The notes under the pieces were generated by a model. That model had not been told where the DNA came from and did no database searches. It worked only from the letters and a program-made list of their open reading frames with translations. This document shows, in pieces, positions 1 through 63,130 of a stretch of DNA of 63,130 bases. The DNA is from an uncultured Prevotellaceae bacterium (lineage in GTDB: Bacteria; Bacteroidota; Bacteroidia; Bacteroidales; Bacteroidaceae), in contig CAMHKU010000002.1 in NCBI GenBank assembly GCA_946185805.1, positions 1 to 63,130 on the forward strand, written 5' to 3'. Both the position numbers and the translations under genes were made by a program. Numbering within the stretch: position 1 is the stretch's first letter; each line of letters begins with the position of its first letter.

Positions 1-200
1 TTTGTTCTTTTTTTTGCGCAAATAGTTGTCAAAAGTGACAATACAAGCATGTATAGTAAAGCAAGCATCTTCTGTTAAAACAGCGGGTGGAATAAAAATT
101 CCAGCGCGCGTTTTGGAGCAAACGCGCACCGTTTTTACAAAGGATGACTTTGCCTGCAAAGAATTCTCTGAAATTACTTCTCGAAGTCAGACTTTTTTCG
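1..200. other. non-coding edge region with small hairpins
   Basis: I see no convincing gene here. Several short inverted repeats are visible: TTGTCA/TGACAA near 27-42, GGAAT/ATTCC near 88-101, and GCGCGTTT/AAACGCGC near 106-127. The GC-rich palindromic stretch followed by CCGTTTTT resembles the cores of the mirror elements at 32.1-32.5 kb and 52.2-52.6 kb, so this could be part of such an element cut by the window edge. That link is inference. Confidence 0.3.
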
Positions 201-208
201 TAATTTTG
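201..208 (+). promoter_or_regulatory. Bacteroidota -7 box for the substrate-binding lipoprotein
   Basis: TAATTTTG matches the Bacteroidota TAnnTTTG -7 consensus. The start codon begins at 216, only seven bases after the box, so the predicted transcript has almost no leader. Confidence 0.65.
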
Positions 209-215
209 CACCCTG

Positions 216-1136
216 ATGAGACGATTATTGTATTTACTGACTGCCGTGGTGCTGATAGGGAGCTGCGGCGAGTCATACGAAGAGAAGCGGCGCATATCTC
301 ATAAGCGCCGCATGCAGCTCATGCGCGAAGACTCGGCGGCGCTGAAGGTGGCCGTGGTGCCCACTATAGACTGTCTGCCGCTGCTGGTGGCAAAGTCCAT
401 CCATTTGTTTGATACCCTCGGTGCCGACGTGCGGCTGAAGTTCTTTACGGCGCAGATGGACTGCGACACTGCCGTCATGGGCGGCAGCGTGCAGGGAGTG
501 GTGACCGACCTGGTGCGTGCCGAGCGCATGATTAGTAAAGGTACGCCGTTGGAGTATGTCACGTCAACGACTGCCTACTGGCAGCTGTATACTGGCCGTA
601 TGGCGCGCATCAAGACCCTCAGGCAGCTTGACGACAAGATGGTGGGCATGACCCGCTATTCGGCTACCGACCTGCTGAGCGACCTGGTGCGCGACAGTGC
701 GAAGATTGATAAGGAGAAGCTCTTTAAAATTCAGCTCAACAACGTACACATCCGTTTGCAGATGCTTATCAATACCGAGATTGATGCCGTTTGGCTGCAG
801 GAGCCCCAGGCCACGCAGGCCCGGCTGATGAAGCACCATCCGATACTCGACAGCCGTAAGACGGGACTGCAGATGGGCGTTATCGCCTTCCGCTCCAAGG
901 ACCTTCAGGACAGCACGCGTCGCCGGCAGTTAGACGTGCTTAAGCGAGGCTACAACATGGCCTGCGACACGCTGGCACGTTATGGCATAGACCGTTATAA
1001 AGCGCTGCTTGTCAAGCTGTTTAAAATGACCGCCGCCGAGGTGGACTCTCTGCCAAAAAATCTGAAGTTTACACCTATAGCTGAGCCGCAGGCCGCCGAC
1101 ATTGAGCGTGCTAGGAAATGGCTAAAGCAACAATAA
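216..1136 (+). CDS. ABC transporter substrate-binding (NMT1/THI5-like) lipoprotein
   Basis: The 306-residue product begins with a lipoprotein signal peptide whose lipobox ends at Cys17 (LIGSC). The rest resembles periplasmic solute-binding proteins of the NMT1/SsuA type: a VAVVPTIDCLPLLVAKS segment near residue 45 followed by two alternating lobes with a GMTRYSATDLL segment near 145. Such proteins deliver small ligands to an ABC permease, but no permease or ATPase lies beside it, so ligand and transporter are unknown. The start is fixed by the promoter seven bases upstream. The end overlaps the next gene by 19 bases, suggesting co-translation. An orphan binding protein or sensor role is equally possible. 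Confidence 0.7.
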   Translation: MRRLLYLLTAVVLIGSCGESYEEKRRISHKRRMQLMREDSAALKVAVVPTIDCLPLLVAKSIHLFDTLGADVRLKFFTAQMDCDTAVMGGSVQGVVTDLVRAERMISKGTPLEYVTSTTAYWQLYTGRMARIKTLRQLDDKMVGMTRYSATDLLSDLVRDSAKIDKEKLFKIQLNNVHIRLQMLINTEIDAVWLQEPQATQARLMKHHPILDSRKTGLQMGVIAFRSKDLQDSTRRRQLDVLKRGYNMACDTLARYGIDRYKALLVKLFKMTAAEVDSLPKNLKFTPIAEPQAADIERARKWLKQQ

Positions 1137-3358
1137 CCCATCACTTATCACCTTCCATGGTCAAGAACGAAGCCCTCGATACTATTATCAGCGACACCAA
1201 GGCCGGCCGGTTAGGCAGGGCCGTTGCCCACCTCGACAACTATCTTTACACCTTTACCCTGCCGCAGGCCGCCGAGCAGCTGGAGCAGATTAAGAATGAC
1301 TATCTGCTGATGACCGACTACTGGCAGCAGGGCTATGACGACCCGCAGCGCCAGCAGGTGTATGACCAACTGCTGCGCCGTGTTTATGTGCTCGTCACTA
1401 ATATATATATAAGGTGGGCTATTCGTCAGAATACCTATCTTACGGGCATCTACAACCGGGCGCGCAGCAACCGCAGCGAGTGGTCGGCAGCGTCGCTGAA
1501 AAGTGATATGGAGGCTTTTGTTGCCGATGCTGCCATGCTGGAGCTGGAGCCTGAGCCTGAGCATATCAGGGCACAAAAGCAGAAAGAACTGTATAGCAGC
1601 CACGAGCAGCTGATGGCCGACCTGTTTGACTATATCTGGACTACGCGCCTGTGGACCGACTCCGTGACTCAGGCCTTCCGCGACATGCTGCTCTCGCCCG
1701 TCATCGACACTAACGACCAGCAGTTGCTGGTGAGCGCCATCACCCTGTCGGCACTACAGTTTTTCGGCATTAATAAGTTCCGGCTGCTGATAGATGTCTA
1801 TATGGAGTCGCAAGACGAGCATGTGCGCCAGCGCGCACTGGTAGGGTGGGTGCTCTGCCTGCCCGACGACATGGCCACCCTTTATCCTGAGTTGACCGAC
1901 CTCGTTGACCGTGTCACTGCCGACGAGCGCTGCTGCAATGAGCTGACGGAGCTACAGATGCAGATGATCTATTGTATGCAGGCCGAGATTGACAAGAAGA
2001 AGATAGAGAGTGAAATCATGCCCGGCCTGATGAAGAACAACAACTTCAAGATTACCCGCGACGGTGTGCAGGAGGTTGACGAAGACCCGCTCGACGATGT
2101 ACTCCGCCCGGAGCTGTCGGAGCAGCGTATGGAGCAGCTTGAGGCCAGCGTCAAGAAGATGGCCGACATGCAGAAGCAGGGCTCTGATATCTATTTCGGC
2201 GGCTTTGCCCAGATGAAGCGCTTCCCCTTCTTCAGCCGTGTGGCCAACTGGTTTCTGCCTTTCTACCCGCAGCATACGGCCGTCAGCGGTATCATCGGCC
2301 GCGTGCGCGGCAGCAAGTTTCTTGAGCAGATGGTCACCAAGGGGCCGTTTTGCAACAGCGACAAGTATTCGTTCGTCATTGCTTTCGAACAGACCGTTGG
2401 CAAGCTGCCCCCGCAGATGCTTGAGTTAATGGACCGCGGGGAGGCCATGCTCGTGGGCGCAGAACTGGGACAGCACGATTTCAACACGCCGGCACACCTA
2501 CGCAGAGCCTATCTGCAAGACATTTACCGCTTTATCAAGGTGCACCCCGCGCGCAGCAACTTCTTCAACCCCTTAGAGGGCGGCGGACATTCGCGCTTCT
2601 GCTTCTTCGCCAACAAGCTGTTCAGCCACACGCCGCTCTCCCGTCATAGCTTAGAGGTGGTGGCTTTCTTGATGAAGCGCGGGGCCGACGATGAGGCGTT
2701 TGCCACCATCCGCAGCCTTGACGAGCAGAAGGACAATCCGCAATACTACTTGCTCTACGCCACGCTGATGCAGCGTTCGCGCCAGTCGTATCTCGACAGC
2801 ACCATGGCCCGCCGGCTGTTTGCACGCTGCCTGGAGCTGGTGCCCGACCTGGAGCGCGCCTGGAAGGGCTATGCCCGCGCGGCGTTCAACGAGGGCGACT
2901 ACCAAGAGGCGCTGAAGTATTACGATAAACTCAGTGACAACCATCCCGACAACCGCGGCTATCAGTTGAACAAGGCCGTCTGCCTGACAAATCTCTCCGA
3001 CAGCGAGGCTGCGCTGAAGATTCTGTACAAACTCAACTATGAAGATTCCGACGACCGGCAGGTAGACCGTGTCATGGCTTGGGCGCTGACGGGCTGCCGC
3101 CGCTACGACGAGGCCCTGAAAATCTACGACCGCCTGCTGAAAGAAGAGCCGCCAGTGGCCGACGACCTGCTCAATGCTGCCTATTGCCACTGGTTTGCGC
3201 GGCAGGTAGGCCAGGCTGTGCGTCTCTTCAGCCGCTACGCCAAGCAAGACGGTATAAAATTCGATGCTCAGGAGGAATTCCGGCGTGAAGCTGCCATGAT
3301 AGCCCGTCACGGCGTGGAGTCTATTGAGGTGCGACTGATGACCGACTTGCTGGGGTAG
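1118..3358 (+). CDS. TPR-repeat protein
   Basis: This 746-residue protein has no signal peptide. The N-terminal two thirds are helical and match no family I can name; the C-terminal third (about residues 560-720) contains recognisable tetratricopeptide repeats, for example the A-x-x-Y-x-x-A-L-x-Y-Y-x-x-L pattern near 600 and a similar unit near 670. TPRs are protein-interaction scaffolds. An ATG at 1157 (residue 14) is an alternative start; residues 4-13 are encoded by a stretch resembling the CACCCATC repeat family seen elsewhere in the window, which argues that the shorter form is original. It probably shares a transcript with the preceding lipoprotein. Its end converges with fcl, nine bases away. 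Specific function unknown. Confidence 0.75.
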   Translation: MAKATITHHLSPSMVKNEALDTIISDTKAGRLGRAVAHLDNYLYTFTLPQAAEQLEQIKNDYLLMTDYWQQGYDDPQRQQVYDQLLRRVYVLVTNIYIRWAIRQNTYLTGIYNRARSNRSEWSAASLKSDMEAFVADAAMLELEPEPEHIRAQKQKELYSSHEQLMADLFDYIWTTRLWTDSVTQAFRDMLLSPVIDTNDQQLLVSAITLSALQFFGINKFRLLIDVYMESQDEHVRQRALVGWVLCLPDDMATLYPELTDLVDRVTADERCCNELTELQMQMIYCMQAEIDKKKIESEIMPGLMKNNNFKITRDGVQEVDEDPLDDVLRPELSEQRMEQLEASVKKMADMQKQGSDIYFGGFAQMKRFPFFSRVANWFLPFYPQHTAVSGIIGRVRGSKFLEQMVTKGPFCNSDKYSFVIAFEQTVGKLPPQMLELMDRGEAMLVGAELGQHDFNTPAHLRRAYLQDIYRFIKVHPARSNFFNPLEGGGHSRFCFFANKLFSHTPLSRHSLEVVAFLMKRGADDEAFATIRSLDEQKDNPQYYLLYATLMQRSRQSYLDSTMARRLFARCLELVPDLERAWKGYARAAFNEGDYQEALKYYDKLSDNHPDNRGYQLNKAVCLTNLSDSEAALKILYKLNYEDSDDRQVDRVMAWALTGCRRYDEALKIYDRLLKEEPPVADDLLNAAYCHWFARQVGQAVRLFSRYAKQDGIKFDAQEEFRREAAMIARHGVESIEVRLMTDLLG

Positions 3359-3367
3359 AGCTGTTGA

Positions 3368-4537
3368 TTACATCAGCGATTGGCGGTACCAGTTGAAGAG
3401 TTGCTTGACTCCGTCTTCTATTTCTACTTTGTGCGTCCATCCCAGGGCGTGAAGCTTCGACACGTCGATGAGCTTGCGCATAGTGCCATCGGGCTTGGTT
3501 GCATCGAACTCTATGTCGCCCTTGAAGTCGACGGCCTTGGCTACCAATTCCGATAGTTGGCGGATGGTGAGTTCCTTGCCCGTACCGACGTTGATATGGC
3601 AGTTGCGAATTTCGCCCAGAGAAGGGATAGCACCGCCGCGTCCGGCGCTGTGATTACGGTCAACGGCGCCGTTGGTGGAGGTGCCGTAATGGACGCTGGA
3701 GTATTTTTCTATGCCGATGATATCGCTGAAGTCAACGTTGAGCAGGATGTGGACACTGGCGTCGGCCATGTCCTCGCTCCAGAGAAACTCGCGCAAGGGC
3801 GTGCCAGTACCCCAGAGGACAACACGATTGTCGTAGATGCCATATTTGCCTAATGTCGAAAGAATCTCTTCCTGAGATGCAGTGCCGGTGACGCCTTCCA
3901 CGGGACGCTTGTTGAGGTCGATGGCAATCTTGGCCCACTCGCCGTCGTGGATGAGCTTGGCCAGATACACCTTGCGCATCATGGCTGGCATGACGTGGGA
4001 GTTCTCCAAGTGGAAGTTGTCGTTGGGGCCGTAGAGGTTGGTGGGCATCACGGCAATATAGTTGGTGCCGTACTGCAGGTTGTAGCTCTCACACATCTTC
4101 AGACCCGCAATCTTGGCAATGGCATATTCCTCATTGGTGTATTCCAGTGGCGAGGTGAGCAAGCAGTCCTCTTTCATGGGCTGCGGTGCGTTCTTGGGGT
4201 AGATGCACGTAGAGCCGAGGAAGAGTAGCTTCTTCACGCCGTGGGCGTAAGATTCGCTGATGACGTTGCACTGTATCTTCATATTCTGCATGATGAAGTC
4301 GGCGCGATAGAGCGAGTTGGCCAAGATGCCGCCCACGAAGGCGGCAGCCAGTACGACAGCATCGGGGCGCTCCCGGTCGAAGAACGCTCTGACGGCTTCT
4401 TGGTCTGTGAGGTCGAGTTCCCGGTGGGTGCGCCCGATGAGGTTGGTGTAACCGCGCTGCTGAAGGTTACGCCAGATGGCAGACCCCACCAGTCCGTGGT
4501 GGCCTGCCACGTAAATCTTGCTATCCTTGCTGAGCAT
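3368..4537 (-). CDS. fcl: GDP-L-fucose synthase
   Basis: This enzyme converts GDP-4-keto-6-deoxy-D-mannose to GDP-L-fucose by epimerisation and NADPH reduction, the last step of fucose donor synthesis. It is an SDR-fold protein: a Rossmann motif ([10 protein letters not shown]) lies near the N-terminus, [14 protein letters not shown] supplies the catalytic Ser, and [13 protein letters not shown] supplies the Tyr-x-x-x-Lys pair. At 389 residues it is longer than the usual 310-320. Extra sequence includes a block near residues 285-320 ([14 protein letters not shown]...) just before the CHINVGTG segment. I chose the ATG at 4537 because the Rossmann strand follows directly; an ATG 12 codons further upstream is possible. 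It overlaps the end of gmd by 17 bases, so the two are translationally coupled. Confidence 0.93.
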
Positions 4538-5684
4538 CGTCCATGTGAGCTTTAATAAATAGTTTCTTGACAAACTTCATGTCGTGCTGCACCATGATGC
4601 GCACCAGGTCGGGGAACGACGTCTTCTGAGGATTCCAGCCTAATTGTTTCTTTGCCTTGGCAGGATTGCCCAACAGCTGGTCTACCTCGGCGGGGCGGAA
4701 ATACTTGGGGTCGACCTCAACGAGAGCCTTGCCCTCTAAGTTGAGCGCGGAGAGTTCTGGGTTCTTGCTTTGCAAGCGTCCTTCGGCCGAGCGAAGAATT
4801 TTCTCGCAGATGCCGCGCTCGTTGACGCCTTCGCCCTCCCAGCGCAGCTCGATACCAGCCTCGCGGAACGCCAGCGTACAGAACTCGCGCACGGTGTGAT
4901 ACTCGCCGGTGGCGATGACGAAATCGTCGGGCTGCGGCTGCTGCAGGATAAGCCACATGCACTCCACATAGTCCTTGGCATAGCCCCAGTCGCGCAGCGA
5001 GTTGAGGTTGCCAAGATAAAGTTTGTCTTGATACCCCTGAGCGATGCGTGCCGCTGCCAACGTAATCTTGCGGGTGACGAACGTCTCGCCGCGACGCTCG
5101 CTTTCGTGGTTGAACAGTATGCCATTGCTGCAGAACATGTTGTACGACTCGCGATAGTTCTTCATAATCCAGAAGCCGTAAAGCTTGGCTACGGCGTAGG
5201 GCGAGCGCGGATAGAAGGGTGTGATCTCCGACTGCGGCACTTCCTGCACCTTGCCGTAGAGCTCCGACGTTGAGGCCTGATAGATGCGGCAGCTGTCGGC
5301 CAGTCCTGCAATACGTACAGCCTCCAGGAGTCTTAGCACGCCGTTAGCGTCGGTGTCGGCGGTGTATTCGGGCACGTCGAAGCTCACTTTCACGTGGCTC
5401 TGCGCGGCGAGGTTGTAAATCTCTGTAGGACGAACGGTAGAGATGACACGAATAAGCGATGAAGAGTCGGTCATGTCGGCCCAGTGGAGGTTCACCAGTC
5501 GCGACTTCTTCATGTCGCGTACCCATTCGTCAAGATACAAATGTTCTATGCGAGCGGTATTGAACGATGAGGAGCGGCGCATGAGGCCGTGTACCTCGTA
5601 ACCCTTCTCTATAAGAAACTCTGCCAGGTAACTGCCGTCTTGGCCTGTAATACCTGTTATGATAGCTACTTTCCGGTTTTCCAT
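4521..5684 (-). CDS. gmd: GDP-mannose 4,6-dehydratase
   Basis: It catalyses the NADP-dependent dehydration of GDP-D-mannose to GDP-4-keto-6-deoxy-D-mannose, feeding Fcl. The 387-residue length is normal. The nucleotide-binding motif [14 protein letters not shown] is at residues 10-23, [15 protein letters not shown] follows near 36-50, and [14 protein letters not shown] plus [13 protein letters not shown] supply the Ser/Thr-Glu and Tyr-x-x-x-Lys catalytic groups. The gene lies between manC (37-base gap) and fcl (overlap), giving a complete mannose-1-phosphate to GDP-fucose route. The fucose is presumably used for capsule, O-antigen-like or protein O-glycans, but no glycosyltransferases are adjacent. 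Confidence 0.96.
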
Positions 5685-5721
5685 TTAATGATGAAGTGTG
5701 AATTATGAATTGCTGATTTTT

Positions 5722-6789
5722 TTATCCTTCGCCGCTAAACTGCTTGATGCGCTGCTCCTCGGAGAGCTTACAGATTAATAAGGTGTCGTCACATTCAGTG
5801 ACAATGTAGCCGTCAAGGCCTTGGATGACCACCTTTTTCTCCTGAGTGGTATGGACGATGCAGTTGTGGCTTTCAAACATGCTGATGTTGCTGCCTATGC
5901 AGGCGTTGCCATAGAGGTCTTTCTGGCTCAGTTGGTGTAGCGAGCCCCAGGTGCCCAGGTCGCTCCATCCGAAGTCAGCGGGACAGACGAAAATCTCCTC
6001 GGCCTTCTCCATAATGGCGTAGTCAACGCTGATGTTCTCACATTCAGGAAACCGCTCGTTGACAATCTGCTGCTCGCGGTCGGTGCCGTAATAAGGAACC
6101 ATCGACTCAAAGATGCGGGCCATGGCGGGCTGGTACATGCGGAAGGCGTTGACGATGGTGTTGACGTTCCAGATGAAGATGCCGGCGTTCCAGAAATAGT
6201 TGTTTTGCTGGATATATTTCAGTGCGGTGGCGTGGTCGGGCTTCTCGCGGAAGGTGTCCACGCGGAAGATGCCCTTGTTGCGCAGCGAGTTGGCGCTGAG
6301 GTTGGCCTGGATGTAGCCGTAGCCCGTCTCGGGGCGTGTGGGCTTCATGCCGAGGGTGACGATGGCATCGGTGTCGGAGGTGAATTTCATGCACTCGCCG
6401 ACGACGCGCTGGAATTCTGCGACGTTGGTGACGATATGGTCGGAGGGCGTCACCACGATGTTGGCCTTGGGGTCGGTGCTCTTGATGCGCCATGAGATGT
6501 AGGCTATGCAGGGCGCGGTATTGCGGCGGCAAGGTTCGCAGAGGATGTTCGTGCGCGGCATCGAGGGCAACTGCTGTGCCACGATGTCGGCATACTTCTG
6601 ATTGGTGACCACCCAGATGTTCTCCGGGGCAATGAGCTTGCCGAAGCGCTCTACGGTGAGTTGCAGCAGGGTTTTACCCGTGCCTAAGACGTCGATAAAC
6701 TGTTTGGGACACTCTGCGGTACTCATAGGCCAGAAACGGCTACCCACGCCGCCGGCCATAATAACGAGGTGATTGTTAATCCGTATCAT
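5722..6789 (-). CDS. manC: mannose-1-phosphate guanylyltransferase
   Basis: It makes GDP-mannose from mannose-1-phosphate and GTP. The pyrophosphorylase signature MAGGVGSRFWPMSTAECPKQF lies at residues 11-31. Further markers are VTPSDHIV near 113, the ETGYGYI segment near 155 and the FWNAGIFIWN segment near 200. At 355 residues it is the short, single-function form without the C-terminal phosphomannose isomerase domain found in proteobacterial ManC/AlgA. It is the third gene in the reverse-strand set TPR-dedA-manC-gmd-fcl, lying 12 bases after dedA. The gap to gmd contains a short GTGAATTATGAATT run akin to the pre-start repeats elsewhere in the window. Confidence 0.94.
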   Translation of the reverse strand: MIRINNHLVIMAGGVGSRFWPMSTAECPKQFIDVLGTGKTLLQLTVERFGKLIAPENIWVVTNQKYADIVAQQLPSMPRTNILCEPCRRNTAPCIAYISWRIKSTDPKANIVVTPSDHIVTNVAEFQRVVGECMKFTSDTDAIVTLGMKPTRPETGYGYIQANLSANSLRNKGIFRVDTFREKPDHATALKYIQQNNYFWNAGIFIWNVNTIVNAFRMYQPAMARIFESMVPYYGTDREQQIVNERFPECENISVDYAIMEKAEEIFVCPADFGWSDLGTWGSLHQLSQKDLYGNACIGSNISMFESHNCIVHTTQEKKVVIQGLDGYIVTECDDTLLICKLSEEQRIKQFSGEG

Positions 6790-6801
6790 ATTAGTCTCAC
6801 T

Positions 6802-7425
6802 CTATTTGGTTTTGTTAATCTGTCGTTTTACAAAGAAGAAAACTACGGCGGCTATCAGCAAGGCCAGGATGACGAGCTTGATGTAGTCGGCATACTCATG
6901 GATCTTGTCGTTGAGCTGCTCTTCGGGCACGATGGCGTGCAGATACCACCCTAAGGCAGCGAGCACGGAGTGCCAGCCGCCGGCGCCGATGGTGGTGAAG
7001 AGCAGGAATCGGCCGTAGTGCATGCGTGCCAGGCCTGCGGGGATGCTGATGAGGTGGCGGATGACGGGCACGAAGCGGCCGGTGAGTGTGGCGACCACGC
7101 CGTGACGGTCGAAATACTGCTCGCTGCGCTCCACCTTCTCCTGGTTGAGCAGGCAGAGGTGGCCCAGGTGGCTGTTGGCAAAGCGATAGACGACGGGGCG
7201 CCCCACGTATTTGGCCACGAAGTAGTTGATGCTGGCGCCAACGTCGGCTCCGAGTGTGGCATAAAGAATGATAAGCCACACGTTGAGCGACCCGCCGGCG
7301 GCATGATAGGCGGCGGGTGTCACAACAAACTCCGAGGGTACGGGCACTACGGTGCTCTCCAGCAGCATCAGCACGAAGATGGCTGGGTAGTTAAGGTTGC
7401 TGAGTAGGGTACTTAATAGGTTCAT
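6802..7425 (-). CDS. DedA family inner-membrane protein
   Basis: This 207-residue integral membrane protein belongs to the DedA/VTT (SNARE-associated) family. The sequence shows an N-terminal hydrophobic re-entrant segment with the family pattern E-x-x-x-P-V-P-S-E (ESTVVPVPSEF, near residue 23), the G-x-x-G(A)-x-x-x-x-Y segment (LGADVGASINYFVAKYVG), and the F-x-x-R-x-x-P-x-x-R motif (GRFVPVIRHLISIPAG). The family includes undecaprenyl-phosphate and phospholipid flippases. Recycling of the lipid carrier would fit its position in front of a glycan donor cassette, but that link is inference. The start overlaps the TPR gene's stop by four bases (ATGA), implying coupling. Confidence 0.9.
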   Translation of the reverse strand: MNLLSTLLSNLNYPAIFVLMLLESTVVPVPSEFVVTPAAYHAAGGSLNVWLIILYATLGADVGASINYFVAKYVGRPVVYRFANSHLGHLCLLNQEKVERSEQYFDRHGVVATLTGRFVPVIRHLISIPAGLARMHYGRFLLFTTIGAGGWHSVLAALGWYLHAIVPEEQLNDKIHEYADYIKLVILALLIAAVVFFFVKRQINKTK

Positions 7426-8831
7426 TGTTTCATCTTGTCAATCATGTATTGATAATAGTCGGCGGCTTTTACGTCTGCTGGGAAGAGGTGTCCCAAGACT
7501 GTACGCGCCTCATGAGGGTTGCGCTCGCAGGCCTCCTTGAGATAGCCGAGAAACTCGTCGCTCTTCTGCAGGTCGTAGCAGCAGAGGGCCATGTAGGCAT
7601 AGCCCACGCGGCAGTCGTCGCCGGCGATGTTGCTGAAGAAGTTCTGGAACATCTTGTAGGCCGTATCCACATAGTGGTTGTCGTAGATGGATACGATGAT
7701 GCGCACCACGGTCTGCTCCCTGTCGGTAGACAGCCTGACGGCCTGCTGGAAAGCGCTCTCAGCCTCTTGCAGGCGGTCGTGCGACAAAAGGATGTGTCCT
7801 CGCAACACCTCGGCATCTGCCGCATTATAGCCGGCCGCCTCGGTCTGGTCGATGTAGTAGAGTGCCGACTCCGGCTGCCCCTGCTCGCTGTAGGCGAAGG
7901 CTATCTCCTGGTAAATCTCGGCCAGGTATGGCGAGTCGTCGGGAGCCTTGTCAACAGCGCGTTGCAACACTTCCAAGGCTTCGTCGTTGCGTGCGAGATT
8001 AATCAGGCAGCAGCCTTGGTGGAGGAGCCCGAACTCGTCGTCGGGCATCTTCTCGCTGTAGCGGCGGTAGTAGTCGAGCGCCTCCTCATAGTTCTCCAGC
8101 TGATAGAGTCCGTTGGCCTTCGCCAACAGGCCTTCGGCGTCGCCGGGGTCGATGGCTATGGCATATTCGCTGCTGCTGACGGCCGCGTTGTAGTCTTCTT
8201 TCATAAACTGCGTGCTGGCCAGTGCGTTCCAGTAGCGCTTCTGGAAGGGATGCCTGTCTATCAGTTCATTAAAGATTCGCTCGGAGTCGTCGTACTTGCC
8301 CAGTCCGAAGAGCGTGCGGGCCATCAGTTCCTTGAAGTCGTCGGTATTTTCCTGACGGGCGCGCATCATCCACTCCATAGCCTTCTCGTTGTAGCCGTAG
8401 TCGGTGTAGAGGTTGACGGTATCGAGCACGAAGTCCTGATATTCTTCGGCAGGCACCTCTTTCAGGCAGCGGCGCAGATAGTCGTCGGCCTTGTCTACCT
8501 GTTGCTGGGCAATCCATATTTCGGCGCGGCAGTAGGTGTACTCCGGAGCATCGTGGTCGTCCATGCGATCAAGATATTGCTCGGCACTCTCGAAGTCGCC
8601 CTCGTTGATGGCCTGATGGGTCATGTAGTCGAGGGCTACGATGGAGTCGGGATCCAGTTCTTGGACGCGCTCAAGCACTCGCTGGGCGTCGTCGTAACGT
8701 CCTTGCTGCTGGTAGTAGTCGGCAATATCGGCCAGGTCGTCGACGTCCATAAACACCAACTCCCCGGCTTCTACCGTCCGCTCGTAGTCGGCCAGCATTT
8801 CGCGAAACTCCTCGTCGTCAAAGTAATCCAA
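7422..8831 (-). CDS. TPR-repeat protein
   Basis: The 469-residue soluble acidic protein consists almost wholly of tetratricopeptide-like repeats. Units such as YYQQQGRYDDAQRVLERV near residue 40, LFGLGKYDDSERIFNELI near 170 and ANGLYQLENYEEALDYYRRY near 230 recur at about 34-residue spacing. No signal peptide or enzymatic motif is present. It is the first gene of the tightly packed reverse-strand set leading through dedA to the GDP-fucose genes; its leader contains a GTAAATA tandem array and, further upstream, mirror element A. A scaffold or regulatory role is likely; the partner is unknown. Confidence 0.8.
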   Translation of the reverse strand: MDYFDDEEFREMLADYERTVEAGELVFMDVDDLADIADYYQQQGRYDDAQRVLERVQELDPDSIVALDYMTHQAINEGDFESAEQYLDRMDDHDAPEYTYCRAEIWIAQQQVDKADDYLRRCLKEVPAEEYQDFVLDTVNLYTDYGYNEKAMEWMMRARQENTDDFKELMARTLFGLGKYDDSERIFNELIDRHPFQKRYWNALASTQFMKEDYNAAVSSSEYAIAIDPGDAEGLLAKANGLYQLENYEEALDYYRRYSEKMPDDEFGLLHQGCCLINLARNDEALEVLQRAVDKAPDDSPYLAEIYQEIAFAYSEQGQPESALYYIDQTEAAGYNAADAEVLRGHILLSHDRLQEAESAFQQAVRLSTDREQTVVRIIVSIYDNHYVDTAYKMFQNFFSNIAGDDCRVGYAYMALCCYDLQKSDEFLGYLKEACERNPHEARTVLGHLFPADVKAADYYQYMIDKMKQ

Positions 8832-8841
8832 AACCCCAGTG

Positions 8842-8886
8842 CTATTTACTATTTACTATTTACTATTTGCTATTTGCTATTTACTA
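8842..8886 (-). repeat. GTAAATA-type tandem array in the TPR gene leader
   Basis: About six 7-base units (AAATAGT/AAATAGC on the reverse strand) end about ten bases before the TPR start codon. The same word family precedes folC, the sugar transporter and galK in this window, always in this orientation relative to the gene. Confidence 0.85.
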
Positions 8887-8890
8887 ATTT

Positions 8891-9047
8891 ATTCTAAAAC
8901 GATCATTAGACCGTTATATGTTGTCCTTTGTTGTCCTTGTTGTCTATGTTGTCTTTTAAAACAACATTTTGCTCTTGTCTTTTAACGACAACATGGACAA
9001 CGATTGACAACAAAAACAACATTTCGGTCTATAGACCGATTAGAACT
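8891..9047. repeat. mirror-array element A (TTGTC/GACAA words)
   Basis: The left arm carries, in order, TTCTAA, AGACCG, and four GTTGTC-like words. The right arm carries the complements in reverse order: GACAAC words, then the palindrome CGGTCTATAGACCG (9026-9039), then TTAGAA. Aligning the left arm with the reverse complement of the right gives an imperfect inverted repeat of roughly 70 bases per arm around a core near 8962-8978. The words are conserved better than the bases between them. It fills the gap between glnS and the TPR gene, both on the reverse strand. Confidence 0.75.
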
Positions 9048-9110
9048 TAATGGCGGAAGCCACTCGAGCTCTGCTCGCTTACCACCGAAGGGGACGCAAG
9101 AAATTCTTCA

Positions 9111-9140
9111 CTTTTCACTCTTCACTTTTCACTCTTCACT
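9111..9140 (-). repeat. TTCACTCTTCACTT tandem array after glnS
   Basis: Units of 7 to 14 bases (GTGAAGA/GTGAAAA on the reverse strand) lie just downstream of the glnS stop codon. The same word appears in short form after the DUF4468 gene at 26603-26617. Confidence 0.75.
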
Positions 9141-9150
9141 AGCGTCAGCG

Positions 9151-10908
9151 CTATCGCTTCCACGTGTCCTTTAGGCCTACGGTCTTGTTGAACACCGGCT
9201 TCTCGGGCGTAGAGTCACTGTCGGGCGTAAAGTATCCTATACGCTGGAACTGCAGGTAGGTCAGCGGCTTCATCTGAGCTGCGTATGGCTCTATGTAGCA
9301 GTTGGTGATGACCTTCAGGTTGTCGGGATTGAGCATCTGTGCCCGTGCGTCGGCGTAGCTCAGCCCCTCGTCCTGTAGGCGTGCCAGCTCGTCGCGCGGG
9401 TTCTCTACCTTCCACAGACGGTCGTAGAGCCTCACCTCTGCCTTCACGGCGTTATGGCAGCTCACCCAGTGCAACGTCTTGCCCTTGATTTTGCGATCGG
9501 CACCGGGCAGTCCGCTGCGCGTCTCGGGGTCGTAGGTGCAGTAGATGGTGGTGACGTTGCCCTGAGCGTCGACGTCGCAGGGGTGCTCCTCGTCACACTT
9601 GATGATGTAGGCGTTCTTCAGCCTCACCTCCTTGCCGGGGGCCAGGCGCATGAACTTCTTCTCGGCCACATGCTGGAAGTCGTCGCGCTCTATCCACAGC
9701 TCGCGGCTGAACTCTACTTCGTGGGTGCCGTCGGCCTCGTTCTCGGGGTTGTTCACGGCGGTGAGCATCTCGTACTGACCCTCAGGATAGTTGGTGATGA
9801 CCACCTTCACGGGGTCCAGCACGGCGGCCACGCGCTGGGCGCGGCCGTTGAGGTCGTCGCGCACCACGCTCTCCAGCAGTGCCATGTCGTTCAGTGCGTC
9901 AATCTTGGTGTAGCCAATCTTGTCGATAAACTTCACGATACTCTCCGGCGAGTAGCCGCGGCGGCGGAAGCCGCAGATGGTAGGCATGCGGGGGTCGTCC
10001 CATCCGCTGACGATGCCGTCCTTGACCAGTGCCAGGAGGTTGCGCTTCGACAGCAGGATATAGTTCAGGTTGAGCTTGTTGAACTCCGTCTGGCGGGGGC
10101 GGTTGTCCTCAATATCGGTCGTTTCGCCGCGCCACTCCTTCATCCATGTCACAAAGAGGTCGTACAGGGGGCGGTGCTCTACAAACTCCAGCGTGCACCA
10201 CGAGTGGGTGACACCCTCCAGATAGTCGCACTGACCGTGGGTGAAGTCATACATGGGGTAGGCGTTCCACCGCGAGCCGGTCTTTACGTGGGGAATGTTG
10301 AGCACGCGGTAGATCAGCGGGTCGCGGAACAACATGTTGGGGTGGCCCATGTCGATCTTGGCGCGCAGTACCATGCGGCCGGGCTCGCACTCGCCGCTGT
10401 TCATAAACTCAAAGAGGCGCAGGTTCTCCTCCACGGGGCGGTCGCGGAAGGGCGAGTTCTGTCCCGGGCTGGTGGTGGTGCCCTTCTGCTGGGCTATCAG
10501 CTCGGCCGATTGCTCGTCGACATAGGCGCGTCCCTGCTTGATGAGCCATACGGCGAAGTCCCAAAGCTGCTGGAAATAGTCGCTGGCATAATAGACGTGA
10601 GCCCACTGGAAGCCCAGCCAGCGTATGTCGTTCTCGATACTCTCAATATATTCGGTGTCCTCCTTCACGGGGTTGGTATCGTCAAACCGGAGGTTGCACT
10701 CGCCGCCGTATTTCTTGGCCAGTCCGAAGTCGATGGCAATGGCCTTGGCATGGCCGATGTGCAGGTAGCCGTTGGGTTCCGGCGGGAAGCGCGTCTGCAG
10801 GCGCCCGCCGTTCTTGCCCGCAGCCAGGTCGTCAATCACCTTCTGCTCTACGAAGCTTACCGACTTCTTCTCTTCATTCTCGTTCAGTGTTTTCTTTTCT
10901 TCCAACAT
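9151..10908 (-). CDS. glnS: glutaminyl-tRNA synthetase
   Basis: It charges tRNA-Gln with glutamine. The class I signature appears as PEPNGYLHIGHAKA near residue 42 and the KMSKS-equivalent as LLSKRNL near 290. The N-terminal catalytic domain is followed by an anticodon-binding beta-barrel region from about residue 345. The 585-residue length is normal for bacterial GlnRS. The leader between mltG and glnS holds a CAATCTTCAATGTT array. Presence of GlnRS implies direct glutaminylation rather than the amidotransferase route for this tRNA. Confidence 0.96.
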   Translation of the reverse strand: MLEEKKTLNENEEKKSVSFVEQKVIDDLAAGKNGGRLQTRFPPEPNGYLHIGHAKAIAIDFGLAKKYGGECNLRFDDTNPVKEDTEYIESIENDIRWLGFQWAHVYYASDYFQQLWDFAVWLIKQGRAYVDEQSAELIAQQKGTTTSPGQNSPFRDRPVEENLRLFEFMNSGECEPGRMVLRAKIDMGHPNMLFRDPLIYRVLNIPHVKTGSRWNAYPMYDFTHGQCDYLEGVTHSWCTLEFVEHRPLYDLFVTWMKEWRGETTDIEDNRPRQTEFNKLNLNYILLSKRNLLALVKDGIVSGWDDPRMPTICGFRRRGYSPESIVKFIDKIGYTKIDALNDMALLESVVRDDLNGRAQRVAAVLDPVKVVITNYPEGQYEMLTAVNNPENEADGTHEVEFSRELWIERDDFQHVAEKKFMRLAPGKEVRLKNAYIIKCDEEHPCDVDAQGNVTTIYCTYDPETRSGLPGADRKIKGKTLHWVSCHNAVKAEVRLYDRLWKVENPRDELARLQDEGLSYADARAQMLNPDNLKVITNCYIEPYAAQMKPLTYLQFQRIGYFTPDSDSTPEKPVFNKTVGLKDTWKR

Positions 10909-10930
10909 CTTTATTTATTTTTACGATTTA

Positions 10931-10975
10931 CAGTATTCTTCAATCTTCAATGTTCAATCTTCAATGTTCAATCTC
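10931..10975 (-). repeat. TTGAAGATTGAACA tandem array before glnS
   Basis: On the reverse strand the array reads as alternating GATTGAACATTGAA units. It begins at the mltG stop codon and ends about 25 bases from the glnS start, so it forms most of the intercistronic leader. Confidence 0.85.
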
Positions 10976-11999
10976 ACCTGATTCCCCTGGCGTTGAGGGC
11001 CTTGGCATAGCGGGCGGCATTGCGCAGGTGCTCGCTGTAGCTACGGGCAAAGTTGTGAGTGCCCGAGAAGTCCTCCTTGGCGCACATATACAGGTAGTCG
11101 TGCTTCACGGCGTTGAGCACGGCGTCGATGCCCTTTACCGACGCAATCTTGATGGGGCCGGGGGGCAGTCCGGTGTTGCGGTAGGTGTTGTAGGGGTTGT
11201 CGATGTAGAGCATGTCGTGGTAGATGCGTTTCAGCTCAAAGCGCTTCAGCGCAAACTTGATGGTGGGGTCGGCCTGCAGGGGCATGCCCGTGCGCAGACG
11301 GTTCATATACATGCCGGCCACCATGGGCTTTTCGCCGCTGTTGGCCGTCTCCTCGTCGATGATGCTTGCCAGCGTGGCCACCTCGTTGGGCGTCAGGCTC
11401 ATGGCCTGGGCCTTCTTCAGGCGGTCACCCTTCCAGAAGGCATCGTGCTCCTTGACCATACGTTCCATGAAGTGGTCGAGAGTGATGTCCCAGTACACCT
11501 CATAGGTGTTGGGTACAAAGAGTGCCGGTATGGTGGCCGTGTCGTAACCCCACCGCTGGCAGTAAGGCTCGTCGATGAGTGCCGAGGCAATGGTGACGGA
11601 GTCGAGTAGTAGTTTCTTGCTGAGTGAGGCGGCGAGTTTCTGCACTGTGCGCACCTCGGGTATGGTGAGCCTCACAGGATCTTCCAGACCCCTCTTCATC
11701 TTGTGTACTAACTTCCATGTGGTTATCTCCGGGGTTATCAGGTAGTGACCTATCGTCGGAGCGTCAGCATAGCCCGTATGGCGCATCAGGGTGGCGAAGC
11801 CCGTCAGTCCATGCTCCGTGGCTCCGGGGGTCAATTTGGTGAGTACGGAGTCCAGATTGTCATCTCGGTCAACGAAAACGGAGTAGGGCTTGTCCTGAAC
11901 AGAGAATCTGGTCATGAAATAATAATAGCCCAGTCCTAAGATGGCTATCAGGCAGACGGCGGCTGCCACCAGCAGATATTTTGCATTAAAAGCTTTCAT
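10974..11999 (-). CDS. mltG: endolytic murein transglycosylase MltG (YceG-like)
   Basis: MltG cuts nascent peptidoglycan strands and so sets glycan chain length. The 341-residue product has one N-terminal membrane anchor (residues 8-27, LLVAAAVCLIAILGLGYYYF) and then a periplasmic YceG domain with the typical ATLASIIDEE segment, which carries the catalytic Glu, and MNRLRTGMPLQADPTIKFAL. The reading frame stays open far upstream, but a -7 box at 12030-12037 lies inside that extension, so the ATG at 11999 is the credible start. It is followed by glnS 65 bases later, probably co-transcribed. Confidence 0.93.
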   Translation of the reverse strand: MKAFNAKYLLVAAAVCLIAILGLGYYYFMTRFSVQDKPYSVFVDRDDNLDSVLTKLTPGATEHGLTGFATLMRHTGYADAPTIGHYLITPEITTWKLVHKMKRGLEDPVRLTIPEVRTVQKLAASLSKKLLLDSVTIASALIDEPYCQRWGYDTATIPALFVPNTYEVYWDITLDHFMERMVKEHDAFWKGDRLKKAQAMSLTPNEVATLASIIDEETANSGEKPMVAGMYMNRLRTGMPLQADPTIKFALKRFELKRIYHDMLYIDNPYNTYRNTGLPPGPIKIASVKGIDAVLNAVKHDYLYMCAKEDFSGTHNFARSYSEHLRNAARYAKALNARGIR

Positions 12000-12029
12000 G
12001 ATTATTGCTACTTTTGGCAAATATGGCTG

Positions 12030-12037
12030 CAAAGGTA
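12030..12037 (-). promoter_or_regulatory. -7 box for mltG
   Basis: The reverse strand reads TACCTTTG, a match to TAnnTTTG, about 30 bases before the mltG ATG. It rules out the longer upstream reading frame as the N-terminus. Confidence 0.65.
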
Positions 12038-12149
12038 CGAATAAGCGTGCGAAAAACAAAAGAAAAAGCAGTTTTTCTTTCATTAATTCGCCTTTAATTC
12101 GCCTTGAACACCATATTCTTCTGTTTTGCCGTATGGCTTTAATTCGTTC

Positions 12150-12326
12150 TACGTGAAGACAGCGTTGACAGGCTTGCCTGACGTGACCATTATTGACATG
12201 ATGGGCAATCTTGTTAACCACCGCTGGACGGTGCCAGAAGAGGATGACCATAGATTTCCTGTCTGGCGACAGACACCATTGACCAATGCAGATACGGGGA
12301 AAGTTGTTTTCCCAGACAAACGCTGA
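12150..12326 (+). pseudogene. possible gene relic
   Basis: A forward-strand open stretch encodes a protein-like sequence (for example VTIIDMMGNLVNHRWTVPE) ending in a stop at 12324-12326, yet it has no plausible promoter and its upstream half is poor. I do not recognise the family. It fills part of the 367-base gap between mltG and the exonuclease and may be the tail of a deleted gene, or chance. Confidence 0.25.
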
Positions 12327-12366
12327 CTGACCTAACACAGACAGGTTGGAGTTTGATTCTGCTTGG

Positions 12367-12918
12367 CTATAAAATGTATAAAGCTATCGCGGCACAGGCT
12401 TCTGCATCGGCCAGTGCGTGATGGTGGCGTTGGAGGTCATAGCCGCAGGCAGCTGCGACGGTGTGCAGTTGGTGATTGGGGAGGGAATGACCGAACTGTC
12501 GGCGAGCCGCAGTGAGCGTATCGTAGAATCGGTAGTCGGGATAGTCCATCTGATATACCTGAAAAGCAGCTTTCAGGCAACCTTCATCGAAACGGGCATT
12601 GTGGGCTATGAAGGGGAGAACGGCTATCTGATGCCGGATGTCATCCGTATCCTGCGTATCTGGGAAGAATACATCAACAATCCTTTCCTCCAACTGTTGC
12701 CAAACCTTTGAGAACACGGGGGCATCGTCCGTGTCGCTCTGTGTGATGCCATGCACCCGCTGGCAGAAGTAACTGTAGTAATTAGGCTCAGGCTGTATGA
12801 GGCTGTAGAACGTGTCGGCTATCTGCCCATTACGAACCATGACCACGCCCACAGAGCAGACACTCGACGGCTGTTGGTTGGCCGTCTCGAAGTCGATGGC
12901 GATAAAGTCGCGAATCAT
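12367..12918 (-). CDS. DEDDh-type 3'-5' exonuclease (DnaQ-like)
   Basis: The 183-residue protein is a stand-alone DnaQ-fold exonuclease. Exo I is FIAIDFETAN at residues 5-14 (Asp9, Glu11), Exo II is FIAHNARFDEGCL (His-Asn-x-x-Phe-Asp) and Exo III is HHALADAEACA with the DEDDh His. It removes nucleotides from DNA or RNA 3' ends and could serve repair, proofreading or RNA turnover; the sequence does not say which. It is short and lacks BRCT or polymerase domains. The upstream neighbour on the same strand is a broken LUD gene. Confidence 0.88.
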   Translation of the reverse strand: MIRDFIAIDFETANQQPSSVCSVGVVMVRNGQIADTFYSLIQPEPNYYSYFCQRVHGITQSDTDDAPVFSKVWQQLEERIVDVFFPDTQDTDDIRHQIAVLPFIAHNARFDEGCLKAAFQVYQMDYPDYRFYDTLTAARRQFGHSLPNHQLHTVAAACGYDLQRHHHALADAEACAAIALYIL

Positions 12919-12923
12919 GTTTC

Positions 12924-13131
12924 TTAATATCCCAAATCCTCACCGACAAGCACTACGACATGCCGCCCCTTGTTCCTGCTGTTCCGCAGGAAGTGGACGT
13001 AGCTGCAAATCCGAAACCTTCTTCACGGCCTCTTTACCCGTAAGACAGTAGAAGGCCTCCATGTTGCGGCGGTTCAGGTTCTTGATGATCCGCTCCGCCA
13101 ATTTCTGATTCCTCTCTTCCTGTGGTGTCAT
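12924..13131 (-). pseudogene. LUD-domain protein remnant with internal deletion
   Basis: The N-terminus (MTPQEERNQKLAERI, then MEAFYCLTGKEAVKKVSDL) looks like the beginning of LutC/YkgG-type LUD proteins, which usually run about 190-210 residues. After about 42 codons the frame no longer resembles the family. In another frame the downstream bases encode FLRNSRNKGRHVVVLVGEDL and then a stop at 12924, which looks like a plausible end of the same protein. The simplest reading is a large internal deletion that joined the two ends out of frame. A genuine 63-residue protein is the less likely alternative. Confidence 0.6.
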
Positions 13132-13146
13132 ATTATAGCATCTGTA

Positions 13147-13464
13147 TTATATGACGACCGCTGTTCCACTGGTGGCAACCATCAGCATAGAGTTGGTCTC
13201 GCCGATGGTCTCGTAGTCGATGTCAATGCCAACGATGGCGTTAGCTCCCATAGCCTGTGCCCGCTCCATCATCTCCTTCATTGACGTGTCCTTTGCTTCG
13301 CGCAGCACCTTTTCGTAACTGCTGGAGCGTCCGCCAACGATGTCGCGGATGCCTGCGAAAAAGTCCTTCACGAAGTTTGCTCCGATAATCGTTTCACCTG
13401 TCACCACGCCCTTGTACTCACGGATGGTGTGGCCCTCAATCTGTTGTGTAGTTGTAAGTATCAT
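13147..13464 (-). CDS. UPF0145 (YbjQ-like, DUF74) protein
   Basis: The 105-residue protein matches the YbjQ/UPF0145 family, small pentamer-forming proteins often called heavy-metal-binding but without a proven function. The family pattern is clear: [21 protein letters not shown] near the start, [11 protein letters not shown] in the middle and [14 protein letters not shown] near the end. I start it at the ATG at 13464 because a -7 box lies at 13492-13499, which would fall across a longer start at 13494. It faces away from a small forward promoter at 13522. Confidence 0.88.
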
Positions 13465-13491
13465 CTTAAGAAAGAAATTTAAATCTCTATG

Positions 13492-13499
13492 CAAATTTA
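13492..13499 (-). promoter_or_regulatory. -7 box for the UPF0145 gene
   Basis: The reverse strand reads TAAATTTG, a TAnnTTTG match 28 bases before the chosen ATG. Confidence 0.55.
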
Positions 13500-13521
13500 G
13501 CGATAATCTCTGAATTATGGC

Positions 13522-13529
13522 TAATTTTG
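13522..13529 (+). promoter_or_regulatory. -7 box upstream of a 34-residue reading frame
   Basis: TAATTTTG on the forward strand lies 22 bases before an ATG at 13551. It is separate from the promoter for map at 13672, which suggests a transcript of its own. Confidence 0.5.
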
Positions 13530-13550
13530 CATAGATTATTAGGAAAGTTT

Positions 13551-13655
13551 ATGAATAAAGTTTCTTTTCCAAACCTGCCTACGCATCCGATGACAGGCTT
13601 TGAGAAGTTAAAAACCACTATCAAGAAGCGTTTTTATTGGTGTAAGTGTCGTTAA
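13551..13655 (+). CDS. possible small basic protein, 34 residues
   Basis: ATG at 13551 opens a 34-codon frame to TAA at 13653-13655. The peptide begins MNKVSFPNLPTHPMTGFE and ends in a basic, aromatic, Cys-containing tail (KKRFYWCKCR). A promoter box lies 22 bases upstream and AGGAAAG precedes the ATG by a few bases. It fills the gap between UPF0145 and map. I recognise no family; it could be a true small protein, a leader peptide for map, or the remnant of a larger gene. Confidence 0.4.
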   Translation: MNKVSFPNLPTHPMTGFEKLKTTIKKRFYWCKCR

Positions 13656-13671
13656 TTTGAAAAAAGTTTCG

Positions 13672-13679
13672 TACCTTTG
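13672..13679 (+). promoter_or_regulatory. -7 box for map
   Basis: TACCTTTG fits TAnnTTTG, 27 bases before the map ATG at 13707. A canonical -33 TTTG at the usual distance is not obvious. Confidence 0.65.
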
Positions 13680-13706
13680 TAGCCGCAAATCTGTAGATTT
13701 GCACCC

Positions 13707-14597
13707 ATGAATCTATTTGAAATGGCAAAAAAGAGAAGATGGCACTGCCTGTCGGGGCAGGAGCCAACAGAGCTGGACAAACAGGTGATGTATTGGGAGC
13801 AGAAGGGCAAACTTGTGCCCACTCGCGACCTGATTAAGACCCCAGAACAGATTGAAGGTATCCGTCGCGCCGGCGTTGTCAATACTGGTGTGCTGGATGA
13901 AGTGGCTAAACATATCCGTGCCGGCATGTCGACGCTGGAGATAGACCAGATTTGCCGCCGTTATTGCGATGAGCACAATGCTATTCCCGCCTGCCTGAAC
14001 TATGGCGGTGACGAAGAGACACCTCCCTTCCCCATGTCAGTGTGTACAAGCATCAATGAGGTGGTGTGTCATGGCATTCCCAAGGCTGAAGATATTTTGG
14101 AAGAGGGGGATATCATCAACGTTGACTTCACCACTATCGTCGACGGCTACTATGCTGACGCCTCGCGTATGTTTATAATAGGTAGGACCACGCCAGAGAA
14201 AGAACAGTTGGTGCGTGTAGCCAAGGAGTGTTTGGAGATAGGCATGGAGGCTGCCAAGCCCTTTGGCTTTGTAGGCGATATAGGCCACGCCATAGAGAAG
14301 CACTGCAAGAAGTATGGCTACGGCATTGTGCGCGATCTGGCAGGCCACGGCGTGGGGCTGCAGTTCCACGAGGAGCCCGATGTAGACCATTATGGGCATC
14401 GGGGCACGGGTATGCTGCTGGTACCAGGCATGGTGTTCACCATCGAACCTATGATTAACATGGGCACATGGCGCGTGTTTATCGATGCTGACGACCCATA
14501 CGGGTGGGAGGTTATTACAGAAGACGAAAAGCCCAGCGCACAGTGGGAGCATACACTGCTCATGACCGACCATGGCGTAGAGGTGCTGACGTATTGA
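13707..14597 (+). CDS. map: methionine aminopeptidase, type I
   Basis: It removes the N-terminal methionine from new proteins. Metal ligands are present in the expected order: the Asp pair in INVDFTTIVDGYYADASRMF, the His in GHGVGLQFHEEP, and the two Glu in FTIEPMIN and near the C-terminus (SAQWEHTLL). The His of CHGIPKAEDILEEGD is also conserved. An N-terminal extension of about 45 residues (RRWHCLSGQEP...) precedes the catalytic domain, giving 296 residues against about 260 for the short bacterial form. An ATG five codons in (13722) is an alternative start. Transcribed from its own promoter and probably continuing into the oxidoreductase. Confidence 0.95.
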   Translation: MNLFEMAKKRRWHCLSGQEPTELDKQVMYWEQKGKLVPTRDLIKTPEQIEGIRRAGVVNTGVLDEVAKHIRAGMSTLEIDQICRRYCDEHNAIPACLNYGGDEETPPFPMSVCTSINEVVCHGIPKAEDILEEGDIINVDFTTIVDGYYADASRMFIIGRTTPEKEQLVRVAKECLEIGMEAAKPFGFVGDIGHAIEKHCKKYGYGIVRDLAGHGVGLQFHEEPDVDHYGHRGTGMLLVPGMVFTIEPMINMGTWRVFIDADDPYGWEVITEDEKPSAQWEHTLLMTDHGVEVLTY

Positions 14598-14624
14598 GAA
14601 TTGAGGATTGAGGATAGAGTAGTT

Positions 14625-15608
14625 ATGAAGATACTGAAGTGGGGCTTTATCGGCTGTGGTGATGTGGCCGAAAAGAAGAGCGGTCCGGCCTTTAATGAGG
14701 TGGCGGGCTCCAGTGTTGTGGCCGTGATGAGCCGTAGCGAGGAGCGAGCACGGTCGTATGCTGTCCGTCATGGTGTGCCCCGGTGGTACACCGATGCTCA
14801 GCAGCTCATTGACGACCCTGACGTGAATGCCGTTTATGTAGCCACGCCCCCGGCAAGCCATGCCACCTTTGCCATCATGGCTATGAAGGCAGGTAAGCCC
14901 GTCTATGTGGAGAAGCCTTTGGCAGCCAGTTATGAGGACTGCGCCCGCATCAACAACGTCTCCGAGCGCACGGGTGTGCCCTGTTTCGTAGCGTTCTACA
15001 GACGCTACCTGCCTTACTTCCTCAAGGTGAAGCAAATCATTGACGAGGGACAGATAGGTCGCGTGATGAATGTACAGGTACGTTTTGCTGTACCTACTCG
15101 TCAGTTGGATTACACCCATCCGGAAGAGTTGCCTTGGCGTCTGCAGCCAGATATTGCCGGCGGTGGCTATTTCTATGACATGGCGCCCCATCAGCTTGAC
15201 CTGCTACAGATGTTTTTCGGCGTTATCCTCGATGCTCAGGGACTCTGTGCCAACCGTGGCGGGTACTATCAGGCAGAGGACACGGTGGCGGCCTGCTTCC
15301 GTTTTGAAAACGGGCTGTTGGGTAGCGGCATGTGGTGCTTTGTGGCCCATGAGTCGGCCAGCGAAGACTGCATAGAGATCATCGGCGACCGCGGCAAGCT
15401 CTTGTTCTCGGTATTCGATTTTGCGCCCATCAGGCTCTATAACAGTGAGGGCATACAGCAGCTGGAGGTTCCTAATCCGCCCTACGTGCAGTTTCCGATT
15501 ATCAAGAGTGTCTGCGAGCACCTGCAGGGGCTTGGCATCTGTTCGTGCACCAGTCTCTCGGCTACGCCCGTCAACTGGGCTATGGATCGTATTTTGGGTA
15601 AGATTTAA
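14625..15608 (+). CDS. Gfo/Idh/MocA family oxidoreductase
   Basis: The 328-residue enzyme has the Rossmann start KWGFIGCGDVAEKKSGPAF, the VYVATPPASHATFA strand and the catalytic-loop motif VYVEKPLAASYEDC (Glu-Lys-Pro) near residue 95, followed by the C-terminal alpha/beta domain with GGGYFYDMAPHQLDLL. Members oxidise or reduce sugars and cyclitols using NAD(P); the substrate cannot be read from the sequence. I use the ATG at 14625. It is preceded by a short TTGAGGATTGAGGAT repeat that begins at the map stop codon, a junction pattern seen throughout the window. Confidence 0.9.
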   Translation: MKILKWGFIGCGDVAEKKSGPAFNEVAGSSVVAVMSRSEERARSYAVRHGVPRWYTDAQQLIDDPDVNAVYVATPPASHATFAIMAMKAGKPVYVEKPLAASYEDCARINNVSERTGVPCFVAFYRRYLPYFLKVKQIIDEGQIGRVMNVQVRFAVPTRQLDYTHPEELPWRLQPDIAGGGYFYDMAPHQLDLLQMFFGVILDAQGLCANRGGYYQAEDTVAACFRFENGLLGSGMWCFVAHESASEDCIEIIGDRGKLLFSVFDFAPIRLYNSEGIQQLEVPNPPYVQFPIIKSVCEHLQGLGICSCTSLSATPVNWAMDRILGKI

Positions 15609-15618
15609 ATCTGTGTTC

Positions 15619-16800
15619 ATGGTGCTGAGTAGGGGGGGGCTGTTGGTGCTCATGATGCTGGTCGTGGCTGTGAAAGAAATCTCAGCCACAAGCGGTATAG
15701 GGTTTTCTGCTGATGACCATACCGGCACTATTACATCTGCTGACCTGTCTGACATTGATGCACCAGTCGACACCACCTTGAACCGCAACCAGAAAATGAT
15801 ACGTGCTGTGCGTGAGGTGGTGCGCGAGTTTGATCGTTTCGAGGACGAATACATAGAGCCCCCTCACTATGAATTTGCCGTAGAGATGAGGGCCACGCGC
15901 AACTATGAGGACTTCATTCTCAGCAGCAATGGGCAGAGCATCATGTTCTCGCCCGACCAGCGCATCAAGGTGGGGCCTTATTTCGGATGGCGGTGGATAT
16001 TCCTTGGCACCACCTTCGACCTGAAGAATATCCGACTCTTCGGCGACAGCGGCAAGCGTGAGTTCGACCTGGCCATCTACTCTTCACAAGTGGGCGTAGA
16101 CCTGTTCTACCGTCGCACGGGCAGCGACTACAAGCTGCGCGAAGTGCGCATGGGCTATGGCATAGACGGTGGACTGTTCGACGGGACTCCCTTCGACGGT
16201 ATCAGTGTGGGCATTACCGGCGTCAACGCCTACTACATCTTTAACCACCACCACTTCTCTTATCCCGCAGCCTTCAGTCCTGGCGTGTGCCAGAAAATTA
16301 GCTGTGGCTCGTGGCTTGCAGGAGTAGGCTATACCCAGAACACCCTTGAACTTGATTTTGATAAACTGCAGCAACTCGTTGAGCACCGTCTCACCGGTGG
16401 TCAGCAGGCAAGGCTCGACAGCGGTATGATGTTCAACAGCGTCAGGTATCATGACATCAGCCTCTCCGCGGGCTATGCCTATACCTGGGTACTGATGAAA
16501 AACCTCATCTTCTGCGCCTCTGGTCAGGCCGCCGTGGCCTATAAGACCAGCAACGGCCATACCGTTGGCGAGCGCGATGGCTTCAGTTTTAACAAGGTAA
16601 ACCTCGACGGCATTGGGCGCTTCGCCTTGGTGTATAACAATATGCGGTGGTATGCTGGGGTGAATGCTATCCTGCGTACTAACAACTATCACACGTCACG
16701 ATTCGCGGCCAACAACATCTTTGGCTCTTTTAATGCTTACATAGGCTTTAACTTCCTGCTCAAGGAAAAGTACCGCCAGAGCGGTAAGTCTATCTTCTAG
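15619..16800 (+). CDS. DUF4421 outer-membrane barrel-like protein
   Basis: The 393-residue protein starts at ATG 15619 with a signal peptide (hydrophobic core GLLVLMMLVVAV) and an Ala-rich cleavage region. The mature part has many alternating-hydrophobic strands and ends in FNAYIGFNFLLKEKY, as expected for a small outer-membrane barrel. It carries the segment YYIFNHHHFSYPAAFSPGVCQ followed by GSWLAGVGY, shared with the gene at 60798; both match DUF4421, a Bacteroidota family of unknown function. The reading frame is open further upstream inside the oxidoreductase gene, but only this start gives a signal peptide. It follows the oxidoreductase by ten bases. Confidence 0.8.
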   Translation: MVLSRGGLLVLMMLVVAVKEISATSGIGFSADDHTGTITSADLSDIDAPVDTTLNRNQKMIRAVREVVREFDRFEDEYIEPPHYEFAVEMRATRNYEDFILSSNGQSIMFSPDQRIKVGPYFGWRWIFLGTTFDLKNIRLFGDSGKREFDLAIYSSQVGVDLFYRRTGSDYKLREVRMGYGIDGGLFDGTPFDGISVGITGVNAYYIFNHHHFSYPAAFSPGVCQKISCGSWLAGVGYTQNTLELDFDKLQQLVEHRLTGGQQARLDSGMMFNSVRYHDISLSAGYAYTWVLMKNLIFCASGQAAVAYKTSNGHTVGERDGFSFNKVNLDGIGRFALVYNNMRWYAGVNAILRTNNYHTSRFAANNIFGSFNAYIGFNFLLKEKYRQSGKSIF

Positions 16801-16827
16801 TCATTACTCACGAAAATAGCTACCCAG

Positions 16828-17667
16828 ATGAAAAGACTCACAATAATTATAATAACTGTACTGACAACGCTTAACGTAAGTGCTAATCGCGCTGACAGCC
16901 TGTTTGTAGTGAAGGCGCTCAGCGAGGCCCGCCAGCTGCCTCCGTCGACTAACTTGCCGCTCCATTTTGCGCGTCTGTTTCTGGGGCGTCCCTACGTGAG
17001 CCACACTCTGGAGGTCAACGATTGTGAGCAGCTCGTGGTGAACACCCGCCAGCTCGACTGCACCACGCTCGTGGAGAATGTTACGGCGCTGACGCTCTGT
17101 GCCCGCCGTCACCGCCTCACCTTTGCTGACTTTAAGCAGGTGCTCACACTGATGCGCTACCGCGACGGACATCTTAATGGCTATGCCAGCCGTCTGCATT
17201 ATTTCTCCGACTGGATTATCGACAACGCCCGTTGCCAAATCGTGGATGAGCTACAGCAGCCTAATCCTCCCTTCACTGCCGTTCAGACCATCAGTGTTAA
17301 CTATATGACTACCCATTCGCAGAGTTACAAAGCCTTGAAGGCGAATCCCGCTCTTGTGCCCCTTATCAAGCGGCAGGAGCAGGCGCTCAACGGGCGACGC
17401 TTCCGCTATATTCCCAAGGCCGCTATCAATAATAGCCAGTTGCTGCGCTCCGCCGTCAGTGATGGCGATATCATTGCTATCACCTGCAACAAGCCCGGCC
17501 TCGATATTGCCCACCTGGGCTTCGCCGTATGGCGTAGCGATGGTCTTCACCTGCTTAACGCCTCACAGCTGCACAAGAAGGTGGTAGAAGAGCCGATGAC
17601 CTTTGCCCAGTATCTCAAGCAGCACCCTACGCATACAGGCATTAGGGTGATAAGGATTAAGAATTGA
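16828..17667 (+). CDS. DUF1460 secreted amidase-like protein
   Basis: The 279-residue protein has an N-terminal signal peptide (residues 1-19). It matches DUF1460, an NlpC/P60-fold family found in Bacteroidota and thought to be N-acetylmuramoyl-L-alanine amidases. The likely nucleophile is Cys78 in QLDCTTLVENV and the likely base His229 in LDIAHLGFAV. Such enzymes cut the peptide stem from peptidoglycan in the periplasm. It lies 27 bases after the DUF4421 gene in the same direction, so co-expression is likely. Substrate detail is inferred from the family. Confidence 0.85.
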   Translation: MKRLTIIIITVLTTLNVSANRADSLFVVKALSEARQLPPSTNLPLHFARLFLGRPYVSHTLEVNDCEQLVVNTRQLDCTTLVENVTALTLCARRHRLTFADFKQVLTLMRYRDGHLNGYASRLHYFSDWIIDNARCQIVDELQQPNPPFTAVQTISVNYMTTHSQSYKALKANPALVPLIKRQEQALNGRRFRYIPKAAINNSQLLRSAVSDGDIIAITCNKPGLDIAHLGFAVWRSDGLHLLNASQLHKKVVEEPMTFAQYLKQHPTHTGIRVIRIKN

Positions 17668-17698
17668 AGAATTGAAAAGTTAAAGAATAGAAGACGAT

Positions 17699-18082
17699 AT
17701 GGAGTTACCTGATTTCATGAGTTATGCCAACAAGTTCTCGCAGAGCGAGTTTGTTGAGAAGATTTCCAAGATTGCCAAGCGTGCCGGTTCCAAGCTGGTG
17801 TATGCTGCGCTGATATTGTTTTACACCCTGCAGAGCGATAAGGTAAGCGCCAAGAACAAGGCCCTGATTATAGGCGCCCTAGGCTACTTGATAAGCCCTC
17901 TCGACGTGGTGCCCGACGCTATACCTATCGTGGGCTTGAGCGACGATCTGGGCGTGCTTATCTACGTGCTGAAAACGGTCTGGACAGATATCGACCCCTC
18001 CATCACCGACCGTGCCAAGGAGCGACTGTCCAAGTGGTTCGATGAGGATGAAATCAGCGAAATTGACAATCTCTTTGGATAA
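17699..18082 (+). CDS. YkvA-like (DUF1232) membrane protein
   Basis: The 127-residue protein contains the DUF1232 core: KNKALIIGALGYLISPLD followed by VVPDAIPIVGLSDDLGVLIY, a short hairpin of hydrophobic segments with the conserved SPxDxxPD signature. Function of the family is unknown. It is the last gene of the forward set starting at map; its 5' side holds an AATTGAAGAATTGAA run, and a strong hairpin follows within five bases of the stop. Confidence 0.85.
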   Translation: MELPDFMSYANKFSQSEFVEKISKIAKRAGSKLVYAALILFYTLQSDKVSAKNKALIIGALGYLISPLDVVPDAIPIVGLSDDLGVLIYVLKTVWTDIDPSITDRAKERLSKWFDEDEISEIDNLFG

Positions 18083-18086
18083 GCGG

Positions 18087-18162
18087 TTGTGACTGCGTGT
18101 CCTTTTTGATAAACGATTGTGACTGCGTGTCCTTTTTTGATAAGAGGAACACGCAGTCACAA
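18087..18162. terminator. convergent hairpin terminator with duplicated left arm
   Basis: TTGTGACTGCGTGT (18117-18130) pairs with ACACGCAGTCACAA (18149-18162) to give a 14-base stem between the convergent YkvA and uxuA ends. The left arm with its T-run is present twice, at 18087 and 18117, with a 30-base period, so two alternative stems can form with the single right arm. Confidence 0.8.
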
Positions 18163-18193
18163 AGATGACGTATTTTCTTGCGTTGTTACGTTA

Positions 18194-19447
18194 TCAGTCG
18201 AAGAATCCCGGCTGCTTGTAGGCTAAGCCCAGTTCGCGGTCGACGGTGGCCAGGATGCCCTGTACCTGTCCCAGTGCGAACATACGTCCGAGGAGCGTAT
18301 AGCCCGCGTTGTGGCCGTGGGCCGACTCGTCCATCACGCCGCCGGGCTCGTCGGTGAACGTCATGCCGTGGTCTACGCGCATGGGCAGCCCGGGGTTCTC
18401 TCTCTCAAATATGCGGCAGAGCTCTATGATGTCGGCACGCCCGCCCAGGTGGCTGGCTTCGGTGAAGTCGCCGTTAGGGAAAATGTGGCAGGAGCGCAGG
18501 TGAACGAAGTGTGTGCGCGGGGCAAACTCGCGCGCCATCTCCACCACGTTGTTGTAGGCTCCGGCGGAGAGGCTGCCAGCGCAGAAGGTGAGGCCGTTGT
18601 GCTTGTTAGGCACGGCATTGAGGAACCAGCGTATGTCGTCGGCAGTGCGCACGATGCGCGGCAGTCCGAGAATCTCGATGGGAGGGTCGTCGGGGTGTAC
18701 GCACATGTTCATGTCGCACTCGTCGCACACGGGCATGATGGCTTCCAGGAAGTATTTCATGTTTTCGCGCAGCTGCTGCTTGTCGATGCCCTTGTAGAGC
18801 TCAAGGAAGTCGCGGAACTTCTGTATTGGTGCCTCGTCGTTTTCCGAGAAGTTGCCGCTGACGAATCCTTGCGTCTTGATGATGATATTCTCCACCAGCT
18901 TATGGTCTTTCTCCGGCGTCATGGTCTTGGCCAGCTCGTCGCACTCCTGGAGCACGTTGCGTCCCTGCCCCACACCGGCGGGGAACTCAAACTGAGCCCA
19001 CTCCTCGCGGGCGCCTTCGCGCTTGAGGATATAGATGTCGAAATAGGCAAACTCGGCGTAGTTGAAGTAGAGGTTTGTCGAGCCGTTGGGGTTCTGGTGC
19101 AGCAGGTCGGTGCGTGCCCAGTCCAGCACGGGCATGAAGTTGTAGCAGATGCAGTGGATACCCTCGGCGGCGAGGTTGCGCAGGCTCAGCTTGTACACCT
19201 CTATCTGCTCGTCGCGGTCGGGGCCGCCATACTTGATGGTCTCTACCACGGGCAGGCTCTCGACGACGCTCCAGCGCATGCCGTAGCTCTCGATATACTC
19301 ACGCAGGTCGCGAATCTTCTCGCGCGTCCACACCTGGCCTAAGGGCACGTCGTGCAGGGCGGTGACAATGCCTTCAACGCCGATTTGTCGTAACTGGGCA
19401 AGGGTAATCTTGTCTTTCTTGCCAAACCATCTCCATGTTCTTTCCAT
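18194..19447 (-). CDS. uxuA: mannonate dehydratase
   Basis: It dehydrates D-mannonate to 2-keto-3-deoxygluconate in glucuronate breakdown. The TIM-barrel protein is 417 residues, slightly longer than the E. coli enzyme. It begins with the family hallmark MERTWRWFGKKDKITLAQLRQ-like segment and contains CVHPDDPP, LTFCAGSLSAG, HLRSCHIFPNG and MRVDHGMTF, which provide the metal-binding Cys, His and Asp residues. A -7 box lies 33 bases upstream. The next pathway partner, a fructuronate reductase-like gene, is 10 kb away at 29.2 kb; kdgK and eda are not in the window. Confidence 0.94.
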   Translation of the reverse strand: MERTWRWFGKKDKITLAQLRQIGVEGIVTALHDVPLGQVWTREKIRDLREYIESYGMRWSVVESLPVVETIKYGGPDRDEQIEVYKLSLRNLAAEGIHCICYNFMPVLDWARTDLLHQNPNGSTNLYFNYAEFAYFDIYILKREGAREEWAQFEFPAGVGQGRNVLQECDELAKTMTPEKDHKLVENIIIKTQGFVSGNFSENDEAPIQKFRDFLELYKGIDKQQLRENMKYFLEAIMPVCDECDMNMCVHPDDPPIEILGLPRIVRTADDIRWFLNAVPNKHNGLTFCAGSLSAGAYNNVVEMAREFAPRTHFVHLRSCHIFPNGDFTEASHLGGRADIIELCRIFERENPGLPMRVDHGMTFTDEPGGVMDESAHGHNAGYTLLGRMFALGQVQGILATVDRELGLAYKQPGFFD

Positions 19448-19479
19448 AGTCTTGTTATGTTTTAGATTTGTTCAGGGTG

Positions 19480-19487
19480 CAAAGTTA
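19480..19487 (-). promoter_or_regulatory. -7 box for uxuA
   Basis: The reverse strand reads TAACTTTG, a TAnnTTTG match 33 bases before the uxuA ATG. Confidence 0.65.
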
Positions 19488-19521
19488 CTCATTATTCCGT
19501 TAACCACGCATTGCAAATCGT

Positions 19522-21078
19522 TCAAAAACTTGCTTTCTTGTAGCGTTTGAGCCATTTTTTGCGCTGCTTCTTGCTCCAGTCATAGAAGTGCGGCGGTATG
19601 CGGGTGTCTTGCGGTGTCTGCGCCTTGACGCTGCGCACCGGCTGCCGGCTGCTGTCGCTATAGATAGGCATGCTCTCATTGCCGTAGCGGTCGATGGCAG
19701 TAACTGCGTAGTAGAGCGTCTGTCCGTTGGTGTGCGGCACCTGCATCTGCTCGCCCCGCAGTCGTGTGGTTATGAGGTTGCGCGGCTCGCCGGTGTCAAC
19801 GTCGGGCGTCGTGGCGGCATATATATTATATAATAGGTATGGCGCCCGTGAAGCGTCGGTGGCACCGCTCCACGCCAGTCGGTCAGTCATGGCGCCGCGC
19901 TGCAGCTGCAACTGTGTGGGAGCCGTCGGTGCTTGGCTCCACGCCCACGTCATGGGCGGTATGAGCGCCGGCGCCTCGTCGAAGCTGCGTGCGAAGTCGT
20001 AGATGCCCCGGGTGTTGTCGGTGAGGAATCGTGAGCGGAAGTAGCAATGGCCGATGCCGTTGTGGCGTGCGAAGCTCATTTCGCGGGTAATATCGTCGAG
20101 CATCCAGCCCGCCTCGCGTGGCGAGAGGAAGTAGATGCCCAGTCCGCTGACGATGGTACGCCCATAGGAACGCTCCTGCCAGTCGAGGGCAAAGGGATAG
20201 TAGTTGTTGCCACGGAAATACTGCATGGGGTAGAGCTGGTCCATCAGCCCTTCGCGCAGCCAGCCCTGGGCATCTTGATGAACGGCGCTGTAGGCGTTCC
20301 ACCCGCCGGAGCGGTAGCGGGCGAGGTCGCCCGACTTGCCAATGGGCGAGCACGACAACTTCACCCACGGCTTGAGGCTCTTCACGGCACGGTGAATCTT
20401 GCGCACAATGGCGGTGATATTCCCTCGGCGCTCACTGGCGCTGGTCTTCTTGTCCTTCTTGGCGCCTTTATATTTGCTCCAGGTCTCGGGGTAGCGGATA
20501 TAGTCCAGGTGTACGCCGTCAATGTCGTAGCGCCGCGTCACCTCGGCACAGATGTCGGCCAGATAGTCGCCCGTCGCAGCTACTTCAGGGTTCATATAGC
20601 CGTCTTCGCCAATGTTGATGGCCATCTGCGGATGGCGGCGCTTAAATTCCTTGAAGCGCTGCTCATGGGTCTTGCCAATGGGCAGGGTCACCATCCAGGC
20701 GTGACACTCCATGCCGCGCTTGTGACACTCGTCGATGATAAACTGCAAAGGGTCGTAGCCCGGCGAGCGCCCGTGGGTGCCCGTGAGACATAGGTCGAAA
20801 GGCTCTAAGGCTGAGGGGTAGATGGTCGACGCACGTACGCGCGTCTGTATCAGTACGGTGTTGATGTTGACAAGTTTCAACTGGTCTAAAATCTTCGTCA
20901 TCTCCCGCTGCTGGGCGGCGGCACTCTTGGCCGTGGGCCAGTCGAGGGCGCCGATGGTGGTGAGCCATACGGCTCTTACCTCGTGCTTCGGCATCTGGGG
21001 AGCGTACTCATCGTGCTTCTGTGCTTGCAGTGTCATGCACCACAATAGTGCCAGTAGAAATGTTATTTTTGCTTTCAA
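19522..21078 (-). CDS. GH10-like secreted glycosidase (GHL10/DUF187)
   Basis: The protein belongs to the glycosyl hydrolase-like 10 family: HEVRAVWLTTIGALDWP opens the catalytic domain, and GVHLDYIRYPE and GLGIYFL are typical of its TIM barrel. A fibronectin type III-like segment follows (about residues 410-490). The open frame extends upstream, but a reverse promoter box at 21106-21113 lies within that extension. A TTG at 21078 gives KAKITFLLALLWCMTLQAQ, a clean signal peptide, so I use it; length is then 518 residues. Substrate unknown; family members act on glycans at the cell surface. It is divergent from cstA. Confidence 0.85.
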   Translation of the reverse strand: MKAKITFLLALLWCMTLQAQKHDEYAPQMPKHEVRAVWLTTIGALDWPTAKSAAAQQREMTKILDQLKLVNINTVLIQTRVRASTIYPSALEPFDLCLTGTHGRSPGYDPLQFIIDECHKRGMECHAWMVTLPIGKTHEQRFKEFKRRHPQMAINIGEDGYMNPEVAATGDYLADICAEVTRRYDIDGVHLDYIRYPETWSKYKGAKKDKKTSASERRGNITAIVRKIHRAVKSLKPWVKLSCSPIGKSGDLARYRSGGWNAYSAVHQDAQGWLREGLMDQLYPMQYFRGNNYYPFALDWQERSYGRTIVSGLGIYFLSPREAGWMLDDITREMSFARHNGIGHCYFRSRFLTDNTRGIYDFARSFDEAPALIPPMTWAWSQAPTAPTQLQLQRGAMTDRLAWSGATDASRAPYLLYNIYAATTPDVDTGEPRNLITTRLRGEQMQVPHTNGQTLYYAVTAIDRYGNESMPIYSDSSRQPVRSVKAQTPQDTRIPPHFYDWSKKQRKKWLKRYKKASF

Positions 21079-21105
21079 TTTGCTATTTTCTTTGTATTTT
21101 GCCTG

Positions 21106-21113
21106 CAAAATTA
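21106..21113 (-). promoter_or_regulatory. -7 box for the GH10-like gene
   Basis: The reverse strand reads TAATTTTG 28 bases before the proposed TTG start. It decides the start: longer frames would begin upstream of the transcript. Confidence 0.65.
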
Positions 21114-21145
21114 CGATATTTTTTTCATATATCAAATAATTGTAG

Positions 21146-21153
21146 TAACTTTG
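21146..21153 (+). promoter_or_regulatory. -7 box for cstA
   Basis: TAACTTTG on the forward strand, 33 bases from the opposing box for the GH10-like gene, leaves a leader of about 75 bases before cstA. Divergent promoters this close may share regulation. Confidence 0.65.
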
Positions 21154-21233
21154 CACATAATTTGGAAGGAGTTTTTGGCAGCACCAAACGCCAGAACTGA
21201 GTGATGGAGACATTAAATAAAAGTAAATAGACA

Positions 21234-22691
21234 ATGATTACCTTTACCCTGAGCCTTATGGCTCTATTGATTGGCTATCTGCTCTACGGCCGCTTCGTAG
21301 AGCGCGTATTCGGTCCCGACGACCGCGTGACCCCCGCCGTAGCAAAAGCTGACGGACTAGACTACATCGTGCTTCCCAATTGGAAGATTTTTATGATTCA
21401 GTTTCTCAACATTGCCGGCACGGGCCCCATCTTCGGCGCCATCATGGGTGCTAAGTTCGGCCCCGTGGCATACATCTGGATAGTGCTGGGCTGCATCTTT
21501 GCCGGTGCCACCCACGACTACCTTTCCGGCATGCTCTCCATGCGCAACGACGGTGCCGGTCTGCCCCAGCTCATCGGCAAATACCTGGGACAGACCACGA
21601 AGTCGGTGATGCTCGTGTTCACAGTACTGCTGCTCATCATGGTGGGCACGGTGTTCGTCTATTCGCCCGCAGAGATTCTGCACAGCATCGGCGGCGATAC
21701 GATGATGTGGGTCGTCATCATCTTCCTCTACTATATCATTGCCACGATGCTGCCTATTGACAAAATCATCGGCAAGGTGTACCCCCTGTTCGCCTTCTCC
21801 CTGCTGTTCATGGCCGGCGCCCTGATGGTGTGGCTCTTCATGCACTGGCCTACGGTGCCCGAGCTGTGGAGCCACTGCTATAACCTTGGTGCCGCCACCC
21901 ATCCCGACACATGGAAGGACAACATCTTCCCCGCACTGTTTATCACCGTGGCCTGTGGTGCCATCTCCGGTTTCCATGCTACGCAGTCGCCGCTGATGGC
22001 CCGCTGCGTGAAGTCAGAGTACATGGGACGCCCCATCTTCTACGGTGCCATGATTACCGAGGGCGTGGTGGCGCTCATCTGGGCTACCGTCTCGGCATGG
22101 TTCTTCTACGGCGAGCCGGCTCCCGGCTATGAGCTGATAGAGGCTGCCAAAGCTGGCTTCAGCACGTCGGCACCGGCAGTGGTCAATCTGGTGTGCAACG
22201 ACTGGCTGGGCGTGGCCGGTGCCATCCTGGCTATGCTGGGCGTGGTGGCTGCCCCTATCACCAGTGGCGACACCGCTTTCCGCAGTGGACGTCTCATCGT
22301 GGCCGAGTGGCTGAAGATGGACCAGCGCCCCATCGCCAAGCGTCTGATAATCTGTCTGCCTATGTTTGCATGCTCCATTGCCATGCTCGTCTGGCAGATA
22401 GAAAACCCTGATGGCTTCAACACCATCTGGCAGTATTTCGGATGGAGCAATCAGGCGCTGTCAGTGTTCACGCTGTGGACACTTACGGTCTATCTGGTGC
22501 GCGAGAAGAAGCCTTTCTGGATTACCCTTATCCCCGCCCTGTTCATGACCACCGTCTGCAGCACGTTCCTCTTCGTGTCGAAGCAGGCTCTTGAGCTGGG
22601 CACCGTAGGCTACTACCTTGGCGCGCTGTGCTTCGTGGTGGCTCTGGTGTGGTTCTGCGTGTGGTACAAGAAAGAAACTAACAAACAATAA
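21234..22691 (+). CDS. cstA: CstA-family peptide/pyruvate transporter
   Basis: This 485-residue polytopic membrane protein has the CstA signatures: LDYIVLPNWKIFMIQFLNIAGTGPIFGAIMGAKFGP near residues 43-80, then GATHDYLSGMLSMRNDG, and about 12 hydrophobic segments. E. coli relatives (CstA, BtsT/YjiY) import peptides or pyruvate under carbon limitation. It is the short form lacking the extended C-terminus of E. coli CstA (about 700 residues). The leader is unusually long for the window (about 75 bases). A small barrel protein follows 12 bases after the stop. Confidence 0.92.
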   Translation: MITFTLSLMALLIGYLLYGRFVERVFGPDDRVTPAVAKADGLDYIVLPNWKIFMIQFLNIAGTGPIFGAIMGAKFGPVAYIWIVLGCIFAGATHDYLSGMLSMRNDGAGLPQLIGKYLGQTTKSVMLVFTVLLLIMVGTVFVYSPAEILHSIGGDTMMWVVIIFLYYIIATMLPIDKIIGKVYPLFAFSLLFMAGALMVWLFMHWPTVPELWSHCYNLGAATHPDTWKDNIFPALFITVACGAISGFHATQSPLMARCVKSEYMGRPIFYGAMITEGVVALIWATVSAWFFYGEPAPGYELIEAAKAGFSTSAPAVVNLVCNDWLGVAGAILAMLGVVAAPITSGDTAFRSGRLIVAEWLKMDQRPIAKRLIICLPMFACSIAMLVWQIENPDGFNTIWQYFGWSNQALSVFTLWTLTVYLVREKKPFWITLIPALFMTTVCSTFLFVSKQALELGTVGYYLGALCFVVALVWFCVWYKKETNKQ

Positions 22692-22703
22692 TACCTTATG
22701 ATT

Positions 22704-23192
22704 ATGAAGAAAAAGATTGCTTTGTTCATTACCGGTCTGCTGATGGCCGTCAGTGCTAACGCTCAGTTTGAGCAGGGAAAAGTATATGTTAATGCAAATC
22801 TCTCTGGCTTTGACTTTAGTCATAATGGCCTTATGGGAAGTCATTTCGATATTGGAGCAAAGGGTGGATACCTTATATCAGATAATTTCTCTTTGTTGGC
22901 TGACATCAACTATACATATTATAAAGATCAATTTGATAAATTCAATGTTGGTGCAGGCGCCCGATACCATATTTCACAGAATGGTTTGTATTTAGGTGCA
23001 GGCGTTAATTTAATGGTTTTTGAAGGAACAGATGTTGCTCCTTCTGTCAACGTTGGTTATACATTCTTCCTTAACAAAACTGTGACGATAGAACCAGAGC
23101 TGTATTATAGACAATCATTGGTTAATCATGACGATTATAGTACAGTTGGATTCCGTATAGGTATTGGTATCTACTTTGACGAACTCTTCTAA
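22704..23192 (+). CDS. small outer-membrane beta-barrel protein, AT-rich
   Basis: The 162-residue product has a signal peptide (MKKKIALFITGLLMAVSANA) and alternating strands typical of OmpW/OmpX-like eight-stranded barrels: GAKGGYLISDNFSLLADINY, GAGARYHIS, LYLGAGVNLMVF and FRIGIGIYFDELF at the end. Function unknown. Codon choice is clearly more AT-rich than in cstA and nadC on either side (many TAT, AAT and TTA codons), so it may be a recent arrival or under different selection. An ATG two codons upstream (22698) is possible. The nadC start at 23206 follows closely. Confidence 0.82.
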   Translation: MKKKIALFITGLLMAVSANAQFEQGKVYVNANLSGFDFSHNGLMGSHFDIGAKGGYLISDNFSLLADINYTYYKDQFDKFNVGAGARYHISQNGLYLGAGVNLMVFEGTDVAPSVNVGYTFFLNKTVTIEPELYYRQSLVNHDDYSTVGFRIGIGIYFDELF

Positions 23193-23205
23193 TCCCTACA
23201 AGTAT

Positions 23206-24054
23206 ATGTTAAGCGTTGACGAATTAGTAGACAGGCTAATAGACCTGTCGTTTGCCGAGGACATCGGCGATGGTGACCATACCACATTGTGTTGCATCCC
23301 CGAGGACGCCATGGGCCGCAGCCACCTGCTGATCAAAGAAGACGGCATCCTGGCCGGCGTCGAGGTGGCTAAGGAGGTGTTCCGCCGCTTCGACCCCGAG
23401 ATGCAGGTAGAGGTGCTGATGCAGGACGGCACGCCGGTGAAAAAGGGCGACATCGCCATGGTCGTCAGCGGTCGTGTGCGCTCGCTGCTGCAGACGGAGC
23501 GCCTGATGCTCAACATCATGCAGCGTATGAGCGGCATCGCCACGATGACCGCCCGCTACGTGAAGCGCCTGGAGGGCACCGGCACACGGGTGCTCGACAC
23601 CCGTAAAACTACCCCCGGCATGCGCATGCTTGAGAAGCAGGCCGTGAAGATTGGCGGCGGCTGCAACCACCGCATCGGACTTTTCGACATGATCCTGCTG
23701 AAAGACAACCACGTCGACTTCGCCGGTGGCATCACCAATGCCATTGACCGCTGCCACCAGTATCTGGAGGCGAAGGGTCTCAACCTGAAGATTGAGATTG
23801 AGGTGCGCTCCTTCGACGAGCTGCAGCAGGTGCTCGACCGCGGCGGCGTAGACCGTATCATGCTCGACAACTTCTCGGTGGCCGACACCAAGAAGGCTGT
23901 CGACATCATCGCTCACCGCTATGAGACGGAGTCCAGCGGCGGCATCACCTTCGACACCATCCGCGACTATGCCGAGCAGGGCGTCGACTTTATCAGCGTG
24001 GGGGCTCTGACCCACAGTGTGAAAGGTCTTGACATGAGCTTCAAGGCATGCTGA
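23206..24054 (+). CDS. nadC: nicotinate-nucleotide pyrophosphorylase (carboxylating)
   Basis: It converts quinolinate and PRPP to nicotinate mononucleotide in de novo NAD synthesis. The 282-residue protein shows EDIGDGDHTTLCCIPED at the start, the QTERLMLNIMQRMSGIAT segment, VLDTRKTTPGMRMLEKQAVKIGGG in blocks typical of the active site (Arg, Lys), and RIMLDNFSV plus ISVGALTHSVKGLDMSF at the end. I take ATG 23206; an earlier ATG would run into the end of the preceding barrel gene. nadA and nadB are not in the window. Confidence 0.95.
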   Translation: MLSVDELVDRLIDLSFAEDIGDGDHTTLCCIPEDAMGRSHLLIKEDGILAGVEVAKEVFRRFDPEMQVEVLMQDGTPVKKGDIAMVVSGRVRSLLQTERLMLNIMQRMSGIATMTARYVKRLEGTGTRVLDTRKTTPGMRMLEKQAVKIGGGCNHRIGLFDMILLKDNHVDFAGGITNAIDRCHQYLEAKGLNLKIEIEVRSFDELQQVLDRGGVDRIMLDNFSVADTKKAVDIIAHRYETESSGGITFDTIRDYAEQGVDFISVGALTHSVKGLDMSFKAC

Positions 24055-24055
24055 T

Positions 24056-24088
24056 GTTTTGAGGTTTGAGGTTTGAGATTTGAAGTTT
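24056..24088 (+). repeat. TTGAGGT tandem array before the M23 gene
   Basis: Three to four 7-base units (TTTGAGG, TTTGAGA, TTTGAAG) run from the nadC stop codon to the ATG at 24089. A complementary, imperfect copy lies inside the M23 coding region at 24172-24212. Confidence 0.85.
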
Positions 24089-25918
24089 ATGATGTGTAGG
24101 ATTTCTGTTTTAGCGCTGGTTCTCAATGCCATGCTGTCTCATAGCCTGATGGCTCAGGAACTTGGCAATCACCAAGTCTCAAGCCTCAAGTCTCAAACTT
24201 CAAATTTCAAGCCTCCCATAGATTACGACATTTCGCTGGCGGGCAATTTTGGTGAGCCGCGGCCCAACCATTTCCACGGCGGCCTCGACGTCAGGACCGA
24301 AGGGCGCGAGGGCAAACATATCTATGCCATCGGCGACGGCTACGTCAGCCGTATCACCATGGGCAAGGACGGCTTCGGCAACGCCGTTTACATCACCCAT
24401 CCCTCTGGGCACACCTCTATCTACTGCCACCTCAAGGCTTTCTCGCCGCGCATCAAGGCCGCCCTGCGCCGCTACCAGTATGAGCACCAGACGAGCGAGG
24501 CCGATGCCCGGCTGACGCCCCGCGACGTGCCCGTCAGCCAAGGGCAGTTCATCGCTCTCAGCGGCAATACAGGCAACTCCACGGCGCCGCACCTGCATCT
24601 TGAAATCCACGACACCCGCACGTGGAACATGCTCGACCCTTATCAGTTCCTCAACGACTATATTCAGGACAGCGTGCCCCCGCAGGCTCACGCCATCATG
24701 GCCATACCCCTCGGCGGCACGTTCAATGGCAAGAGGCAGGAATCGCAGTTTTCCCCCTCCACCCTCCACCCTCAATTCACCGCCTGGGGACCGGTGGGCT
24801 TCGCTATCTGGGCCGACGACTACATGCAGGGCAGCTACAACCACTACGGCATCCATGAGACACTGCTTTATGTGGACGGGCAGATGGCTTTCCACAGCGT
24901 GGTGGACAACATTCCCACGCGCCTCAACCGCATGGTCAACTCCTGGGGCTACTACGACCACTGGCGCCGCCATCGCTCGTGGTTCATGAAATCATACAAG
25001 GAACCCGGCAACCAGCTCAGTTGCCTGACTACCGACGACCACCGCGGCGTCGTCCACTTCACCGAAGAGCGCGACTACCAGCTGGAGTACGTCCTTCGTG
25101 ACTTCAAAGGCAACGAAGCCCGCTACGCCTTCACCGTCACCGCCCAGCGTCCTACCGACGCACCCTCCCCCTCGTCGCCCTCCCTCCCGTCGTCCTCGCC
25201 CTGGTCGCCCTCCTTCCCGCCTGTCGGCCGTGCTGCGGCGTTGCCGCAGCCTCCCATTCTCCGTTGGAACCGCACTACGGCCGTCACCCTGCCCGGCATG
25301 CAGCTTGTCGTGCCCTACGGCCTCGTAGCCACCGATACTCCCCTGCAGCCTCGCCGCCACGAGCAGCCCGCCGCCCTCAGCGACGCCTATCAGTTTGCCG
25401 ACGCCTCGTTGCCCCTGATGACCGACGCCCTGCTAAGCATCTCGCTCGCCAGGCTCCATTCATTGTCAACGTCGCTCGAGCGCCCCGATCCCTCAAAGCT
25501 TTACATTGCCAACGAGAACGGCCGCTTTATGGGTGGCGACCTTAGCGACGACGGCTGGCTGACGGGCCGTGTCCGCGAGCTGGCAGGCCGTTATCAGGTG
25601 GCCTATGATGCTGAGCCGCCAGTCATCAAGCCCCTCAGTGGCGCCCTGCTCGGCAGCGCTGGCCAGTCAGCCCCCGTTCGGCTCACCGGCAGCCGCCTGC
25701 TGCTCAGCGTCACCGACGGCCAGAGCGGCATCGCTTCATGGACGGCCACCGTCGACGACCGCTTCATCGTGTTCGACGCCATTGAGAAGTCCAGCACCTT
25801 TGCCTGTGAATTAGGTGAGTCGTGGCTTCCACGTACCGGACGTACCCACCGCCTGCACTTCGAAGTGACCGACAACCGCAGTAACACTGCCGTCTACGAG
25901 ACGACGTTCATCTATTAA
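24089..25918 (+). CDS. M23 family metallopeptidase
   Basis: A secreted peptidoglycan endopeptidase of the LytM/M23 type. The signal peptide covers residues 1-21; the peptidase domain carries the zinc motif HFHGGLDVRTEG (His-x-x-x-Asp) near residue 55, GFGNAVYITHPSGHTSIYCHL, and HLHLEIHD. At 609 residues it is much longer than the catalytic domain, with beta-rich C-terminal domains. A Pro/Ser-rich linker (near residues 355-385, APSPSSPSLPSSSPWSP) separates them. Two stretches look like in-frame repeat intrusions: residues 29-42 (translated TCAAGCC/TCAAACT words) and about 224-229 (CCCTCCA words). The TTG three codons upstream of the ATG is a possible start but lies in the repeat. Confidence 0.88.
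   Translation: MMCRISVLALVLNAMLSHSLMAQELGNHQVSSLKSQTSNFKPPIDYDISLAGNFGEPRPNHFHGGLDVRTEGREGKHIYAIGDGYVSRITMGKDGFGNAVYITHPSGHTSIYCHLKAFSPRIKAALRRYQYEHQTSEADARLTPRDVPVSQGQFIALSGNTGNSTAPHLHLEIHDTRTWNMLDPYQFLNDYIQDSVPPQAHAIMAIPLGGTFNGKRQESQFSPSTLHPQFTAWGPVGFAIWADDYMQGSYNHYGIHETLLYVDGQMAFHSVVDNIPTRLNRMVNSWGYYDHWRRHRSWFMKSYKEPGNQLSCLTTDDHRGVVHFTEERDYQLEYVLRDFKGNEARYAFTVTAQRPTDAPSPSSPSLPSSSPWSPSFPPVGRAAALPQPPILRWNRTTAVTLPGMQLVVPYGLVATDTPLQPRRHEQPAALSDAYQFADASLPLMTDALLSISLARLHSLSTSLERPDPSKLYIANENGRFMGGDLSDDGWLTGRVRELAGRYQVAYDAEPPVIKPLSGALLGSAGQSAPVRLTGSRLLLSVTDGQSGIASWTATVDDRFIVFDAIEKSSTFACELGESWLPRTGRTHRLHFEVTDNRSNTAVYETTFIY
24172..24212 (+). repeat. in-frame CTCAAGC/CTCAAAC tandem array in the M23 gene
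   Basis: Words CTCAAGC, CTCAAGT, CTCAAAC, TTCAAAT and TTCAAGC follow one another directly after the signal-peptide codons. They are the reverse complement, with a few mismatches, of the array at 24056-24088, so the signal-peptide coding region is flanked by an inverted repeat. Confidence 0.75.
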
Positions 25919-25956
25919 AAAAGGTTAAGCCTTTGGGCGATACAAATTATTATTAG

Positions 25957-25964
25957 TAATTTTG
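25957..25964 (+). promoter_or_regulatory. -7 box for the DUF4468 gene
   Basis: TAATTTTG lies 33 bases before the ATG at 25998 and 38 bases after the M23 stop, so a new transcript begins here. Confidence 0.65.
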
Positions 25965-25997
25965 CCCGGTTAAATCAAATAAAAACAGAAAAACGAC

Positions 25998-26603
25998 ATG
26001 AAAAAGCTACTGATAGCCATGATGATGTGTCTGCCCATAGGCATGACAGCACAGAATAATACGTGGGAAATGCCCGAACAAGGAACCAACGCTGCCAATC
26101 CCGACCAGAAATACCTGGCTGGTGCCGTTCCCGAGGTCGATGGCAAGGTGTTGTTCCATACCGTTATTAACGCTCCCGGCAAGAGTGCTGCTCAAGTGGC
26201 CGATATCGTGCGGAGCTATATGACAAAGATGACCACCGAGCCCAATCAGTTTGAGCAGAGCCGCATCGTGGTTGACGACTCCGTGAAGCACGAGATTGTA
26301 GGCACCTATCAGGAGTGGCTGGTATTCAAGTCTACGGCTCTGGTGCTCGACCGCACGCGGCTGATGTACAACCTCATTGCCAACTGCGAGGACGGCAAAC
26401 TCGACCTGACGATGACCCGCATCTATTACCTCTATGAAGAGGAGCGCGACCCGCAGACCTACAAGGCCGAAGACTGGATTACAGACAAGGAGGGGCTTAA
26501 CAAGAAGCAGACTAAGCTGTCTCGCGTGTCGGGCAAGTTCCGCCGCAAGACCATCGACCGCAAGGACTACCTGTTTAACAAGTTTGCCGAGCTGCTACGA
26601 TAG
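25998..26603 (+). CDS. DUF4468 domain protein, secreted
   Basis: The 201-residue protein has a signal peptide (MKKLLIAMMMCLPIGMTAQ). Its middle (KVLFHTVINAPGKSAAQVADIVRSYM, with YNLIANCEDGKLDLTMTRIYYLYE) matches DUF4468, a Bacteroidota family with a TBP-like fold and no known activity. The C-terminal part is strongly basic (SGKFRRKTIDRKDY). It is probably co-transcribed with the small membrane protein and the porin that follow. Confidence 0.8.
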   Translation: MKKLLIAMMMCLPIGMTAQNNTWEMPEQGTNAANPDQKYLAGAVPEVDGKVLFHTVINAPGKSAAQVADIVRSYMTKMTTEPNQFEQSRIVVDDSVKHEIVGTYQEWLVFKSTALVLDRTRLMYNLIANCEDGKLDLTMTRIYYLYEEERDPQTYKAEDWITDKEGLNKKQTKLSRVSGKFRRKTIDRKDYLFNKFAELLR

Positions 26604-26646
26604 TGAAGAGTGAAGAATTTGCTACCGCACTAAAAAGTGAATCGTG

Positions 26647-26859
26647 ATGAGAGAACGTCACCATCTGAAGCCCCTGGACGCCGATAGCAGGGATGGCCTG
26701 CATTGGCTGCGCCAGTGGCTCAATCTGATATTTATCATCGGAGCCATCGTCGGCATGATATGGTATGTGAAGGGCGACCACAATACCGCCATCTACATAC
26801 TCATTGGCGCCGTAGTATTTAAGTTTATAGAGTTGACACTTAGAATAGCAAGACTATAG
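26647..26859 (+). CDS. small membrane protein with two transmembrane helices
   Basis: The 70-residue protein has a charged N-terminus and two hydrophobic helices (LIFIIGAIVGMIWYV and TAIYILIGAVVFKFI) with a short KGDHN loop between. No family is recognised. I choose ATG 26647 over the GTG one codon earlier. A GTGAAGAGTGAAGAA run follows the preceding stop. The porin ATG lies one base after this gene's stop codon, so the two are very likely translated together. Confidence 0.72.
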   Translation: MRERHHLKPLDADSRDGLHWLRQWLNLIFIIGAIVGMIWYVKGDHNTAIYILIGAVVFKFIELTLRIARL

Positions 26860-26860
26860 C

Positions 26861-29179
26861 ATGAAGAGAAACGTTGTCACGCTGCTACTTCTGTCTGCCC
26901 TCCAGGCAGCTATTGCCCAGACCTATAATCAGATTGACGAGACGGGCTCCGTCACGCAGCGCGATGAGAGGGGTAACGGCAATTTCAATCCGCACAACAA
27001 CGACACCACCAAGAACCGCAACAAAGAGATTCCTTTGGGCATGCATGTGTGGACTATCGACAGAAAGTTCGGCGACATCATCCCAGCCGAGATAGACACC
27101 ATGCCCCATCTCTATCCTACGACGACGATGAACACCGGCCGCTTCGGCGAGTTTAACACCACCGGCAACAACTATACAGCACGCCAGAATCGCATCTATA
27201 TCGACCGTCCGCTGGCCACGCAATTCATATTCACCGAACCTTACAGCTATGTGTACACCGCTCCTGACGAGCTGCACTTCACCAACACGTTGTCGCCGCT
27301 GACAAACCTCTCTTACGACAACTGTGGCAACAAGACCGACGGTGAGGACCATCTCAGGGCGAAGTTCGCCGTCAATGCCGGTAAGCGCATCGGTGTGGGC
27401 TTCGACCTGAACTACGCCTATGCCCGCGGCTATTATGCCAATCAGGCCGTGTCGCATTTCGGCGCTACCTTCTACGGCTCCTATTTAGGCGACCAGTATA
27501 GCATGCATGCCATGTTCTCTACCTACCATCAGAAGGCGGCAGAGAATGGTGGTATCAACAACGATGAATATATCGTTCATCCCGAGTCGGTGGAGTCAAC
27601 GTTCAGTACCAACGAGATTCCGACGGTGCTGAGCCAGAACTGGAATCGCAATGACAATCTTCACGGCTTTCTCACCCACCGCTACAGCATGGGTTTCTAC
27701 CGTAAGGAGAAAATGACCGAAGAGGAACTCAAGGCGCGTAAGTTTGCCCAGGAATCGAAGAAGGACAACGAGAAGAAGGACGACAAGGCCAAAGACGGCA
27801 AGTCCAAGCCCGAGGAGCCCACGTTCAGCGGCCGTCCCGACAATGCCGTTATTGCCGGCGCCGAGCCCGACCGCCCCGAGCCCGGCCGTCCTGACAGCAC
27901 GCGCATCAAGGTTGACTCCCAGGCCCAGCTTGACAGTCTGCTACAGGCCGGCCAGACTGCCGAGGACGATTCTATGAAGCGCATCTTCGTGCCCGTCACC
28001 AGTATCATCCATACCGCCGAGATCAATAGCTATGACCGCACCTACCTGTCGTATGGTTCCACCGACGGCCTCTATGCCAACAGCTATTTCAATCAGGCAA
28101 AGACAGCTGCTGCCGACTCGCTCAATGACAACACCAAGCATCTGCAGCTGAAGAACACCCTGGCCCTGGCCTTGCTTGAAGGTTTCAACAAATGGGCCAA
28201 GGCTGGTGTCAAGCTCTTTGCCACCCATGAGCTGCGTACCTTCCGGATGGACGATACGCTCAGCGCCATGCCCGTTCGCCAGAAGACTACAGAACACAAT
28301 ATCAGCCTTGGCGCACAGATTATCAAGAGCCAGGGCAAGACCCTGCACTACCGCGCACAGGGCGAGCTGTGGACCATCGGCGAGGATGCCGGCCAGCTGA
28401 AGCTCGACTTCGATACTGACCTCAATTTCCGGCTCTTCGGTGACACGCTGACGCTGGCAGCCCACGGCCACTTCTATCGCCTGAATCCTACCTACTACCA
28501 GCGCCACTATCATTCGAAGCACTTCTGGTGGGATAACAATGACCTGAACAAGGAAACACATACCCGCATAGAGGGTCTCTTCAGATACCGCAAGACGAAG
28601 ACCACGCTGCGCGTGGCCATAGAGGAAATCCAGAACTACACCTACCTGGGCATGAGCTATCTCGTGGATGCCAGCTACAGCCGCAAGGGCCTGACGGCCA
28701 CCATCAGTCAGAACAGCGGCAACATCAACCTGCTGACGGCGCAGCTGCAGCAGCAGTTCAAGCTGGGGCCGCTGAACTGGGAAAACGTCGTGACCTATCA
28801 GAACAGCAGCAATCAGGATGTGCTTCCTGTGCCCACGGTCAACATCTTCACCAACCTCTACTTAGGATTCAAGATTGCCCGTGTGCTGAGCGTCGAGTTA
28901 GGCGCCTGCGCTACCTATTTCTCTGAATACGACGCTCCCGACTTCTGTCCGCAGCTCAATCAGTATGCCGTTCAGGAGAACGCCAGCAGCCGTGTCAAGC
29001 TGGGCAACTATCCGTTTATCGACGTTTATGCCAACATGCACCTCAAGCGTGCCCGCTTCTTTGTGATGATGAACAATGTCGGCGGCAGCATCGGCAGCAA
29101 GAAAGCCTTCCTGACGCCTCACTATCCCGTCAACAGCAGCGTGCTACATTTCGGTGTGTCGTGGAACTTCATGAATTAA
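26861..29179 (+). CDS. putative porin (Porin_10-like)
   Basis: The 772-residue protein starts with a signal peptide (cleavage after AIAQ, residue 19) and continues as a large beta-barrel of the Bacteroidota putative porin family. Early blocks include PLGMHVWTIDRKFGDIIP and YIDRPLATQFIFTEPYSYV; the C-terminus ends in VLHFGVSWNFMN with an aromatic as expected. A hydrophilic Lys/Asp/Pro-rich segment at about residues 285-360 (KKDNEKKDDKAKDGKSKPEE) interrupts the strands and is probably a long loop. The substrate is unknown. Confidence 0.82.
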   Translation: MKRNVVTLLLLSALQAAIAQTYNQIDETGSVTQRDERGNGNFNPHNNDTTKNRNKEIPLGMHVWTIDRKFGDIIPAEIDTMPHLYPTTTMNTGRFGEFNTTGNNYTARQNRIYIDRPLATQFIFTEPYSYVYTAPDELHFTNTLSPLTNLSYDNCGNKTDGEDHLRAKFAVNAGKRIGVGFDLNYAYARGYYANQAVSHFGATFYGSYLGDQYSMHAMFSTYHQKAAENGGINNDEYIVHPESVESTFSTNEIPTVLSQNWNRNDNLHGFLTHRYSMGFYRKEKMTEEELKARKFAQESKKDNEKKDDKAKDGKSKPEEPTFSGRPDNAVIAGAEPDRPEPGRPDSTRIKVDSQAQLDSLLQAGQTAEDDSMKRIFVPVTSIIHTAEINSYDRTYLSYGSTDGLYANSYFNQAKTAAADSLNDNTKHLQLKNTLALALLEGFNKWAKAGVKLFATHELRTFRMDDTLSAMPVRQKTTEHNISLGAQIIKSQGKTLHYRAQGELWTIGEDAGQLKLDFDTDLNFRLFGDTLTLAAHGHFYRLNPTYYQRHYHSKHFWWDNNDLNKETHTRIEGLFRYRKTKTTLRVAIEEIQNYTYLGMSYLVDASYSRKGLTATISQNSGNINLLTAQLQQQFKLGPLNWENVVTYQNSSNQDVLPVPTVNIFTNLYLGFKIARVLSVELGACATYFSEYDAPDFCPQLNQYAVQENASSRVKLGNYPFIDVYANMHLKRARFFVMMNNVGGSIGSKKAFLTPHYPVNSSVLHFGVSWNFMN

Positions 29180-29201
29180 TATTAATCTATCCATCATTAA
29201 C

Positions 29202-30788
29202 ATGAAACTCACAGAATTACTTTCCGGCAACGTCAATGCCGCAGCGTGGGAGCAGAAAGGCTACCAGCTCCCCAAGTTTGACATTCAGGCCGTTCGCGCC
29301 AAGACCGCCCAGGCTCCTACCTGGGTACACTTCGGCGGCGGCAACATCTTCCGCGCCTTCCCCGCCGCCATTCTCAACGACGCCCTCAATACGGGCAAGT
29401 ACGATCGCGGCGTCATCGTGGCCGAGACCTTCGACTTCGAGGTCATCGACAAGGCCTATACCCCATACGATAACCTCTCGCTGCTGGTGAGCTTGCAGAG
29501 CGACGGCAACATCGAGAAGAAGGTCATTGCCAGCGTCACCGAGGCGCTGAAGGCCGACCCCCAGTTTGCCGACTGGCAGCGGCTGGTAGAAATCTTCCGC
29601 CAGCCCAGCCTGCAGATGATTTCGTTCACTATTACCGAGAAGGGCTATACCTACAACGACGCCGACCTGCAGCGCGGACTCAAGCCCGTCTTCGCCATGG
29701 GCAAGGTCTGCGCCCTGCTCTATGAGCGCTTCCAGGCCGGCGCACTGCCGCTGACGGTGCAGTCGATGGACAACTGCTCGCACAACGGCGACAAGGTGAA
29801 GGCCGGCGTCATGGCCTACGCCGAGCGCTGGTTACGGGACGGGCTGGTGCCGCAGGCCTTCGTCAGCTATCTGAAGGATGAGACGAAGGTGACCTTCCCC
29901 TGGTCGATGATTGACAAGATTACCCCCCGTCCCCATGAGAAGGTGAAAGAGCTGCTGGCTGCCGACGGCTTTGAGGACAACGACTACATCGAGACCGAGC
30001 GCCACACCTTCACGGCGCCATTCGTCAATGCCGAGGAGGTGCAGTATCTCGTCATCGAGGACAACTATACCAACGGCCGTCCGCCACTGGACCTCGGCGG
30101 CGCACTCTACACCACCCGCGAAACCGTAGACAAGGTAGAGACAATGAAGGTGACCACCTGCCTGAACCCTCTGCACACGGCCATGTCTATCTATGGCTGC
30201 ATGCTCGGCTATACGCTCATCTCGGCCGAGATGAAGGACGACGACCTGCGTGCCTTCATCCAGAAGATAGGCTATATGGAGGCCATGCCCGTGGTGACCG
30301 ACCCCGGCGTGCTCAACCCATACGAGTTTATCGGCGCCGTCATCAACCGCCGTCTGCCTAACCCCTTCATGCCCGACGCCCCGCAGCGCATAGCCATGGA
30401 CACGAGCCAGAAGCTGCCTATCCGCTTTGGCGAGACCATCAAAAAGTACGTCAGCCGCGGCCTCGACATGCAGAACCTCGTGCTCATTCCCCTGACGCTG
30501 GCCGGCTACGCCCGCTATTTGAAGGGACTGAAGGACGACCTTACGCCCTTCGAACCCTCGCCCGACCCCATGCTGCAGGAACTGCAGGCCATCGTCGCCC
30601 CGCTGGAGGTTGGCCGTCAGGAGCAGGACTATTCGTGCCTGAAGCAGCTCTACAGCCGCAGCGACGTGTTCGGCCTCGACCTCTATGAGGCCGGCCTTGG
30701 CGAGCAGATTGAGGCTATGGTCAAGCAGCTCTTTGCCGGTGCCGGTGCCGTGCGCCAGACACTGCACAAGTACGTCCACGACCGCTGA
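29202..30788 (+). CDS. mannitol dehydrogenase family, probable fructuronate reductase
   Basis: The 528-residue protein belongs to the long-chain mannitol dehydrogenase family, NAD-dependent enzymes that include UxuB (D-fructuronate to D-mannonate), mannitol and altronate oxidoreductases. The Rossmann region is VHFGGGNIFRAFPAAIL (residues 42-58), and the second domain has SMDNCSHNGDK, the substrate-binding CLNPLHTAMSIYGCMLGY and GYARYLKGL. UxuB is favoured because uxuA is in the same window. It follows the porin by 22 bases. Assignment among the sugar acid substrates is inference. Confidence 0.8.
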   Translation: MKLTELLSGNVNAAAWEQKGYQLPKFDIQAVRAKTAQAPTWVHFGGGNIFRAFPAAILNDALNTGKYDRGVIVAETFDFEVIDKAYTPYDNLSLLVSLQSDGNIEKKVIASVTEALKADPQFADWQRLVEIFRQPSLQMISFTITEKGYTYNDADLQRGLKPVFAMGKVCALLYERFQAGALPLTVQSMDNCSHNGDKVKAGVMAYAERWLRDGLVPQAFVSYLKDETKVTFPWSMIDKITPRPHEKVKELLAADGFEDNDYIETERHTFTAPFVNAEEVQYLVIEDNYTNGRPPLDLGGALYTTRETVDKVETMKVTTCLNPLHTAMSIYGCMLGYTLISAEMKDDDLRAFIQKIGYMEAMPVVTDPGVLNPYEFIGAVINRRLPNPFMPDAPQRIAMDTSQKLPIRFGETIKKYVSRGLDMQNLVLIPLTLAGYARYLKGLKDDLTPFEPSPDPMLQELQAIVAPLEVGRQEQDYSCLKQLYSRSDVFGLDLYEAGLGEQIEAMVKQLFAGAGAVRQTLHKYVHDR

Positions 30789-30808
30789 TGATATATATTG
30801 ATGCTTAG

Positions 30809-32053
30809 ATGCTTAACAAGCTCTTTACCCTACTACTCGTGCTTACGGCCCTGCAGGCGCAGGGCCGCAGCCGTGTGTACACCCCTGAGGTGAAGACCTT
30901 GCAGGTAGTTGTCAATCAGGACTGGCTGTCGCCGCCGGTAATGCGCCTGGGCACCGCCGACGTGCTCCATGTGAGCTTCGACGAACTCTCGCACAACTAC
31001 CGGCGCTACGTTTACCACCTGGAGCACTGCGAGGCCGACTGGCAACCCTCCGCCGACATCTTTGAGAGCGACTGGCTCGTAGGTTTCAACGACAACACCA
31101 TCGACGACTACGACAACTCGCTCAACACCACGGTGCTCTACACCCATTACAGCCTGCAGATACCCAACGACCGCTGCCGCCTGAAAATGAGCGGCAACTA
31201 CTGCCTTACCGTCTACGACGAGCAGGAGGGCAGTCTCGATGAGCCTGTGCTCACGGCTGAGTTCAGGGTGGTGGAGCCGCTGATGAATGTCGGCCTGAGC
31301 GTCACTACCAATACCGACGTCGACTTCAACCTCAGTCATCAGCAGGTGTCGATGACGGCTGTCTATAACAGTCTGCAGGTGACTCATGAAGAGGAGCAAC
31401 TGTGGACGGTGGTCACCCAGAACGGGCGTGAAGACACCCAGGTGGCTGGTACACGTCCCACGTCGCTGCAGCTGGGTAAGGCGCAGTGGGAACATTGCCG
31501 CGACTTGATATTCGATGCCGGCAATGAGTATCATAAGTTTGAGGTGCTCGATGTGTCGCATCCTACACTGGGCATCGACCGCATGCGGTGGGACGGCAGC
31601 AACTACCACGCCTTTCCCTTTGCTAATGAGCCCCGGCGCCACTATGTCTACGACGAGGATGCCAACGGCGCCTTCTACATTCGCAACAGCGACAACATTG
31701 AGAACGACCGCACATGCGACTACGTCTACGTGAATTACAAACTCCTTACCGGCCATGAATATCCTGATGCCCACATCGTTGTAGACGGCCAGTGGGCCAC
31801 TGACGACAATGCCGACACTTACCTCATGACCTACGACGAGACCGACCGCAGCTATAATGCCCGCATATTGCAGAAGCAGGGCTATTACTCGTATCAGTAT
31901 CTGCTGTTGACTGCCGACGGCCGCGTCAGACCGATACCCGAGGAGGGCTCGTTCTTTCAGACCGAGAACCGCTATCAGGCCTACGTATATTATAAAGGTA
32001 CGGGCGCGCGCACGTGGCGCCTCGTAGGCTATCAGCAGGTAACACTGAAGTGA
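30809..32053 (+). CDS. DUF5103 protein (type IX secretion plug-like)
   Basis: A 414-residue secreted protein with a signal peptide ending near residue 20. It matches DUF5103, now called the type 9 secretion system plug protein family in Bacteroidota, beta-sandwich proteins associated with the T9SS translocon. Family features include LQVVVNQDWLSPPVMRLG near the N-terminus, the LSHNYRRYVYHLEHCEADWQPS segment and GYYSYQYLLL near the C-terminus. Other T9SS core genes are absent here. It ends 36 bases before mirror element B. Confidence 0.82.
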   Translation: MLNKLFTLLLVLTALQAQGRSRVYTPEVKTLQVVVNQDWLSPPVMRLGTADVLHVSFDELSHNYRRYVYHLEHCEADWQPSADIFESDWLVGFNDNTIDDYDNSLNTTVLYTHYSLQIPNDRCRLKMSGNYCLTVYDEQEGSLDEPVLTAEFRVVEPLMNVGLSVTTNTDVDFNLSHQQVSMTAVYNSLQVTHEEEQLWTVVTQNGREDTQVAGTRPTSLQLGKAQWEHCRDLIFDAGNEYHKFEVLDVSHPTLGIDRMRWDGSNYHAFPFANEPRRHYVYDEDANGAFYIRNSDNIENDRTCDYVYVNYKLLTGHEYPDAHIVVDGQWATDDNADTYLMTYDETDRSYNARILQKQGYYSYQYLLLTADGRVRPIPEEGSFFQTENRYQAYVYYKGTGARTWRLVGYQQVTLK

Positions 32054-32088
32054 CTACCTAGGAACCGCAGCACGGAAAAATAGTTTAT

Positions 32089-32500
32089 TTGATATCCGTC
32101 ATCCGTCAGAATTCTGGATAAAAGGTTGAGCGTTAGGTACTTACGGGCTGACGGATGGTTGGCGGCTGACGGATGGATGATTTTTAGAGCGCTATAGTGC
32201 ATAAATATTCGTAAAAAGGAATATTTATGCATCCGGACGCAGATTTTATCAATATTTCGGAGTTTTTTTGTAAAGAATTCGGAGGCTCTTCAAAAACGGC
32301 GGCCGTTTTGAAAAATTCAGCGGCCGTTTTTGAAAAAACGGCGCGCGTCTTTGGAAAAACAGCGGCCGTTTTCAGTGAATATTTATGCAATTTTTGAAGG
32401 GACTGCTCTTGTTCTGAATAGGATTCCCATCCGTCAGCCTGTAATTTGCTTGCTGTCAGAAAGTTGCGCCGATTGCTGACGGATGACGGATAGCAATCAA
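32089..32500. repeat. mirror-array element B (ATCCGTC/GACGGAT words)
   Basis: Outer words ATCCGTCATCCGTCAG (32094-32109) and CTGACGGATGACGGAT (32476-32491) are perfect complements. Next in each arm comes GGCTGACGGATGG (32146-32158, again 32164-32176) against CCATCCGTCAGCC (32427-32439), then TGCATAAATATTC (32198-32210) against GAATATTTATGCA (32377-32389, with another copy at 32219-32231). Outer-to-middle spacing is 36 bases in both arms and middle-to-inner spacing 39 versus 37, although spacer sequences differ. The core (32290-32372) has four ACGGC/GCCGTTTT palindromic blocks. It fills the gap between two convergent genes. Confidence 0.9.
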
Positions 32501-32514
32501 CTTTTTTCTGGCGG

Positions 32515-34974
32515 TTATTGTTCTTGCGTTTCGCGATATTCGTGAGGCGTCATGCGGTATTTGTGGTAGAACTTAGCTATCAGGTAGTTAGGCGACACGA
32601 AGTCACACTCTACAGCTATCTGCTCTATGCTCATGTCAGTAGTCCTCAGCAGTTCGGCGGCCTTGTCTATGCGGAGCGTGCGCACCAGTGCGCGCGGGCT
32701 CTTGTGGACGTTTTCCAGGATCAGCTCGTAGAGTTCAATCACGCCCATGTTTGTTTCCTGTGACAGCATGTGCATGGTGTAGGGCCGGCCGTGGCGTTCG
32801 TGTATAAAGTCAATGACCTTGAGCATCAGCTCTGTGAAGGCAGGGTTGAGCTCTGAGCGCGATTCGCTTTCGGTGCCGAAGATTTCCTCCTGCGTGGGCG
32901 ACAGCTTCTCGGTGTTGAAGCTGTCTGCGCGGTTGACGAATGAGTTGATGCGGCGTATGACGTCGCCCTCCTCGTTGTTGCGGCGCATCTTCAGGCGGGT
33001 GTTGCGGTTGTAAACGATAAAGTTGAGAATGGCTATGGCCAGCACTATCAGCGTGAAGAGCAGCAGTATGCCTGTAGTGCGCCACCAGGGCTGGTTGACG
33101 TGGATGACCCATTCGTAAGGCTTGCCGGCAAATTTGCCTTGTACGACAGAGGCTATGAGTTCCACGTGATAGGTGCCCGGCTGTATGCCTACCATCGGCA
33201 GGTGCAGCAGTCCTCGTGAGTCAACGAATCCGCCGCCGCCGAAATAGGAGTAGTCTGTCCACTGCTTGCTGATTTCCCGGATGCGCACGCGGTAGTAGGT
33301 TTGCAGCGGACGCGAGAAGTTGAGCGCCGAGAACGTGAGCGAGATGGAGTTCTGGTCGTAGTTGAGGTTAATCTCCTTGACACGGGTGATAGCCTTGTTG
33401 AGCACTACGGAGCCGTTGACCTCGTCGCCGGCATTGACCTCGATACCGTTGACCAGCAGTTTTGTCAGTTTGGGGTGCATGACGTAGGGCTGCTGGTTGA
33501 GCAGTGGCATGAAGTCGCGCGGCTGGAAAGTTACTATGTGGTCAATACTCTGCATCACTATCCGGCCATCGTCGGTCTTCATGGCCTTGGCGTCGACGAA
33601 GGTTTCGTTAGGCACGTTGTCGTCGCTGTTGAAACAGTAGACCTGCTTCACTTCGCCGTCTTCAATGCGCAGGCAGGCTATGCCATAGCTGGTGTTTATC
33701 CAGATGTTGTGGAAGTTGTCTTCAATGACGGCGTGTATCACGCTGTTGAGCAGCCCGTTGGCTCGTGAGTAAATCTTGGGCTCGGCTTGCGGGGTAGTAT
33801 ATAGGTAAAGCCCGTTAGGCGTACCTACCCACGTCCAGTGGCGGCTGTCAACAACCATGACGTTGGCGCGCTTGCCCCTGAATTCGCTGATGCCTTTCAG
33901 TGGCTCCATCTGCCGGAGGTAGTCCTGTGCTTTCGGGTCGGTGATGTTGAGCGATGTGAAGGGCGCGTTGGTGGGGGGGCCGTAGAGCAGTCCGCGCTCT
34001 TCGGTGCCTATCCACATGCCTCCCTGCAGGTCAAACTCCAGGGCGTTGATGTTGGTTTCCAGCTGGCGGCCGTTGTTCAGGGTCAGTGTCTTATGGTGGG
34101 TCATCTCGCCCGTAGCCAGCATATAGGTGTAATAGCCTACTGACGAGGCTATGTAGAGCTTGCCTTCGTAGAGCCTCATGTTGTTGTAGTGCATCCAGGG
34201 CTCTTCGGTGCGCATTATTTCCGTCCATTGGCGGCTGTCTAAGTTGTAGTGCAGCAGCAGGCCGCCGTTGTTGCCGTTGCGGATTATGTAGAAACCGTTG
34301 TCGTGAAGCATCATCACGCCCGACTCCTGGTAGCCCTTGGCCTGTTCGCTGTCGTAGGCTTTGCTCTGGTAGCGTCGTTTGCCGGTGGCCGCGTCGTAGC
34401 TGATAAGCTGACCGTTATCGTAGAACAGTAGCAGCTCCTTTTCATGAACCTCCAAGTCCTGCAGGCTTGCGCCCTTGAGCAGTGCAAGCTTCTTGCCGTA
34501 TTTACGGCTGAAGACATGGCCGTTCTCGCAGAGCCACAGGTCGCCTTTAGAGTCTACGAACATGTCGCCGACCCGCTCTTTGGCACCGTAGAGGCGGAAG
34601 ATGCTGTCGGCATGGATATAGTGCTCGCGCGAGAGGTCCACACAGGTTACCGTCTGCTTGTTTTTCAGCCAGAGGTGGTGGTCGTTGTCGTAATAGAGGT
34701 GGTAGTGGCCATGATAGTCTTCCAGCTTGTAGGTCAGTTCCTCGTTACCGTTGATGTGCGAGAAGTTGGCACCGTCGTAGAAGTTGATGCTGCCGATGGT
34801 GGTGATGGTCATTCGTCCCGTAAAGGTGCACTTGATGGTCTGTGCCGAGTTGTCGGCAATGCCGTTAGAGGCTGTGATGGTGCGGAAAACGCGGTCGTCG
34901 TCGATATCGGCAACGGCGGCGCCTGACCTTAATAATAGCCCGAAAAACAGTAGAACCTTTACGGTTGATTTCAT
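32515..34974 (-). CDS. membrane sensor-regulator: propeller, Y_Y_Y domain, AraC-type HTH
   Basis: The 819-residue protein has a signal peptide, a long periplasmic region with two-component-regulator propeller repeats (for example WIGTEERGLLYG near 315, WVGTPNGLYLY near 375, IWINTSYGIACL near 420), a Y_Y_Y-like domain near 530-625, one transmembrane helix (about residues 635-657, TGILLLFTLIVLAIAILNFI), and a C-terminal AraC-family DNA-binding domain (GVIELYELILENVHKSPRALV...MTPHEYR). The layout is that of hybrid two-component glycan sensors but without histidine kinase or receiver, so signal would pass straight from periplasm to a membrane-tethered HTH. Its promoter is divergent from that of ispE. 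The ligand is unknown. Confidence 0.85.
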   Translation of the reverse strand: MKSTVKVLLFFGLLLRSGAAVADIDDDRVFRTITASNGIADNSAQTIKCTFTGRMTITTIGSINFYDGANFSHINGNEELTYKLEDYHGHYHLYYDNDHHLWLKNKQTVTCVDLSREHYIHADSIFRLYGAKERVGDMFVDSKGDLWLCENGHVFSRKYGKKLALLKGASLQDLEVHEKELLLFYDNGQLISYDAATGKRRYQSKAYDSEQAKGYQESGVMMLHDNGFYIIRNGNNGGLLLHYNLDSRQWTEIMRTEEPWMHYNNMRLYEGKLYIASSVGYYTYMLATGEMTHHKTLTLNNGRQLETNINALEFDLQGGMWIGTEERGLLYGPPTNAPFTSLNITDPKAQDYLRQMEPLKGISEFRGKRANVMVVDSRHWTWVGTPNGLYLYTTPQAEPKIYSRANGLLNSVIHAVIEDNFHNIWINTSYGIACLRIEDGEVKQVYCFNSDDNVPNETFVDAKAMKTDDGRIVMQSIDHIVTFQPRDFMPLLNQQPYVMHPKLTKLLVNGIEVNAGDEVNGSVVLNKAITRVKEINLNYDQNSISLTFSALNFSRPLQTYYRVRIREISKQWTDYSYFGGGGFVDSRGLLHLPMVGIQPGTYHVELIASVVQGKFAGKPYEWVIHVNQPWWRTTGILLLFTLIVLAIAILNFIVYNRNTRLKMRRNNEEGDVIRRINSFVNRADSFNTEKLSPTQEEIFGTESESRSELNPAFTELMLKVIDFIHERHGRPYTMHMLSQETNMGVIELYELILENVHKSPRALVRTLRIDKAAELLRTTDMSIEQIAVECDFVSPNYLIAKFYHKYRMTPHEYRETQEQ

Positions 34975-34993
34975 GTTTAAAGTAATTAGTGTG

Positions 34994-35001
34994 CAAAGTT
35001 A
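34994..35001 (-). promoter_or_regulatory. -7 box for the sensor-regulator gene
   Basis: The reverse strand reads TAACTTTG 20 bases before the start codon. It lies 42 bases from the opposing ispE box. Confidence 0.65.
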
Positions 35002-35043
35002 CGAAAAAATAAGGTATCTTGCAAGTTTTTTGCTGAAAAATAG

Positions 35044-35051
35044 TAATTTTG
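35044..35051 (+). promoter_or_regulatory. -7 box for ispE, nearly leaderless
   Basis: TAATTTTG is followed by CACC and then the ATG at 35056. The predicted transcription start coincides with or nearly touches the start codon, as at 201-216. Confidence 0.65.
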
Positions 35052-35055
35052 CACC

Positions 35056-35886
35056 ATGATTACATTTCCGATAGCAAAAATCAATTTAGGACTCAATATT
35101 GTTAGCCGTCGTCCCGACGGTTATCATGACCTGCAGACCGTGTTCTATCCCATACCCGTCAAGGATGCTTTAGAGCTCACGATGATGGACGACAGCTTCC
35201 CCTCGGCGGTAGACTGCGACATCAAGTTGACCAACATTCCCGTGGCCGGCGACGAGCGTACTAACCTGGTAGTGCGTGCCTATGACCTGCTGAAGCAGGA
35301 CTTTCCCCGGCTGCCCCGTGTGCATGCCCATTTGTGGAAGGGCATACCCACGCAGGCGGGCATGGGCGGCGGCTCCAGCGACGGCGCTCACATGCTGACG
35401 CTGCTCAGCGGGATGTTCGGCTTGGGCCTGAGCACGGAGCAGCTCATAGCCTACGCCGCGCGGCTGGGTGCCGACTGTCCGTTTTTTATTGTCAACCGTG
35501 CGGCTTATGCTGAAGGCATCGGCGAGCGGTTGCAGCCTATTGACCTTGACCTCAGCGGTTATTATATTGGTGTGGTGCGGCCCGACATTCCCGTGTCTAC
35601 CCGCGAGGCTTTCTCGCTGATTACGCCCCGGTGGCCGGCCAGGTGCTGCCGCGAGGTGGTGATGCAGCCTGTAGAGACGTGGCAGGGGCAGCTGGTCAAC
35701 GATTTCGAGCAGAGCGTCTTTGCGCTGCATCCTGAAATCGGGCGTATCAAGGAGCAGCTGCTGCAGCTGGGGGCGGTCTATGCCGCCATGTCGGGTAGCG
35801 GCTCCGCCGTCTTCGGACTGTTTCGTGAAGAAACGGAAATAGGCAAACACTTCACTGATGTGTTTACCTATTTCGCGCGGTTGTAA
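35056..35886 (+). CDS. ispE: 4-diphosphocytidyl-2-C-methyl-D-erythritol kinase
   Basis: A GHMP-fold kinase of the non-mevalonate isoprenoid pathway, phosphorylating CDP-methylerythritol. The opening FPIAKINLGLNIVSRRPDGYHDLQTV and the ATP-binding glycine loop PTQAGMGGGSSDGAHML (near 98-114) are canonical, and AAMSGSGSAVFGLF near 240 is the third GHMP motif. Length 276 is normal. It stands alone, transcribed from a promoter that leaves little or no leader. Confidence 0.96.
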   Translation: MITFPIAKINLGLNIVSRRPDGYHDLQTVFYPIPVKDALELTMMDDSFPSAVDCDIKLTNIPVAGDERTNLVVRAYDLLKQDFPRLPRVHAHLWKGIPTQAGMGGGSSDGAHMLTLLSGMFGLGLSTEQLIAYAARLGADCPFFIVNRAAYAEGIGERLQPIDLDLSGYYIGVVRPDIPVSTREAFSLITPRWPARCCREVVMQPVETWQGQLVNDFEQSVFALHPEIGRIKEQLLQLGAVYAAMSGSGSAVFGLFREETEIGKHFTDVFTYFARL

Positions 35887-35924
35887 TACCTCTGTTACCG
35901 GCTATGGGCGTAGCTGTCATGCCG

Positions 35925-36833
35925 TTATCTCAGCCGCAGGCCCATGCCTACGCGTAGGTCGTCGTCGGGGCTCATGCGGTTCATCTTGTAGAGCGACTTC
36001 AGTCGGATGCCATACTTCTGGGCTATGGAGTACATTGACTCGCCCTGGCGCACGTAGTGCAGGTAGTCCTTATACTCCTTGGGCGCGCGCTTCTGTTTCT
36101 TCTTCAGCCAGATGACTTCGCCCTCTTCGATGTAGTCGTCGCGGTCGCGCTCGTTGTATTTGGCTATCTTCTTATATGAAATGTCTATCTCCTCGCCGAT
36201 GGAGCGGAAGGTGTCGCCGCGGCGGGCAATGATGTAATAGTTTTCGTTGTAAATCTTGATGGGGTGCAGGGGCTGGCCGTTGTAGCCGTGGTCTTTGCCG
36301 TGGGCGGCTATGAACTTGTCGTAGCCCTTGGCGCTGTCGAGGTTGTAGAGGCGGTAGAGCTGTATGAGCTCTATCAGCCGGTTGGCATACTGCGGATTAG
36401 TGGCGTAGCCGGCAGCTTTCAGACCGCGGGCCCAGCCCTTATAGTCGGTCTTCTTCAGTGTAAACAGCTTACTGTAGCGCTGTCCGCTGGCCAGGAATCG
36501 GGAGTGGTCTTCAAACGACTCGTAGGGCGAGTCATAGGCGCGGAAGCACTCGTTGCTGGCATCGTCGTCTTTATATGTCGTGCGGCCCGTCCAGCCGTGG
36601 CACTTGATGCCGAAATGGTTGTTGGAGCGCCGCGCCAGCTCGCTCTGGCCGGCGCCGCTCTCTAAGATGCCCTGAGCCAGCGTGATAGAGGCCGGCACGC
36701 CCCAGCGCTTCATCTGCTCAATGGCTATATCCTTGTACTGGTCGATATATTGCTGGTAACGCTGGTTCCACGTCATCTGGGCGGAGGCCTCAACGGCGGT
36801 CAGCAGCAATAGATAAAACAATCCTTTACGCAT
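35925..36833 (-). CDS. glucosaminidase-domain cell-wall hydrolase with LysM repeats
   Basis: The 302-residue protein has a signal peptide, then a mannosyl-glycoprotein endo-beta-N-acetylglucosaminidase domain (PASITLAQGILESGAGQSELARRSNNHFG segment, the Glu being catalytic; also KAAGYATNPQYANRLIELI), then two LysM repeats (NYYIIARRGDTFRSIGEEI and LHYVRQGESMYSIAQKYG). It should cleave peptidoglycan glycan strands. I start at ATG 36833, because the TTG at 36854 lies inside the preceding gene's end. Same-strand neighbour upstream is the IMPACT gene, 13 bases away. Confidence 0.9.
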   Translation of the reverse strand: MRKGLFYLLLLTAVEASAQMTWNQRYQQYIDQYKDIAIEQMKRWGVPASITLAQGILESGAGQSELARRSNNHFGIKCHGWTGRTTYKDDDASNECFRAYDSPYESFEDHSRFLASGQRYSKLFTLKKTDYKGWARGLKAAGYATNPQYANRLIELIQLYRLYNLDSAKGYDKFIAAHGKDHGYNGQPLHPIKIYNENYYIIARRGDTFRSIGEEIDISYKKIAKYNERDRDDYIEEGEVIWLKKKQKRAPKEYKDYLHYVRQGESMYSIAQKYGIRLKSLYKMNRMSPDDDLRVGMGLRLR

Positions 36834-36846
36834 GAAAAAAACGGGT

Positions 36847-37455
36847 TTACTCAAATGACAGTTTCGCCAGTCGCTGTCGCAGCTGTTCGGCCTCAGACTG
36901 GCGGATGGCTAATTGTATTTCACAGGTGTTGTCATAAGTCTGGCTGACGATGCGCGGCGACATGTCCTTGACGACACGCATCACGTCGTTCATCTGCGGA
37001 TAGGCAAACGTGTAGCTGATGACCTCCTCTACCTGTCGCTTCTCTATCTGGCTGTGGGCGATGGCATCGGCAGCCGCCTCGCGGTAAGCCACGATGAGGC
37101 CGCTGGTGCCTAAGTTGACACCGCCATAATAGCGCACCACGACGATGAGGACGTCTGTCAGCTCGGCGGAGTTGATTTGCCCGAGGATGGGCTTGCCCGC
37201 TGTCGACGACGGCTCGCCGTCGTCGTTGGCTCTGAAGTCCTTACGCTCAGGGCCGAGCACGTAGGCGTAGCACACGTGGCGGGCGTCGTAATACTTCTTG
37301 CGGTAGCCGTCGAGCAGGGCCTTTATTGCCTCAAGGCTCTCTACATGGTGAGCAAAGGCGAGGAACTTGCTACGCTTCTCGGTGTAGTAGCCCTCGCCTG
37401 TTGATGAGATGGTTTGGTATTCGTCAGACATCATGCTTGATTCCTCATTGCTCAT
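36847..37455 (-). CDS. IMPACT/YigZ family protein
   Basis: The 202-residue protein matches the YigZ/IMPACT family: YTEKRSKFLAFAHHVES near residue 23, ARHVCYAYVLGPERKDFRANDDGEPSSTAGKPIL in the middle and VVRYYGGVNLGTSGLIVAYREAA. Eukaryotic IMPACT modulates Gcn2; the bacterial role is unclear. The start overlaps the DUF1015 stop by four bases (ATGA). Residues 1-7 are encoded by a GAGGAATGAGCAAT run similar to the pre-start repeats, so Met8 or Met9 might be the older start. Confidence 0.88.
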   Translation of the reverse strand: MSNEESSMMSDEYQTISSTGEGYYTEKRSKFLAFAHHVESLEAIKALLDGYRKKYYDARHVCYAYVLGPERKDFRANDDGEPSSTAGKPILGQINSAELTDVLIVVVRYYGGVNLGTSGLIVAYREAAADAIAHSQIEKRQVEEVISYTFAYPQMNDVMRVVKDMSPRIVSQTYDNTCEIQLAIRQSEAEQLRQRLAKLSFE

Positions 37456-38732
37456 TCCTCGCTCAGCTTATGAATGACCAGGCCGGAGCGCAGCTTGGGC
37501 TCAAACCAGGTGGCCTTTGGCGGCATGATTTTCCCGCTGTCGGCAATGTCCATAATCTGCTGCATGGAGACGGGATAGAGGGCCAGCGCTGCCCGCATCT
37601 CGCCGCTGTCGACACGGCGCTTCAGCTCGCCCAGACCGCGCAGGCCGCCTACGAAGTCGATGCGCTTAGAGGAGCGCAGGTCGCCGATGTTGAGTATAGC
37701 CTCGAGAATCAGGCGGCTGGAGATGTCGACGTCTAACACGCCGATGGGGTCGCTGTCGTCGTAAGTGCCGGTCTTGGCTTGGAGGCTGTACCAGTGGCCG
37801 TCGAGATAGAGCGAGAACTCATGCAGACGGCCGGGCTTGTAGATGGCGGTGCCCTTGTCTTCGAGGTCAAAGCTCTGGCTGAGCTTGCTGAGGAACTCTT
37901 CAGAGGTGAGGCCGTTGAGGTCTTTCACCACGCGGTTGTAGTCGAGGATGGTGAGCTGTGAGGCCTGGAAACAGACGGCCATGAAGAAGTTGTACTCTTC
38001 GTCGCCGCGGTGGTTGGGGTTCTGCTGCTGCTTCTCGGCGCCTACCAGGGCGGCGGCGGCAGAGCGGTGGTGGCCGTCGGCAATGTAGAAGTTGGGCATC
38101 TTGCTAAACTCATCGGTGATGGTCTGCATGTCGCCCTCGTCGCTGACCACCCAGAACTGGTGGCGGAAACCGTCGATGGGGGCTACGAAGTCGTACTCGG
38201 GCTCTGTCTGCGCATAGCGCATCAGCAGGCTGTTGAGCACCTGGTTGTCGGGATAGGCAAAGAACACGGGCTCGATGTTGGCGTTGTTCACCCGCACGTG
38301 CTTCATGCGGTCTTCCTCCTTGTCGCGGCGTGTCAGCTCGTGCTTCTTGATGCGGCCCTGCATGTAGTCGTCAGTATGGGCGCACAGCACCAAGCCATAC
38401 TGCGTCTTATCAGCGTCAGAGGCGGTGATGGGCGAACCGGCGGGGATGGTCTGAGCATAGATGTAGTAGTGCTCCTGAGCGTCTGGCACAAGCCAGCCAC
38501 GGTCCTGGAACTTCTGGAAGTTCTCGGCGGCTTTCTCATACACACGCGGGTCGTACTCTGACGTGCCTGCGGGGAAGTCTATCTCGGGCTTGATAATGTG
38601 ATACAGGCTCTTCTCGTTATCGCCGGCCTCGGCGCGGGCTTCCTCACTGTCGAGCACGTCGTAGGGACGGCTCTCAACCAGCTCTACCAAGTTCTTGGGA
38701 GGGCGGATGCCTTTGAATGGTTTTATTCTCAT
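37452..38732 (-). CDS. DUF1015 family protein
   Basis: The 426-residue protein matches DUF1015 (SbnI-like), found widely in bacteria: IKPFKGIRPPKNLV at the start, SRPYDVLDSEEARAEA, LYHIIKPEIDFP, and YIADGHHRSAAAALV with the conserved Asp-Gly-His-His-Arg near 220. Some members are serine kinases that use ADP or ATP; function here is unproven. It is coupled to the IMPACT gene downstream. The leader is an ATGGGTG-type array that abuts the start codon. Confidence 0.88.
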   Translation of the reverse strand: MRIKPFKGIRPPKNLVELVESRPYDVLDSEEARAEAGDNEKSLYHIIKPEIDFPAGTSEYDPRVYEKAAENFQKFQDRGWLVPDAQEHYYIYAQTIPAGSPITASDADKTQYGLVLCAHTDDYMQGRIKKHELTRRDKEEDRMKHVRVNNANIEPVFFAYPDNQVLNSLLMRYAQTEPEYDFVAPIDGFRHQFWVVSDEGDMQTITDEFSKMPNFYIADGHHRSAAAALVGAEKQQQNPNHRGDEEYNFFMAVCFQASQLTILDYNRVVKDLNGLTSEEFLSKLSQSFDLEDKGTAIYKPGRLHEFSLYLDGHWYSLQAKTGTYDDSDPIGVLDVDISSRLILEAILNIGDLRSSKRIDFVGGLRGLGELKRRVDSGEMRAALALYPVSMQQIMDIADSGKIMPPKATWFEPKLRSGLVIHKLSEE

Positions 38733-38797
38733 GGGTGATGGGTGATGGGTGATGGGTGATGGGTGTTAGGTGATGGGTGTTAGGTATTAGGTGATGG
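38733..38797 (-). repeat. CACCCAT tandem array before the DUF1015 gene
   Basis: About nine 7-base units (GATGGGT, later GTTAGGT and ATTAGGT on the forward strand) fill the entire gap between the HIT and DUF1015 genes and touch the start codon. Unlike most other arrays its sense strand is pyrimidine-rich. The same word lies inside the CotH gene at 49925-49955. Confidence 0.9.
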
Positions 38798-39223
38798 TTA
38801 TAAGTTAGCCTTAATTTTGGCTATCATCTCCTGATACTCAGCGTCCGTGAGATACACCTTGCCCGGGTTCATCTGGAATGTGCCGCCATAATCGGGACCG
38901 TCGACATACTTCGGTGCCAAGTGGAAGTGCAGGTGCGAGAGTTTGTCGCTATAGGCGCCATAGTTGATTTTCTCGGGGTTGAAGGCTTTCTGCATGGCAC
39001 GCGTCACACGGGCAACGTCGGCCATGAAGGCATTGCGGTCGGCGTCGCTGAGCTCGTTGAGGTCGTTCACGTGGTCCTTGTAGGCCACGAGGCACCGTCC
39101 GCGGTAGGTCTGCTCCTTGAAAAGGAATGCACGCGATACACTAAGTTCGCAAATCTCAATCATCAGATCGTGTAGCGTCTGATTGTTCTGGCAGTAGAGG
39201 CACTGCTTGGGGTCACTATACAT
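38798..39223 (-). CDS. HIT family hydrolase
   Basis: The 141-residue protein has the histidine triad HLHFHLAPK near residue 98 and an N-terminal Cys pair (CLYC) that may bind zinc. HIT enzymes hydrolyse or transfer nucleotides (AMP-lysine, Ap4A, ADP-sugars). The exact substrate cannot be told. Its own -7 box lies 36 bases upstream. DUF1015 and the IMPACT and cell-wall hydrolase genes follow in the same direction. Confidence 0.9.
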   Translation of the reverse strand: MYSDPKQCLYCQNNQTLHDLMIEICELSVSRAFLFKEQTYRGRCLVAYKDHVNDLNELSDADRNAFMADVARVTRAMQKAFNPEKINYGAYSDKLSHLHFHLAPKYVDGPDYGGTFQMNPGKVYLTDAEYQEMIAKIKANL

Positions 39224-39258
39224 AATATGGTTCTTTAAAGTTTATTGTTATTCGACTG

Positions 39259-39266
39259 CAAAGATA
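39259..39266 (-). promoter_or_regulatory. -7 box for the HIT gene
   Basis: The reverse strand reads TATCTTTG 36 bases before the HIT start codon. Confidence 0.6.
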
Positions 39267-39316
39267 ACAATAAAAAGTGAACCATAAAGTAATGTGAACA
39301 GCATTTTAGCGTTTAT

Positions 39317-42300
39317 TTACATATCGCCGCCGAAGCGCCCGCCCCCAAAGCGCCCGCCGCCGCCTCCACGGTCGCCATTGCGTCCGCCGCCTCCACGGCC
39401 GCGACCCATGCCCTCGCCCCAGCCGCCGCGGTCTCCAGAGCCTCTGCCGAAGAAGTTGAGACGGTAGCTGATGTGGAGCATGGCGTATGACGTGATACTG
39501 TTTATCTCGCGGTCGGTCCAGCCGTTGGCATTGACCTGGCGGGTGAAGTTCGACTGCTGGTGCAGGATGTCATACCACTGCAGCATGACGGTGAGCTTCT
39601 TGCCGCGCAGGAAGCTGTGGGAGAGCTGGGCGTTCCAGATAAACTCGTTGGTGTTGAGCGACTCGTCGCTATAGCCGCGCTTGCTGTACATGTGAGCGTC
39701 GGTAGAAAGGTTGCTGCCCCAGGGGAAGGTAATCTTCGTAGAGCCGCCGTAGTTGTAGTTCCATGTGGTGAGGTTATTGGAGGCCTGCAGGCGGTTCTCG
39801 GTGCGGGCGTAGGTGGTACGTCCGTTGAGCGAGATGCTGAGCCACTGGTTGCGGAAGCTGAGCGACACTGACGGCGAGAGGTTGTAGGTGTGGGTGACGT
39901 TGCGGTCGGGGGTGGCGTCGCGGTCAAGGTTGACGTAGCCTACATGGTGGTTGTAGTTGCCGCGCAGGGAGCCGCTGATGTCCCACCGGTTGAGCGTGTC
40001 GAGGCCGATGTTGAACGTGGCGCCGCCGTTGATGCTCCAGTTGCCGTTGATGTTGTCGGGACGCGAGATGCGGCCGCCGGTGGTTTCGTTGTAGGTCACG
40101 ATGTTGCCGATGCTGTTGCTCGTGCGCTGCCACGAGGCATTGCTGCTGAAGCTCCAGTGGCGCTGGTTCTTGGGCACCATGAATCCCAGGCTGTCCTCAA
40201 CGAGCGTGGGCTGCCGCTGCATCTGGAAGTTGGCCTGCAGGTTGGTGGTGAACGAGGGCTTCAGGCCTGGGTTACCCATTGAGATGTTCAGCGGATTGGT
40301 GTCGTCATAGATGTCTAACAGCTGCGTGATGTTGGGCTGCTGCGTCTGTCCGCGGAACTGCACCTGCAGGTTGGTTTGCTGGTTAAAACGATAGCGCAGG
40401 TTTAGCGTGGGTGAGAGGTTGGTAACTGTGCGCACCGTGTCGACGGGCACACCCAGATACTGCTGGATATAGTGCGACCGCTGTGGTTGCATCGACACGC
40501 CGAGATTGACGTTATACTTCTCGCGCACCACGCGCAGCTGCACGTCGGCATTGTGGCCGTGCTCCGTGCGTTCGGAGTATCGGCTCAGGCTGGTGCTCAG
40601 GTAGTCTTCATAAGGATTGGGCAGAAAACCGAAGAGCTGCGTCCACTCACGGTATTTCTGCAGCACGTCGTTGAAGGCCTCGTCAGTGTAGTCGGGAAAG
40701 TCGTAGGTGTTAGGGTCGTTCTTCTGGTGGCTGTAGCGGTAACGATAGTTTAGCTGTAGGAATATGCCTTGCAAGCCTCCACCGCCGCCTCGGCCTCCGC
40801 GTCCGCCGCGCGCGCCACGGCCGAAGGGGCCCCGACTACGCTGTGTGGAGTCGGCGGGTTGAGCTACCACGGGAAACAGGTGTAGCGGCTCGGTATAGGT
40901 GATGCCTGCCTGCAGGCTGAAGTTGTCAGACTCGGAGCGGGTGTAGCGGTTGGTCTGATAGGTGGAGTCATTGCCCTGCTGATTGGGCTGCTGATAGAGC
41001 CTGACGGCCGAGAGGTTGGCATTCTGGTTGTCGCCGTTGCGGTAACTCACGTTCATGCTCAGTGCCATATTGCGGCCGCGACGGTTCAGGCGGCGGTAAA
41101 GCTGCAGTTGCGAACTCAGGTCGGTACTGCTGCTATAGCCCATCGACTTGTTTTTGCGGCCGTTGACGATAAGGCCCTGCTCGTCCATCGTCTCCTTGCC
41201 CTCGTCGCTCAGCGGGTCGTCAACGTGTAAGAAGGGGTCTACATTGAACGATGCCGACGTGGAGGCCGAGCGGCTGTCGCTGGTAGAGAAGTTGACGTTA
41301 GGACGGAACGACAGCGTGGTCAGTGTGTCGATGGTCCACTGCAGGTTCATGTTGCCTGTCCATCCGTTGGTGCGTTGATAGCTCTGGCTGGTGCTGTTGG
41401 AGAAGGCGCCGCCGCGGGTGTTGACGAAGTTCTCCGACCCCGTGCGGTTCCAGTTGTCGGCATCGCCGTGGTTCCACGTCACACGGCCGCTGAGTTTCAG
41501 GTTGCTACCGTTCTCATAGCTTACGTCCAGAGCCGCCGTCTTCGTCTCGCGCTGGCCGTTGTTATTGCCGCGCCCGCGCCCGCCGCGGCCGGAGAAATTA
41601 CGGTCGTTGACGTTGTTGGCATTGCCCATGAACGTGTAGCGCATGTCGCCAAAGGGTTTCATGGCTGTCAGGCGGGCCCCGTAGCGGTGGTCAGTACCGT
41701 AGCCTAAGTCGGGGTTGGCCTGGATGCCGTTGCGTGCCGACCGCTTGGTGACGAACTCCAGCACGAAGTCGTCATTGCCGTCGTCAATACCTGTCAGACG
41801 GCTCAGGTCGCTCTTCTCATCGTAAGCTTTCACCTGGTCGATGACGTATGACGGCAGGTTTTTCATCACCGCGTCGTTGTTGCCGGTCATAAAGTCACGG
41901 CCGTCCATCTTGAATTTTCTCACCGACTTGCCGTTGATAGTGATGCCGCCGTTGTCGTCAATTTTGGCACCCGGCAGCGCCTCTACCAGCGCCTCTATCA
42001 CCGACCCTTCAGGCACGCGGAAGGCGTCGGCATTATATACCACCGTGTCGTCCTTAATCACCATCTTTGGAATGTTGGCCGTCACCACGGCTTCCTGCAG
42101 CTGAACGGCGTCGGCTGTCAATGACAGCGTGCCCAGGTCGAGGCTCTTTGTTGCCGGCTTCGTCACCGTACGCTCCTGTGGCTTGTAGCCCAGATAGCTC
42201 ACCTTCAGCAGGTAGCGAATCCCGCTGCCTCCCTGTCCGCGCCTTTGGGCTTCCCCCTCGGTTGCATTTCGTCTGCGCCCTTGGGATTCTTCCACGGTGC

Positions 42301-42517
42301 CTATGGTGAAGCGGCCGCTGCTGTTAGAGAGTGTACCCGCTACAAAGGTAGTATCCTTACTGCTTAACCGATAAAGCTGGACGGTTGCCTTGCTGAGGGG
42401 CTCCTTGTCGTCAGCGTCTACGATGCGACCAGAGATGGCCGCTTGTTGCGCATGGACGGCCATGCTCGCCCAAAGCAGACATAACAGTAGGGCTGTTTTT
42501 CGTCCTTGTCTTTGCAT
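39317..42517 (-). CDS. large outer-membrane barrel protein with Gly/Arg-rich segments
   Basis: The protein (1066 residues from ATG 42517) has a signal peptide, a carboxypeptidase-regulatory-like domain (ISGRIVDADDKEPLSKATV near residue 25), a plug-like segment (VIEALVEALPGAKIDDNGGITING), and a long beta-barrel, as in the Bacteroidota outer-membrane beta-barrel (TonB-receptor-like) family. Three Gly/Arg-rich runs stand out: near 310 (FSGRGGRGRGNNNGQ), near 575 (GRGARGGRGGRGGGGG) and at the C-terminus (about residues 1022-1066), where RGG-like motifs replace the usual aromatic end. The ligand is unknown. A strong hairpin lies upstream, so it is probably transcribed separately. Confidence 0.82.
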   Translation of the reverse strand: MQRQGRKTALLLCLLWASMAVHAQQAAISGRIVDADDKEPLSKATVQLYRLSSKDTTFVAGTLSNSSGRFTIGTVEESQGRRRNATEGEAQRRGQGGSGIRYLLKVSYLGYKPQERTVTKPATKSLDLGTLSLTADAVQLQEAVVTANIPKMVIKDDTVVYNADAFRVPEGSVIEALVEALPGAKIDDNGGITINGKSVRKFKMDGRDFMTGNNDAVMKNLPSYVIDQVKAYDEKSDLSRLTGIDDGNDDFVLEFVTKRSARNGIQANPDLGYGTDHRYGARLTAMKPFGDMRYTFMGNANNVNDRNFSGRGGRGRGNNNGQRETKTAALDVSYENGSNLKLSGRVTWNHGDADNWNRTGSENFVNTRGGAFSNSTSQSYQRTNGWTGNMNLQWTIDTLTTLSFRPNVNFSTSDSRSASTSASFNVDPFLHVDDPLSDEGKETMDEQGLIVNGRKNKSMGYSSSTDLSSQLQLYRRLNRRGRNMALSMNVSYRNGDNQNANLSAVRLYQQPNQQGNDSTYQTNRYTRSESDNFSLQAGITYTEPLHLFPVVAQPADSTQRSRGPFGRGARGGRGGRGGGGGLQGIFLQLNYRYRYSHQKNDPNTYDFPDYTDEAFNDVLQKYREWTQLFGFLPNPYEDYLSTSLSRYSERTEHGHNADVQLRVVREKYNVNLGVSMQPQRSHYIQQYLGVPVDTVRTVTNLSPTLNLRYRFNQQTNLQVQFRGQTQQPNITQLLDIYDDTNPLNISMGNPGLKPSFTTNLQANFQMQRQPTLVEDSLGFMVPKNQRHWSFSSNASWQRTSNSIGNIVTYNETTGGRISRPDNINGNWSINGGATFNIGLDTLNRWDISGSLRGNYNHHVGYVNLDRDATPDRNVTHTYNLSPSVSLSFRNQWLSISLNGRTTYARTENRLQASNNLTTWNYNYGGSTKITFPWGSNLSTDAHMYSKRGYSDESLNTNEFIWNAQLSHSFLRGKKLTVMLQWYDILHQQSNFTRQVNANGWTDREINSITSYAMLHISYRLNFFGRGSGDRGGWGEGMGRGRGGGGRNGDRGGGGGRFGGGRFGGDM

Positions 42518-42621
42518 TGTCAAGTCTGGTTGATGTATTATCATATATCCATTAGATGCAAAAACTTAAGAATGTTTAATCCCAGACAGTAAGAATTAAC
42601 TTACTTTTGCTTTATCAACCG

Positions 42622-42659
42622 AAAAGTCCCGAAAGATGTACGCATCTTTCGGGACTTTT
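42622..42659 (-). terminator. hairpin terminator after lpxC-fabZ
   Basis: AAAAGTCCCGAAAGATG (42622-42638) pairs perfectly with CATCTTTCGGGACTTTT (42643-42659), a 17-base stem around a four-base loop. It lies 20 bases after the lpxC-fabZ stop codon. The A-run and T-run at the stem base would let it act in either direction. Confidence 0.9.
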
Positions 42660-42678
42660 GGTAGACCGTATATGTGTG

Positions 42679-44076
42679 CTATTTATTCTTTACAATCTGT
42701 GCAGTGAAGGTAGCCTCGGCCACGATGTGGTCGCCGACGAAGATGTAGCCCTTCATCGACGAGATGCCGTGGCGCACGGGAGCCAGCAGGTCGACCTTGA
42801 AGATGAGCGTGTCGCCGGGCACCACCTTCTGGCGGAACTTCACGCCGTCAATCTTCATGAAGTATGTTGACCATCGCTCGGGCTCCTCCAGGGTGTTGAG
42901 CACCAGGAGTCCGCCGCACTGCGCCATAGCCTCTATCTGCAGCACGCCGGGCATGACGGGCTCTTCGGGGAAGTGGCCCTGGAAGAAGGGCTCGTTGGCC
43001 GTGATGTTCTTGATGCCAACGATGGTGTTGGCGCCGAGAGCAATGACCTTGTCGACAAGCTGCATGGGGTAGCGGTGGGGCAGCAGTTCGCGGATGCGGT
43101 TGACGTCCATGATGGGTTCCTCGTTGGGGTCGTAGATGGGCGCCTGGATTTCGTGCTTGCGAATCTCCTTGCGCATCTGGCGTGCAAACTTGTTGTTGAT
43201 GGTATGTCCGGGACGGGTGGCCACGATGCGGCCGCGGATGGGGCGGCCGATGAGGGCCATGTCGCCGATGATGTCGAGCAGCTTGTGGCGCGTACACTCG
43301 TTGTCCCACTGCAGGGGCTTGTGCTGGATGTATCCTAAGTCGGTGGCGTCGCGGTGCTCCACGTGCAGCATGTCGGCCAGCGCGTCGAGGCGCTCCTGGG
43401 TGGTCTGCCGCTCGTAGATGACGATGGCATTGTCAAGGTCGCCGCCCTTGATGAGGTTGGCCTGCAGCAGGGGCTCAATGTCGCGCACGAAGACGAAGGT
43501 GCGTGCCGAGGCTACCTCGTCGGCATACTTCTGAGGCGAGTCGAGGGTGGCAAACTGCGAGCTGATGAACTTCGACTCAAACGAGCACATAGCCGTGATA
43601 GAGAAGTCCTCGTCGGGCAGGATGGTGATGCACGAGCCGCTCTTCTCGTCTTTCACCTCAATCTTCTTGCGGATGATATACCAGTTCTTGGGAGCGTTCT
43701 GCTCCTCGTAGCCTATTTCCTGAATCTTCTCCACATACTTGATGGCGGAGCCGTCGAGGATGGGAAATTCTGGGCCGTTGACCTGAATGAGGCAGTTGTC
43801 GATACCCAGGGCGTAGAGAGCTGATAGACCGTGCTCTACGGTAGAGACGCGCAGGTCGTCGCCTTTGCCCAAGACGGTGCCGCGCTGGGTGTCTACCACG
43901 TTCTCGGCCACGGCGTCGATGATGGGCATGCCTTCCAAGTCGATGCGCTGAATCTTATAGCCCGTGTTCTCGGGCGCGGGGTTGAAGGTCACCGTCAGAC
44001 TCAGACCAGTGTGCAGACCCTTGCCAAACAGCGAGAAACTTCCTTTAAGTGTTCTTTGTTTCATCTCTTTTAACAT
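42679..44076 (-). CDS. lpxC-fabZ: bifunctional LpxC deacetylase / FabZ dehydratase
   Basis: This fusion, typical of Bacteroidota, joins the committed step of lipid A synthesis (deacetylation of UDP-3-O-acyl-GlcNAc) to beta-hydroxyacyl-ACP dehydration. LpxC occupies about residues 1-300 with SLFGKGLHTG, the zinc-binding STVEHGLSALYALG His and HKLLDIIGDMALIG. FabZ follows at about 310-465 with HRYPMQLVDKVIAL and GHFPEEPVMPGVLQIEAMAQ. I start at ATG 44076; ATG 44064 (MKQRTLKG) also fits. The start lies 13 bases after the lpxD stop, with a GAAGATTGAAGATTG run at the junction. Confidence 0.95.
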   Translation of the reverse strand: MLKEMKQRTLKGSFSLFGKGLHTGLSLTVTFNPAPENTGYKIQRIDLEGMPIIDAVAENVVDTQRGTVLGKGDDLRVSTVEHGLSALYALGIDNCLIQVNGPEFPILDGSAIKYVEKIQEIGYEEQNAPKNWYIIRKKIEVKDEKSGSCITILPDEDFSITAMCSFESKFISSQFATLDSPQKYADEVASARTFVFVRDIEPLLQANLIKGGDLDNAIVIYERQTTQERLDALADMLHVEHRDATDLGYIQHKPLQWDNECTRHKLLDIIGDMALIGRPIRGRIVATRPGHTINNKFARQMRKEIRKHEIQAPIYDPNEEPIMDVNRIRELLPHRYPMQLVDKVIALGANTIVGIKNITANEPFFQGHFPEEPVMPGVLQIEAMAQCGGLLVLNTLEEPERWSTYFMKIDGVKFRQKVVPGDTLIFKVDLLAPVRHGISSMKGYIFVGDHIVAEATFTAQIVKNK

Positions 44077-44089
44077 ATCTTTTTTATTT

Positions 44090-45079
44090 TCAATCTTCAA
44101 TCTTCCGCTTCAGTTCGTCGATTTCGCGCTGCATGGCTGCCATCTGGCGATACATGTCGGGCAGCTTGGCGTAGATGGCCTTGGCCTTGAAGAACACCTT
44201 CGGGTCCATGGCCGGCGAGCCTATGAGTGACTCACCGCCGCCCTTGGTGTTCTTGATAACGCCGCACTGGGCACCAACGAACGTCTTGTCGGCCACGTGG
44301 ATATGTCCGCTGAAGCCAGCCTGACCGCCCACCATGCACCAGGCGCCAATCTTAGTAGAGCCGGCCAGTCCGACCTGTGCCGACATGACGGTGTTCTCGC
44401 CAATTTCGCAGTTGTGGGCCACCTGTATGAGGTTGTCAAGCTTCACGCCGCGGTGGATGACCGTCTGCCCCATGGTGGAGCGGTCGACGCAGGTGTTGGC
44501 GCCAATCTCCACGTCGTCTTCAATGATGACGATACCTATCTGCGGAATCTTAGCGTAACCCTCCTGGTTGGGGGCAAAGCCGAAGCCGTCGGCACCGATG
44601 ACGGCGCCGGCATGGATGGTGACGCGCTGGCCTATGCGGCAGCCGTCGTAGATGGTGACGTTGGGCATGATACGCGTGCCGTCGCCAATCTCCACGTTGT
44701 CGCCGACGAAGGTGAAGGGGCCTATGTAGACGTCCTTGCCAATCTTGGCCGTCGACGAGACGAAAGCCAGCTCATGGACGCCCGTTTTCTTAGGCTTCAT
44801 CTGGTCGTAGAGCTGCAGCAGGCGGGCCACACTCTCGTAGGCGTTCTTCACGCGGATGAGGGTGGGCTTGACGCTATGTTCCAGTTCTACGTCGTCGTTG
44901 ATGAGCACCACCGACGACTCTGTCTCGTAGATGTAATGAAGGTATTTGGGGTTCGACAGGAAGGAGATGGCACCGGGCTTTCCTTCTTCAATCTTGGCGA
45001 AGCTATTGATGGCGGTCTGCTCGTCGCCTTCGATGCGACCGCCTACAAACTCTGCAATCTGTTTGGCTGTAAATTCCAT
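44090..45079 (-). CDS. lpxD: UDP-3-O-acylglucosamine N-acyltransferase
   Basis: LpxD adds the N-linked acyl chain in lipid A synthesis. The 329-residue protein has the N-terminal uridine-binding domain ([18 protein letters not shown]), then a long left-handed beta-helix of hexapeptide repeats ([20 protein letters not shown] and similar), with the catalytic His in [13 protein letters not shown] near 235, and a C-terminal helix ([19 protein letters not shown]). It is followed directly by lpxC-fabZ; a -7 box lies 42 bases upstream. Confidence 0.95.
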
Positions 45080-45120
45080 AATTCTTTCTTTTTCGATTTG
45101 CGAGGTACGTAATTTGTCGG

Positions 45121-45128
45121 CAAAGATA
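45121..45128 (-). promoter_or_regulatory. -7 box for lpxD
   Basis: The reverse strand reads TATCTTTG 42 bases before the lpxD start and just after the HD gene's stop codon. Confidence 0.6.
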
Positions 45129-45134
45129 CAAAAA

Positions 45135-46361
45135 TTATTTGAAACGCTGATAACAGAGGTAATATTTTCTTATTTTTTTAGAAAGAAGCTGCACGTTGAG
45201 CAGTTCCGAGGCCTCGCTGACGTCTTTCATCGTACCGTCCTTATAGACGATGGTGATGCTGTCGTCGTCGACGTTGTACATGTCTTTCTGTATGGTGTTG
45301 ATGCTCATCATGTAGCGGCGGGCATCGTCGGCGCTGATGTCCATGCGTTGGGCAATGTCGGCGGCAATGCCGGCTATGCGCTCCTCGCCTACGGGAGTCT
45401 CGTTCACCTCGACGCGGAAGATGTGGCGGTCAAGCATGTCGGTGGCCAGGGTCGATAGGATTTTGTCGGCGCTGTATTTCCATGCTTTCATGGCGCTCCA
45501 GATGTCGTTGTCGTCGAGGTCTTCATACATCGTCAGTGCCTCATCGTGGTTGGCAAACCACTTGGCGTCGACATTGTTCTGAAGGAAGTATTTCAGCGAT
45601 GGCGGTGCAAACACATCGTGCCCTGCCTGCGTCAGATCTTTGGCCCTGAGCAGCGTGTTGACCAGCACCTTTTCGCAGGCCACGGCCGTCTTGTGCAGAT
45701 ACACCTGCCAGTACATCAGTCGCCGCGTGGTGAGGTAGTTCTCCAGCGAGTAGATGCCCTTGTGCTCTACCACCAGGGCATCGTCTACGACGTTGAGCAT
45801 CTTGATGATGCGCGCCGAGCCGATGTTGCCCTCGGTGACGCCGGTGTAGAAGGAGTCGCGCCGCAGGTAGTCCAGACGGTCCATGTCGAGCTGGCTGGAG
45901 ATGAGCTGATGGAGGAAGTGCTTGGGGTACTCGTCTTTGAAAATCTTGATGGCCAGGTTCAGCTGTCCGTTCATGTCGCGGTTAATCTGCTCCATCATCA
46001 GCAGCGAAATGTCCTCGTGGGAGATGCCGCTGATGAGCGTGTGCTCCAGGACGTGTGAGAAGGGGCCGTGGCCGATGTCGTGCATCAGGATGGCGGCCTC
46101 TACGCCTTCGGCTTCGCTGTCGAATATGAAGTTGCCCTTCTGCTGCAGCGACAGGATGGCCTCACTCGTCAGGTGAAAGGCACCTAATGAGTGCTGAAAC
46201 CTAGTGTGGCGGGCGCCGGGGTAGACCACTGACGCCAGTCCCAGCTGGTTGATGCGGTTGAGGCGCTGCATCAGCGGGTGCTGCACGATGTTGTAGAGCA
46301 GTCCGCGGGGAATCTTGATAAACCCGAACACCGGGTCGTTGATAATCTTATGGTCGTTCAT
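45135..46361 (-). CDS. HD-domain phosphohydrolase
   Basis: The 408-residue protein has the HD metal motif: [18 protein letters not shown] near residue 52, [17 protein letters not shown] near 92 (His-Asp pair), and the late Asp in [21 protein letters not shown]. It resembles dGTPase-like HD hydrolases of the YdhJ/SAMHD1 group, which cut dNTPs, but the substrate is not certain. It lies three bases after the CotH stop codon, hinting at co-transcription of two seemingly unrelated genes. Confidence 0.9.
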
Positions 46362-46364
46362 CAG

Positions 46365-49300
46365 TTATTTTGGAATCATGAATTTAGAGTTGACGGCAGT
46401 GTGGCCGTCGGCGGTGGTGGCGCGTGCCACGTAGAAGCCCGACGGGAGGTTGCCGACGTTCAGGGATGTGCCGCAGAAGTTGGCGACAGACCAAGCCGTT
46501 GAGCCGTCAGCCCGGTAGACGGTGACGGTAACTCCCTCGTTGCTGCCCTTGCCGCTCACTATCAGTCGCCCGGAAGCGTAGCAGAGGTGCAAGTCTCCGT
46601 CGGTGCTGACGGTGCTTACGGCCACGTCGTCGTTGCCGGTCTGCTGCTCAGCGGTGGCATACGACGTCATGAGGTTAGCCGTGCCGATGGTGGCCACGTT
46701 GGTGGCGTAGACGCTGTTGGTGCCGTCGGGATAGCGGCTAATGGTGGTGTTGGCGTCGTGGGCGCCGTAGGCGATGCGGTCGGTCCAGCTCTCGTCGGCG
46801 GCAGTGAGCAGCAGTGTGCCGCCCTCGCCGTCGATCTTGAATGCGGCATGCAGGCCACGGTCGGTGGTCTTGCGCTTGGTGTCGCACCAGACGACCAGAT
46901 GGCCGTGGGCGGGAATGACGGTCTGAGCCTTTGTGTCGCCCTTGGTTATCAGGTATTTCTTTGGCTTCTCAGGATTGTCGCTCAGATACATGCCCTCCAC
47001 GTCGATGGGGGCGTCGGTGGTGTTGTAGAGTTCCAGCCAGTCGCCCTTCTTGTAATAGTCGTCGACGAAGGTGTCGTTTTCGCCGCTCACCTCGTTGATG
47101 CGCACGGGGGTGATGCCCTCGGCCTTGCGCTGCTCGTCTGTCAGCGGCTCGAAGTTGGCCGTCCAGCGCACGGTGCTTGTCGACGGCAGGCTCACCTCCG
47201 CCTCCGTAGCCATGACGGCACCCTGGCCGTCGGTCCAGTTCTTGAAACGGTAGCCGGCGGGCGCCACGGCCTTGAGCGTAACGGGTGCAAAGAGATAGCC
47301 GTTGAAATAGCCCAGCGGTACCTCCTGGCCGTTGATGTAGAGTCTGGCGGCGTCGGCGCTGCTGTTGAGCACCACCGTCTGGCGGGCGGTGTTGCGCAGG
47401 TTGAAGGCAGAATAGTTCTTCAGCAGCGTGGTAGCGGTGTTGTTGCGGTTGTTGAGGTTGCTCTTTACTGAGTTGTAGGTGCTCTGTGCCGACTCGCCAT
47501 TGGGGCGGCGGCTGGGCACGGGCAGCTTCATGGCCGGCTCTACACGGTTGAAGAGCATGTCGAGAATCTTTGCCGAGCGGTTCTTCTCGTAGACGCTGCC
47601 GCCCATGATGCAGTAGGCATCGATGAATCGGCGTCGGAAGCCGGCGTTCTTCAGCATGTTCTTAAACAGCGTGACGAAGCGTATGCGGTCGTGGATGCGG
47701 CCTAAGGAGGCGGGGCGGAGGTAGTCGAACCAGAAGTCCTCCTTGTTGAAGAACGATTCGAAGGGCACGGCGCCGCTCACCTTGGCATCGTTGACAGAGA
47801 AGGAGCCGTCGATGTCGAAGGTGACGAAACGGAAGCGTCCGCCATCGCGGTGGCGGAAACCCTTGACATTGTTCTGAGGCCAGTCCCAGTTGCCTAAGTA
47901 CATCTCCACGGCCATGTAGTTGATGTAGGCATCGATGTCGAGCCGGCGGCAAATCTCGGTGTAGGTGTCGGCGTCGGCGGCATTGGGCGAGAGCACGTCC
48001 ACCAGTTCGTTGAAGGCGTCGGCGGTGCCGCATTTCTGCACGTAGCCGGAGTCGGGCGACATTTCAAACTGGTCTATCACGTCGTCGTCCCATCCGTAGT
48101 TGGCATAGACGTAGTGCTTGTTGTTAGGCTCGCGCATGTTCATCACGCCGATATACTCACCGTTGATGAACTCATGCACGGGCTGATAGCTCTGGCAGTC
48201 GATGTTGATGCCCGCCGTCTGTAGGATATACTGCAGCGAGGGGTCGCGGAATCGGCAGTTGTTGTCGTTGCCGCCGTTGCGTATCTGCAGCGTGCGGTTG
48301 CGGATGTATGGCTTCTGGGTGAAGAAGGGGTAGGGCAGGTTCTTCTCGCCGCCGAGTTCCTTGTTGCCCTTGAGCTTGAAGGCATGCGGTTCCCAGGCGC
48401 GGCTCCATCCGCCGCACATCTCGAGGTTGGCATCCTGATTGAACACCATGCGCCCCGTGGCGTCGAGATAAGAGAAGTTTACCGGGCGCTCCCAGTCCAT
48501 GTTCCAGTTGCAGTTGTCGTCGCGCCCGTTGCCAGGGCGCCCGTTGGGGCCGATGGCCATCACGCCTATCTCGCGGCTGTAGAGGAACGCAGGATCGGTA
48601 ACCACCGCGATGACGGGCAGGCTGTACTGTGCATCTTTATATATATAGGTGCGCGAGGTGACCCTCGAGGGCAGTTTGTCTGTGTGGCTGTCTGTGCCGT
48701 CACTGGTACTGCTGCCGACGCTGTACAGGCGGAAGCGGTAGCAGGTGGTGCGAGTGACGGAGAACTCGCCGTTGGCGCTCGTGCTGCCATTAGTCAGGGT
48801 GGGCAGTGTTCCGTCGGTAGTATAGCGCAGCATAGCACCCTCTGGAATGTTGACCTTCACCTTCAGGCTGCCTGTAAACAGCTGCGAGGGCTGGTCTACC
48901 ACGGGGGCACTCAACAGGGTGCTGCTGGCAACAACGCCCTCGTTGCCGCTGCCGGGGGTTGGCGTGGCACTGTCGCCCCACTGGCCCTCTTTGTCGCGTG
49001 CAAAGCTGACGCGCTCAATGGCCTCGGGGTAATTTTGGCGGATAATCTCTGTGCCATCAGCGGTGCTGATGACAATGGTGCCGCCGTCGGTGTCGAGCTT
49101 AAAGGGCACGTTCAATGGCTGCTGGTCATGGCTGTCAAACCACACCACGCGATAGCCTTTTGCCGGTACTATGCCCGCCTTCTGTGGCATCATCCATGGC
49201 CCTTCGCCATTAGTGGGGTCGCTGATGCGGAGACCACTGAGGCTGATGGGCCTGTCGGTGGCATTGTAAAGCTCCAGCCAGCCGTCGAAGTTGAAGGCGG

Positions 49301-50012
49301 GACTGATGAACTCGTCAACGTTGGCGGCCATCACCTCGTTGACAATGAGGGCTCCCGGCTCTGGCGTGCCGTAGCTCATGTCGCCGTTGTACTCCAGGCG
49401 GAAGTTGTCTATCACGCCATAGTTGCCGCCCTCGCTCGTCGTGCACCTTACGCCGATGGTCACCGTACCCTCAGCCTCAAACTCTACCACATTATTATTA
49501 TAGAGCCCGGCCTCGAAGGCGGCGTTGGCGCTGTAGCTGTTGTTGGGGTAATACAGGCCGTTGTACACCTGCCAGCTGCCGGTGCCCTGTGTGCGCATGC
49601 CCTCAGAGTAGACGCTCACGAGCGCCGATGCCTTGTCGCCGGCAAAGAGTGTGGCGGTTATTTTCTCCGTGCCGTTACTGTGGGCGGCGTAGGAGTCGGC
49701 CTGAGCGCGGTAGAATCCCTGCACGCTAAGGCGATAGATGCCCTTGGGCAGGTTCTGCAGCTGCTGGCTGACGGTGCACGTGCCGTTGTAGAACCTCATG
49801 CAGCCGGCGCTGGGACCCATGGTGCCGCTGGTGCCGCTGAGGGTCCAGCCGCTGCTCTGGTTGTCAAACGTTGCGTTTTCTATAAACAGCTGAGTGACGT
49901 CGGTCCATTGCGCTTGGTCGGTTAGGTGATGGGTGATGGGTGATGGGTGATGGGGGCTGGCTGGCGTGCCCAGTGTGAGTAGCAGTGTGATGGAGGCGGC
50001 AAGTTGTTTCAT
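46365..50012 (-). CDS. large secreted CotH-kinase / lamin-tail protein
   Basis: The 1215-residue protein carries a signal peptide (MKQLAASITLLLTLGTPAS), an N-terminal beta-sandwich (about 40-210), a lamin-tail domain (ALIVNEVMAANVDEFI, about 220-325), a chitobiase C-terminal-like domain (KVKVNIPEGAMLRYTTDGTLP near 385), a CotH protein kinase-like domain (about 460-820; RFVTFDIDGSFSV is its Asp-rich motif), a second lamin-tail domain (PVRINEVSGENDTFVDDYY near 975) and a C-terminal sorting-like beta domain (LNVGNLPSGFYVARAT). This suggests surface display, perhaps by type IX secretion. Residues 20-30 (PHHPSPITHHL) are encoded by an ATGGGTG repeat array right after the signal peptide. Confidence 0.85.
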   Translation of the reverse strand: MKQLAASITLLLTLGTPASPHHPSPITHHLTDQAQWTDVTQLFIENATFDNQSSGWTLSGTSGTMGPSAGCMRFYNGTCTVSQQLQNLPKGIYRLSVQGFYRAQADSYAAHSNGTEKITATLFAGDKASALVSVYSEGMRTQGTGSWQVYNGLYYPNNSYSANAAFEAGLYNNNVVEFEAEGTVTIGVRCTTSEGGNYGVIDNFRLEYNGDMSYGTPEPGALIVNEVMAANVDEFISPAFNFDGWLELYNATDRPISLSGLRISDPTNGEGPWMMPQKAGIVPAKGYRVVWFDSHDQQPLNVPFKLDTDGGTIVISTADGTEIIRQNYPEAIERVSFARDKEGQWGDSATPTPGSGNEGVVASSTLLSAPVVDQPSQLFTGSLKVKVNIPEGAMLRYTTDGTLPTLTNGSTSANGEFSVTRTTCYRFRLYSVGSSTSDGTDSHTDKLPSRVTSRTYIYKDAQYSLPVIAVVTDPAFLYSREIGVMAIGPNGRPGNGRDDNCNWNMDWERPVNFSYLDATGRMVFNQDANLEMCGGWSRAWEPHAFKLKGNKELGGEKNLPYPFFTQKPYIRNRTLQIRNGGNDNNCRFRDPSLQYILQTAGINIDCQSYQPVHEFINGEYIGVMNMREPNNKHYVYANYGWDDDVIDQFEMSPDSGYVQKCGTADAFNELVDVLSPNAADADTYTEICRRLDIDAYINYMAVEMYLGNWDWPQNNVKGFRHRDGGRFRFVTFDIDGSFSVNDAKVSGAVPFESFFNKEDFWFDYLRPASLGRIHDRIRFVTLFKNMLKNAGFRRRFIDAYCIMGGSVYEKNRSAKILDMLFNRVEPAMKLPVPSRRPNGESAQSTYNSVKSNLNNRNNTATTLLKNYSAFNLRNTARQTVVLNSSADAARLYINGQEVPLGYFNGYLFAPVTLKAVAPAGYRFKNWTDGQGAVMATEAEVSLPSTSTVRWTANFEPLTDEQRKAEGITPVRINEVSGENDTFVDDYYKKGDWLELYNTTDAPIDVEGMYLSDNPEKPKKYLITKGDTKAQTVIPAHGHLVVWCDTKRKTTDRGLHAAFKIDGEGGTLLLTAADESWTDRIAYGAHDANTTISRYPDGTNSVYATNVATIGTANLMTSYATAEQQTGNDDVAVSTVSTDGDLHLCYASGRLIVSGKGSNEGVTVTVYRADGSTAWSVANFCGTSLNVGNLPSGFYVARATTADGHTAVNSKFMIPK
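49925..49955 (-). repeat. in-frame CACCCAT tandem array in the CotH gene
   Basis: Four 7-base units of GATGGGT (forward strand) lie inside the coding region immediately after the signal-peptide codons and translate as a His/Pro/Thr-rich run. The word is identical to that in the DUF1015 leader at 38733-38797. Confidence 0.85.
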
Positions 50013-50067
50013 GGTTGGGAGGGTTGAGGTGGTGGATTCAGGGTTGAGGCGATGGTTGAAAAAAACA

Positions 50068-50114
50068 AAGCTGCATGGATGCCTCGTTGGTCAGAGGAGT
50101 ATTCCATGCAGCTT
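50068..50114 (-). terminator. rho-independent terminator of glyA
   Basis: AAGCTGCATGGA (50068-50079) pairs with TCCATGCAGCTT (50103-50114), with an inner CCTC/GAGG stem. On the reverse strand the stem is followed by a T-rich run (50058-50067). It lies 15 bases after the glyA stop codon. Confidence 0.88.
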
Positions 50115-50129
50115 GCTATGCAGCGGTAA

Positions 50130-51410
50130 TTAATATGCAAAGAGGGGGTAGTCTTTCATCGTGTCGTTCACGCGCTGGCGCACGGCGGCTATCACCTGCT
50201 CGTCCTCGGGAGCGTTGAGCACCTCCTCGATCCAAGCGGCAATCTGCACCATCAGGTCTTCCTTGGCGCCGCGGGTGGTGATGGCGGGCGTGCCCAGACG
50301 GATGCCGCTGGTCTGGAAGGCCGAGCGCGAGTCGAAGGGCACCATGTTCTTGTTCACCGTGATGTCGGCGGCCACGAGGGCATTCTCAGCCACCTTACCC
50401 GTCAGTTCGGGATATTTGGCGCGCAGGTCAACGAGCATGGAGTGGTTGTCGGTGCCGCCGCTGACGATGGTGAAGCCGCGCTTGATAAGCTCGTCGGCCA
50501 GCACCTTGGCGTTCTTCTGCACCTGTGTGGCCCAGGCCTTGAACTCCGGCTGCAGTGCCTCGCCGAAGGCCACGGCCTTGGCGGCGATGACATGCTCCAG
50601 AGGGCCGCCCTGCTGGCCGGGGAAGACGGCACTGTTGAGCAGCGTCGACATCATCTTGGTCACACCCTTCGGCGTCTTCAGCCCCCAGGGGTTCTCAAAG
50701 TCCTTGCCCATGAGGATGATGCCGCCACGGGGGCCGCGCAGCGTCTTGTGAGTGGTTGAGGTCACGATGTGAGCCCATTTTACGGGGTTTTCCAGCAGTC
50801 CGGCGGCAATGAGACCGGCGGGGTGGGCCATGTCGATCATCAGCAGGGCGCCCACCTTGTCGGCAATCTCGCGCATGCGCTTGTAGTCCCACTCGCGGCT
50901 GTAGGCCGAGCCGCCGCCAATGATGAGCTTAGGCTTGTGCTCCAGGGCCAGGCGCTCCATCTCGTCGTAGTCTACGCGGCCCGTCTCCTTGTTCAGGTTA
51001 TAGCCCACGGGCTTGTAGAGGATGCCGCTCGTGTTCACCAGCGAACCGTGAGAGAGGTGGCCGCCGTGGTCGAGGTTCAGGCCCATGAAGGTGTCGCCGG
51101 GCTTGAGCACGGCCAGTAGCACGGCGGCATTGGCCTGTGCACCGCTGTGGGGCTGCACGTTGGCATACTCGGCGCCGAAGAGCTGGCAAACGCGGTCGAT
51201 GGCCAGTTGCTCTACCTCGTCGACCACCTGGCAGCCGCCATAATAGCGGTGGCCGGGATAGCCCTCGGCATACTTGTTGGTCAGGTACGAGCCCATGGCC
51301 TCCATCACCTGGTCGCTCACGAAGTTTTCACTGGCTATCAGCTCAATGCCTTTCAACTGGCGCTGATGCTCTTTCTCAATCAGTTCAAAAATCTGGTTGT
51401 CTCTTTTCAT
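50130..51410 (-). CDS. glyA: serine hydroxymethyltransferase
   Basis: A PLP enzyme interconverting serine and glycine with transfer of a one-carbon unit to tetrahydrofolate. Landmarks are [19 protein letters not shown] at the start, [26 protein letters not shown], the [12 protein letters not shown] segment and [15 protein letters not shown] with the PLP-binding Lys near 231. The 426-residue length is normal. It has its own -7 box and terminator, so it is monocistronic. Confidence 0.97.
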
Positions 51411-51452
51411 CTCTGTCTATTGGGTTTATAATGTTGTTCTGCTTTGGCGCTG

Positions 51453-51460
51453 CAAACTTA
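51453..51460 (-). promoter_or_regulatory. -7 box for glyA
   Basis: The reverse strand reads TAAGTTTG 43 bases before the glyA start codon. Confidence 0.6.
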
Positions 51461-51566
51461 CAAAAAAAAACTGAATTATTCTTCAATTTCATCAAAAAGT
51501 TGAGGTCATGCTTTTCTTTTCTGCTTTCTGCTGTCAATGAATATATACATGTTAGCCTGAAAGTTT

Positions 51567-52019
51567 CTATTGCCTGCCCAATCTCACCTCGTAGGGCTGT
51601 GAACTGTAGGGGGTGGCGGTGAGCGTGCCCTCTACGACGTTACCCTTAGTGCTCTTATATGTAAAGGTAATAAGGTCTCTGTTGTCGTAAGAACAGTAGA
51701 AGGTTGAGCCTATCACTGTGTATTTGCCTTTGTAGTTGGTAAAATTTTGCCCGCTGTTAGTCGATAGCGATGCAATGTAGGTGTTGTCGTTTCTGAAATA
51801 GAGACTCAGCTTGAGGGGAGAGTCGCTCACCGGGCGCCACTCCTGCTGGCCGGTGGCGGCATGGCGCAGGTAAATCTCGCTAATCTGCCAGTTGATACCT
51901 ACGAGCGCGCGCTCGGCATTCATGTGTTCTTCGGTGACGGTACCATTGTCGCACGACAAAGTCAGCAGGCCACCGGCTGACAAAGCCACCATAAGGATAT
52001 AATGGAATATCTTTCTCAT
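51567..52019 (-). CDS. small lipoprotein of unknown function
   Basis: The 150-residue protein has a lipoprotein signal peptide with the lipobox ending at Cys23 (LTLSC). The mature part is beta-rich (PLKLSLYFRNDNTYIAS, YKGKYTVIGSTFYC, LITFTYKSTKGNVVEGTL) and looks like a small lipocalin-type barrel as in several Bacteroidota lipoprotein families, but I cannot name one with confidence. Its promoter is at 52051-52058. It stands next to mirror element C on the far side of that promoter. Confidence 0.75.
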   Translation of the reverse strand: MRKIFHYILMVALSAGGLLTLSCDNGTVTEEHMNAERALVGINWQISEIYLRHAATGQQEWRPVSDSPLKLSLYFRNDNTYIASLSTNSGQNFTNYKGKYTVIGSTFYCSYDNRDLITFTYKSTKGNVVEGTLTATPYSSQPYEVRLGRQ

Positions 52020-52050
52020 TGTTATCTTGTGCCTTTTGCTTATTCGGCTG

Positions 52051-52058
52051 CAAAGGTA
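52051..52058 (-). promoter_or_regulatory. -7 box for the small lipoprotein
   Basis: The reverse strand reads TACCTTTG 32 bases before the lipoprotein ATG. Confidence 0.65.
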
Positions 52059-52204
52059 TACATTTTTTCCGGCATACGCAAAACATTATGCTCTTTTTGG
52101 CGTAGAAAGCGCTATTTCAGGCGTTTTTACCCATCGTTCGAATAATCATCATGCCCTGTTGCTGCCTTTGTAAGAGAGTCTGGATGAGTGCCCTCGTTTT
52201 TTTT

Positions 52205-52590
52205 CAAAAAAAATGGCGGTACTTACCTACACTACCTACACTAAACGTTTCACAAGCCTGACACTCAGTATGTTACGCAAAAACAAGCATACACTAAACC
52301 TACACTAAGCCTACACTAAGCCTACACTATGTAGAAAAAAGCTGCACTTTCACATCCCGGGTGGCTGGTGTTTGCTCATGGTCGAAGCGCCCCGTTTTCA
52401 TTACAAAGCCTCTGTAACGGCGTTACAAGGCCTTTGTAACGGAAAAACGGCGCCCGTTTCGGTTATAATAGCGGTAGTGTAGGCTTAGTGTAGGCTTAGT
52501 GTATGCAAGAAATTTGTAATCTCACTGATTATTATCTGGTTACGTCGTTAGTGTAGGTAGTGTAGGCTTTTATGCGATTTTTTTTTGATG
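52205..52590. repeat. mirror-array element C (CCTACACTA/TAGTGTAGG words)
   Basis: The outer words CCTACACTACCTACACTAA (52226-52244) and TTAGTGTAGGTAGTGTAGG (52548-52566) are perfect 19-base complements. Inner arrays follow: GCATACACTAA then three AGCCTACACTA-like units (52287-52329) against the complement with one fewer unit (52475-52506). The outer-to-inner spacer is 42 bases in the left arm and 41 in the right, with little sequence similarity. The core (52392-52457) is quasi-palindromic (TTACAAAGCC, GTAACGGCGTTAC, GGCCTTTGTAA) and is flanked by CCGTTTT/AAAACGG. It lies between divergent genes. Confidence 0.92.
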
Positions 52591-52623
52591 AAATGATTCT
52601 GCAGGTGTCACCAACGAGCTGCG

Positions 52624-52730
52624 ATGTTAATTCGCTTCAAACCGACATGTTTTGAGCTGTTGCCAGAGAGGTTCACGATGACGCAGTTGCAGCATCTCTA
52701 TGAGGCCATTCTCGGCGTTAAGCTCTACTG
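52624..52730 (+). pseudogene. relic of a NUDIX/NrtR-type C-terminal domain
   Basis: In one frame this stretch encodes FELLPERFTMTQLQHLYEAI followed by LGVKLYW, close to the segment joining the NUDIX and winged-helix parts of Bacteroidota NrtR-like proteins. Nothing on either side continues the family: upstream is element C and downstream the reading runs into the grpE promoter. A larger gene was therefore probably lost here. Confidence 0.55.
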
Positions 52731-52766
52731 GGGGGGGCGAATAGTTGTTGGATTCTCATCTTTTTA

Positions 52767-52798
52767 TTTGCGTAATTGAATTCTTTTGCTTACCTTTG
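52767..52798 (+). promoter_or_regulatory. full promoter for grpE-dnaJ
   Basis: TTTG (52767-52770), a 20-base spacer and TACCTTTG (52791-52798) match the Bacteroidota -33/-7 consensus. It leaves a leader of about 60 bases to the grpE ATG at 52866. Confidence 0.75.
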
Positions 52799-52865
52799 CA
52801 GGCCAAAGACAGATTGGCACGTTTTTTGCTTTTCAATATTCAAAAATACTAATCAAAGGTTTGTT

Positions 52866-53492
52866 ATGACAGAAAAAGATATTAAGATTGAAAACGAAGA
52901 GTCTCTGCGCGAAGAGCAGGACGTAGATAATGCTGTCGCCGATGATCCGACGGCAGATACTGATGCAGAATCCGCTGAAGATGAGGCCGATGTGGCTGAT
53001 GTGAAAGACGCTGAAAGCGCTCAGGCAGAGGCTGGTGGTGATGACGAACTTGTTATTCTGAAGACCCAGGTGTCGGAACTGAAAGACAAGTACCTAAGGT
53101 CGGTGGCAGAGTTTGACAACTACCGCAAGCGCACGCTGAAGGAACGTGCCGAATTGATACTGAATGGCGGCGAAAAAGTGCTGACTGCCATTCTGCCAGT
53201 GGTCGATGACATGGAACGTGCCATCGACAACGGCGCCAAGACTGACGACCCGCAGGTGTTGCGCGAGGGTATGGAACTGATTTATCATAAATTGTTAAAA
53301 GTACTTGAGGCTCAGGGCGTGAGCATGATAGATACCGCCGATGCCGACTTCGACACTGATGTCCATGAAGCTGTGGCCATGGTGCCGGGCATGGGCGATG
53401 ACAAGAAAGGCAAGGTGATTGACTGTTTGCAGAAAGGTTATAAGCTGAACGAAAAAGTAATTCGTCATGCCAAAGTGGCAGTCGGACAATAA
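52866..53492 (+). CDS. grpE: nucleotide exchange factor GrpE
   Basis: GrpE releases ADP from DnaK. The 208-residue protein begins with an acidic low-complexity tail (to about residue 60), then a long coiled-coil helix (LKTQVSELKDKYLRSVAEFDNYRKRTLKERAE in that region) and the beta-domain (LEAQGVSMIDTADADFDTDVHEAVAMVPG). The start is ATG 52866; a longer frame would begin upstream of the promoter. dnaJ follows after a 66-base gap; dnaK is not in the window. Confidence 0.96.
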   Translation: MTEKDIKIENEESLREEQDVDNAVADDPTADTDAESAEDEADVADVKDAESAQAEAGGDDELVILKTQVSELKDKYLRSVAEFDNYRKRTLKERAELILNGGEKVLTAILPVVDDMERAIDNGAKTDDPQVLREGMELIYHKLLKVLEAQGVSMIDTADADFDTDVHEAVAMVPGMGDDKKGKVIDCLQKGYKLNEKVIRHAKVAVGQ

Positions 53493-53497
53493 AACAA

Positions 53498-53550
53498 TAA
53501 ATAATTCATAATTGACAATTCACAATTCATAATTGACAATTGGCAATTTC
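53498..53550 (+). repeat. AATTGAC/AATTCAT tandem array before dnaJ
   Basis: AATTCATAATTGACAATTCAC units recur two to three times with a period of about 7 bases, ending a few bases before the dnaJ ATG. AATT is self-complementary, so this array could fold weakly. Confidence 0.8.
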
Positions 53551-53558
53551 AAGGTTAA

Positions 53559-54710
53559 ATGGCACAGAAAAGAGACTACTATGAGGTGTTAGGCGTTGAC
53601 AAGAACGCCAGCGAAGACGAGATTAAGAAGGCTTACCGCAAGATAGCAATCAAATATCACCCTGACCGTAATCCCGGCGACAAGGATGCCGAGGAAAAGT
53701 TCAAGGAAGCCGCCGAGGCCTATGACGTGCTGCACGACCCGCAGAAGCGTCAGCAGTACGACCAGTTTGGATTCGACGGTCCTATGGGCGGTGGCTTCGG
53801 CGGCTTTAGCGGAGCGTCGATGAACATGGATGACATTTTCTCTATGTTTGGCGACATCTTCGGCGGTCACGGCTTTGGTGGCTTCGGCGGTGGCCAGCGC
53901 CGTCCGCAGCAGCACCGTGGGAGTGACCTGCGGCTGAAGGTGCGCCTGACGCTGGAGGAAATCAACAAGGGCGTTACCAAAAAGTTTAAGGTGAAGAAAG
54001 ACGTGCCCTGCGAGCACTGTCATGGCACCGGTGCCGAGAACGGGTCGCCCAGCGAGACCTGTCCTACATGTCATGGCTCGGGCGTCATCACCCACACCAC
54101 GCAGAGCATCTTCGGCATGATGCAGACCCAGGGCATCTGTCCCACCTGTGGCGGCGAAGGCAAAGTGATTAAGAACAAGTGTCACGAGTGTGGCGGCGAG
54201 GGTATCGTCAAGGGCGAGGAAGTCGTCGAGATTAAGATTCCTGCCGGCGTGGCCGAAGGCATGGTGGTCAATGTGCCCGGCAAGGGTAATGCCGGCCGCA
54301 AGAATGGCATCAACGGCGACATTCAGGTGTTTATAGAAGAGGAGCGCAGCGATACCTTCGTGCGCGACGGCAACGACTTGATCTATAATCTGCTTTTAGA
54401 CATTCCTACGGCAGCCCTCGGCGGAGAAGTTGAGATACCCACTATCGAGGGCAGCAAACTGCGTGTGAAGATAGAAAACGGCACGCAGCCCGGCAAGACC
54501 CTGCGCCTGCGCGGCAAGGGACTACCCGCCGTGCAAGGTTATGGGCAGGGCAGGGGCGACCTGGTGGTGAACATCAGCATCTACGTGCCCAAGACGTTGA
54601 GCAAGGACGAGAAGGAGACCATGCAGAAGTTCCGCAACAGCGACAACTTCAAGGGCGACAAGCAGACCCGTGACTCCATCTTCCAGCGCTTCAAGAACTA
54701 TTTCAATTGA
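53559..54710 (+). CDS. dnaJ: chaperone DnaJ
   Basis: The 383-residue co-chaperone has a J-domain with the HPD motif ([10 protein letters not shown], about residues 32-41), a Gly/Phe-rich region ([13 protein letters not shown]...), and four zinc-finger repeats ([32 protein letters not shown]), then the C-terminal substrate-binding domains. It stimulates DnaK ATPase and partners with the grpE product upstream. Confidence 0.97.
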
Positions 54711-54715
54711 TTGGT

Positions 54716-54742
54716 AATAGTAAATCTGTAAATCGTAAATAA
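54716..54742 (+). repeat. GTAAATC-type short array before folC
   Basis: Three to four GTAAAT units (AATAGTAAATCTGTAAATCG) occupy the gap between dnaJ and folC and end just before the ATG at 54745. Confidence 0.75.
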
Positions 54743-54744
54743 GC

Positions 54745-56064
54745 ATGACTTACCAAGAGACCTGCGAATACCTGTTCCACCAAACGGCTAACTACGAGAG
54801 CCAGGGACAGGGCGGCTATAAACCCGGACTTGACAACATGCTCAAACTTGACGAGCATTATGGGCGGCCGCACCGGAAGTTCAAAAGCATACATATTGCC
54901 GGAACTAACGGCAAGGGGTCGGTGTCGCACACGCTGTCGGCCATCTTGCAGGTCTGCGGCTACAAGGTGGGGCTGTACACTTCGCCTCATCTGGTAGACT
55001 TCAGCGAGCGTATCCGTATCAACGGGCAACCCATCAAGGATGACTATGTCACCACTTTCGTTGAGGAGGGTAAGGAATTTTTTGAGCAGGTGGGTGCCAC
55101 CTTTTTTGAGATAGCCACAGTTATGGCCTTTAAGTATTTCGCCGACAACGACGTAGACATTGCCGTGGTCGAGGTGGGGCTTGGCGGGCGGCTCGACAGT
55201 ACTAATATCATTACGCCGCTGGTGAGCGTTATCACTAATGTCAGCCTCGATCATACCCAGGTGCTGGGCTCGTCGGTAGAGCAGATAGCCATGGAGAAAG
55301 GCGGCATCATCAAGGACGCCGTGCCCGTGGTTGTTGGCGAGGCTTCGGCAGAGATACGTCCCATCTTCGAGGCGTTGGCACAGCAGTGCGACGCCCCTAT
55401 CTACTATGCCGAGGATGAGGGGGAGGTAACGTCGGCTGAATTTATGGCCGCCGATTCAGGTATCTATTACAAGACCAAGCACTTAGGTGAATTCAAGGGC
55501 GAACTCTGCGGCCACTATCAGGTGGCCAACACGCGCACTATCGTAGCCGTTCTCAACGAGCTGATGAAGCAGGGCTACCTCTGTGCGCCTGTCGATGCCA
55601 ATACCAGCATTGTTATAAAGAAAGAGGTGAGCGAGGCTTTCCTCAGGGTTTGCGAGATTACCGGTCTGCAGGGCCGGTGGCAGACCGTGCGCAGGCAACC
55701 GACGGTAATCTGCGACATCGGCCATAACGTCGGCGCCTGGCAGGTCATCAGTCAGCAACTCTCGGCCGTCAGCTGCAACAAGATGCACATTGTCTTCGGC
55801 ATGGTCGACGACAAGGATATTTATGGCGTGATGTCGCTGCTGCCCAAGGACGCCATCTATTATTTTACTAAAGCCGGTATTCACCGTGCACTTCCCGAGC
55901 AGTCGGTACAAGTTTTCGGCCAGCAGTTCGGACTCGCCGGCGAGGCTTACCCGACAGTAAGTGAAGCCTATCAGGCGGCGCTAAAAGCCGCAGGGTCAGG
56001 CGATTTCATCTTTGTCGGAGGCAGTAATTATGTAGTGGCAGACTTTCTGAAATCTTTGCTTTAG
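54745..56064 (+). CDS. folC: folylpolyglutamate synthase / dihydrofolate synthase
   Basis: A Mur-ligase-like enzyme that adds glutamate to folates and makes dihydrofolate. The P-loop is HIAGTNGKGSVSHTLSAIL near residue 50; the SPHLVDFSERI, VEVGLGGRLDSTNI and SLDHTQVLG segments carry further ATP and substrate residues; the C-terminal domain includes VICDIGHNVGAWQ. Length 439 is normal. It follows dnaJ by 34 bases and is probably on the same transcript, ending 66 bases before the galM promoter. Confidence 0.95.
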   Translation: MTYQETCEYLFHQTANYESQGQGGYKPGLDNMLKLDEHYGRPHRKFKSIHIAGTNGKGSVSHTLSAILQVCGYKVGLYTSPHLVDFSERIRINGQPIKDDYVTTFVEEGKEFFEQVGATFFEIATVMAFKYFADNDVDIAVVEVGLGGRLDSTNIITPLVSVITNVSLDHTQVLGSSVEQIAMEKGGIIKDAVPVVVGEASAEIRPIFEALAQQCDAPIYYAEDEGEVTSAEFMAADSGIYYKTKHLGEFKGELCGHYQVANTRTIVAVLNELMKQGYLCAPVDANTSIVIKKEVSEAFLRVCEITGLQGRWQTVRRQPTVICDIGHNVGAWQVISQQLSAVSCNKMHIVFGMVDDKDIYGVMSLLPKDAIYYFTKAGIHRALPEQSVQVFGQQFGLAGEAYPTVSEAYQAALKAAGSGDFIFVGGSNYVVADFLKSLL

Positions 56065-56129
56065 GTGTTTTTAACACTTACGTAAACGTTTTTTTTGCCG
56101 TTTCTTTCGTTTGTTTGGTTTATTTTTCG

Positions 56130-56137
56130 TTACTTTG
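56130..56137 (+). promoter_or_regulatory. -7 box for galM
   Basis: TTACTTTG is a near match to TAnnTTTG, 33 bases before the galM ATG at 56171. Confidence 0.55.
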
Positions 56138-56170
56138 TAGGCAAATACTATAAACTTAAAACAAACAGTT

Positions 56171-57262
56171 ATGGCAAACACTACAGAAAATGCGAATCTT
56201 TGTGGTCTGAAGCGCGAAGACTTCCAGACCACTATCAATGGTAAGAAAACAGACTTGTACATCTTGCGCAACCGTAAGGGCTATGAAGTGGCTATCTCTA
56301 ATTACGGTGGCGCAATTTGTGCTATTATGGTGCCCGATAAGAATGGCAATGTTGGCAACGTCATACAAGGCCATGCTAATATCGAGCAGCTCATGAGCGG
56401 CAACGAGCCTTATCTCTCGACACTCATCGGCCGCTGGGGTAACCGTATCTGCAAAGGACAGTTCACCCTCAACGGCAAGGAGTATCAGCTTTTTATCAAC
56501 AACGGTCCCAACCACCTGCACGGCGGCGCCGTGGGCTTCAACGCCAAGGTGTGGGACGCACGCCAGATGGGTCCCCGCTCGCTGGCTCTGCACCGTGTGT
56601 CGTCTTACGGCGAAGAGGGCTTTACCGGCGAGTTGGATGTGACGGTAGAGTTCACCTTTACCGACCTTAACGAACTGATTATCGAGTATCTGGCCACCAC
56701 CAACAAGAAGACCATCGTCAACCTGACCCACCATGCCTTCTTCTCGCTGGCTGGAACGGCAGACCCCACGCCGACTATTGAGAACCAGATCTGCGAAATC
56801 AATGCCGACTTCTATCTGCCCACCGACGATACCGCTATCCCCACGGGTGAGATTCTCAAGGTTGACAACACGCCTTTCGACTTCCGCACTCCGAAGACCT
56901 TTGGCGAGGGCATCGATGCCGACAACGAGCAGATTAAGTTTGGCAACGGCTACGACCACAACTACGTGCTCAACAAGAAGGAAGAGGGCGAACTGAGTTT
57001 TGCTGCCAAGGTGACAGAACCTATCAGCGGACGTACCATGGAGGTCTATACCACGGAACCTGGCATGCAGCTCTATACGGGCAATTACCTCAATGGGTAT
57101 AAGGGTGCCAACGGCTGTACGTTCCCTCGTCGCTCGGCCGTCTGCTTTGAGGCGCAGCACTTCCCCGACACGCCTAACCGTCCGTACTTCCCCAGCGTCG
57201 TGCTCAACCCCGGTCAGCGCTATAAGCAGAAGACTATTTACCGTTTCGGCGTGGTAGAGTAA
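56171..57262 (+). CDS. galM: aldose 1-epimerase (galactose mutarotase)
   Basis: It interconverts alpha and beta anomers of galactose before phosphorylation. The 363-residue protein has ISNYGGAICAIMVPDKNG near residue 40, GRWGNRI near 96, NGPNHLHGGAVGFNAKVWD with the substrate-binding His, VNLTHHAFFSLAG (catalytic His), the DHNYVLN motif and CFEAQHFPDTPN with the catalytic Glu region. It opens a galM-transporter-galK set for galactose uptake and entry into the Leloir pathway; galT and galE are absent here. Confidence 0.95.
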   Translation: MANTTENANLCGLKREDFQTTINGKKTDLYILRNRKGYEVAISNYGGAICAIMVPDKNGNVGNVIQGHANIEQLMSGNEPYLSTLIGRWGNRICKGQFTLNGKEYQLFINNGPNHLHGGAVGFNAKVWDARQMGPRSLALHRVSSYGEEGFTGELDVTVEFTFTDLNELIIEYLATTNKKTIVNLTHHAFFSLAGTADPTPTIENQICEINADFYLPTDDTAIPTGEILKVDNTPFDFRTPKTFGEGIDADNEQIKFGNGYDHNYVLNKKEEGELSFAAKVTEPISGRTMEVYTTEPGMQLYTGNYLNGYKGANGCTFPRRSAVCFEAQHFPDTPNRPYFPSVVLNPGQRYKQKTIYRFGVVE

Positions 57263-57270
57263 TGTGCTTC

Positions 57271-57360
57271 GAGATATCGATATCTCATAATTTCGTTATA
57301 TCGTTATTTCGTCATATCGCTATATCGTTATATCGTGATTTTGCCGTATCGGAAATCTCG
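57271..57360 (+). repeat. palindrome plus ATATCG octamer array between galM and the transporter
   Basis: GAGATATCGATATCTC (57271-57286) is a perfect 16-base palindrome. It is followed by units of about eight bases ending in TTTCG or ATATCG (57290-57336), then GTATCG and TCTCG. It lies between the galM stop codon and a GTAAATA array, a plausible place for a regulator or a hairpin. Confidence 0.8.
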
Positions 57361-57364
57361 CAAA

Positions 57365-57402
57365 TGTTAAATAGCAAATAGTAAATCTGTAAATAGTAAA
57401 TT
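57365..57402 (+). repeat. GTAAATA tandem array before the sugar transporter
   Basis: TTAAATAGCAAATAGTAAATC and further GTAAATA units end six bases before the transporter ATG. Confidence 0.85.
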
Positions 57403-57408
57403 AAAAAG

Positions 57409-58653
57409 ATGTCACAGAAAGAATCTCCGAACTATCTGTTCCCGTTGATTATTGTGTTCATCGTGTGCTTCCTCATCGGATTCATTACCACGATGAACAA
57501 CTCCATGATTGCCTTCCTCTCGGAAGCTTTCAACCTCAGTGCCCAACAGGGACAGTATGTCAATACCGCCTTCTATGGTGCCTATTTGCTGGCAATACCC
57601 TTTGCTATGCTCATGAGCAAGATTGGCTATAAGGGCACGCTGCTCCTGGGCCTTGCCGTGGCCGGTATAGGCTTTGTAATCAACTCGTTTGGTATCAATG
57701 CTGCCATCTCGGCCGGCTCTAATGTTTACGTGGTGTTCCTGCTCTCAATGTGTATCGTGGCTATGGGCGTAGTGATGCTTCAGAACGTGGCCAACCCCTA
57801 CGTTATGGTGCTCGGCAAGCCTGAGAGCGGCGCTTTCCGCATGACCCTGTCGCAGGCTCTGAACTCAGTGGCCACCACTGTTGCACCTATCTTTATTACT
57901 ACTGTCATTATTGCCGGCAAGGCTCCTACGCCCGACGCCGTGCCCGGACCGTTCCTCGGACTGGGTATTTTCACGCTCATCATCTGCGGTATCCTGGTGT
58001 TCCTCAAGCTGCCGAAGATTGACGAAGGTAAGCAGGCCGAAGAGGAGAGCGGCGAGAAGAAGCAGTATAAGTCGAGCGTGTTCCAGTACACCCATGTGTG
58101 GCTCGGCGCACTGGCCATCTTCATGTATATGGGTGTGGAGATTGGCGTGCCCTCAATGCTGCCTTACCGCTTCCAGCTGCTCTATCCCGACATGGACTCT
58201 GCCGACTGCGCCTCTATGGCCACTAACTACCTGGCCTTCTACTGGGGTGGCATGATGGTAGGCCGTTTCGTGGGTGCCGGCATCCTGACGAAGTTTGAGC
58301 CGCGTAAGCTGCTCACTTGCTGCCTCTGCCTCGGCGCACTGTGCATCGCCCTGTCGCTGGTGCTCTCCACGTCGATGATTGGTATCTGGCTGATGCTCGC
58401 CGCCGGTCTGTTCCACTCCGTGATGTGGCCCTTAATCTTCAACCTCGGCCTGCAGGAGCTCGGACCTCATACCAAGGCTGCCTCTGGTGTTATCAACACG
58501 GGTGTCATCGGTGGTGCGCTGCTCATGCCTGTCATGGGTGCTATGGTTGATGCCGCCGGTGTCATTGTGGCTCTCTGCGCCATGTTCGTGTTCTATGCCT
58601 ACATCGTCTGGTTCTGCAACTTCGGTAGCAAGATTGGCATTTCTGCCAAGTAA
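57409..58653 (+). CDS. MFS sugar transporter (FucP/GluP-like)
   Basis: The 414-residue protein has about 12 hydrophobic segments and resembles the fucose permease / glucose-galactose transporter branch of the major facilitator superfamily: FLIGFITTMNNSMIAFLSEAF at the start, MLMSKIGYKGTLLLGLAVAG between helices 2 and 3, and VANPYVMVLGKPE in helix 4. Its position between galM and galK makes galactose or glucose the likely substrate, by proton symport. Substrate is inferred from context. Confidence 0.9.
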   Translation: MSQKESPNYLFPLIIVFIVCFLIGFITTMNNSMIAFLSEAFNLSAQQGQYVNTAFYGAYLLAIPFAMLMSKIGYKGTLLLGLAVAGIGFVINSFGINAAISAGSNVYVVFLLSMCIVAMGVVMLQNVANPYVMVLGKPESGAFRMTLSQALNSVATTVAPIFITTVIIAGKAPTPDAVPGPFLGLGIFTLIICGILVFLKLPKIDEGKQAEEESGEKKQYKSSVFQYTHVWLGALAIFMYMGVEIGVPSMLPYRFQLLYPDMDSADCASMATNYLAFYWGGMMVGRFVGAGILTKFEPRKLLTCCLCLGALCIALSLVLSTSMIGIWLMLAAGLFHSVMWPLIFNLGLQELGPHTKAASGVINTGVIGGALLMPVMGAMVDAAGVIVALCAMFVFYAYIVWFCNFGSKIGISAK

Positions 58654-58666
58654 CCCAGTGACGTAT

Positions 58667-58729
58667 AAATTGTAAATTACAAAAGTCCTGCAATAAATCG
58701 TAAATTGTAAATAGTAAAATTGTAAATTA
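58667..58729 (+). repeat. GTAAATTGTAAATA array before galK
   Basis: ATAAATTGTAAATTACAAAAG, then ATCGTAAATTGTAAATAG and AAATTGTAAATT occupy the whole gap from just past the transporter stop codon to the galK ATG. Confidence 0.85.
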
Positions 58730-58731
58730 TC

Positions 58732-59898
58732 ATGATTGACATTGAATTTGTAAGAAGCCGCTTCATTAAGCATTTTGACGGCAAGACAGGAAATGTGTAT
58801 ACCTCTCCCGGTCGTATTAACCTCATTGGCGAGCATACCGACTACAACGGTGGTTTTGTGTTCCCCGGTGCTGTAGACAAGGGCGTGACCGCCGAGATGC
58901 GCGCCAACGGTACGGAAGATACCGTGATGGCTTACGCTATTGACCTGAAAGACCGCGTGGACTTCAAACTCAGCGACCCCGACGGCCCCAAGGCTTCATG
59001 GGCACGCTATATCTATGGTATCGCCCTGGAGATGAAAAAGCTCGGCGTTCCCGTGAAGGGCTTCAACATCGCCTTCGCCGGCGATGTGCCCCTTGGCGCC
59101 GGCATGTCGTCGAGCGCTGCTATGGAGAGCTGCTTCGCCTGCGGCCTGAACGACATCTTCGGCGAGAACAAGGTGAGCCAGTGGGATATGGTGCTTGCCG
59201 GACAGGCTACCGAGCATAACTACTGCGGCGTTAACTGCGGTATCATGGACCAGTTTGCCAGCGTCTTCGGCAAGGCCGGCTGCCTGATGCGTCTCGACTG
59301 CCGCAGCCGTGAGTTTGAGTACTTCCCCTTCAAGCCCGATGGCTACCGTCTCGTGCTGCTCGACAGTGTGGTGAAGCACCAGCTGGCAGGCTCGCCCTAC
59401 AACGACCGTCGCAACTCGTGCGAGAACGTGGTGAAGCACATCCAGGCCAAGCACCCCGAAGGCAAGTTTGAGACCCTGCGCGACTGCACATGGGAGCAGC
59501 TTGAAGAAGTGAAGGACGAAGTAGGTGCCGAGGACTACAGCCGCGCCAAGTTCGTGCTCGGCGAGAAAGACCGCGTGCTGGCCGTCTGCGATGCCTTGAA
59601 CGAGGGCGACTACGAGAAGGTTGGCGAGATGATGTACAAGACTCACGAGGGCCTGTCGAAGGACTATGAGGTGAGCTGCGAAGAGCTCGACTTCCTCAAC
59701 GATGTTGCCAAGGAGAACGGTGTCACTGGTTCGCGTATCATGGGCGGCGGCTTCGGCGGCTGCACCATCAACCTGGTGCGCAACGACCTCTACAAGAAGT
59801 TTGTCGAGGATGCCAAGAAGCGCTTCAACGAGAAGTATGGCCACGAGCCCAAGGTCTACGACGTCGTCATCGGCGATGGCTCGCGCAAGCTCTGCTAA
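58732..59898 (+). CDS. galK: galactokinase
   Basis: It phosphorylates alpha-D-galactose to galactose-1-phosphate. The GHMP kinase signatures are all visible: the galactokinase-specific SPGRINLIGEHTDYNGG near residue 24, the ATP loop PLGAGMSSSAAMES near 120, CGIMDQFASVFG near 168 and SRIMGGGFGGCTINLV near 326. The 388-residue length is normal. It closes the galM-transporter-galK set and is followed by a 312-base gap with element D. Confidence 0.96.
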   Translation: MIDIEFVRSRFIKHFDGKTGNVYTSPGRINLIGEHTDYNGGFVFPGAVDKGVTAEMRANGTEDTVMAYAIDLKDRVDFKLSDPDGPKASWARYIYGIALEMKKLGVPVKGFNIAFAGDVPLGAGMSSSAAMESCFACGLNDIFGENKVSQWDMVLAGQATEHNYCGVNCGIMDQFASVFGKAGCLMRLDCRSREFEYFPFKPDGYRLVLLDSVVKHQLAGSPYNDRRNSCENVVKHIQAKHPEGKFETLRDCTWEQLEEVKDEVGAEDYSRAKFVLGEKDRVLAVCDALNEGDYEKVGEMMYKTHEGLSKDYEVSCEELDFLNDVAKENGVTGSRIMGGGFGGCTINLVRNDLYKKFVEDAKKRFNEKYGHEPKVYDVVIGDGSRKLC

Positions 59899-59936
59899 AC
59901 CTTAAATTTGTTGAAATATAAACATTAGCTCAACTT

Positions 59937-60178
59937 CAGGAGTTAGAAGGAGTTAGAGGTTACTTGTCTCCTTCTGACTCCTTTTATAATAAATATTAGG
60001 GTCTGCAACATTTAGTGTGGATGGATAGTCGTTTATTTTGAAAGGCAGATAAAAACCTTAAAAACCGATAAAAACCTTATACTGTCGGGTTACATTGTTT
60101 TTTCCTGTTTTTCTTGTTTTTCCCTGTTTTTCAAAAGCGAAGGTTCGACCCACATAAAATCTTTTATAATAAATATAG
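59937..60178. repeat. mirror-like element D (weaker)
   Basis: GGAGTTAGAAGGAGTTAGAGG (59939-59959) faces the partial complement TCTCCTTCTGACTCC (59967-59981). Next are three GATAAAAACC-like units (60048-60079), then four TTTTTCCTG-like units (60109-60132) on the other side of a GGGTTACATTG core, and CTTTTATAATAAATAT occurs twice (59981-59996, 60161-60176) in direct orientation. The arms are only roughly complementary, so kinship with elements A-C is uncertain. No gene is seen in this 312-base gap. Confidence 0.5.
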
Positions 60179-60210
60179 TTTAAGTCAATAACCAGAAAAT
60201 TAATACGACA

Positions 60211-60753
60211 ATGAAAGAACTGAAAGGAACAAAAACCGAGAAAAACCTGCAAGAGGCCTTTGCCGGCGAGTCGATGGCCCGCAACAAGTACAGCTACTGG
60301 GCCTCGAAGGCTAAGAAAGACGGCTACGTGCAGATAGCCAATATCTTTGAAGAGACGGCTGCTAACGAGAAGGAGCATGCCAAGATGTGGTTCAAACTCT
60401 TAGAGGGTGGCGCCATCAAGTCTACTGCCGAGAACCTGGAGGCAGCCGCCGGTGGCGAGAACTTCGAGTGGACCGACATGTATGCCCGTATGGCTCAGGA
60501 GGCCCGTGAGGAAGGTTTCCCCGAGATTGCCGAGAAGTTTGAGGGTGTGGCCGCCATCGAGAAGGCCCACGAGGAGCGCTACCGCAAGCTGCTCGACAAT
60601 ATCCAGAAGGAGCGTGTGTTCTCCAAGGACGGCGACGTCATCTGGCAGTGCGCCAATTGCGGCCACATCGTCATTGGCAAGAAGGCTCCTGAAGAGTGCC
60701 CAGTCTGCAACCATCCGCAGTCGTACTTCCAGGTGAAGGCCGAGAATTACTAA
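60211..60753 (+). CDS. rubrerythrin
   Basis: A non-haem iron peroxidase protecting anaerobes from hydrogen peroxide. The ferritin-like domain carries ExxH and Glu ligands ([54 protein letters not shown]) and the C-terminal rubredoxin-like domain has two Cys pairs ([12 protein letters not shown] and [11 protein letters not shown]). At 180 residues it is slightly shorter than the classical 190. No clear -7 box is seen in the final 30 bases upstream. Confidence 0.95.
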
Positions 60754-60797
60754 GCGGAGATGGACTATAGGCGTTTATGGTTATACATTAAGTTGAA

Positions 60798-61784
60798 ATG
60801 AAACAGACGTTAGTAGGCATACTCTTGTTGGCGGCGATGCCGATGGCGGCGCAAAGTGGGCTGCAGAAGCTTAAGACGCGCATCGACAGTATGCTCAAGA
60901 TCAGATACCTCACCGTGAAATACGACACGGCTTACATCGGTCGCCCCAAGGAGCGGCTGACGCTGAAGCTGCGCTCCAATATCTCGGGGTCTGACTTCAA
61001 CGTCAAGCATCACATCGACGGGAATGATGGGCACTACCGCCTGAGCACCGACCACAAGGCTACTGTCAGCGTGGGCGCCAGCTACATGGGCATTTCCGCC
61101 GGCTTAGCCCTCAATCCCGCCAGTCTGAAGGGTAAGTCAAAAGACTACGAACTGAACATCAACGCCTATAGCAACCGTTACGGCATCGACTTCATCTATC
61201 AGGAGTCGCAGACGCTGTCGGGCTCTATTACCTTTAATGGTGTCAACAGCTATTTGGAAAAAGGTATGGCCGACATGAGGGTGATTATCCTTGACGGCTA
61301 TTATGCTTTCAACGGTCATCGTTTCTCCTATCCTGCCGCCTTCACGCAGTCGTATATCCAGAAGCGTAGTGCCGGCTCGTTGCTGTTGGGCTTCTCATAT
61401 ATGGGTTGCCGCATCAAGACCACCGACGAGATACCTGCCGAAGCTGACGACCAGATAATACGTGTGGGGCATTTCGGCATTGGCGGCGGCTATGGCTACA
61501 ATCTCGTAGCCTGGCGGCGACTGCTGTTGCACCTGTCGGTCCTGCCCACGCTGGTGGTTATTAATTATAATAATGTAGAGATCGACGGCAATCGCCGTGA
61601 CATGGACACTCAGTTTCCAGACTTCATTTTCACGGAGCGAGCCTCCATTGTCTATCAGTTTAACAGTCGCTGTTTTGCCGGTGCCACCTTCGTCTTAAGC
61701 AACTCCCTGATTGACGCCAGCAATCGTATGGAAATCAGCTATAGCAAATGGCGTCTGAGAGCCTTTGTAGGCGTTAGATTCTGA
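60798..61784 (+). CDS. DUF4421 outer-membrane barrel-like protein
   Basis: The 328-residue protein has a signal peptide (MKQTLVGILLLAAMPMAAQ) and a mature barrel-like region rich in alternating strands. YYAFNGHRFSYPAAFTQSYIQ followed by GSLLLGFSY is shared with the DUF4421 protein at 15619-16800, and the C-terminus ends WRLRAFVGVRF as expected for an outer-membrane protein. The function is unknown. It lies 44 bases after rubrerythrin and converges with the WecB-like gene. Confidence 0.8.
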   Translation: MKQTLVGILLLAAMPMAAQSGLQKLKTRIDSMLKIRYLTVKYDTAYIGRPKERLTLKLRSNISGSDFNVKHHIDGNDGHYRLSTDHKATVSVGASYMGISAGLALNPASLKGKSKDYELNINAYSNRYGIDFIYQESQTLSGSITFNGVNSYLEKGMADMRVIILDGYYAFNGHRFSYPAAFTQSYIQKRSAGSLLLGFSYMGCRIKTTDEIPAEADDQIIRVGHFGIGGGYGYNLVAWRRLLLHLSVLPTLVVINYNNVEIDGNRRDMDTQFPDFIFTERASIVYQFNSRCFAGATFVLSNSLIDASNRMEISYSKWRLRAFVGVRF

Positions 61785-61810
61785 CAGGACGTGGTTAACC
61801 GTCAGCTTCG

Positions 61811-62893
61811 TTAGTTTAATAGAATCTGAACGATACGCTCTGCAGTGCGTCCATCCCAACGGTCGGGTAGGGCGCACTGCTTCCATTTGCCGCCTATCAT
61901 GTTGCCAAGGGCAGTGCACAGCTTCGCGTTGTCACTGCCCACGAGCACGTTGCTGCCCACGGTGACTGTCTCCTGATGCTCGGTATAGTCGTTCAGCGTG
62001 ATACAGGGTACGCCGTTGAAGGTGGCTTCCTCGGCCACGTTGCCCGAGTCGGTGACGATGCCCTTGGCATGGGCCGTCAGCCATCCGAACTCCAGATAGG
62101 GCAGGGGACTTTGAATGTTGAATTTTGATGTTTGGATGTTGATGTTAGACATTTGCAACAGCCGTACTACCACGCCGAGAACATTAGGACGCAGCGGCGC
62201 CACAATGGGCACGTCGCCGGTGGCGTCAATCAGTGCGGCGAGTGTCTGCTGCAGCTGCTTTTCGTCGTCGATGAGCGCCTTGCGATTCAATGTGAACACG
62301 ATATACTCGCCCGCGGCAATATCGATGGCCGGCTGCCGGAATCGTGGCAGGTTCTGCCGCAGGGTGTCCATCAGTATGTTGCCCACCATATAAGTCTGCG
62401 ACGTCTCCGACTGCTGCTCGCGGGTAGCCACGCTCGTAGTCTTCACGCCGGCGGTAAACAGATAGTCGCTTAGGGCGTCGATGACCAGACGGTTCACCTC
62501 CTTGGGCATGTTGATGTCAAACGACCGCGTGCCGGCCACCAGGTGAGCCACCTTCAGCCCCCGCTTCTTGGCTGTGATGGCCGCCGCCATCGTCGAGGCC
62601 AGGTCGTCGACCACGATGACCACGTCTGTAGCATGCTCGTCTAAATAGCGGTCAAAGGCTCCCATCACCTGCGCCGTAATCTCGTTCAGCCGATGGCTGT
62701 CAACACCCAGGCAGACGTCGGGCCGGCGCATCTGCAGGTCGTCAAAGAGGGTGTCCTCCAGCGTGGGGTCGTCTTCGCGGCCGGCGAAAATCAGCTGGCA
62801 GTCAGCATCGTTGCTCTTGGCAATAGCCCTCGTCAGAGGGGCTATTTTCACAAAGTTGGGCCTGGCACCCGCCACAATACATATCTTTCTCAT
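61811..62893 (-). CDS. divergent UDP-GlcNAc 2-epimerase homologue
   Basis: The 360-residue protein is homologous across its length to WecB/MnaA (UDP-GlcNAc to UDP-ManNAc): VAGARPNFVKIAPL at the start, HLVAGTRSFDINMPKEVNR near 117, VGNILMDTL near 170, VTDSGNVAEEATFNGVPCITL near 280. Key positions are altered: the usual HVEAG has Val119 for Glu, PEE is PKE, and the T-x-HR motif reads TLNR with Asn203 for His. In characterised epimerases those Glu and His residues are catalytic, so normal activity is doubtful. Residues about 250-262 (NINIQTSKFNIQS) are encoded by a repeat array. I start at ATG 62893; the upstream extension is not supported. Confidence 0.8.
   Translation of the reverse strand: MRKICIVAGARPNFVKIAPLTRAIAKSNDADCQLIFAGREDDPTLEDTLFDDLQMRRPDVCLGVDSHRLNEITAQVMGAFDRYLDEHATDVVIVVDDLASTMAAAITAKKRGLKVAHLVAGTRSFDINMPKEVNRLVIDALSDYLFTAGVKTTSVATREQQSETSQTYMVGNILMDTLRQNLPRFRQPAIDIAAGEYIVFTLNRKALIDDEKQLQQTLAALIDATGDVPIVAPLRPNVLGVVVRLLQMSNINIQTSKFNIQSPLPYLEFGWLTAHAKGIVTDSGNVAEEATFNGVPCITLNDYTEHQETVTVGSNVLVGSDNAKLCTALGNMIGGKWKQCALPDRWDGRTAERIVQILLN
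62107..62153 (-). repeat. in-frame CATCCAAACATCAAAATTC array in the WecB-like gene
   Basis: On the reverse strand, CAACATC, CAAACATC, CAAAATT and CAACATT words recur with a period of seven to eight bases inside the coding region. It falls where normal WecB proteins have a short surface loop. Confidence 0.75.
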
Positions 62894-62917
62894 GTCATTT
62901 TCTTTTTTTTTCGCATA

Positions 62918-62925
62918 CAAAGGTA
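62918..62925 (-). promoter_or_regulatory. -7 box for the WecB-like gene
   Basis: The reverse strand reads TACCTTTG 25 bases before the ATG at 62893. Confidence 0.65.
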
Positions 62926-62960
62926 AGAATATTTCTCGAAAAAACGTGGCTGTTTCAGAT

Positions 62961-62976
62961 TAATTTTGTAACTTTG
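62961..62976 (+). promoter_or_regulatory. tandem -7 boxes for transketolase
   Basis: TAATTTTG (62961-62968) and TAACTTTG (62969-62976) are adjacent, both TAnnTTTG matches. The start codon follows at 63016. The opposing wecB box is only 36 bases away. Confidence 0.6.
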
Positions 62977-63015
62977 CCACCAAATCGTAACTTATTATTA
63001 TTAATAACCTTTATT

Positions 63016-63130
63016 ATGAACGACAACAAAGTAATGAACATGGCAGCCGACAATATCCGTATTCTCGCTGCCTCAATGGTTGAAAAGGCTAAGTCGGGAC
63101 ATCCCGGCGGTGCTATGGGTGGTGCTGACT
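63016..63130 (+). CDS. tkt: transketolase, N-terminal part (cut by window end)
   Basis: Thirty-eight codons are visible: MNDNKVMNMAADNIRILAA then MVEKAKSGHPGGAMGGAD. The SGHPGG motif is the transketolase signature that contacts thiamine diphosphate. The enzyme moves two-carbon units in the non-oxidative pentose phosphate pathway. The gene runs off the window end. Confidence 0.92.
   Translation, partial: MNDNKVMNMAADNIRILAASMVEKAKSGHPGGAMGGAD

Follow-up and report, generated by a model that had tools for sequence, protein, structure and literature searches.

Element B, which lies in a 63,130-nt stretch of DNA from an uncultured Prevotellaceae bacterium (the whole of this stretch is called the window), is in our estimate, at a probability of about 0.65, a gene-less insertion that likely belongs to a mobile-element family, the full-size members of which are predicted to be moved by a single VapE-like helicase gene enclosed between mirrored ends made of short words. 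Judged from the comparisons of sequences described below, it is most likely a non-autonomous member of this family of word-ended VapE elements.

Layout of element B and its relatives in the same genome

The features of element B and of a second element in the window, element C, were as follows (coordinates of the window, strand, description).

32054 to 32514, no strand: intergenic stretch holding element B, delimited from ORFs, Pfam matches and the congener gap comparison
32093 to 32109, plus: left outer words, ATCCGTC twice in tandem; 17 nt that pair without mismatch with the right outer words
32110 to 32145, no strand: left spacer, 36 nt, conserved poorly among copies
32146 to 32158, minus: left inner word, copy 1, 13 nt, inverted relative to the outer words
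32164 to 32176, minus: left inner word, copy 2, repeat of the middle word on the left arm
32198 to 32231, no strand: two A+T-rich boxes of 13 nt in inverted orientation, 8 nt apart
32285 to 32375, no strand: core minisatellite, 21-bp period, blocks AAAACGGC..GCCGTTTT, with matches at other loci
32376 to 32389, no strand: third A+T-rich box
32427 to 32439, plus: right inner word, 13 nt
32440 to 32475, no strand: right spacer, 36 nt
32476 to 32492, minus: right outer word pair, mirror of 32093-32109
52226 to 52566, no strand: element C, TACACTA words, same grammar as B, core with a 22-bp period
52226 to 52244 and 52548 to 52566: outer words of element C
52287 to 52329 and 52475 to 52506: inner words of element C

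By Pfam, the convergent neighbours of element B are a T9SS plug-domain gene on the left and an AraC/two-component-type regulator gene on the right. The layout was scored with a detector of concentric complementary words with matched spacing, which gives one score per chain. Element B scored 43 and element C 60, and the rest of the window stayed below 22. Dinucleotide shuffles of the whole window (n = 20) reached at most 20; shuffles of the B intergenic region reached 18 in 2,000 and 20 in 5,000, so that shuffled intergenic sequence did not reproduce the layout. The 21-bp period of the core gave a self-match of 0.66, compared with a mean of 0.37 and a maximum of 0.52 in 300 shuffles. Among copies, the words mostly held 1.3-2.0 bits and the spacers mostly less than 0.7 bits.

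An earlier note, made from the window alone, had described three complementary word pairs around B with spacings of 36/36 and 39/37. All three pairs and both spacings were found, the outer pair being 17 nt long instead of the claimed 16. Its grammar of three words held for the outer and middle pairs; the middle word occurs twice on the left, and the inner "word" (32198-32210 with 32377-32389) is a box of the core. We counted it as core because it is also present in elements with very different arms, the D elements described below. The exact pattern of the A+T-rich box occurred at 42 sites in the genome, every one at a mapped element locus, and at 2 sites in the control. The idea that the box is a site for ArgR or a recombinase was dropped, as 42 of 42 exact sites lie within elements. 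A scan with Rfam found no family at the gathering threshold in the window, and no tRNA was found there. Elsewhere in the window, a 21-nt sequence forms two direct copies and one inverted copy at 18087-18162, and a perfect 17-nt hairpin with a 4-nt loop lies at 42622-42659.

We mapped 42 loci of the repeat family in the same genome and assigned each, by reading the locus, to one of three word sets (B, C and D) or to a core-only group. B words were present at 21 loci (8 with the core and both ends, 3 partial with the core, 6 short without the core and 4 single); the remainder comprised 14 D loci, 3 C loci and 4 with the core only. The tandem ATCCGTC word was found at 33 places with no more than one mismatch, its reversed control at none, and element B as a query gave 111 matches, many of them to the core alone. 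The TACACTA words of C occur at three loci, the copy in the window, C9 and C72; the neighbours of element C are divergent genes, a lipocalin-like gene and grpE.

The third arm set, D (ACACCTCTTACACCTGG..), surrounds the same kind of core as B. Its arm was found at 29 sites with up to three mismatches (control, 0), and almost every site has an inverted partner 440-720 bp away. Wherever a D element has both arms (13 of 13), it also has the boxes and blocks of the B core; C shares this core only loosely. The search with the D arm gave two further D sites, C74 and C84, and at C74 both D ends join as one hairpin with nothing in between. D words were 94% identical in pairs and D spacers 70%, in arms that had themselves been found by their words.

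The ends of B, C and D thus follow one plan with unrelated words: the outer words are set off from the inner words by a spacer of about 40 nt, the core comes next, and then the mirror image. Further word sets occur in congeners. This agrees with the proposal of the earlier note that this is a family with a common layout and different words. The proposal that each member has a word set of its own did not hold: words belong to sub-families, the B word at 21, the D word at 14 and the C word at 3 of the 42 loci. Nor is a core of the type AAAACGG..CCGTTTT general, being common to B and D, loosely shared by C, and giving way to different cores in other species. Concerted evolution of the two arms, hinted at by three D elements, was rejected over 13 elements (within elements 0.713, between elements 0.703, permutation p 0.25).

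Several other repeats were also seen. At L334 (11307-12196) in the own genome, a possible extra word set (CCTTCACC) has hairpin ends like those of B around a different core. C-rich hairpins (CCCTCCCGAAGGGAGGG) were present in this genome and two congeners (L336 2742-2913, L351 14167-14491, L369 15105-15300). Arrays of a 10-bp unit (TAACTCCTTC), with up to 14 consecutive units and some opposed pairs, lie at L129 5502-5650, L118 564-670, L128 1501-1550 and L432 576-880. The D elements L119, L143 and L146 contain arrays of units resembling TTTTCACT. At L339 (6351-7250), mirrored 15-bp words (CTAGTGAGACTAGTT) lie within ORFs, one of which gains in-frame PSETSY repeats.

Insertion at the B locus and distribution in other genomes

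The segment of the window from 31300 to 33400 was searched against 200 genomes of the genus; counting its own genome, 143 matched. Eleven congener loci were aligned at the B gap: six match near both sides, two (L476 and L483) match farther off on the right, and three match on the left only. In five of the two-sided loci, the same gene pair is separated by 24, 42, 49, 51 and 56 bp (G067, G013, G197, G203 and G022, respectively), whereas the corresponding distance here is 491-509 bp; the sixth (L482) has 234 bp against 548 in the window. In G188, the match coordinates give a gap of 37 against 484. By this comparison, and because of the five congeners with the narrow gap in particular, element B is inserted DNA of about 450 bp, placed between two convergent genes that have almost no gap in relatives. 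The ends were checked by eye, and no clear target-site duplication or exact junction was established.

Outside its own genome, the B word was rare: it was found in 3 of 118 other genomes, and the B core in none of the 59 scanned. Scans of sequence collections with a 15-nt B word gave at least 119 stretches in genome contigs and 58 in viral contigs, most of which look like chance matches. Twelve word-scan loci were read, nine from the collection scans and three from the scan of 118 genomes. The reversed control of the B word matched 18 times in G093 and 9 times in G118, which belong to other families; perhaps this is another tandem-heptamer repeat. In three named Prevotella-group records (L169, L170 and L183), B-word ends were found around different cores, which indicates that, in the sequences compared, arms and cores combine freely.

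The detector gave 8 chains of at least 22 in 398 kb of the own genome and 13 in 598 kb of seven congeners, compared with none in three shuffles per stretch; some of these chains are simply long inverted repeats. G024, a complete genome, has two word sets, AGCTACG and CCTCCAC, each of which forms such elements around a minisatellite with a 22-bp period, and clusters of at least four words number 5 and 2 in 200 kb, respectively. A core period of 21-22 bp is therefore present both in the own genome and in G024.

VapE-like genes between mirrored words

Inverted pairs of tandem B words were found at the stop codon of VapE-like genes in three congeners or named records (L095, L167 and L094/L453), and for this reason VapE (PF05272) loci were then examined. 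In L095, a DUF4248 gene follows the B-word pair. Near VapE genes in G020, G056 and L167, B words form an inverted pair and lie exclusively behind the stop codon, a position that recalls the SaPI origin behind the rep gene. VapE-like genes are present in 45 of 70 congeners, and our sample comprised 55 loci, 54 in congeners and the one in the own genome.

No concentric short element was found within 1.5 kb of the VapE domain at 31 loci; the ends sit farther out, and a long-range search around VapE genes was therefore performed. A chain of mirrored words enclosed VapE at 24 of 55 loci, but none of 130 other ORFs of at least 300 aa in the same stretches and 2 of 550 shuffles, at a threshold of 28 that was chosen after the first two of three batches. 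The third batch did not need the threshold: six of its 16 loci scored 41-69, in the other ten no spanning chain reached 20, and none of 160 shuffles exceeded 25. Of the 24 enclosed loci, one (L418) appears fortuitous, and two (L423 and L448) score close to the threshold. In 938 kb sampled irrespective of VapE, there were five long-range chains of 29-33, mostly of low complexity. The earlier note had suggested looking for primase, recombinase or DNA-binding genes that co-occur with the words, and in congeners the space between word ends does contain a gene for a VapE-like helicase, some of these proteins also having a BT4734-like primase domain.

Most enclosed elements measure 1.5-3.2 kb (one is 4.3 kb), and VapE is the sole ORF of at least 70 aa inside 14 of 17 mapped elements. 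One of them, L414, has the layout of B, with two direct outer words, a spacer and inverted inner words. Words differ among the three VapE elements within each of G024, G045, G055 and G020, with the exception of L428 and L457 in G020, which are alike; similar words recur across genomes (L427/L439, L440/L457 and L450/L458). For the VapE element L439, no empty site was found in relatives, where its two flanking genes match separate places.

The remaining 31 of the 55 loci had no detectable mirrored words, and the VapE gene of the own genome (C18) is among them; B is called a likely and not a proven member of the family for that reason. Word hairpins behind VapE genes without mirrored ends were clear for the B word only in L452 and L453 among 31 loci, and L167 is a third case. 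No VapE gene was found between B ends among the loci examined, nor an autonomous partner for B, C or D in the own genome, the assembly of which is 73.6% complete. The VapE gene of the own genome was rejected as the partner of D; it adjoins a D element, but there are no words on its other side.

Some further features of these loci were recorded. A small cysteine-containing ORF accompanies the VapE element in L414 (3941-4393) and is DUF6078 by Pfam; similar ORFs, judged by eye, were seen at L423 4086-4541 and beside elements in L424, L440, L445 and L448. G024 also has four VapE genes (L412, L417, L418 and L419), each about 690 aa long, in multi-kb segments that are 91-97% alike and show no detectable mirrored words, and a copy of the 22-bp minisatellite follows each VapE gene.

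Copies in which the gene is missing were also found. In G024, L356 is similar to the VapE element L416 at both of its ends, with 90% identity over 438 nt including the VapE start and 80% over 469 nt, and L490 in G007 brings the two ends of the L439 element together, about 1.4 kb between them being absent. Judged by these matches, gene-less copies of VapE element ends exist in two congeners. B and C look like products of the same kind of internal gene loss, the classical route to miniature elements.

One VapE query had more than 6,800 relatives. In seven VapE proteins scanned, PF05272 was present in all, DUF3874 behind it in five (two of them below the curated cut-off) and BT4734-like_N in front of it in four. 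The only significant PDB relative, by sequence and by fold, was the DNA-bound primase-helicase PriRep1-dsDNA (7pds), with a TM of about 0.36 for a VapE model that is weak overall (mean pLDDT 57). The last 85 residues are well predicted, and the order of their helices and strands is, by our reading, that of a winged helix. In 15 short forms, the C-terminus was 45% identical, compared with 73% for the helicase domain. Word similarity was correlated with C-terminal identity (Mantel p 0.016), but p was 0.31 after controlling for overall relatedness; in this comparison, the C-terminus did not track the words beyond overall relatedness. PF05272 has been predicted to be the helicase of mobile-element replication, according to the text available of PMC5862659, and the C-terminal domain of SaPI Rep and Cch2 reads origin iterons in the account available from PMC7581432. 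This precedent of iteron reading makes it plausible, by analogy, that each word is read by a different cognate protein, as the earlier note had supposed.

From these data we propose the following scheme. VapE, with its AAA+ helicase domain and predicted C-terminal winged helix, would bind at each end to the tandem words that its own family uses, in the way that initiators bind iterons, and helicase rings loaded at the two ends would unwind the element inward. Priming could be performed by the BT4734-like primase domain in the long forms or by the host primase, and the copy of the element, perhaps a folded-back single strand, would be joined into a new intergenic site by some joining enzyme. 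A short copy like B would depend on a VapE acting in trans that recognises its words, ATCCGTC in this case. The 21-22 bp minisatellite core may be the opening region, or an insulator left from the stretch behind the VapE gene, where the G024 elements carry theirs. A broader reading, that these are a class of transposable elements without a classical transposase, with one VapE-like helicase gene between mirrored word arrays, replication from both ends, a word key private to the lineage and gene-less swarms (B and C) on the same key, is tentative, and we would place it slightly below even odds.

Among the alternatives, it is unlikely, if worth serious consideration, that an ordinary transposase moves B as a miniature inverted-repeat element, with the VapE genes as chance passengers between such ends. 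BrickBuilt and other MITEs of P. gingivalis have internal minisatellites and ends like those of IS5-family elements, as far as PMC4596501 describes them, and dispersal with internal deletion fits any transposon. However, the enclosure of VapE at 24 of 55 loci, against 0 of 130 for other genes, argues that VapE is not a random passenger, no other ORF of at least 70 aa is present inside 14 of the 17 mapped VapE elements, and the ends are arrays of tandem words in both orientations, unlike a plain terminal repeat.

That B is a transcription terminator or another element acting at the RNA level, its GC-rich core palindromes stopping transcription from both sides, is considerably less probable. B does sit between convergent genes, four core-only copies lie near gene ends, and B as RNA folds better than its shuffles (z -7.4; 0 of 100 shuffles were as stable). 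However, crude ORF calls placed 11 of the 42 loci between convergent genes, 17 between genes of the same direction and 8 between divergent genes, with 6 undetermined. The occurrence of members between divergent genes also disposes of the possibility, raised in the earlier note, that the region is only a bidirectional terminator. A consensus scan of 32000-32600 gave no terminator-like site, although it required a loop of 3-8 nt and may overlook palindromes of this kind; in congeners the same two genes lack the element, and a terminator leaves the word arrays and the link to VapE unexplained. A fixed protein-binding or chromosome-organising site that is not mobile would account for words far better conserved than spacers, but it is the least probable explanation, as the insertion is missing from the same gene pair in congeners and the word and the core were so rarely found in other genomes (3/118 and 0/59).

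If VapE does drive word-ended elements, as we favour, the consequences would be considerable. VapE/VirE-like genes are very common in gut Bacteroidales and are named merely after virulence-associated protein E, so a large gene family would gain a function that it has lacked, and much of the intergenic tandem-word DNA in these genomes would be explained. The elements would also provide a natural collection of helicase-word pairs for the study of how initiators read DNA, and spread by an initiator helicase instead of a transposase would be a new mode of transposition.

Comparison with known systems

Drosophila Foldback elements have long inverted ends made of short tandem repeats, as the elements here do, but they are eukaryotic and are not known to depend on a related enzyme. 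In bacteria, REP, BIME and REPIN sequences with RAYT are likewise dispersed intergenic palindromes, often in opposed pairs (PMC3733652). REPs, in the portion of that source available, are palindromes of 20-40 bp tagged with GTAG or CGTC, whereas the ends of the present family consist of tandem words of 7-10 bp; the B word contains CGTC as in REP tags, but within 7-bp tandem units. A REPIN driven by a RAYT was considered and rejected: PF01797, the one family covered by the transposase search of the own genome, had no match in that incomplete genome, compared with matches in 5 of 14 control genomes.

BrickBuilt and MITE464/PgRS of Porphyromonas gingivalis resemble B in being dispersed and intergenic in a related order, with a tandem repeat of 23 nt (or 41 nt) inside and inverted ends. 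They are set apart by their description, in which the ends are 12-nt terminal repeats like those of the IS5 family, and the portion of PMC4596501 consulted reports neither tandem-word ends nor a VapE gene. The BT4734-like primases and VirE/VapE (PF05272) ATPases of mobile elements have the same protein domains as the elements here; the available portion of PMC5862659 says nothing of ends coded by words, of elements with a single gene or of copies without one.

No description of VapE genes between word-built ends was found in the parts consulted of the open-access literature. The closest likeness is to SaPI Rep-ori and SCCmec Cch2, in which the helicase loads itself, carries a primase domain in some cases and has short tandem words beside its gene, as outlined in the accessible part of PMC7581432. 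VapE and the Rep families named there did not fall into the same Pfam family by any comparison made. In those systems, by the same partial account, a single origin follows the helicase gene, within a large island that has its own integrase. The word-ended VapE elements, in contrast, have two mirror-image sets of words at their ends, mostly the VapE gene alone between them, and many dispersed copies including gene-less ones.
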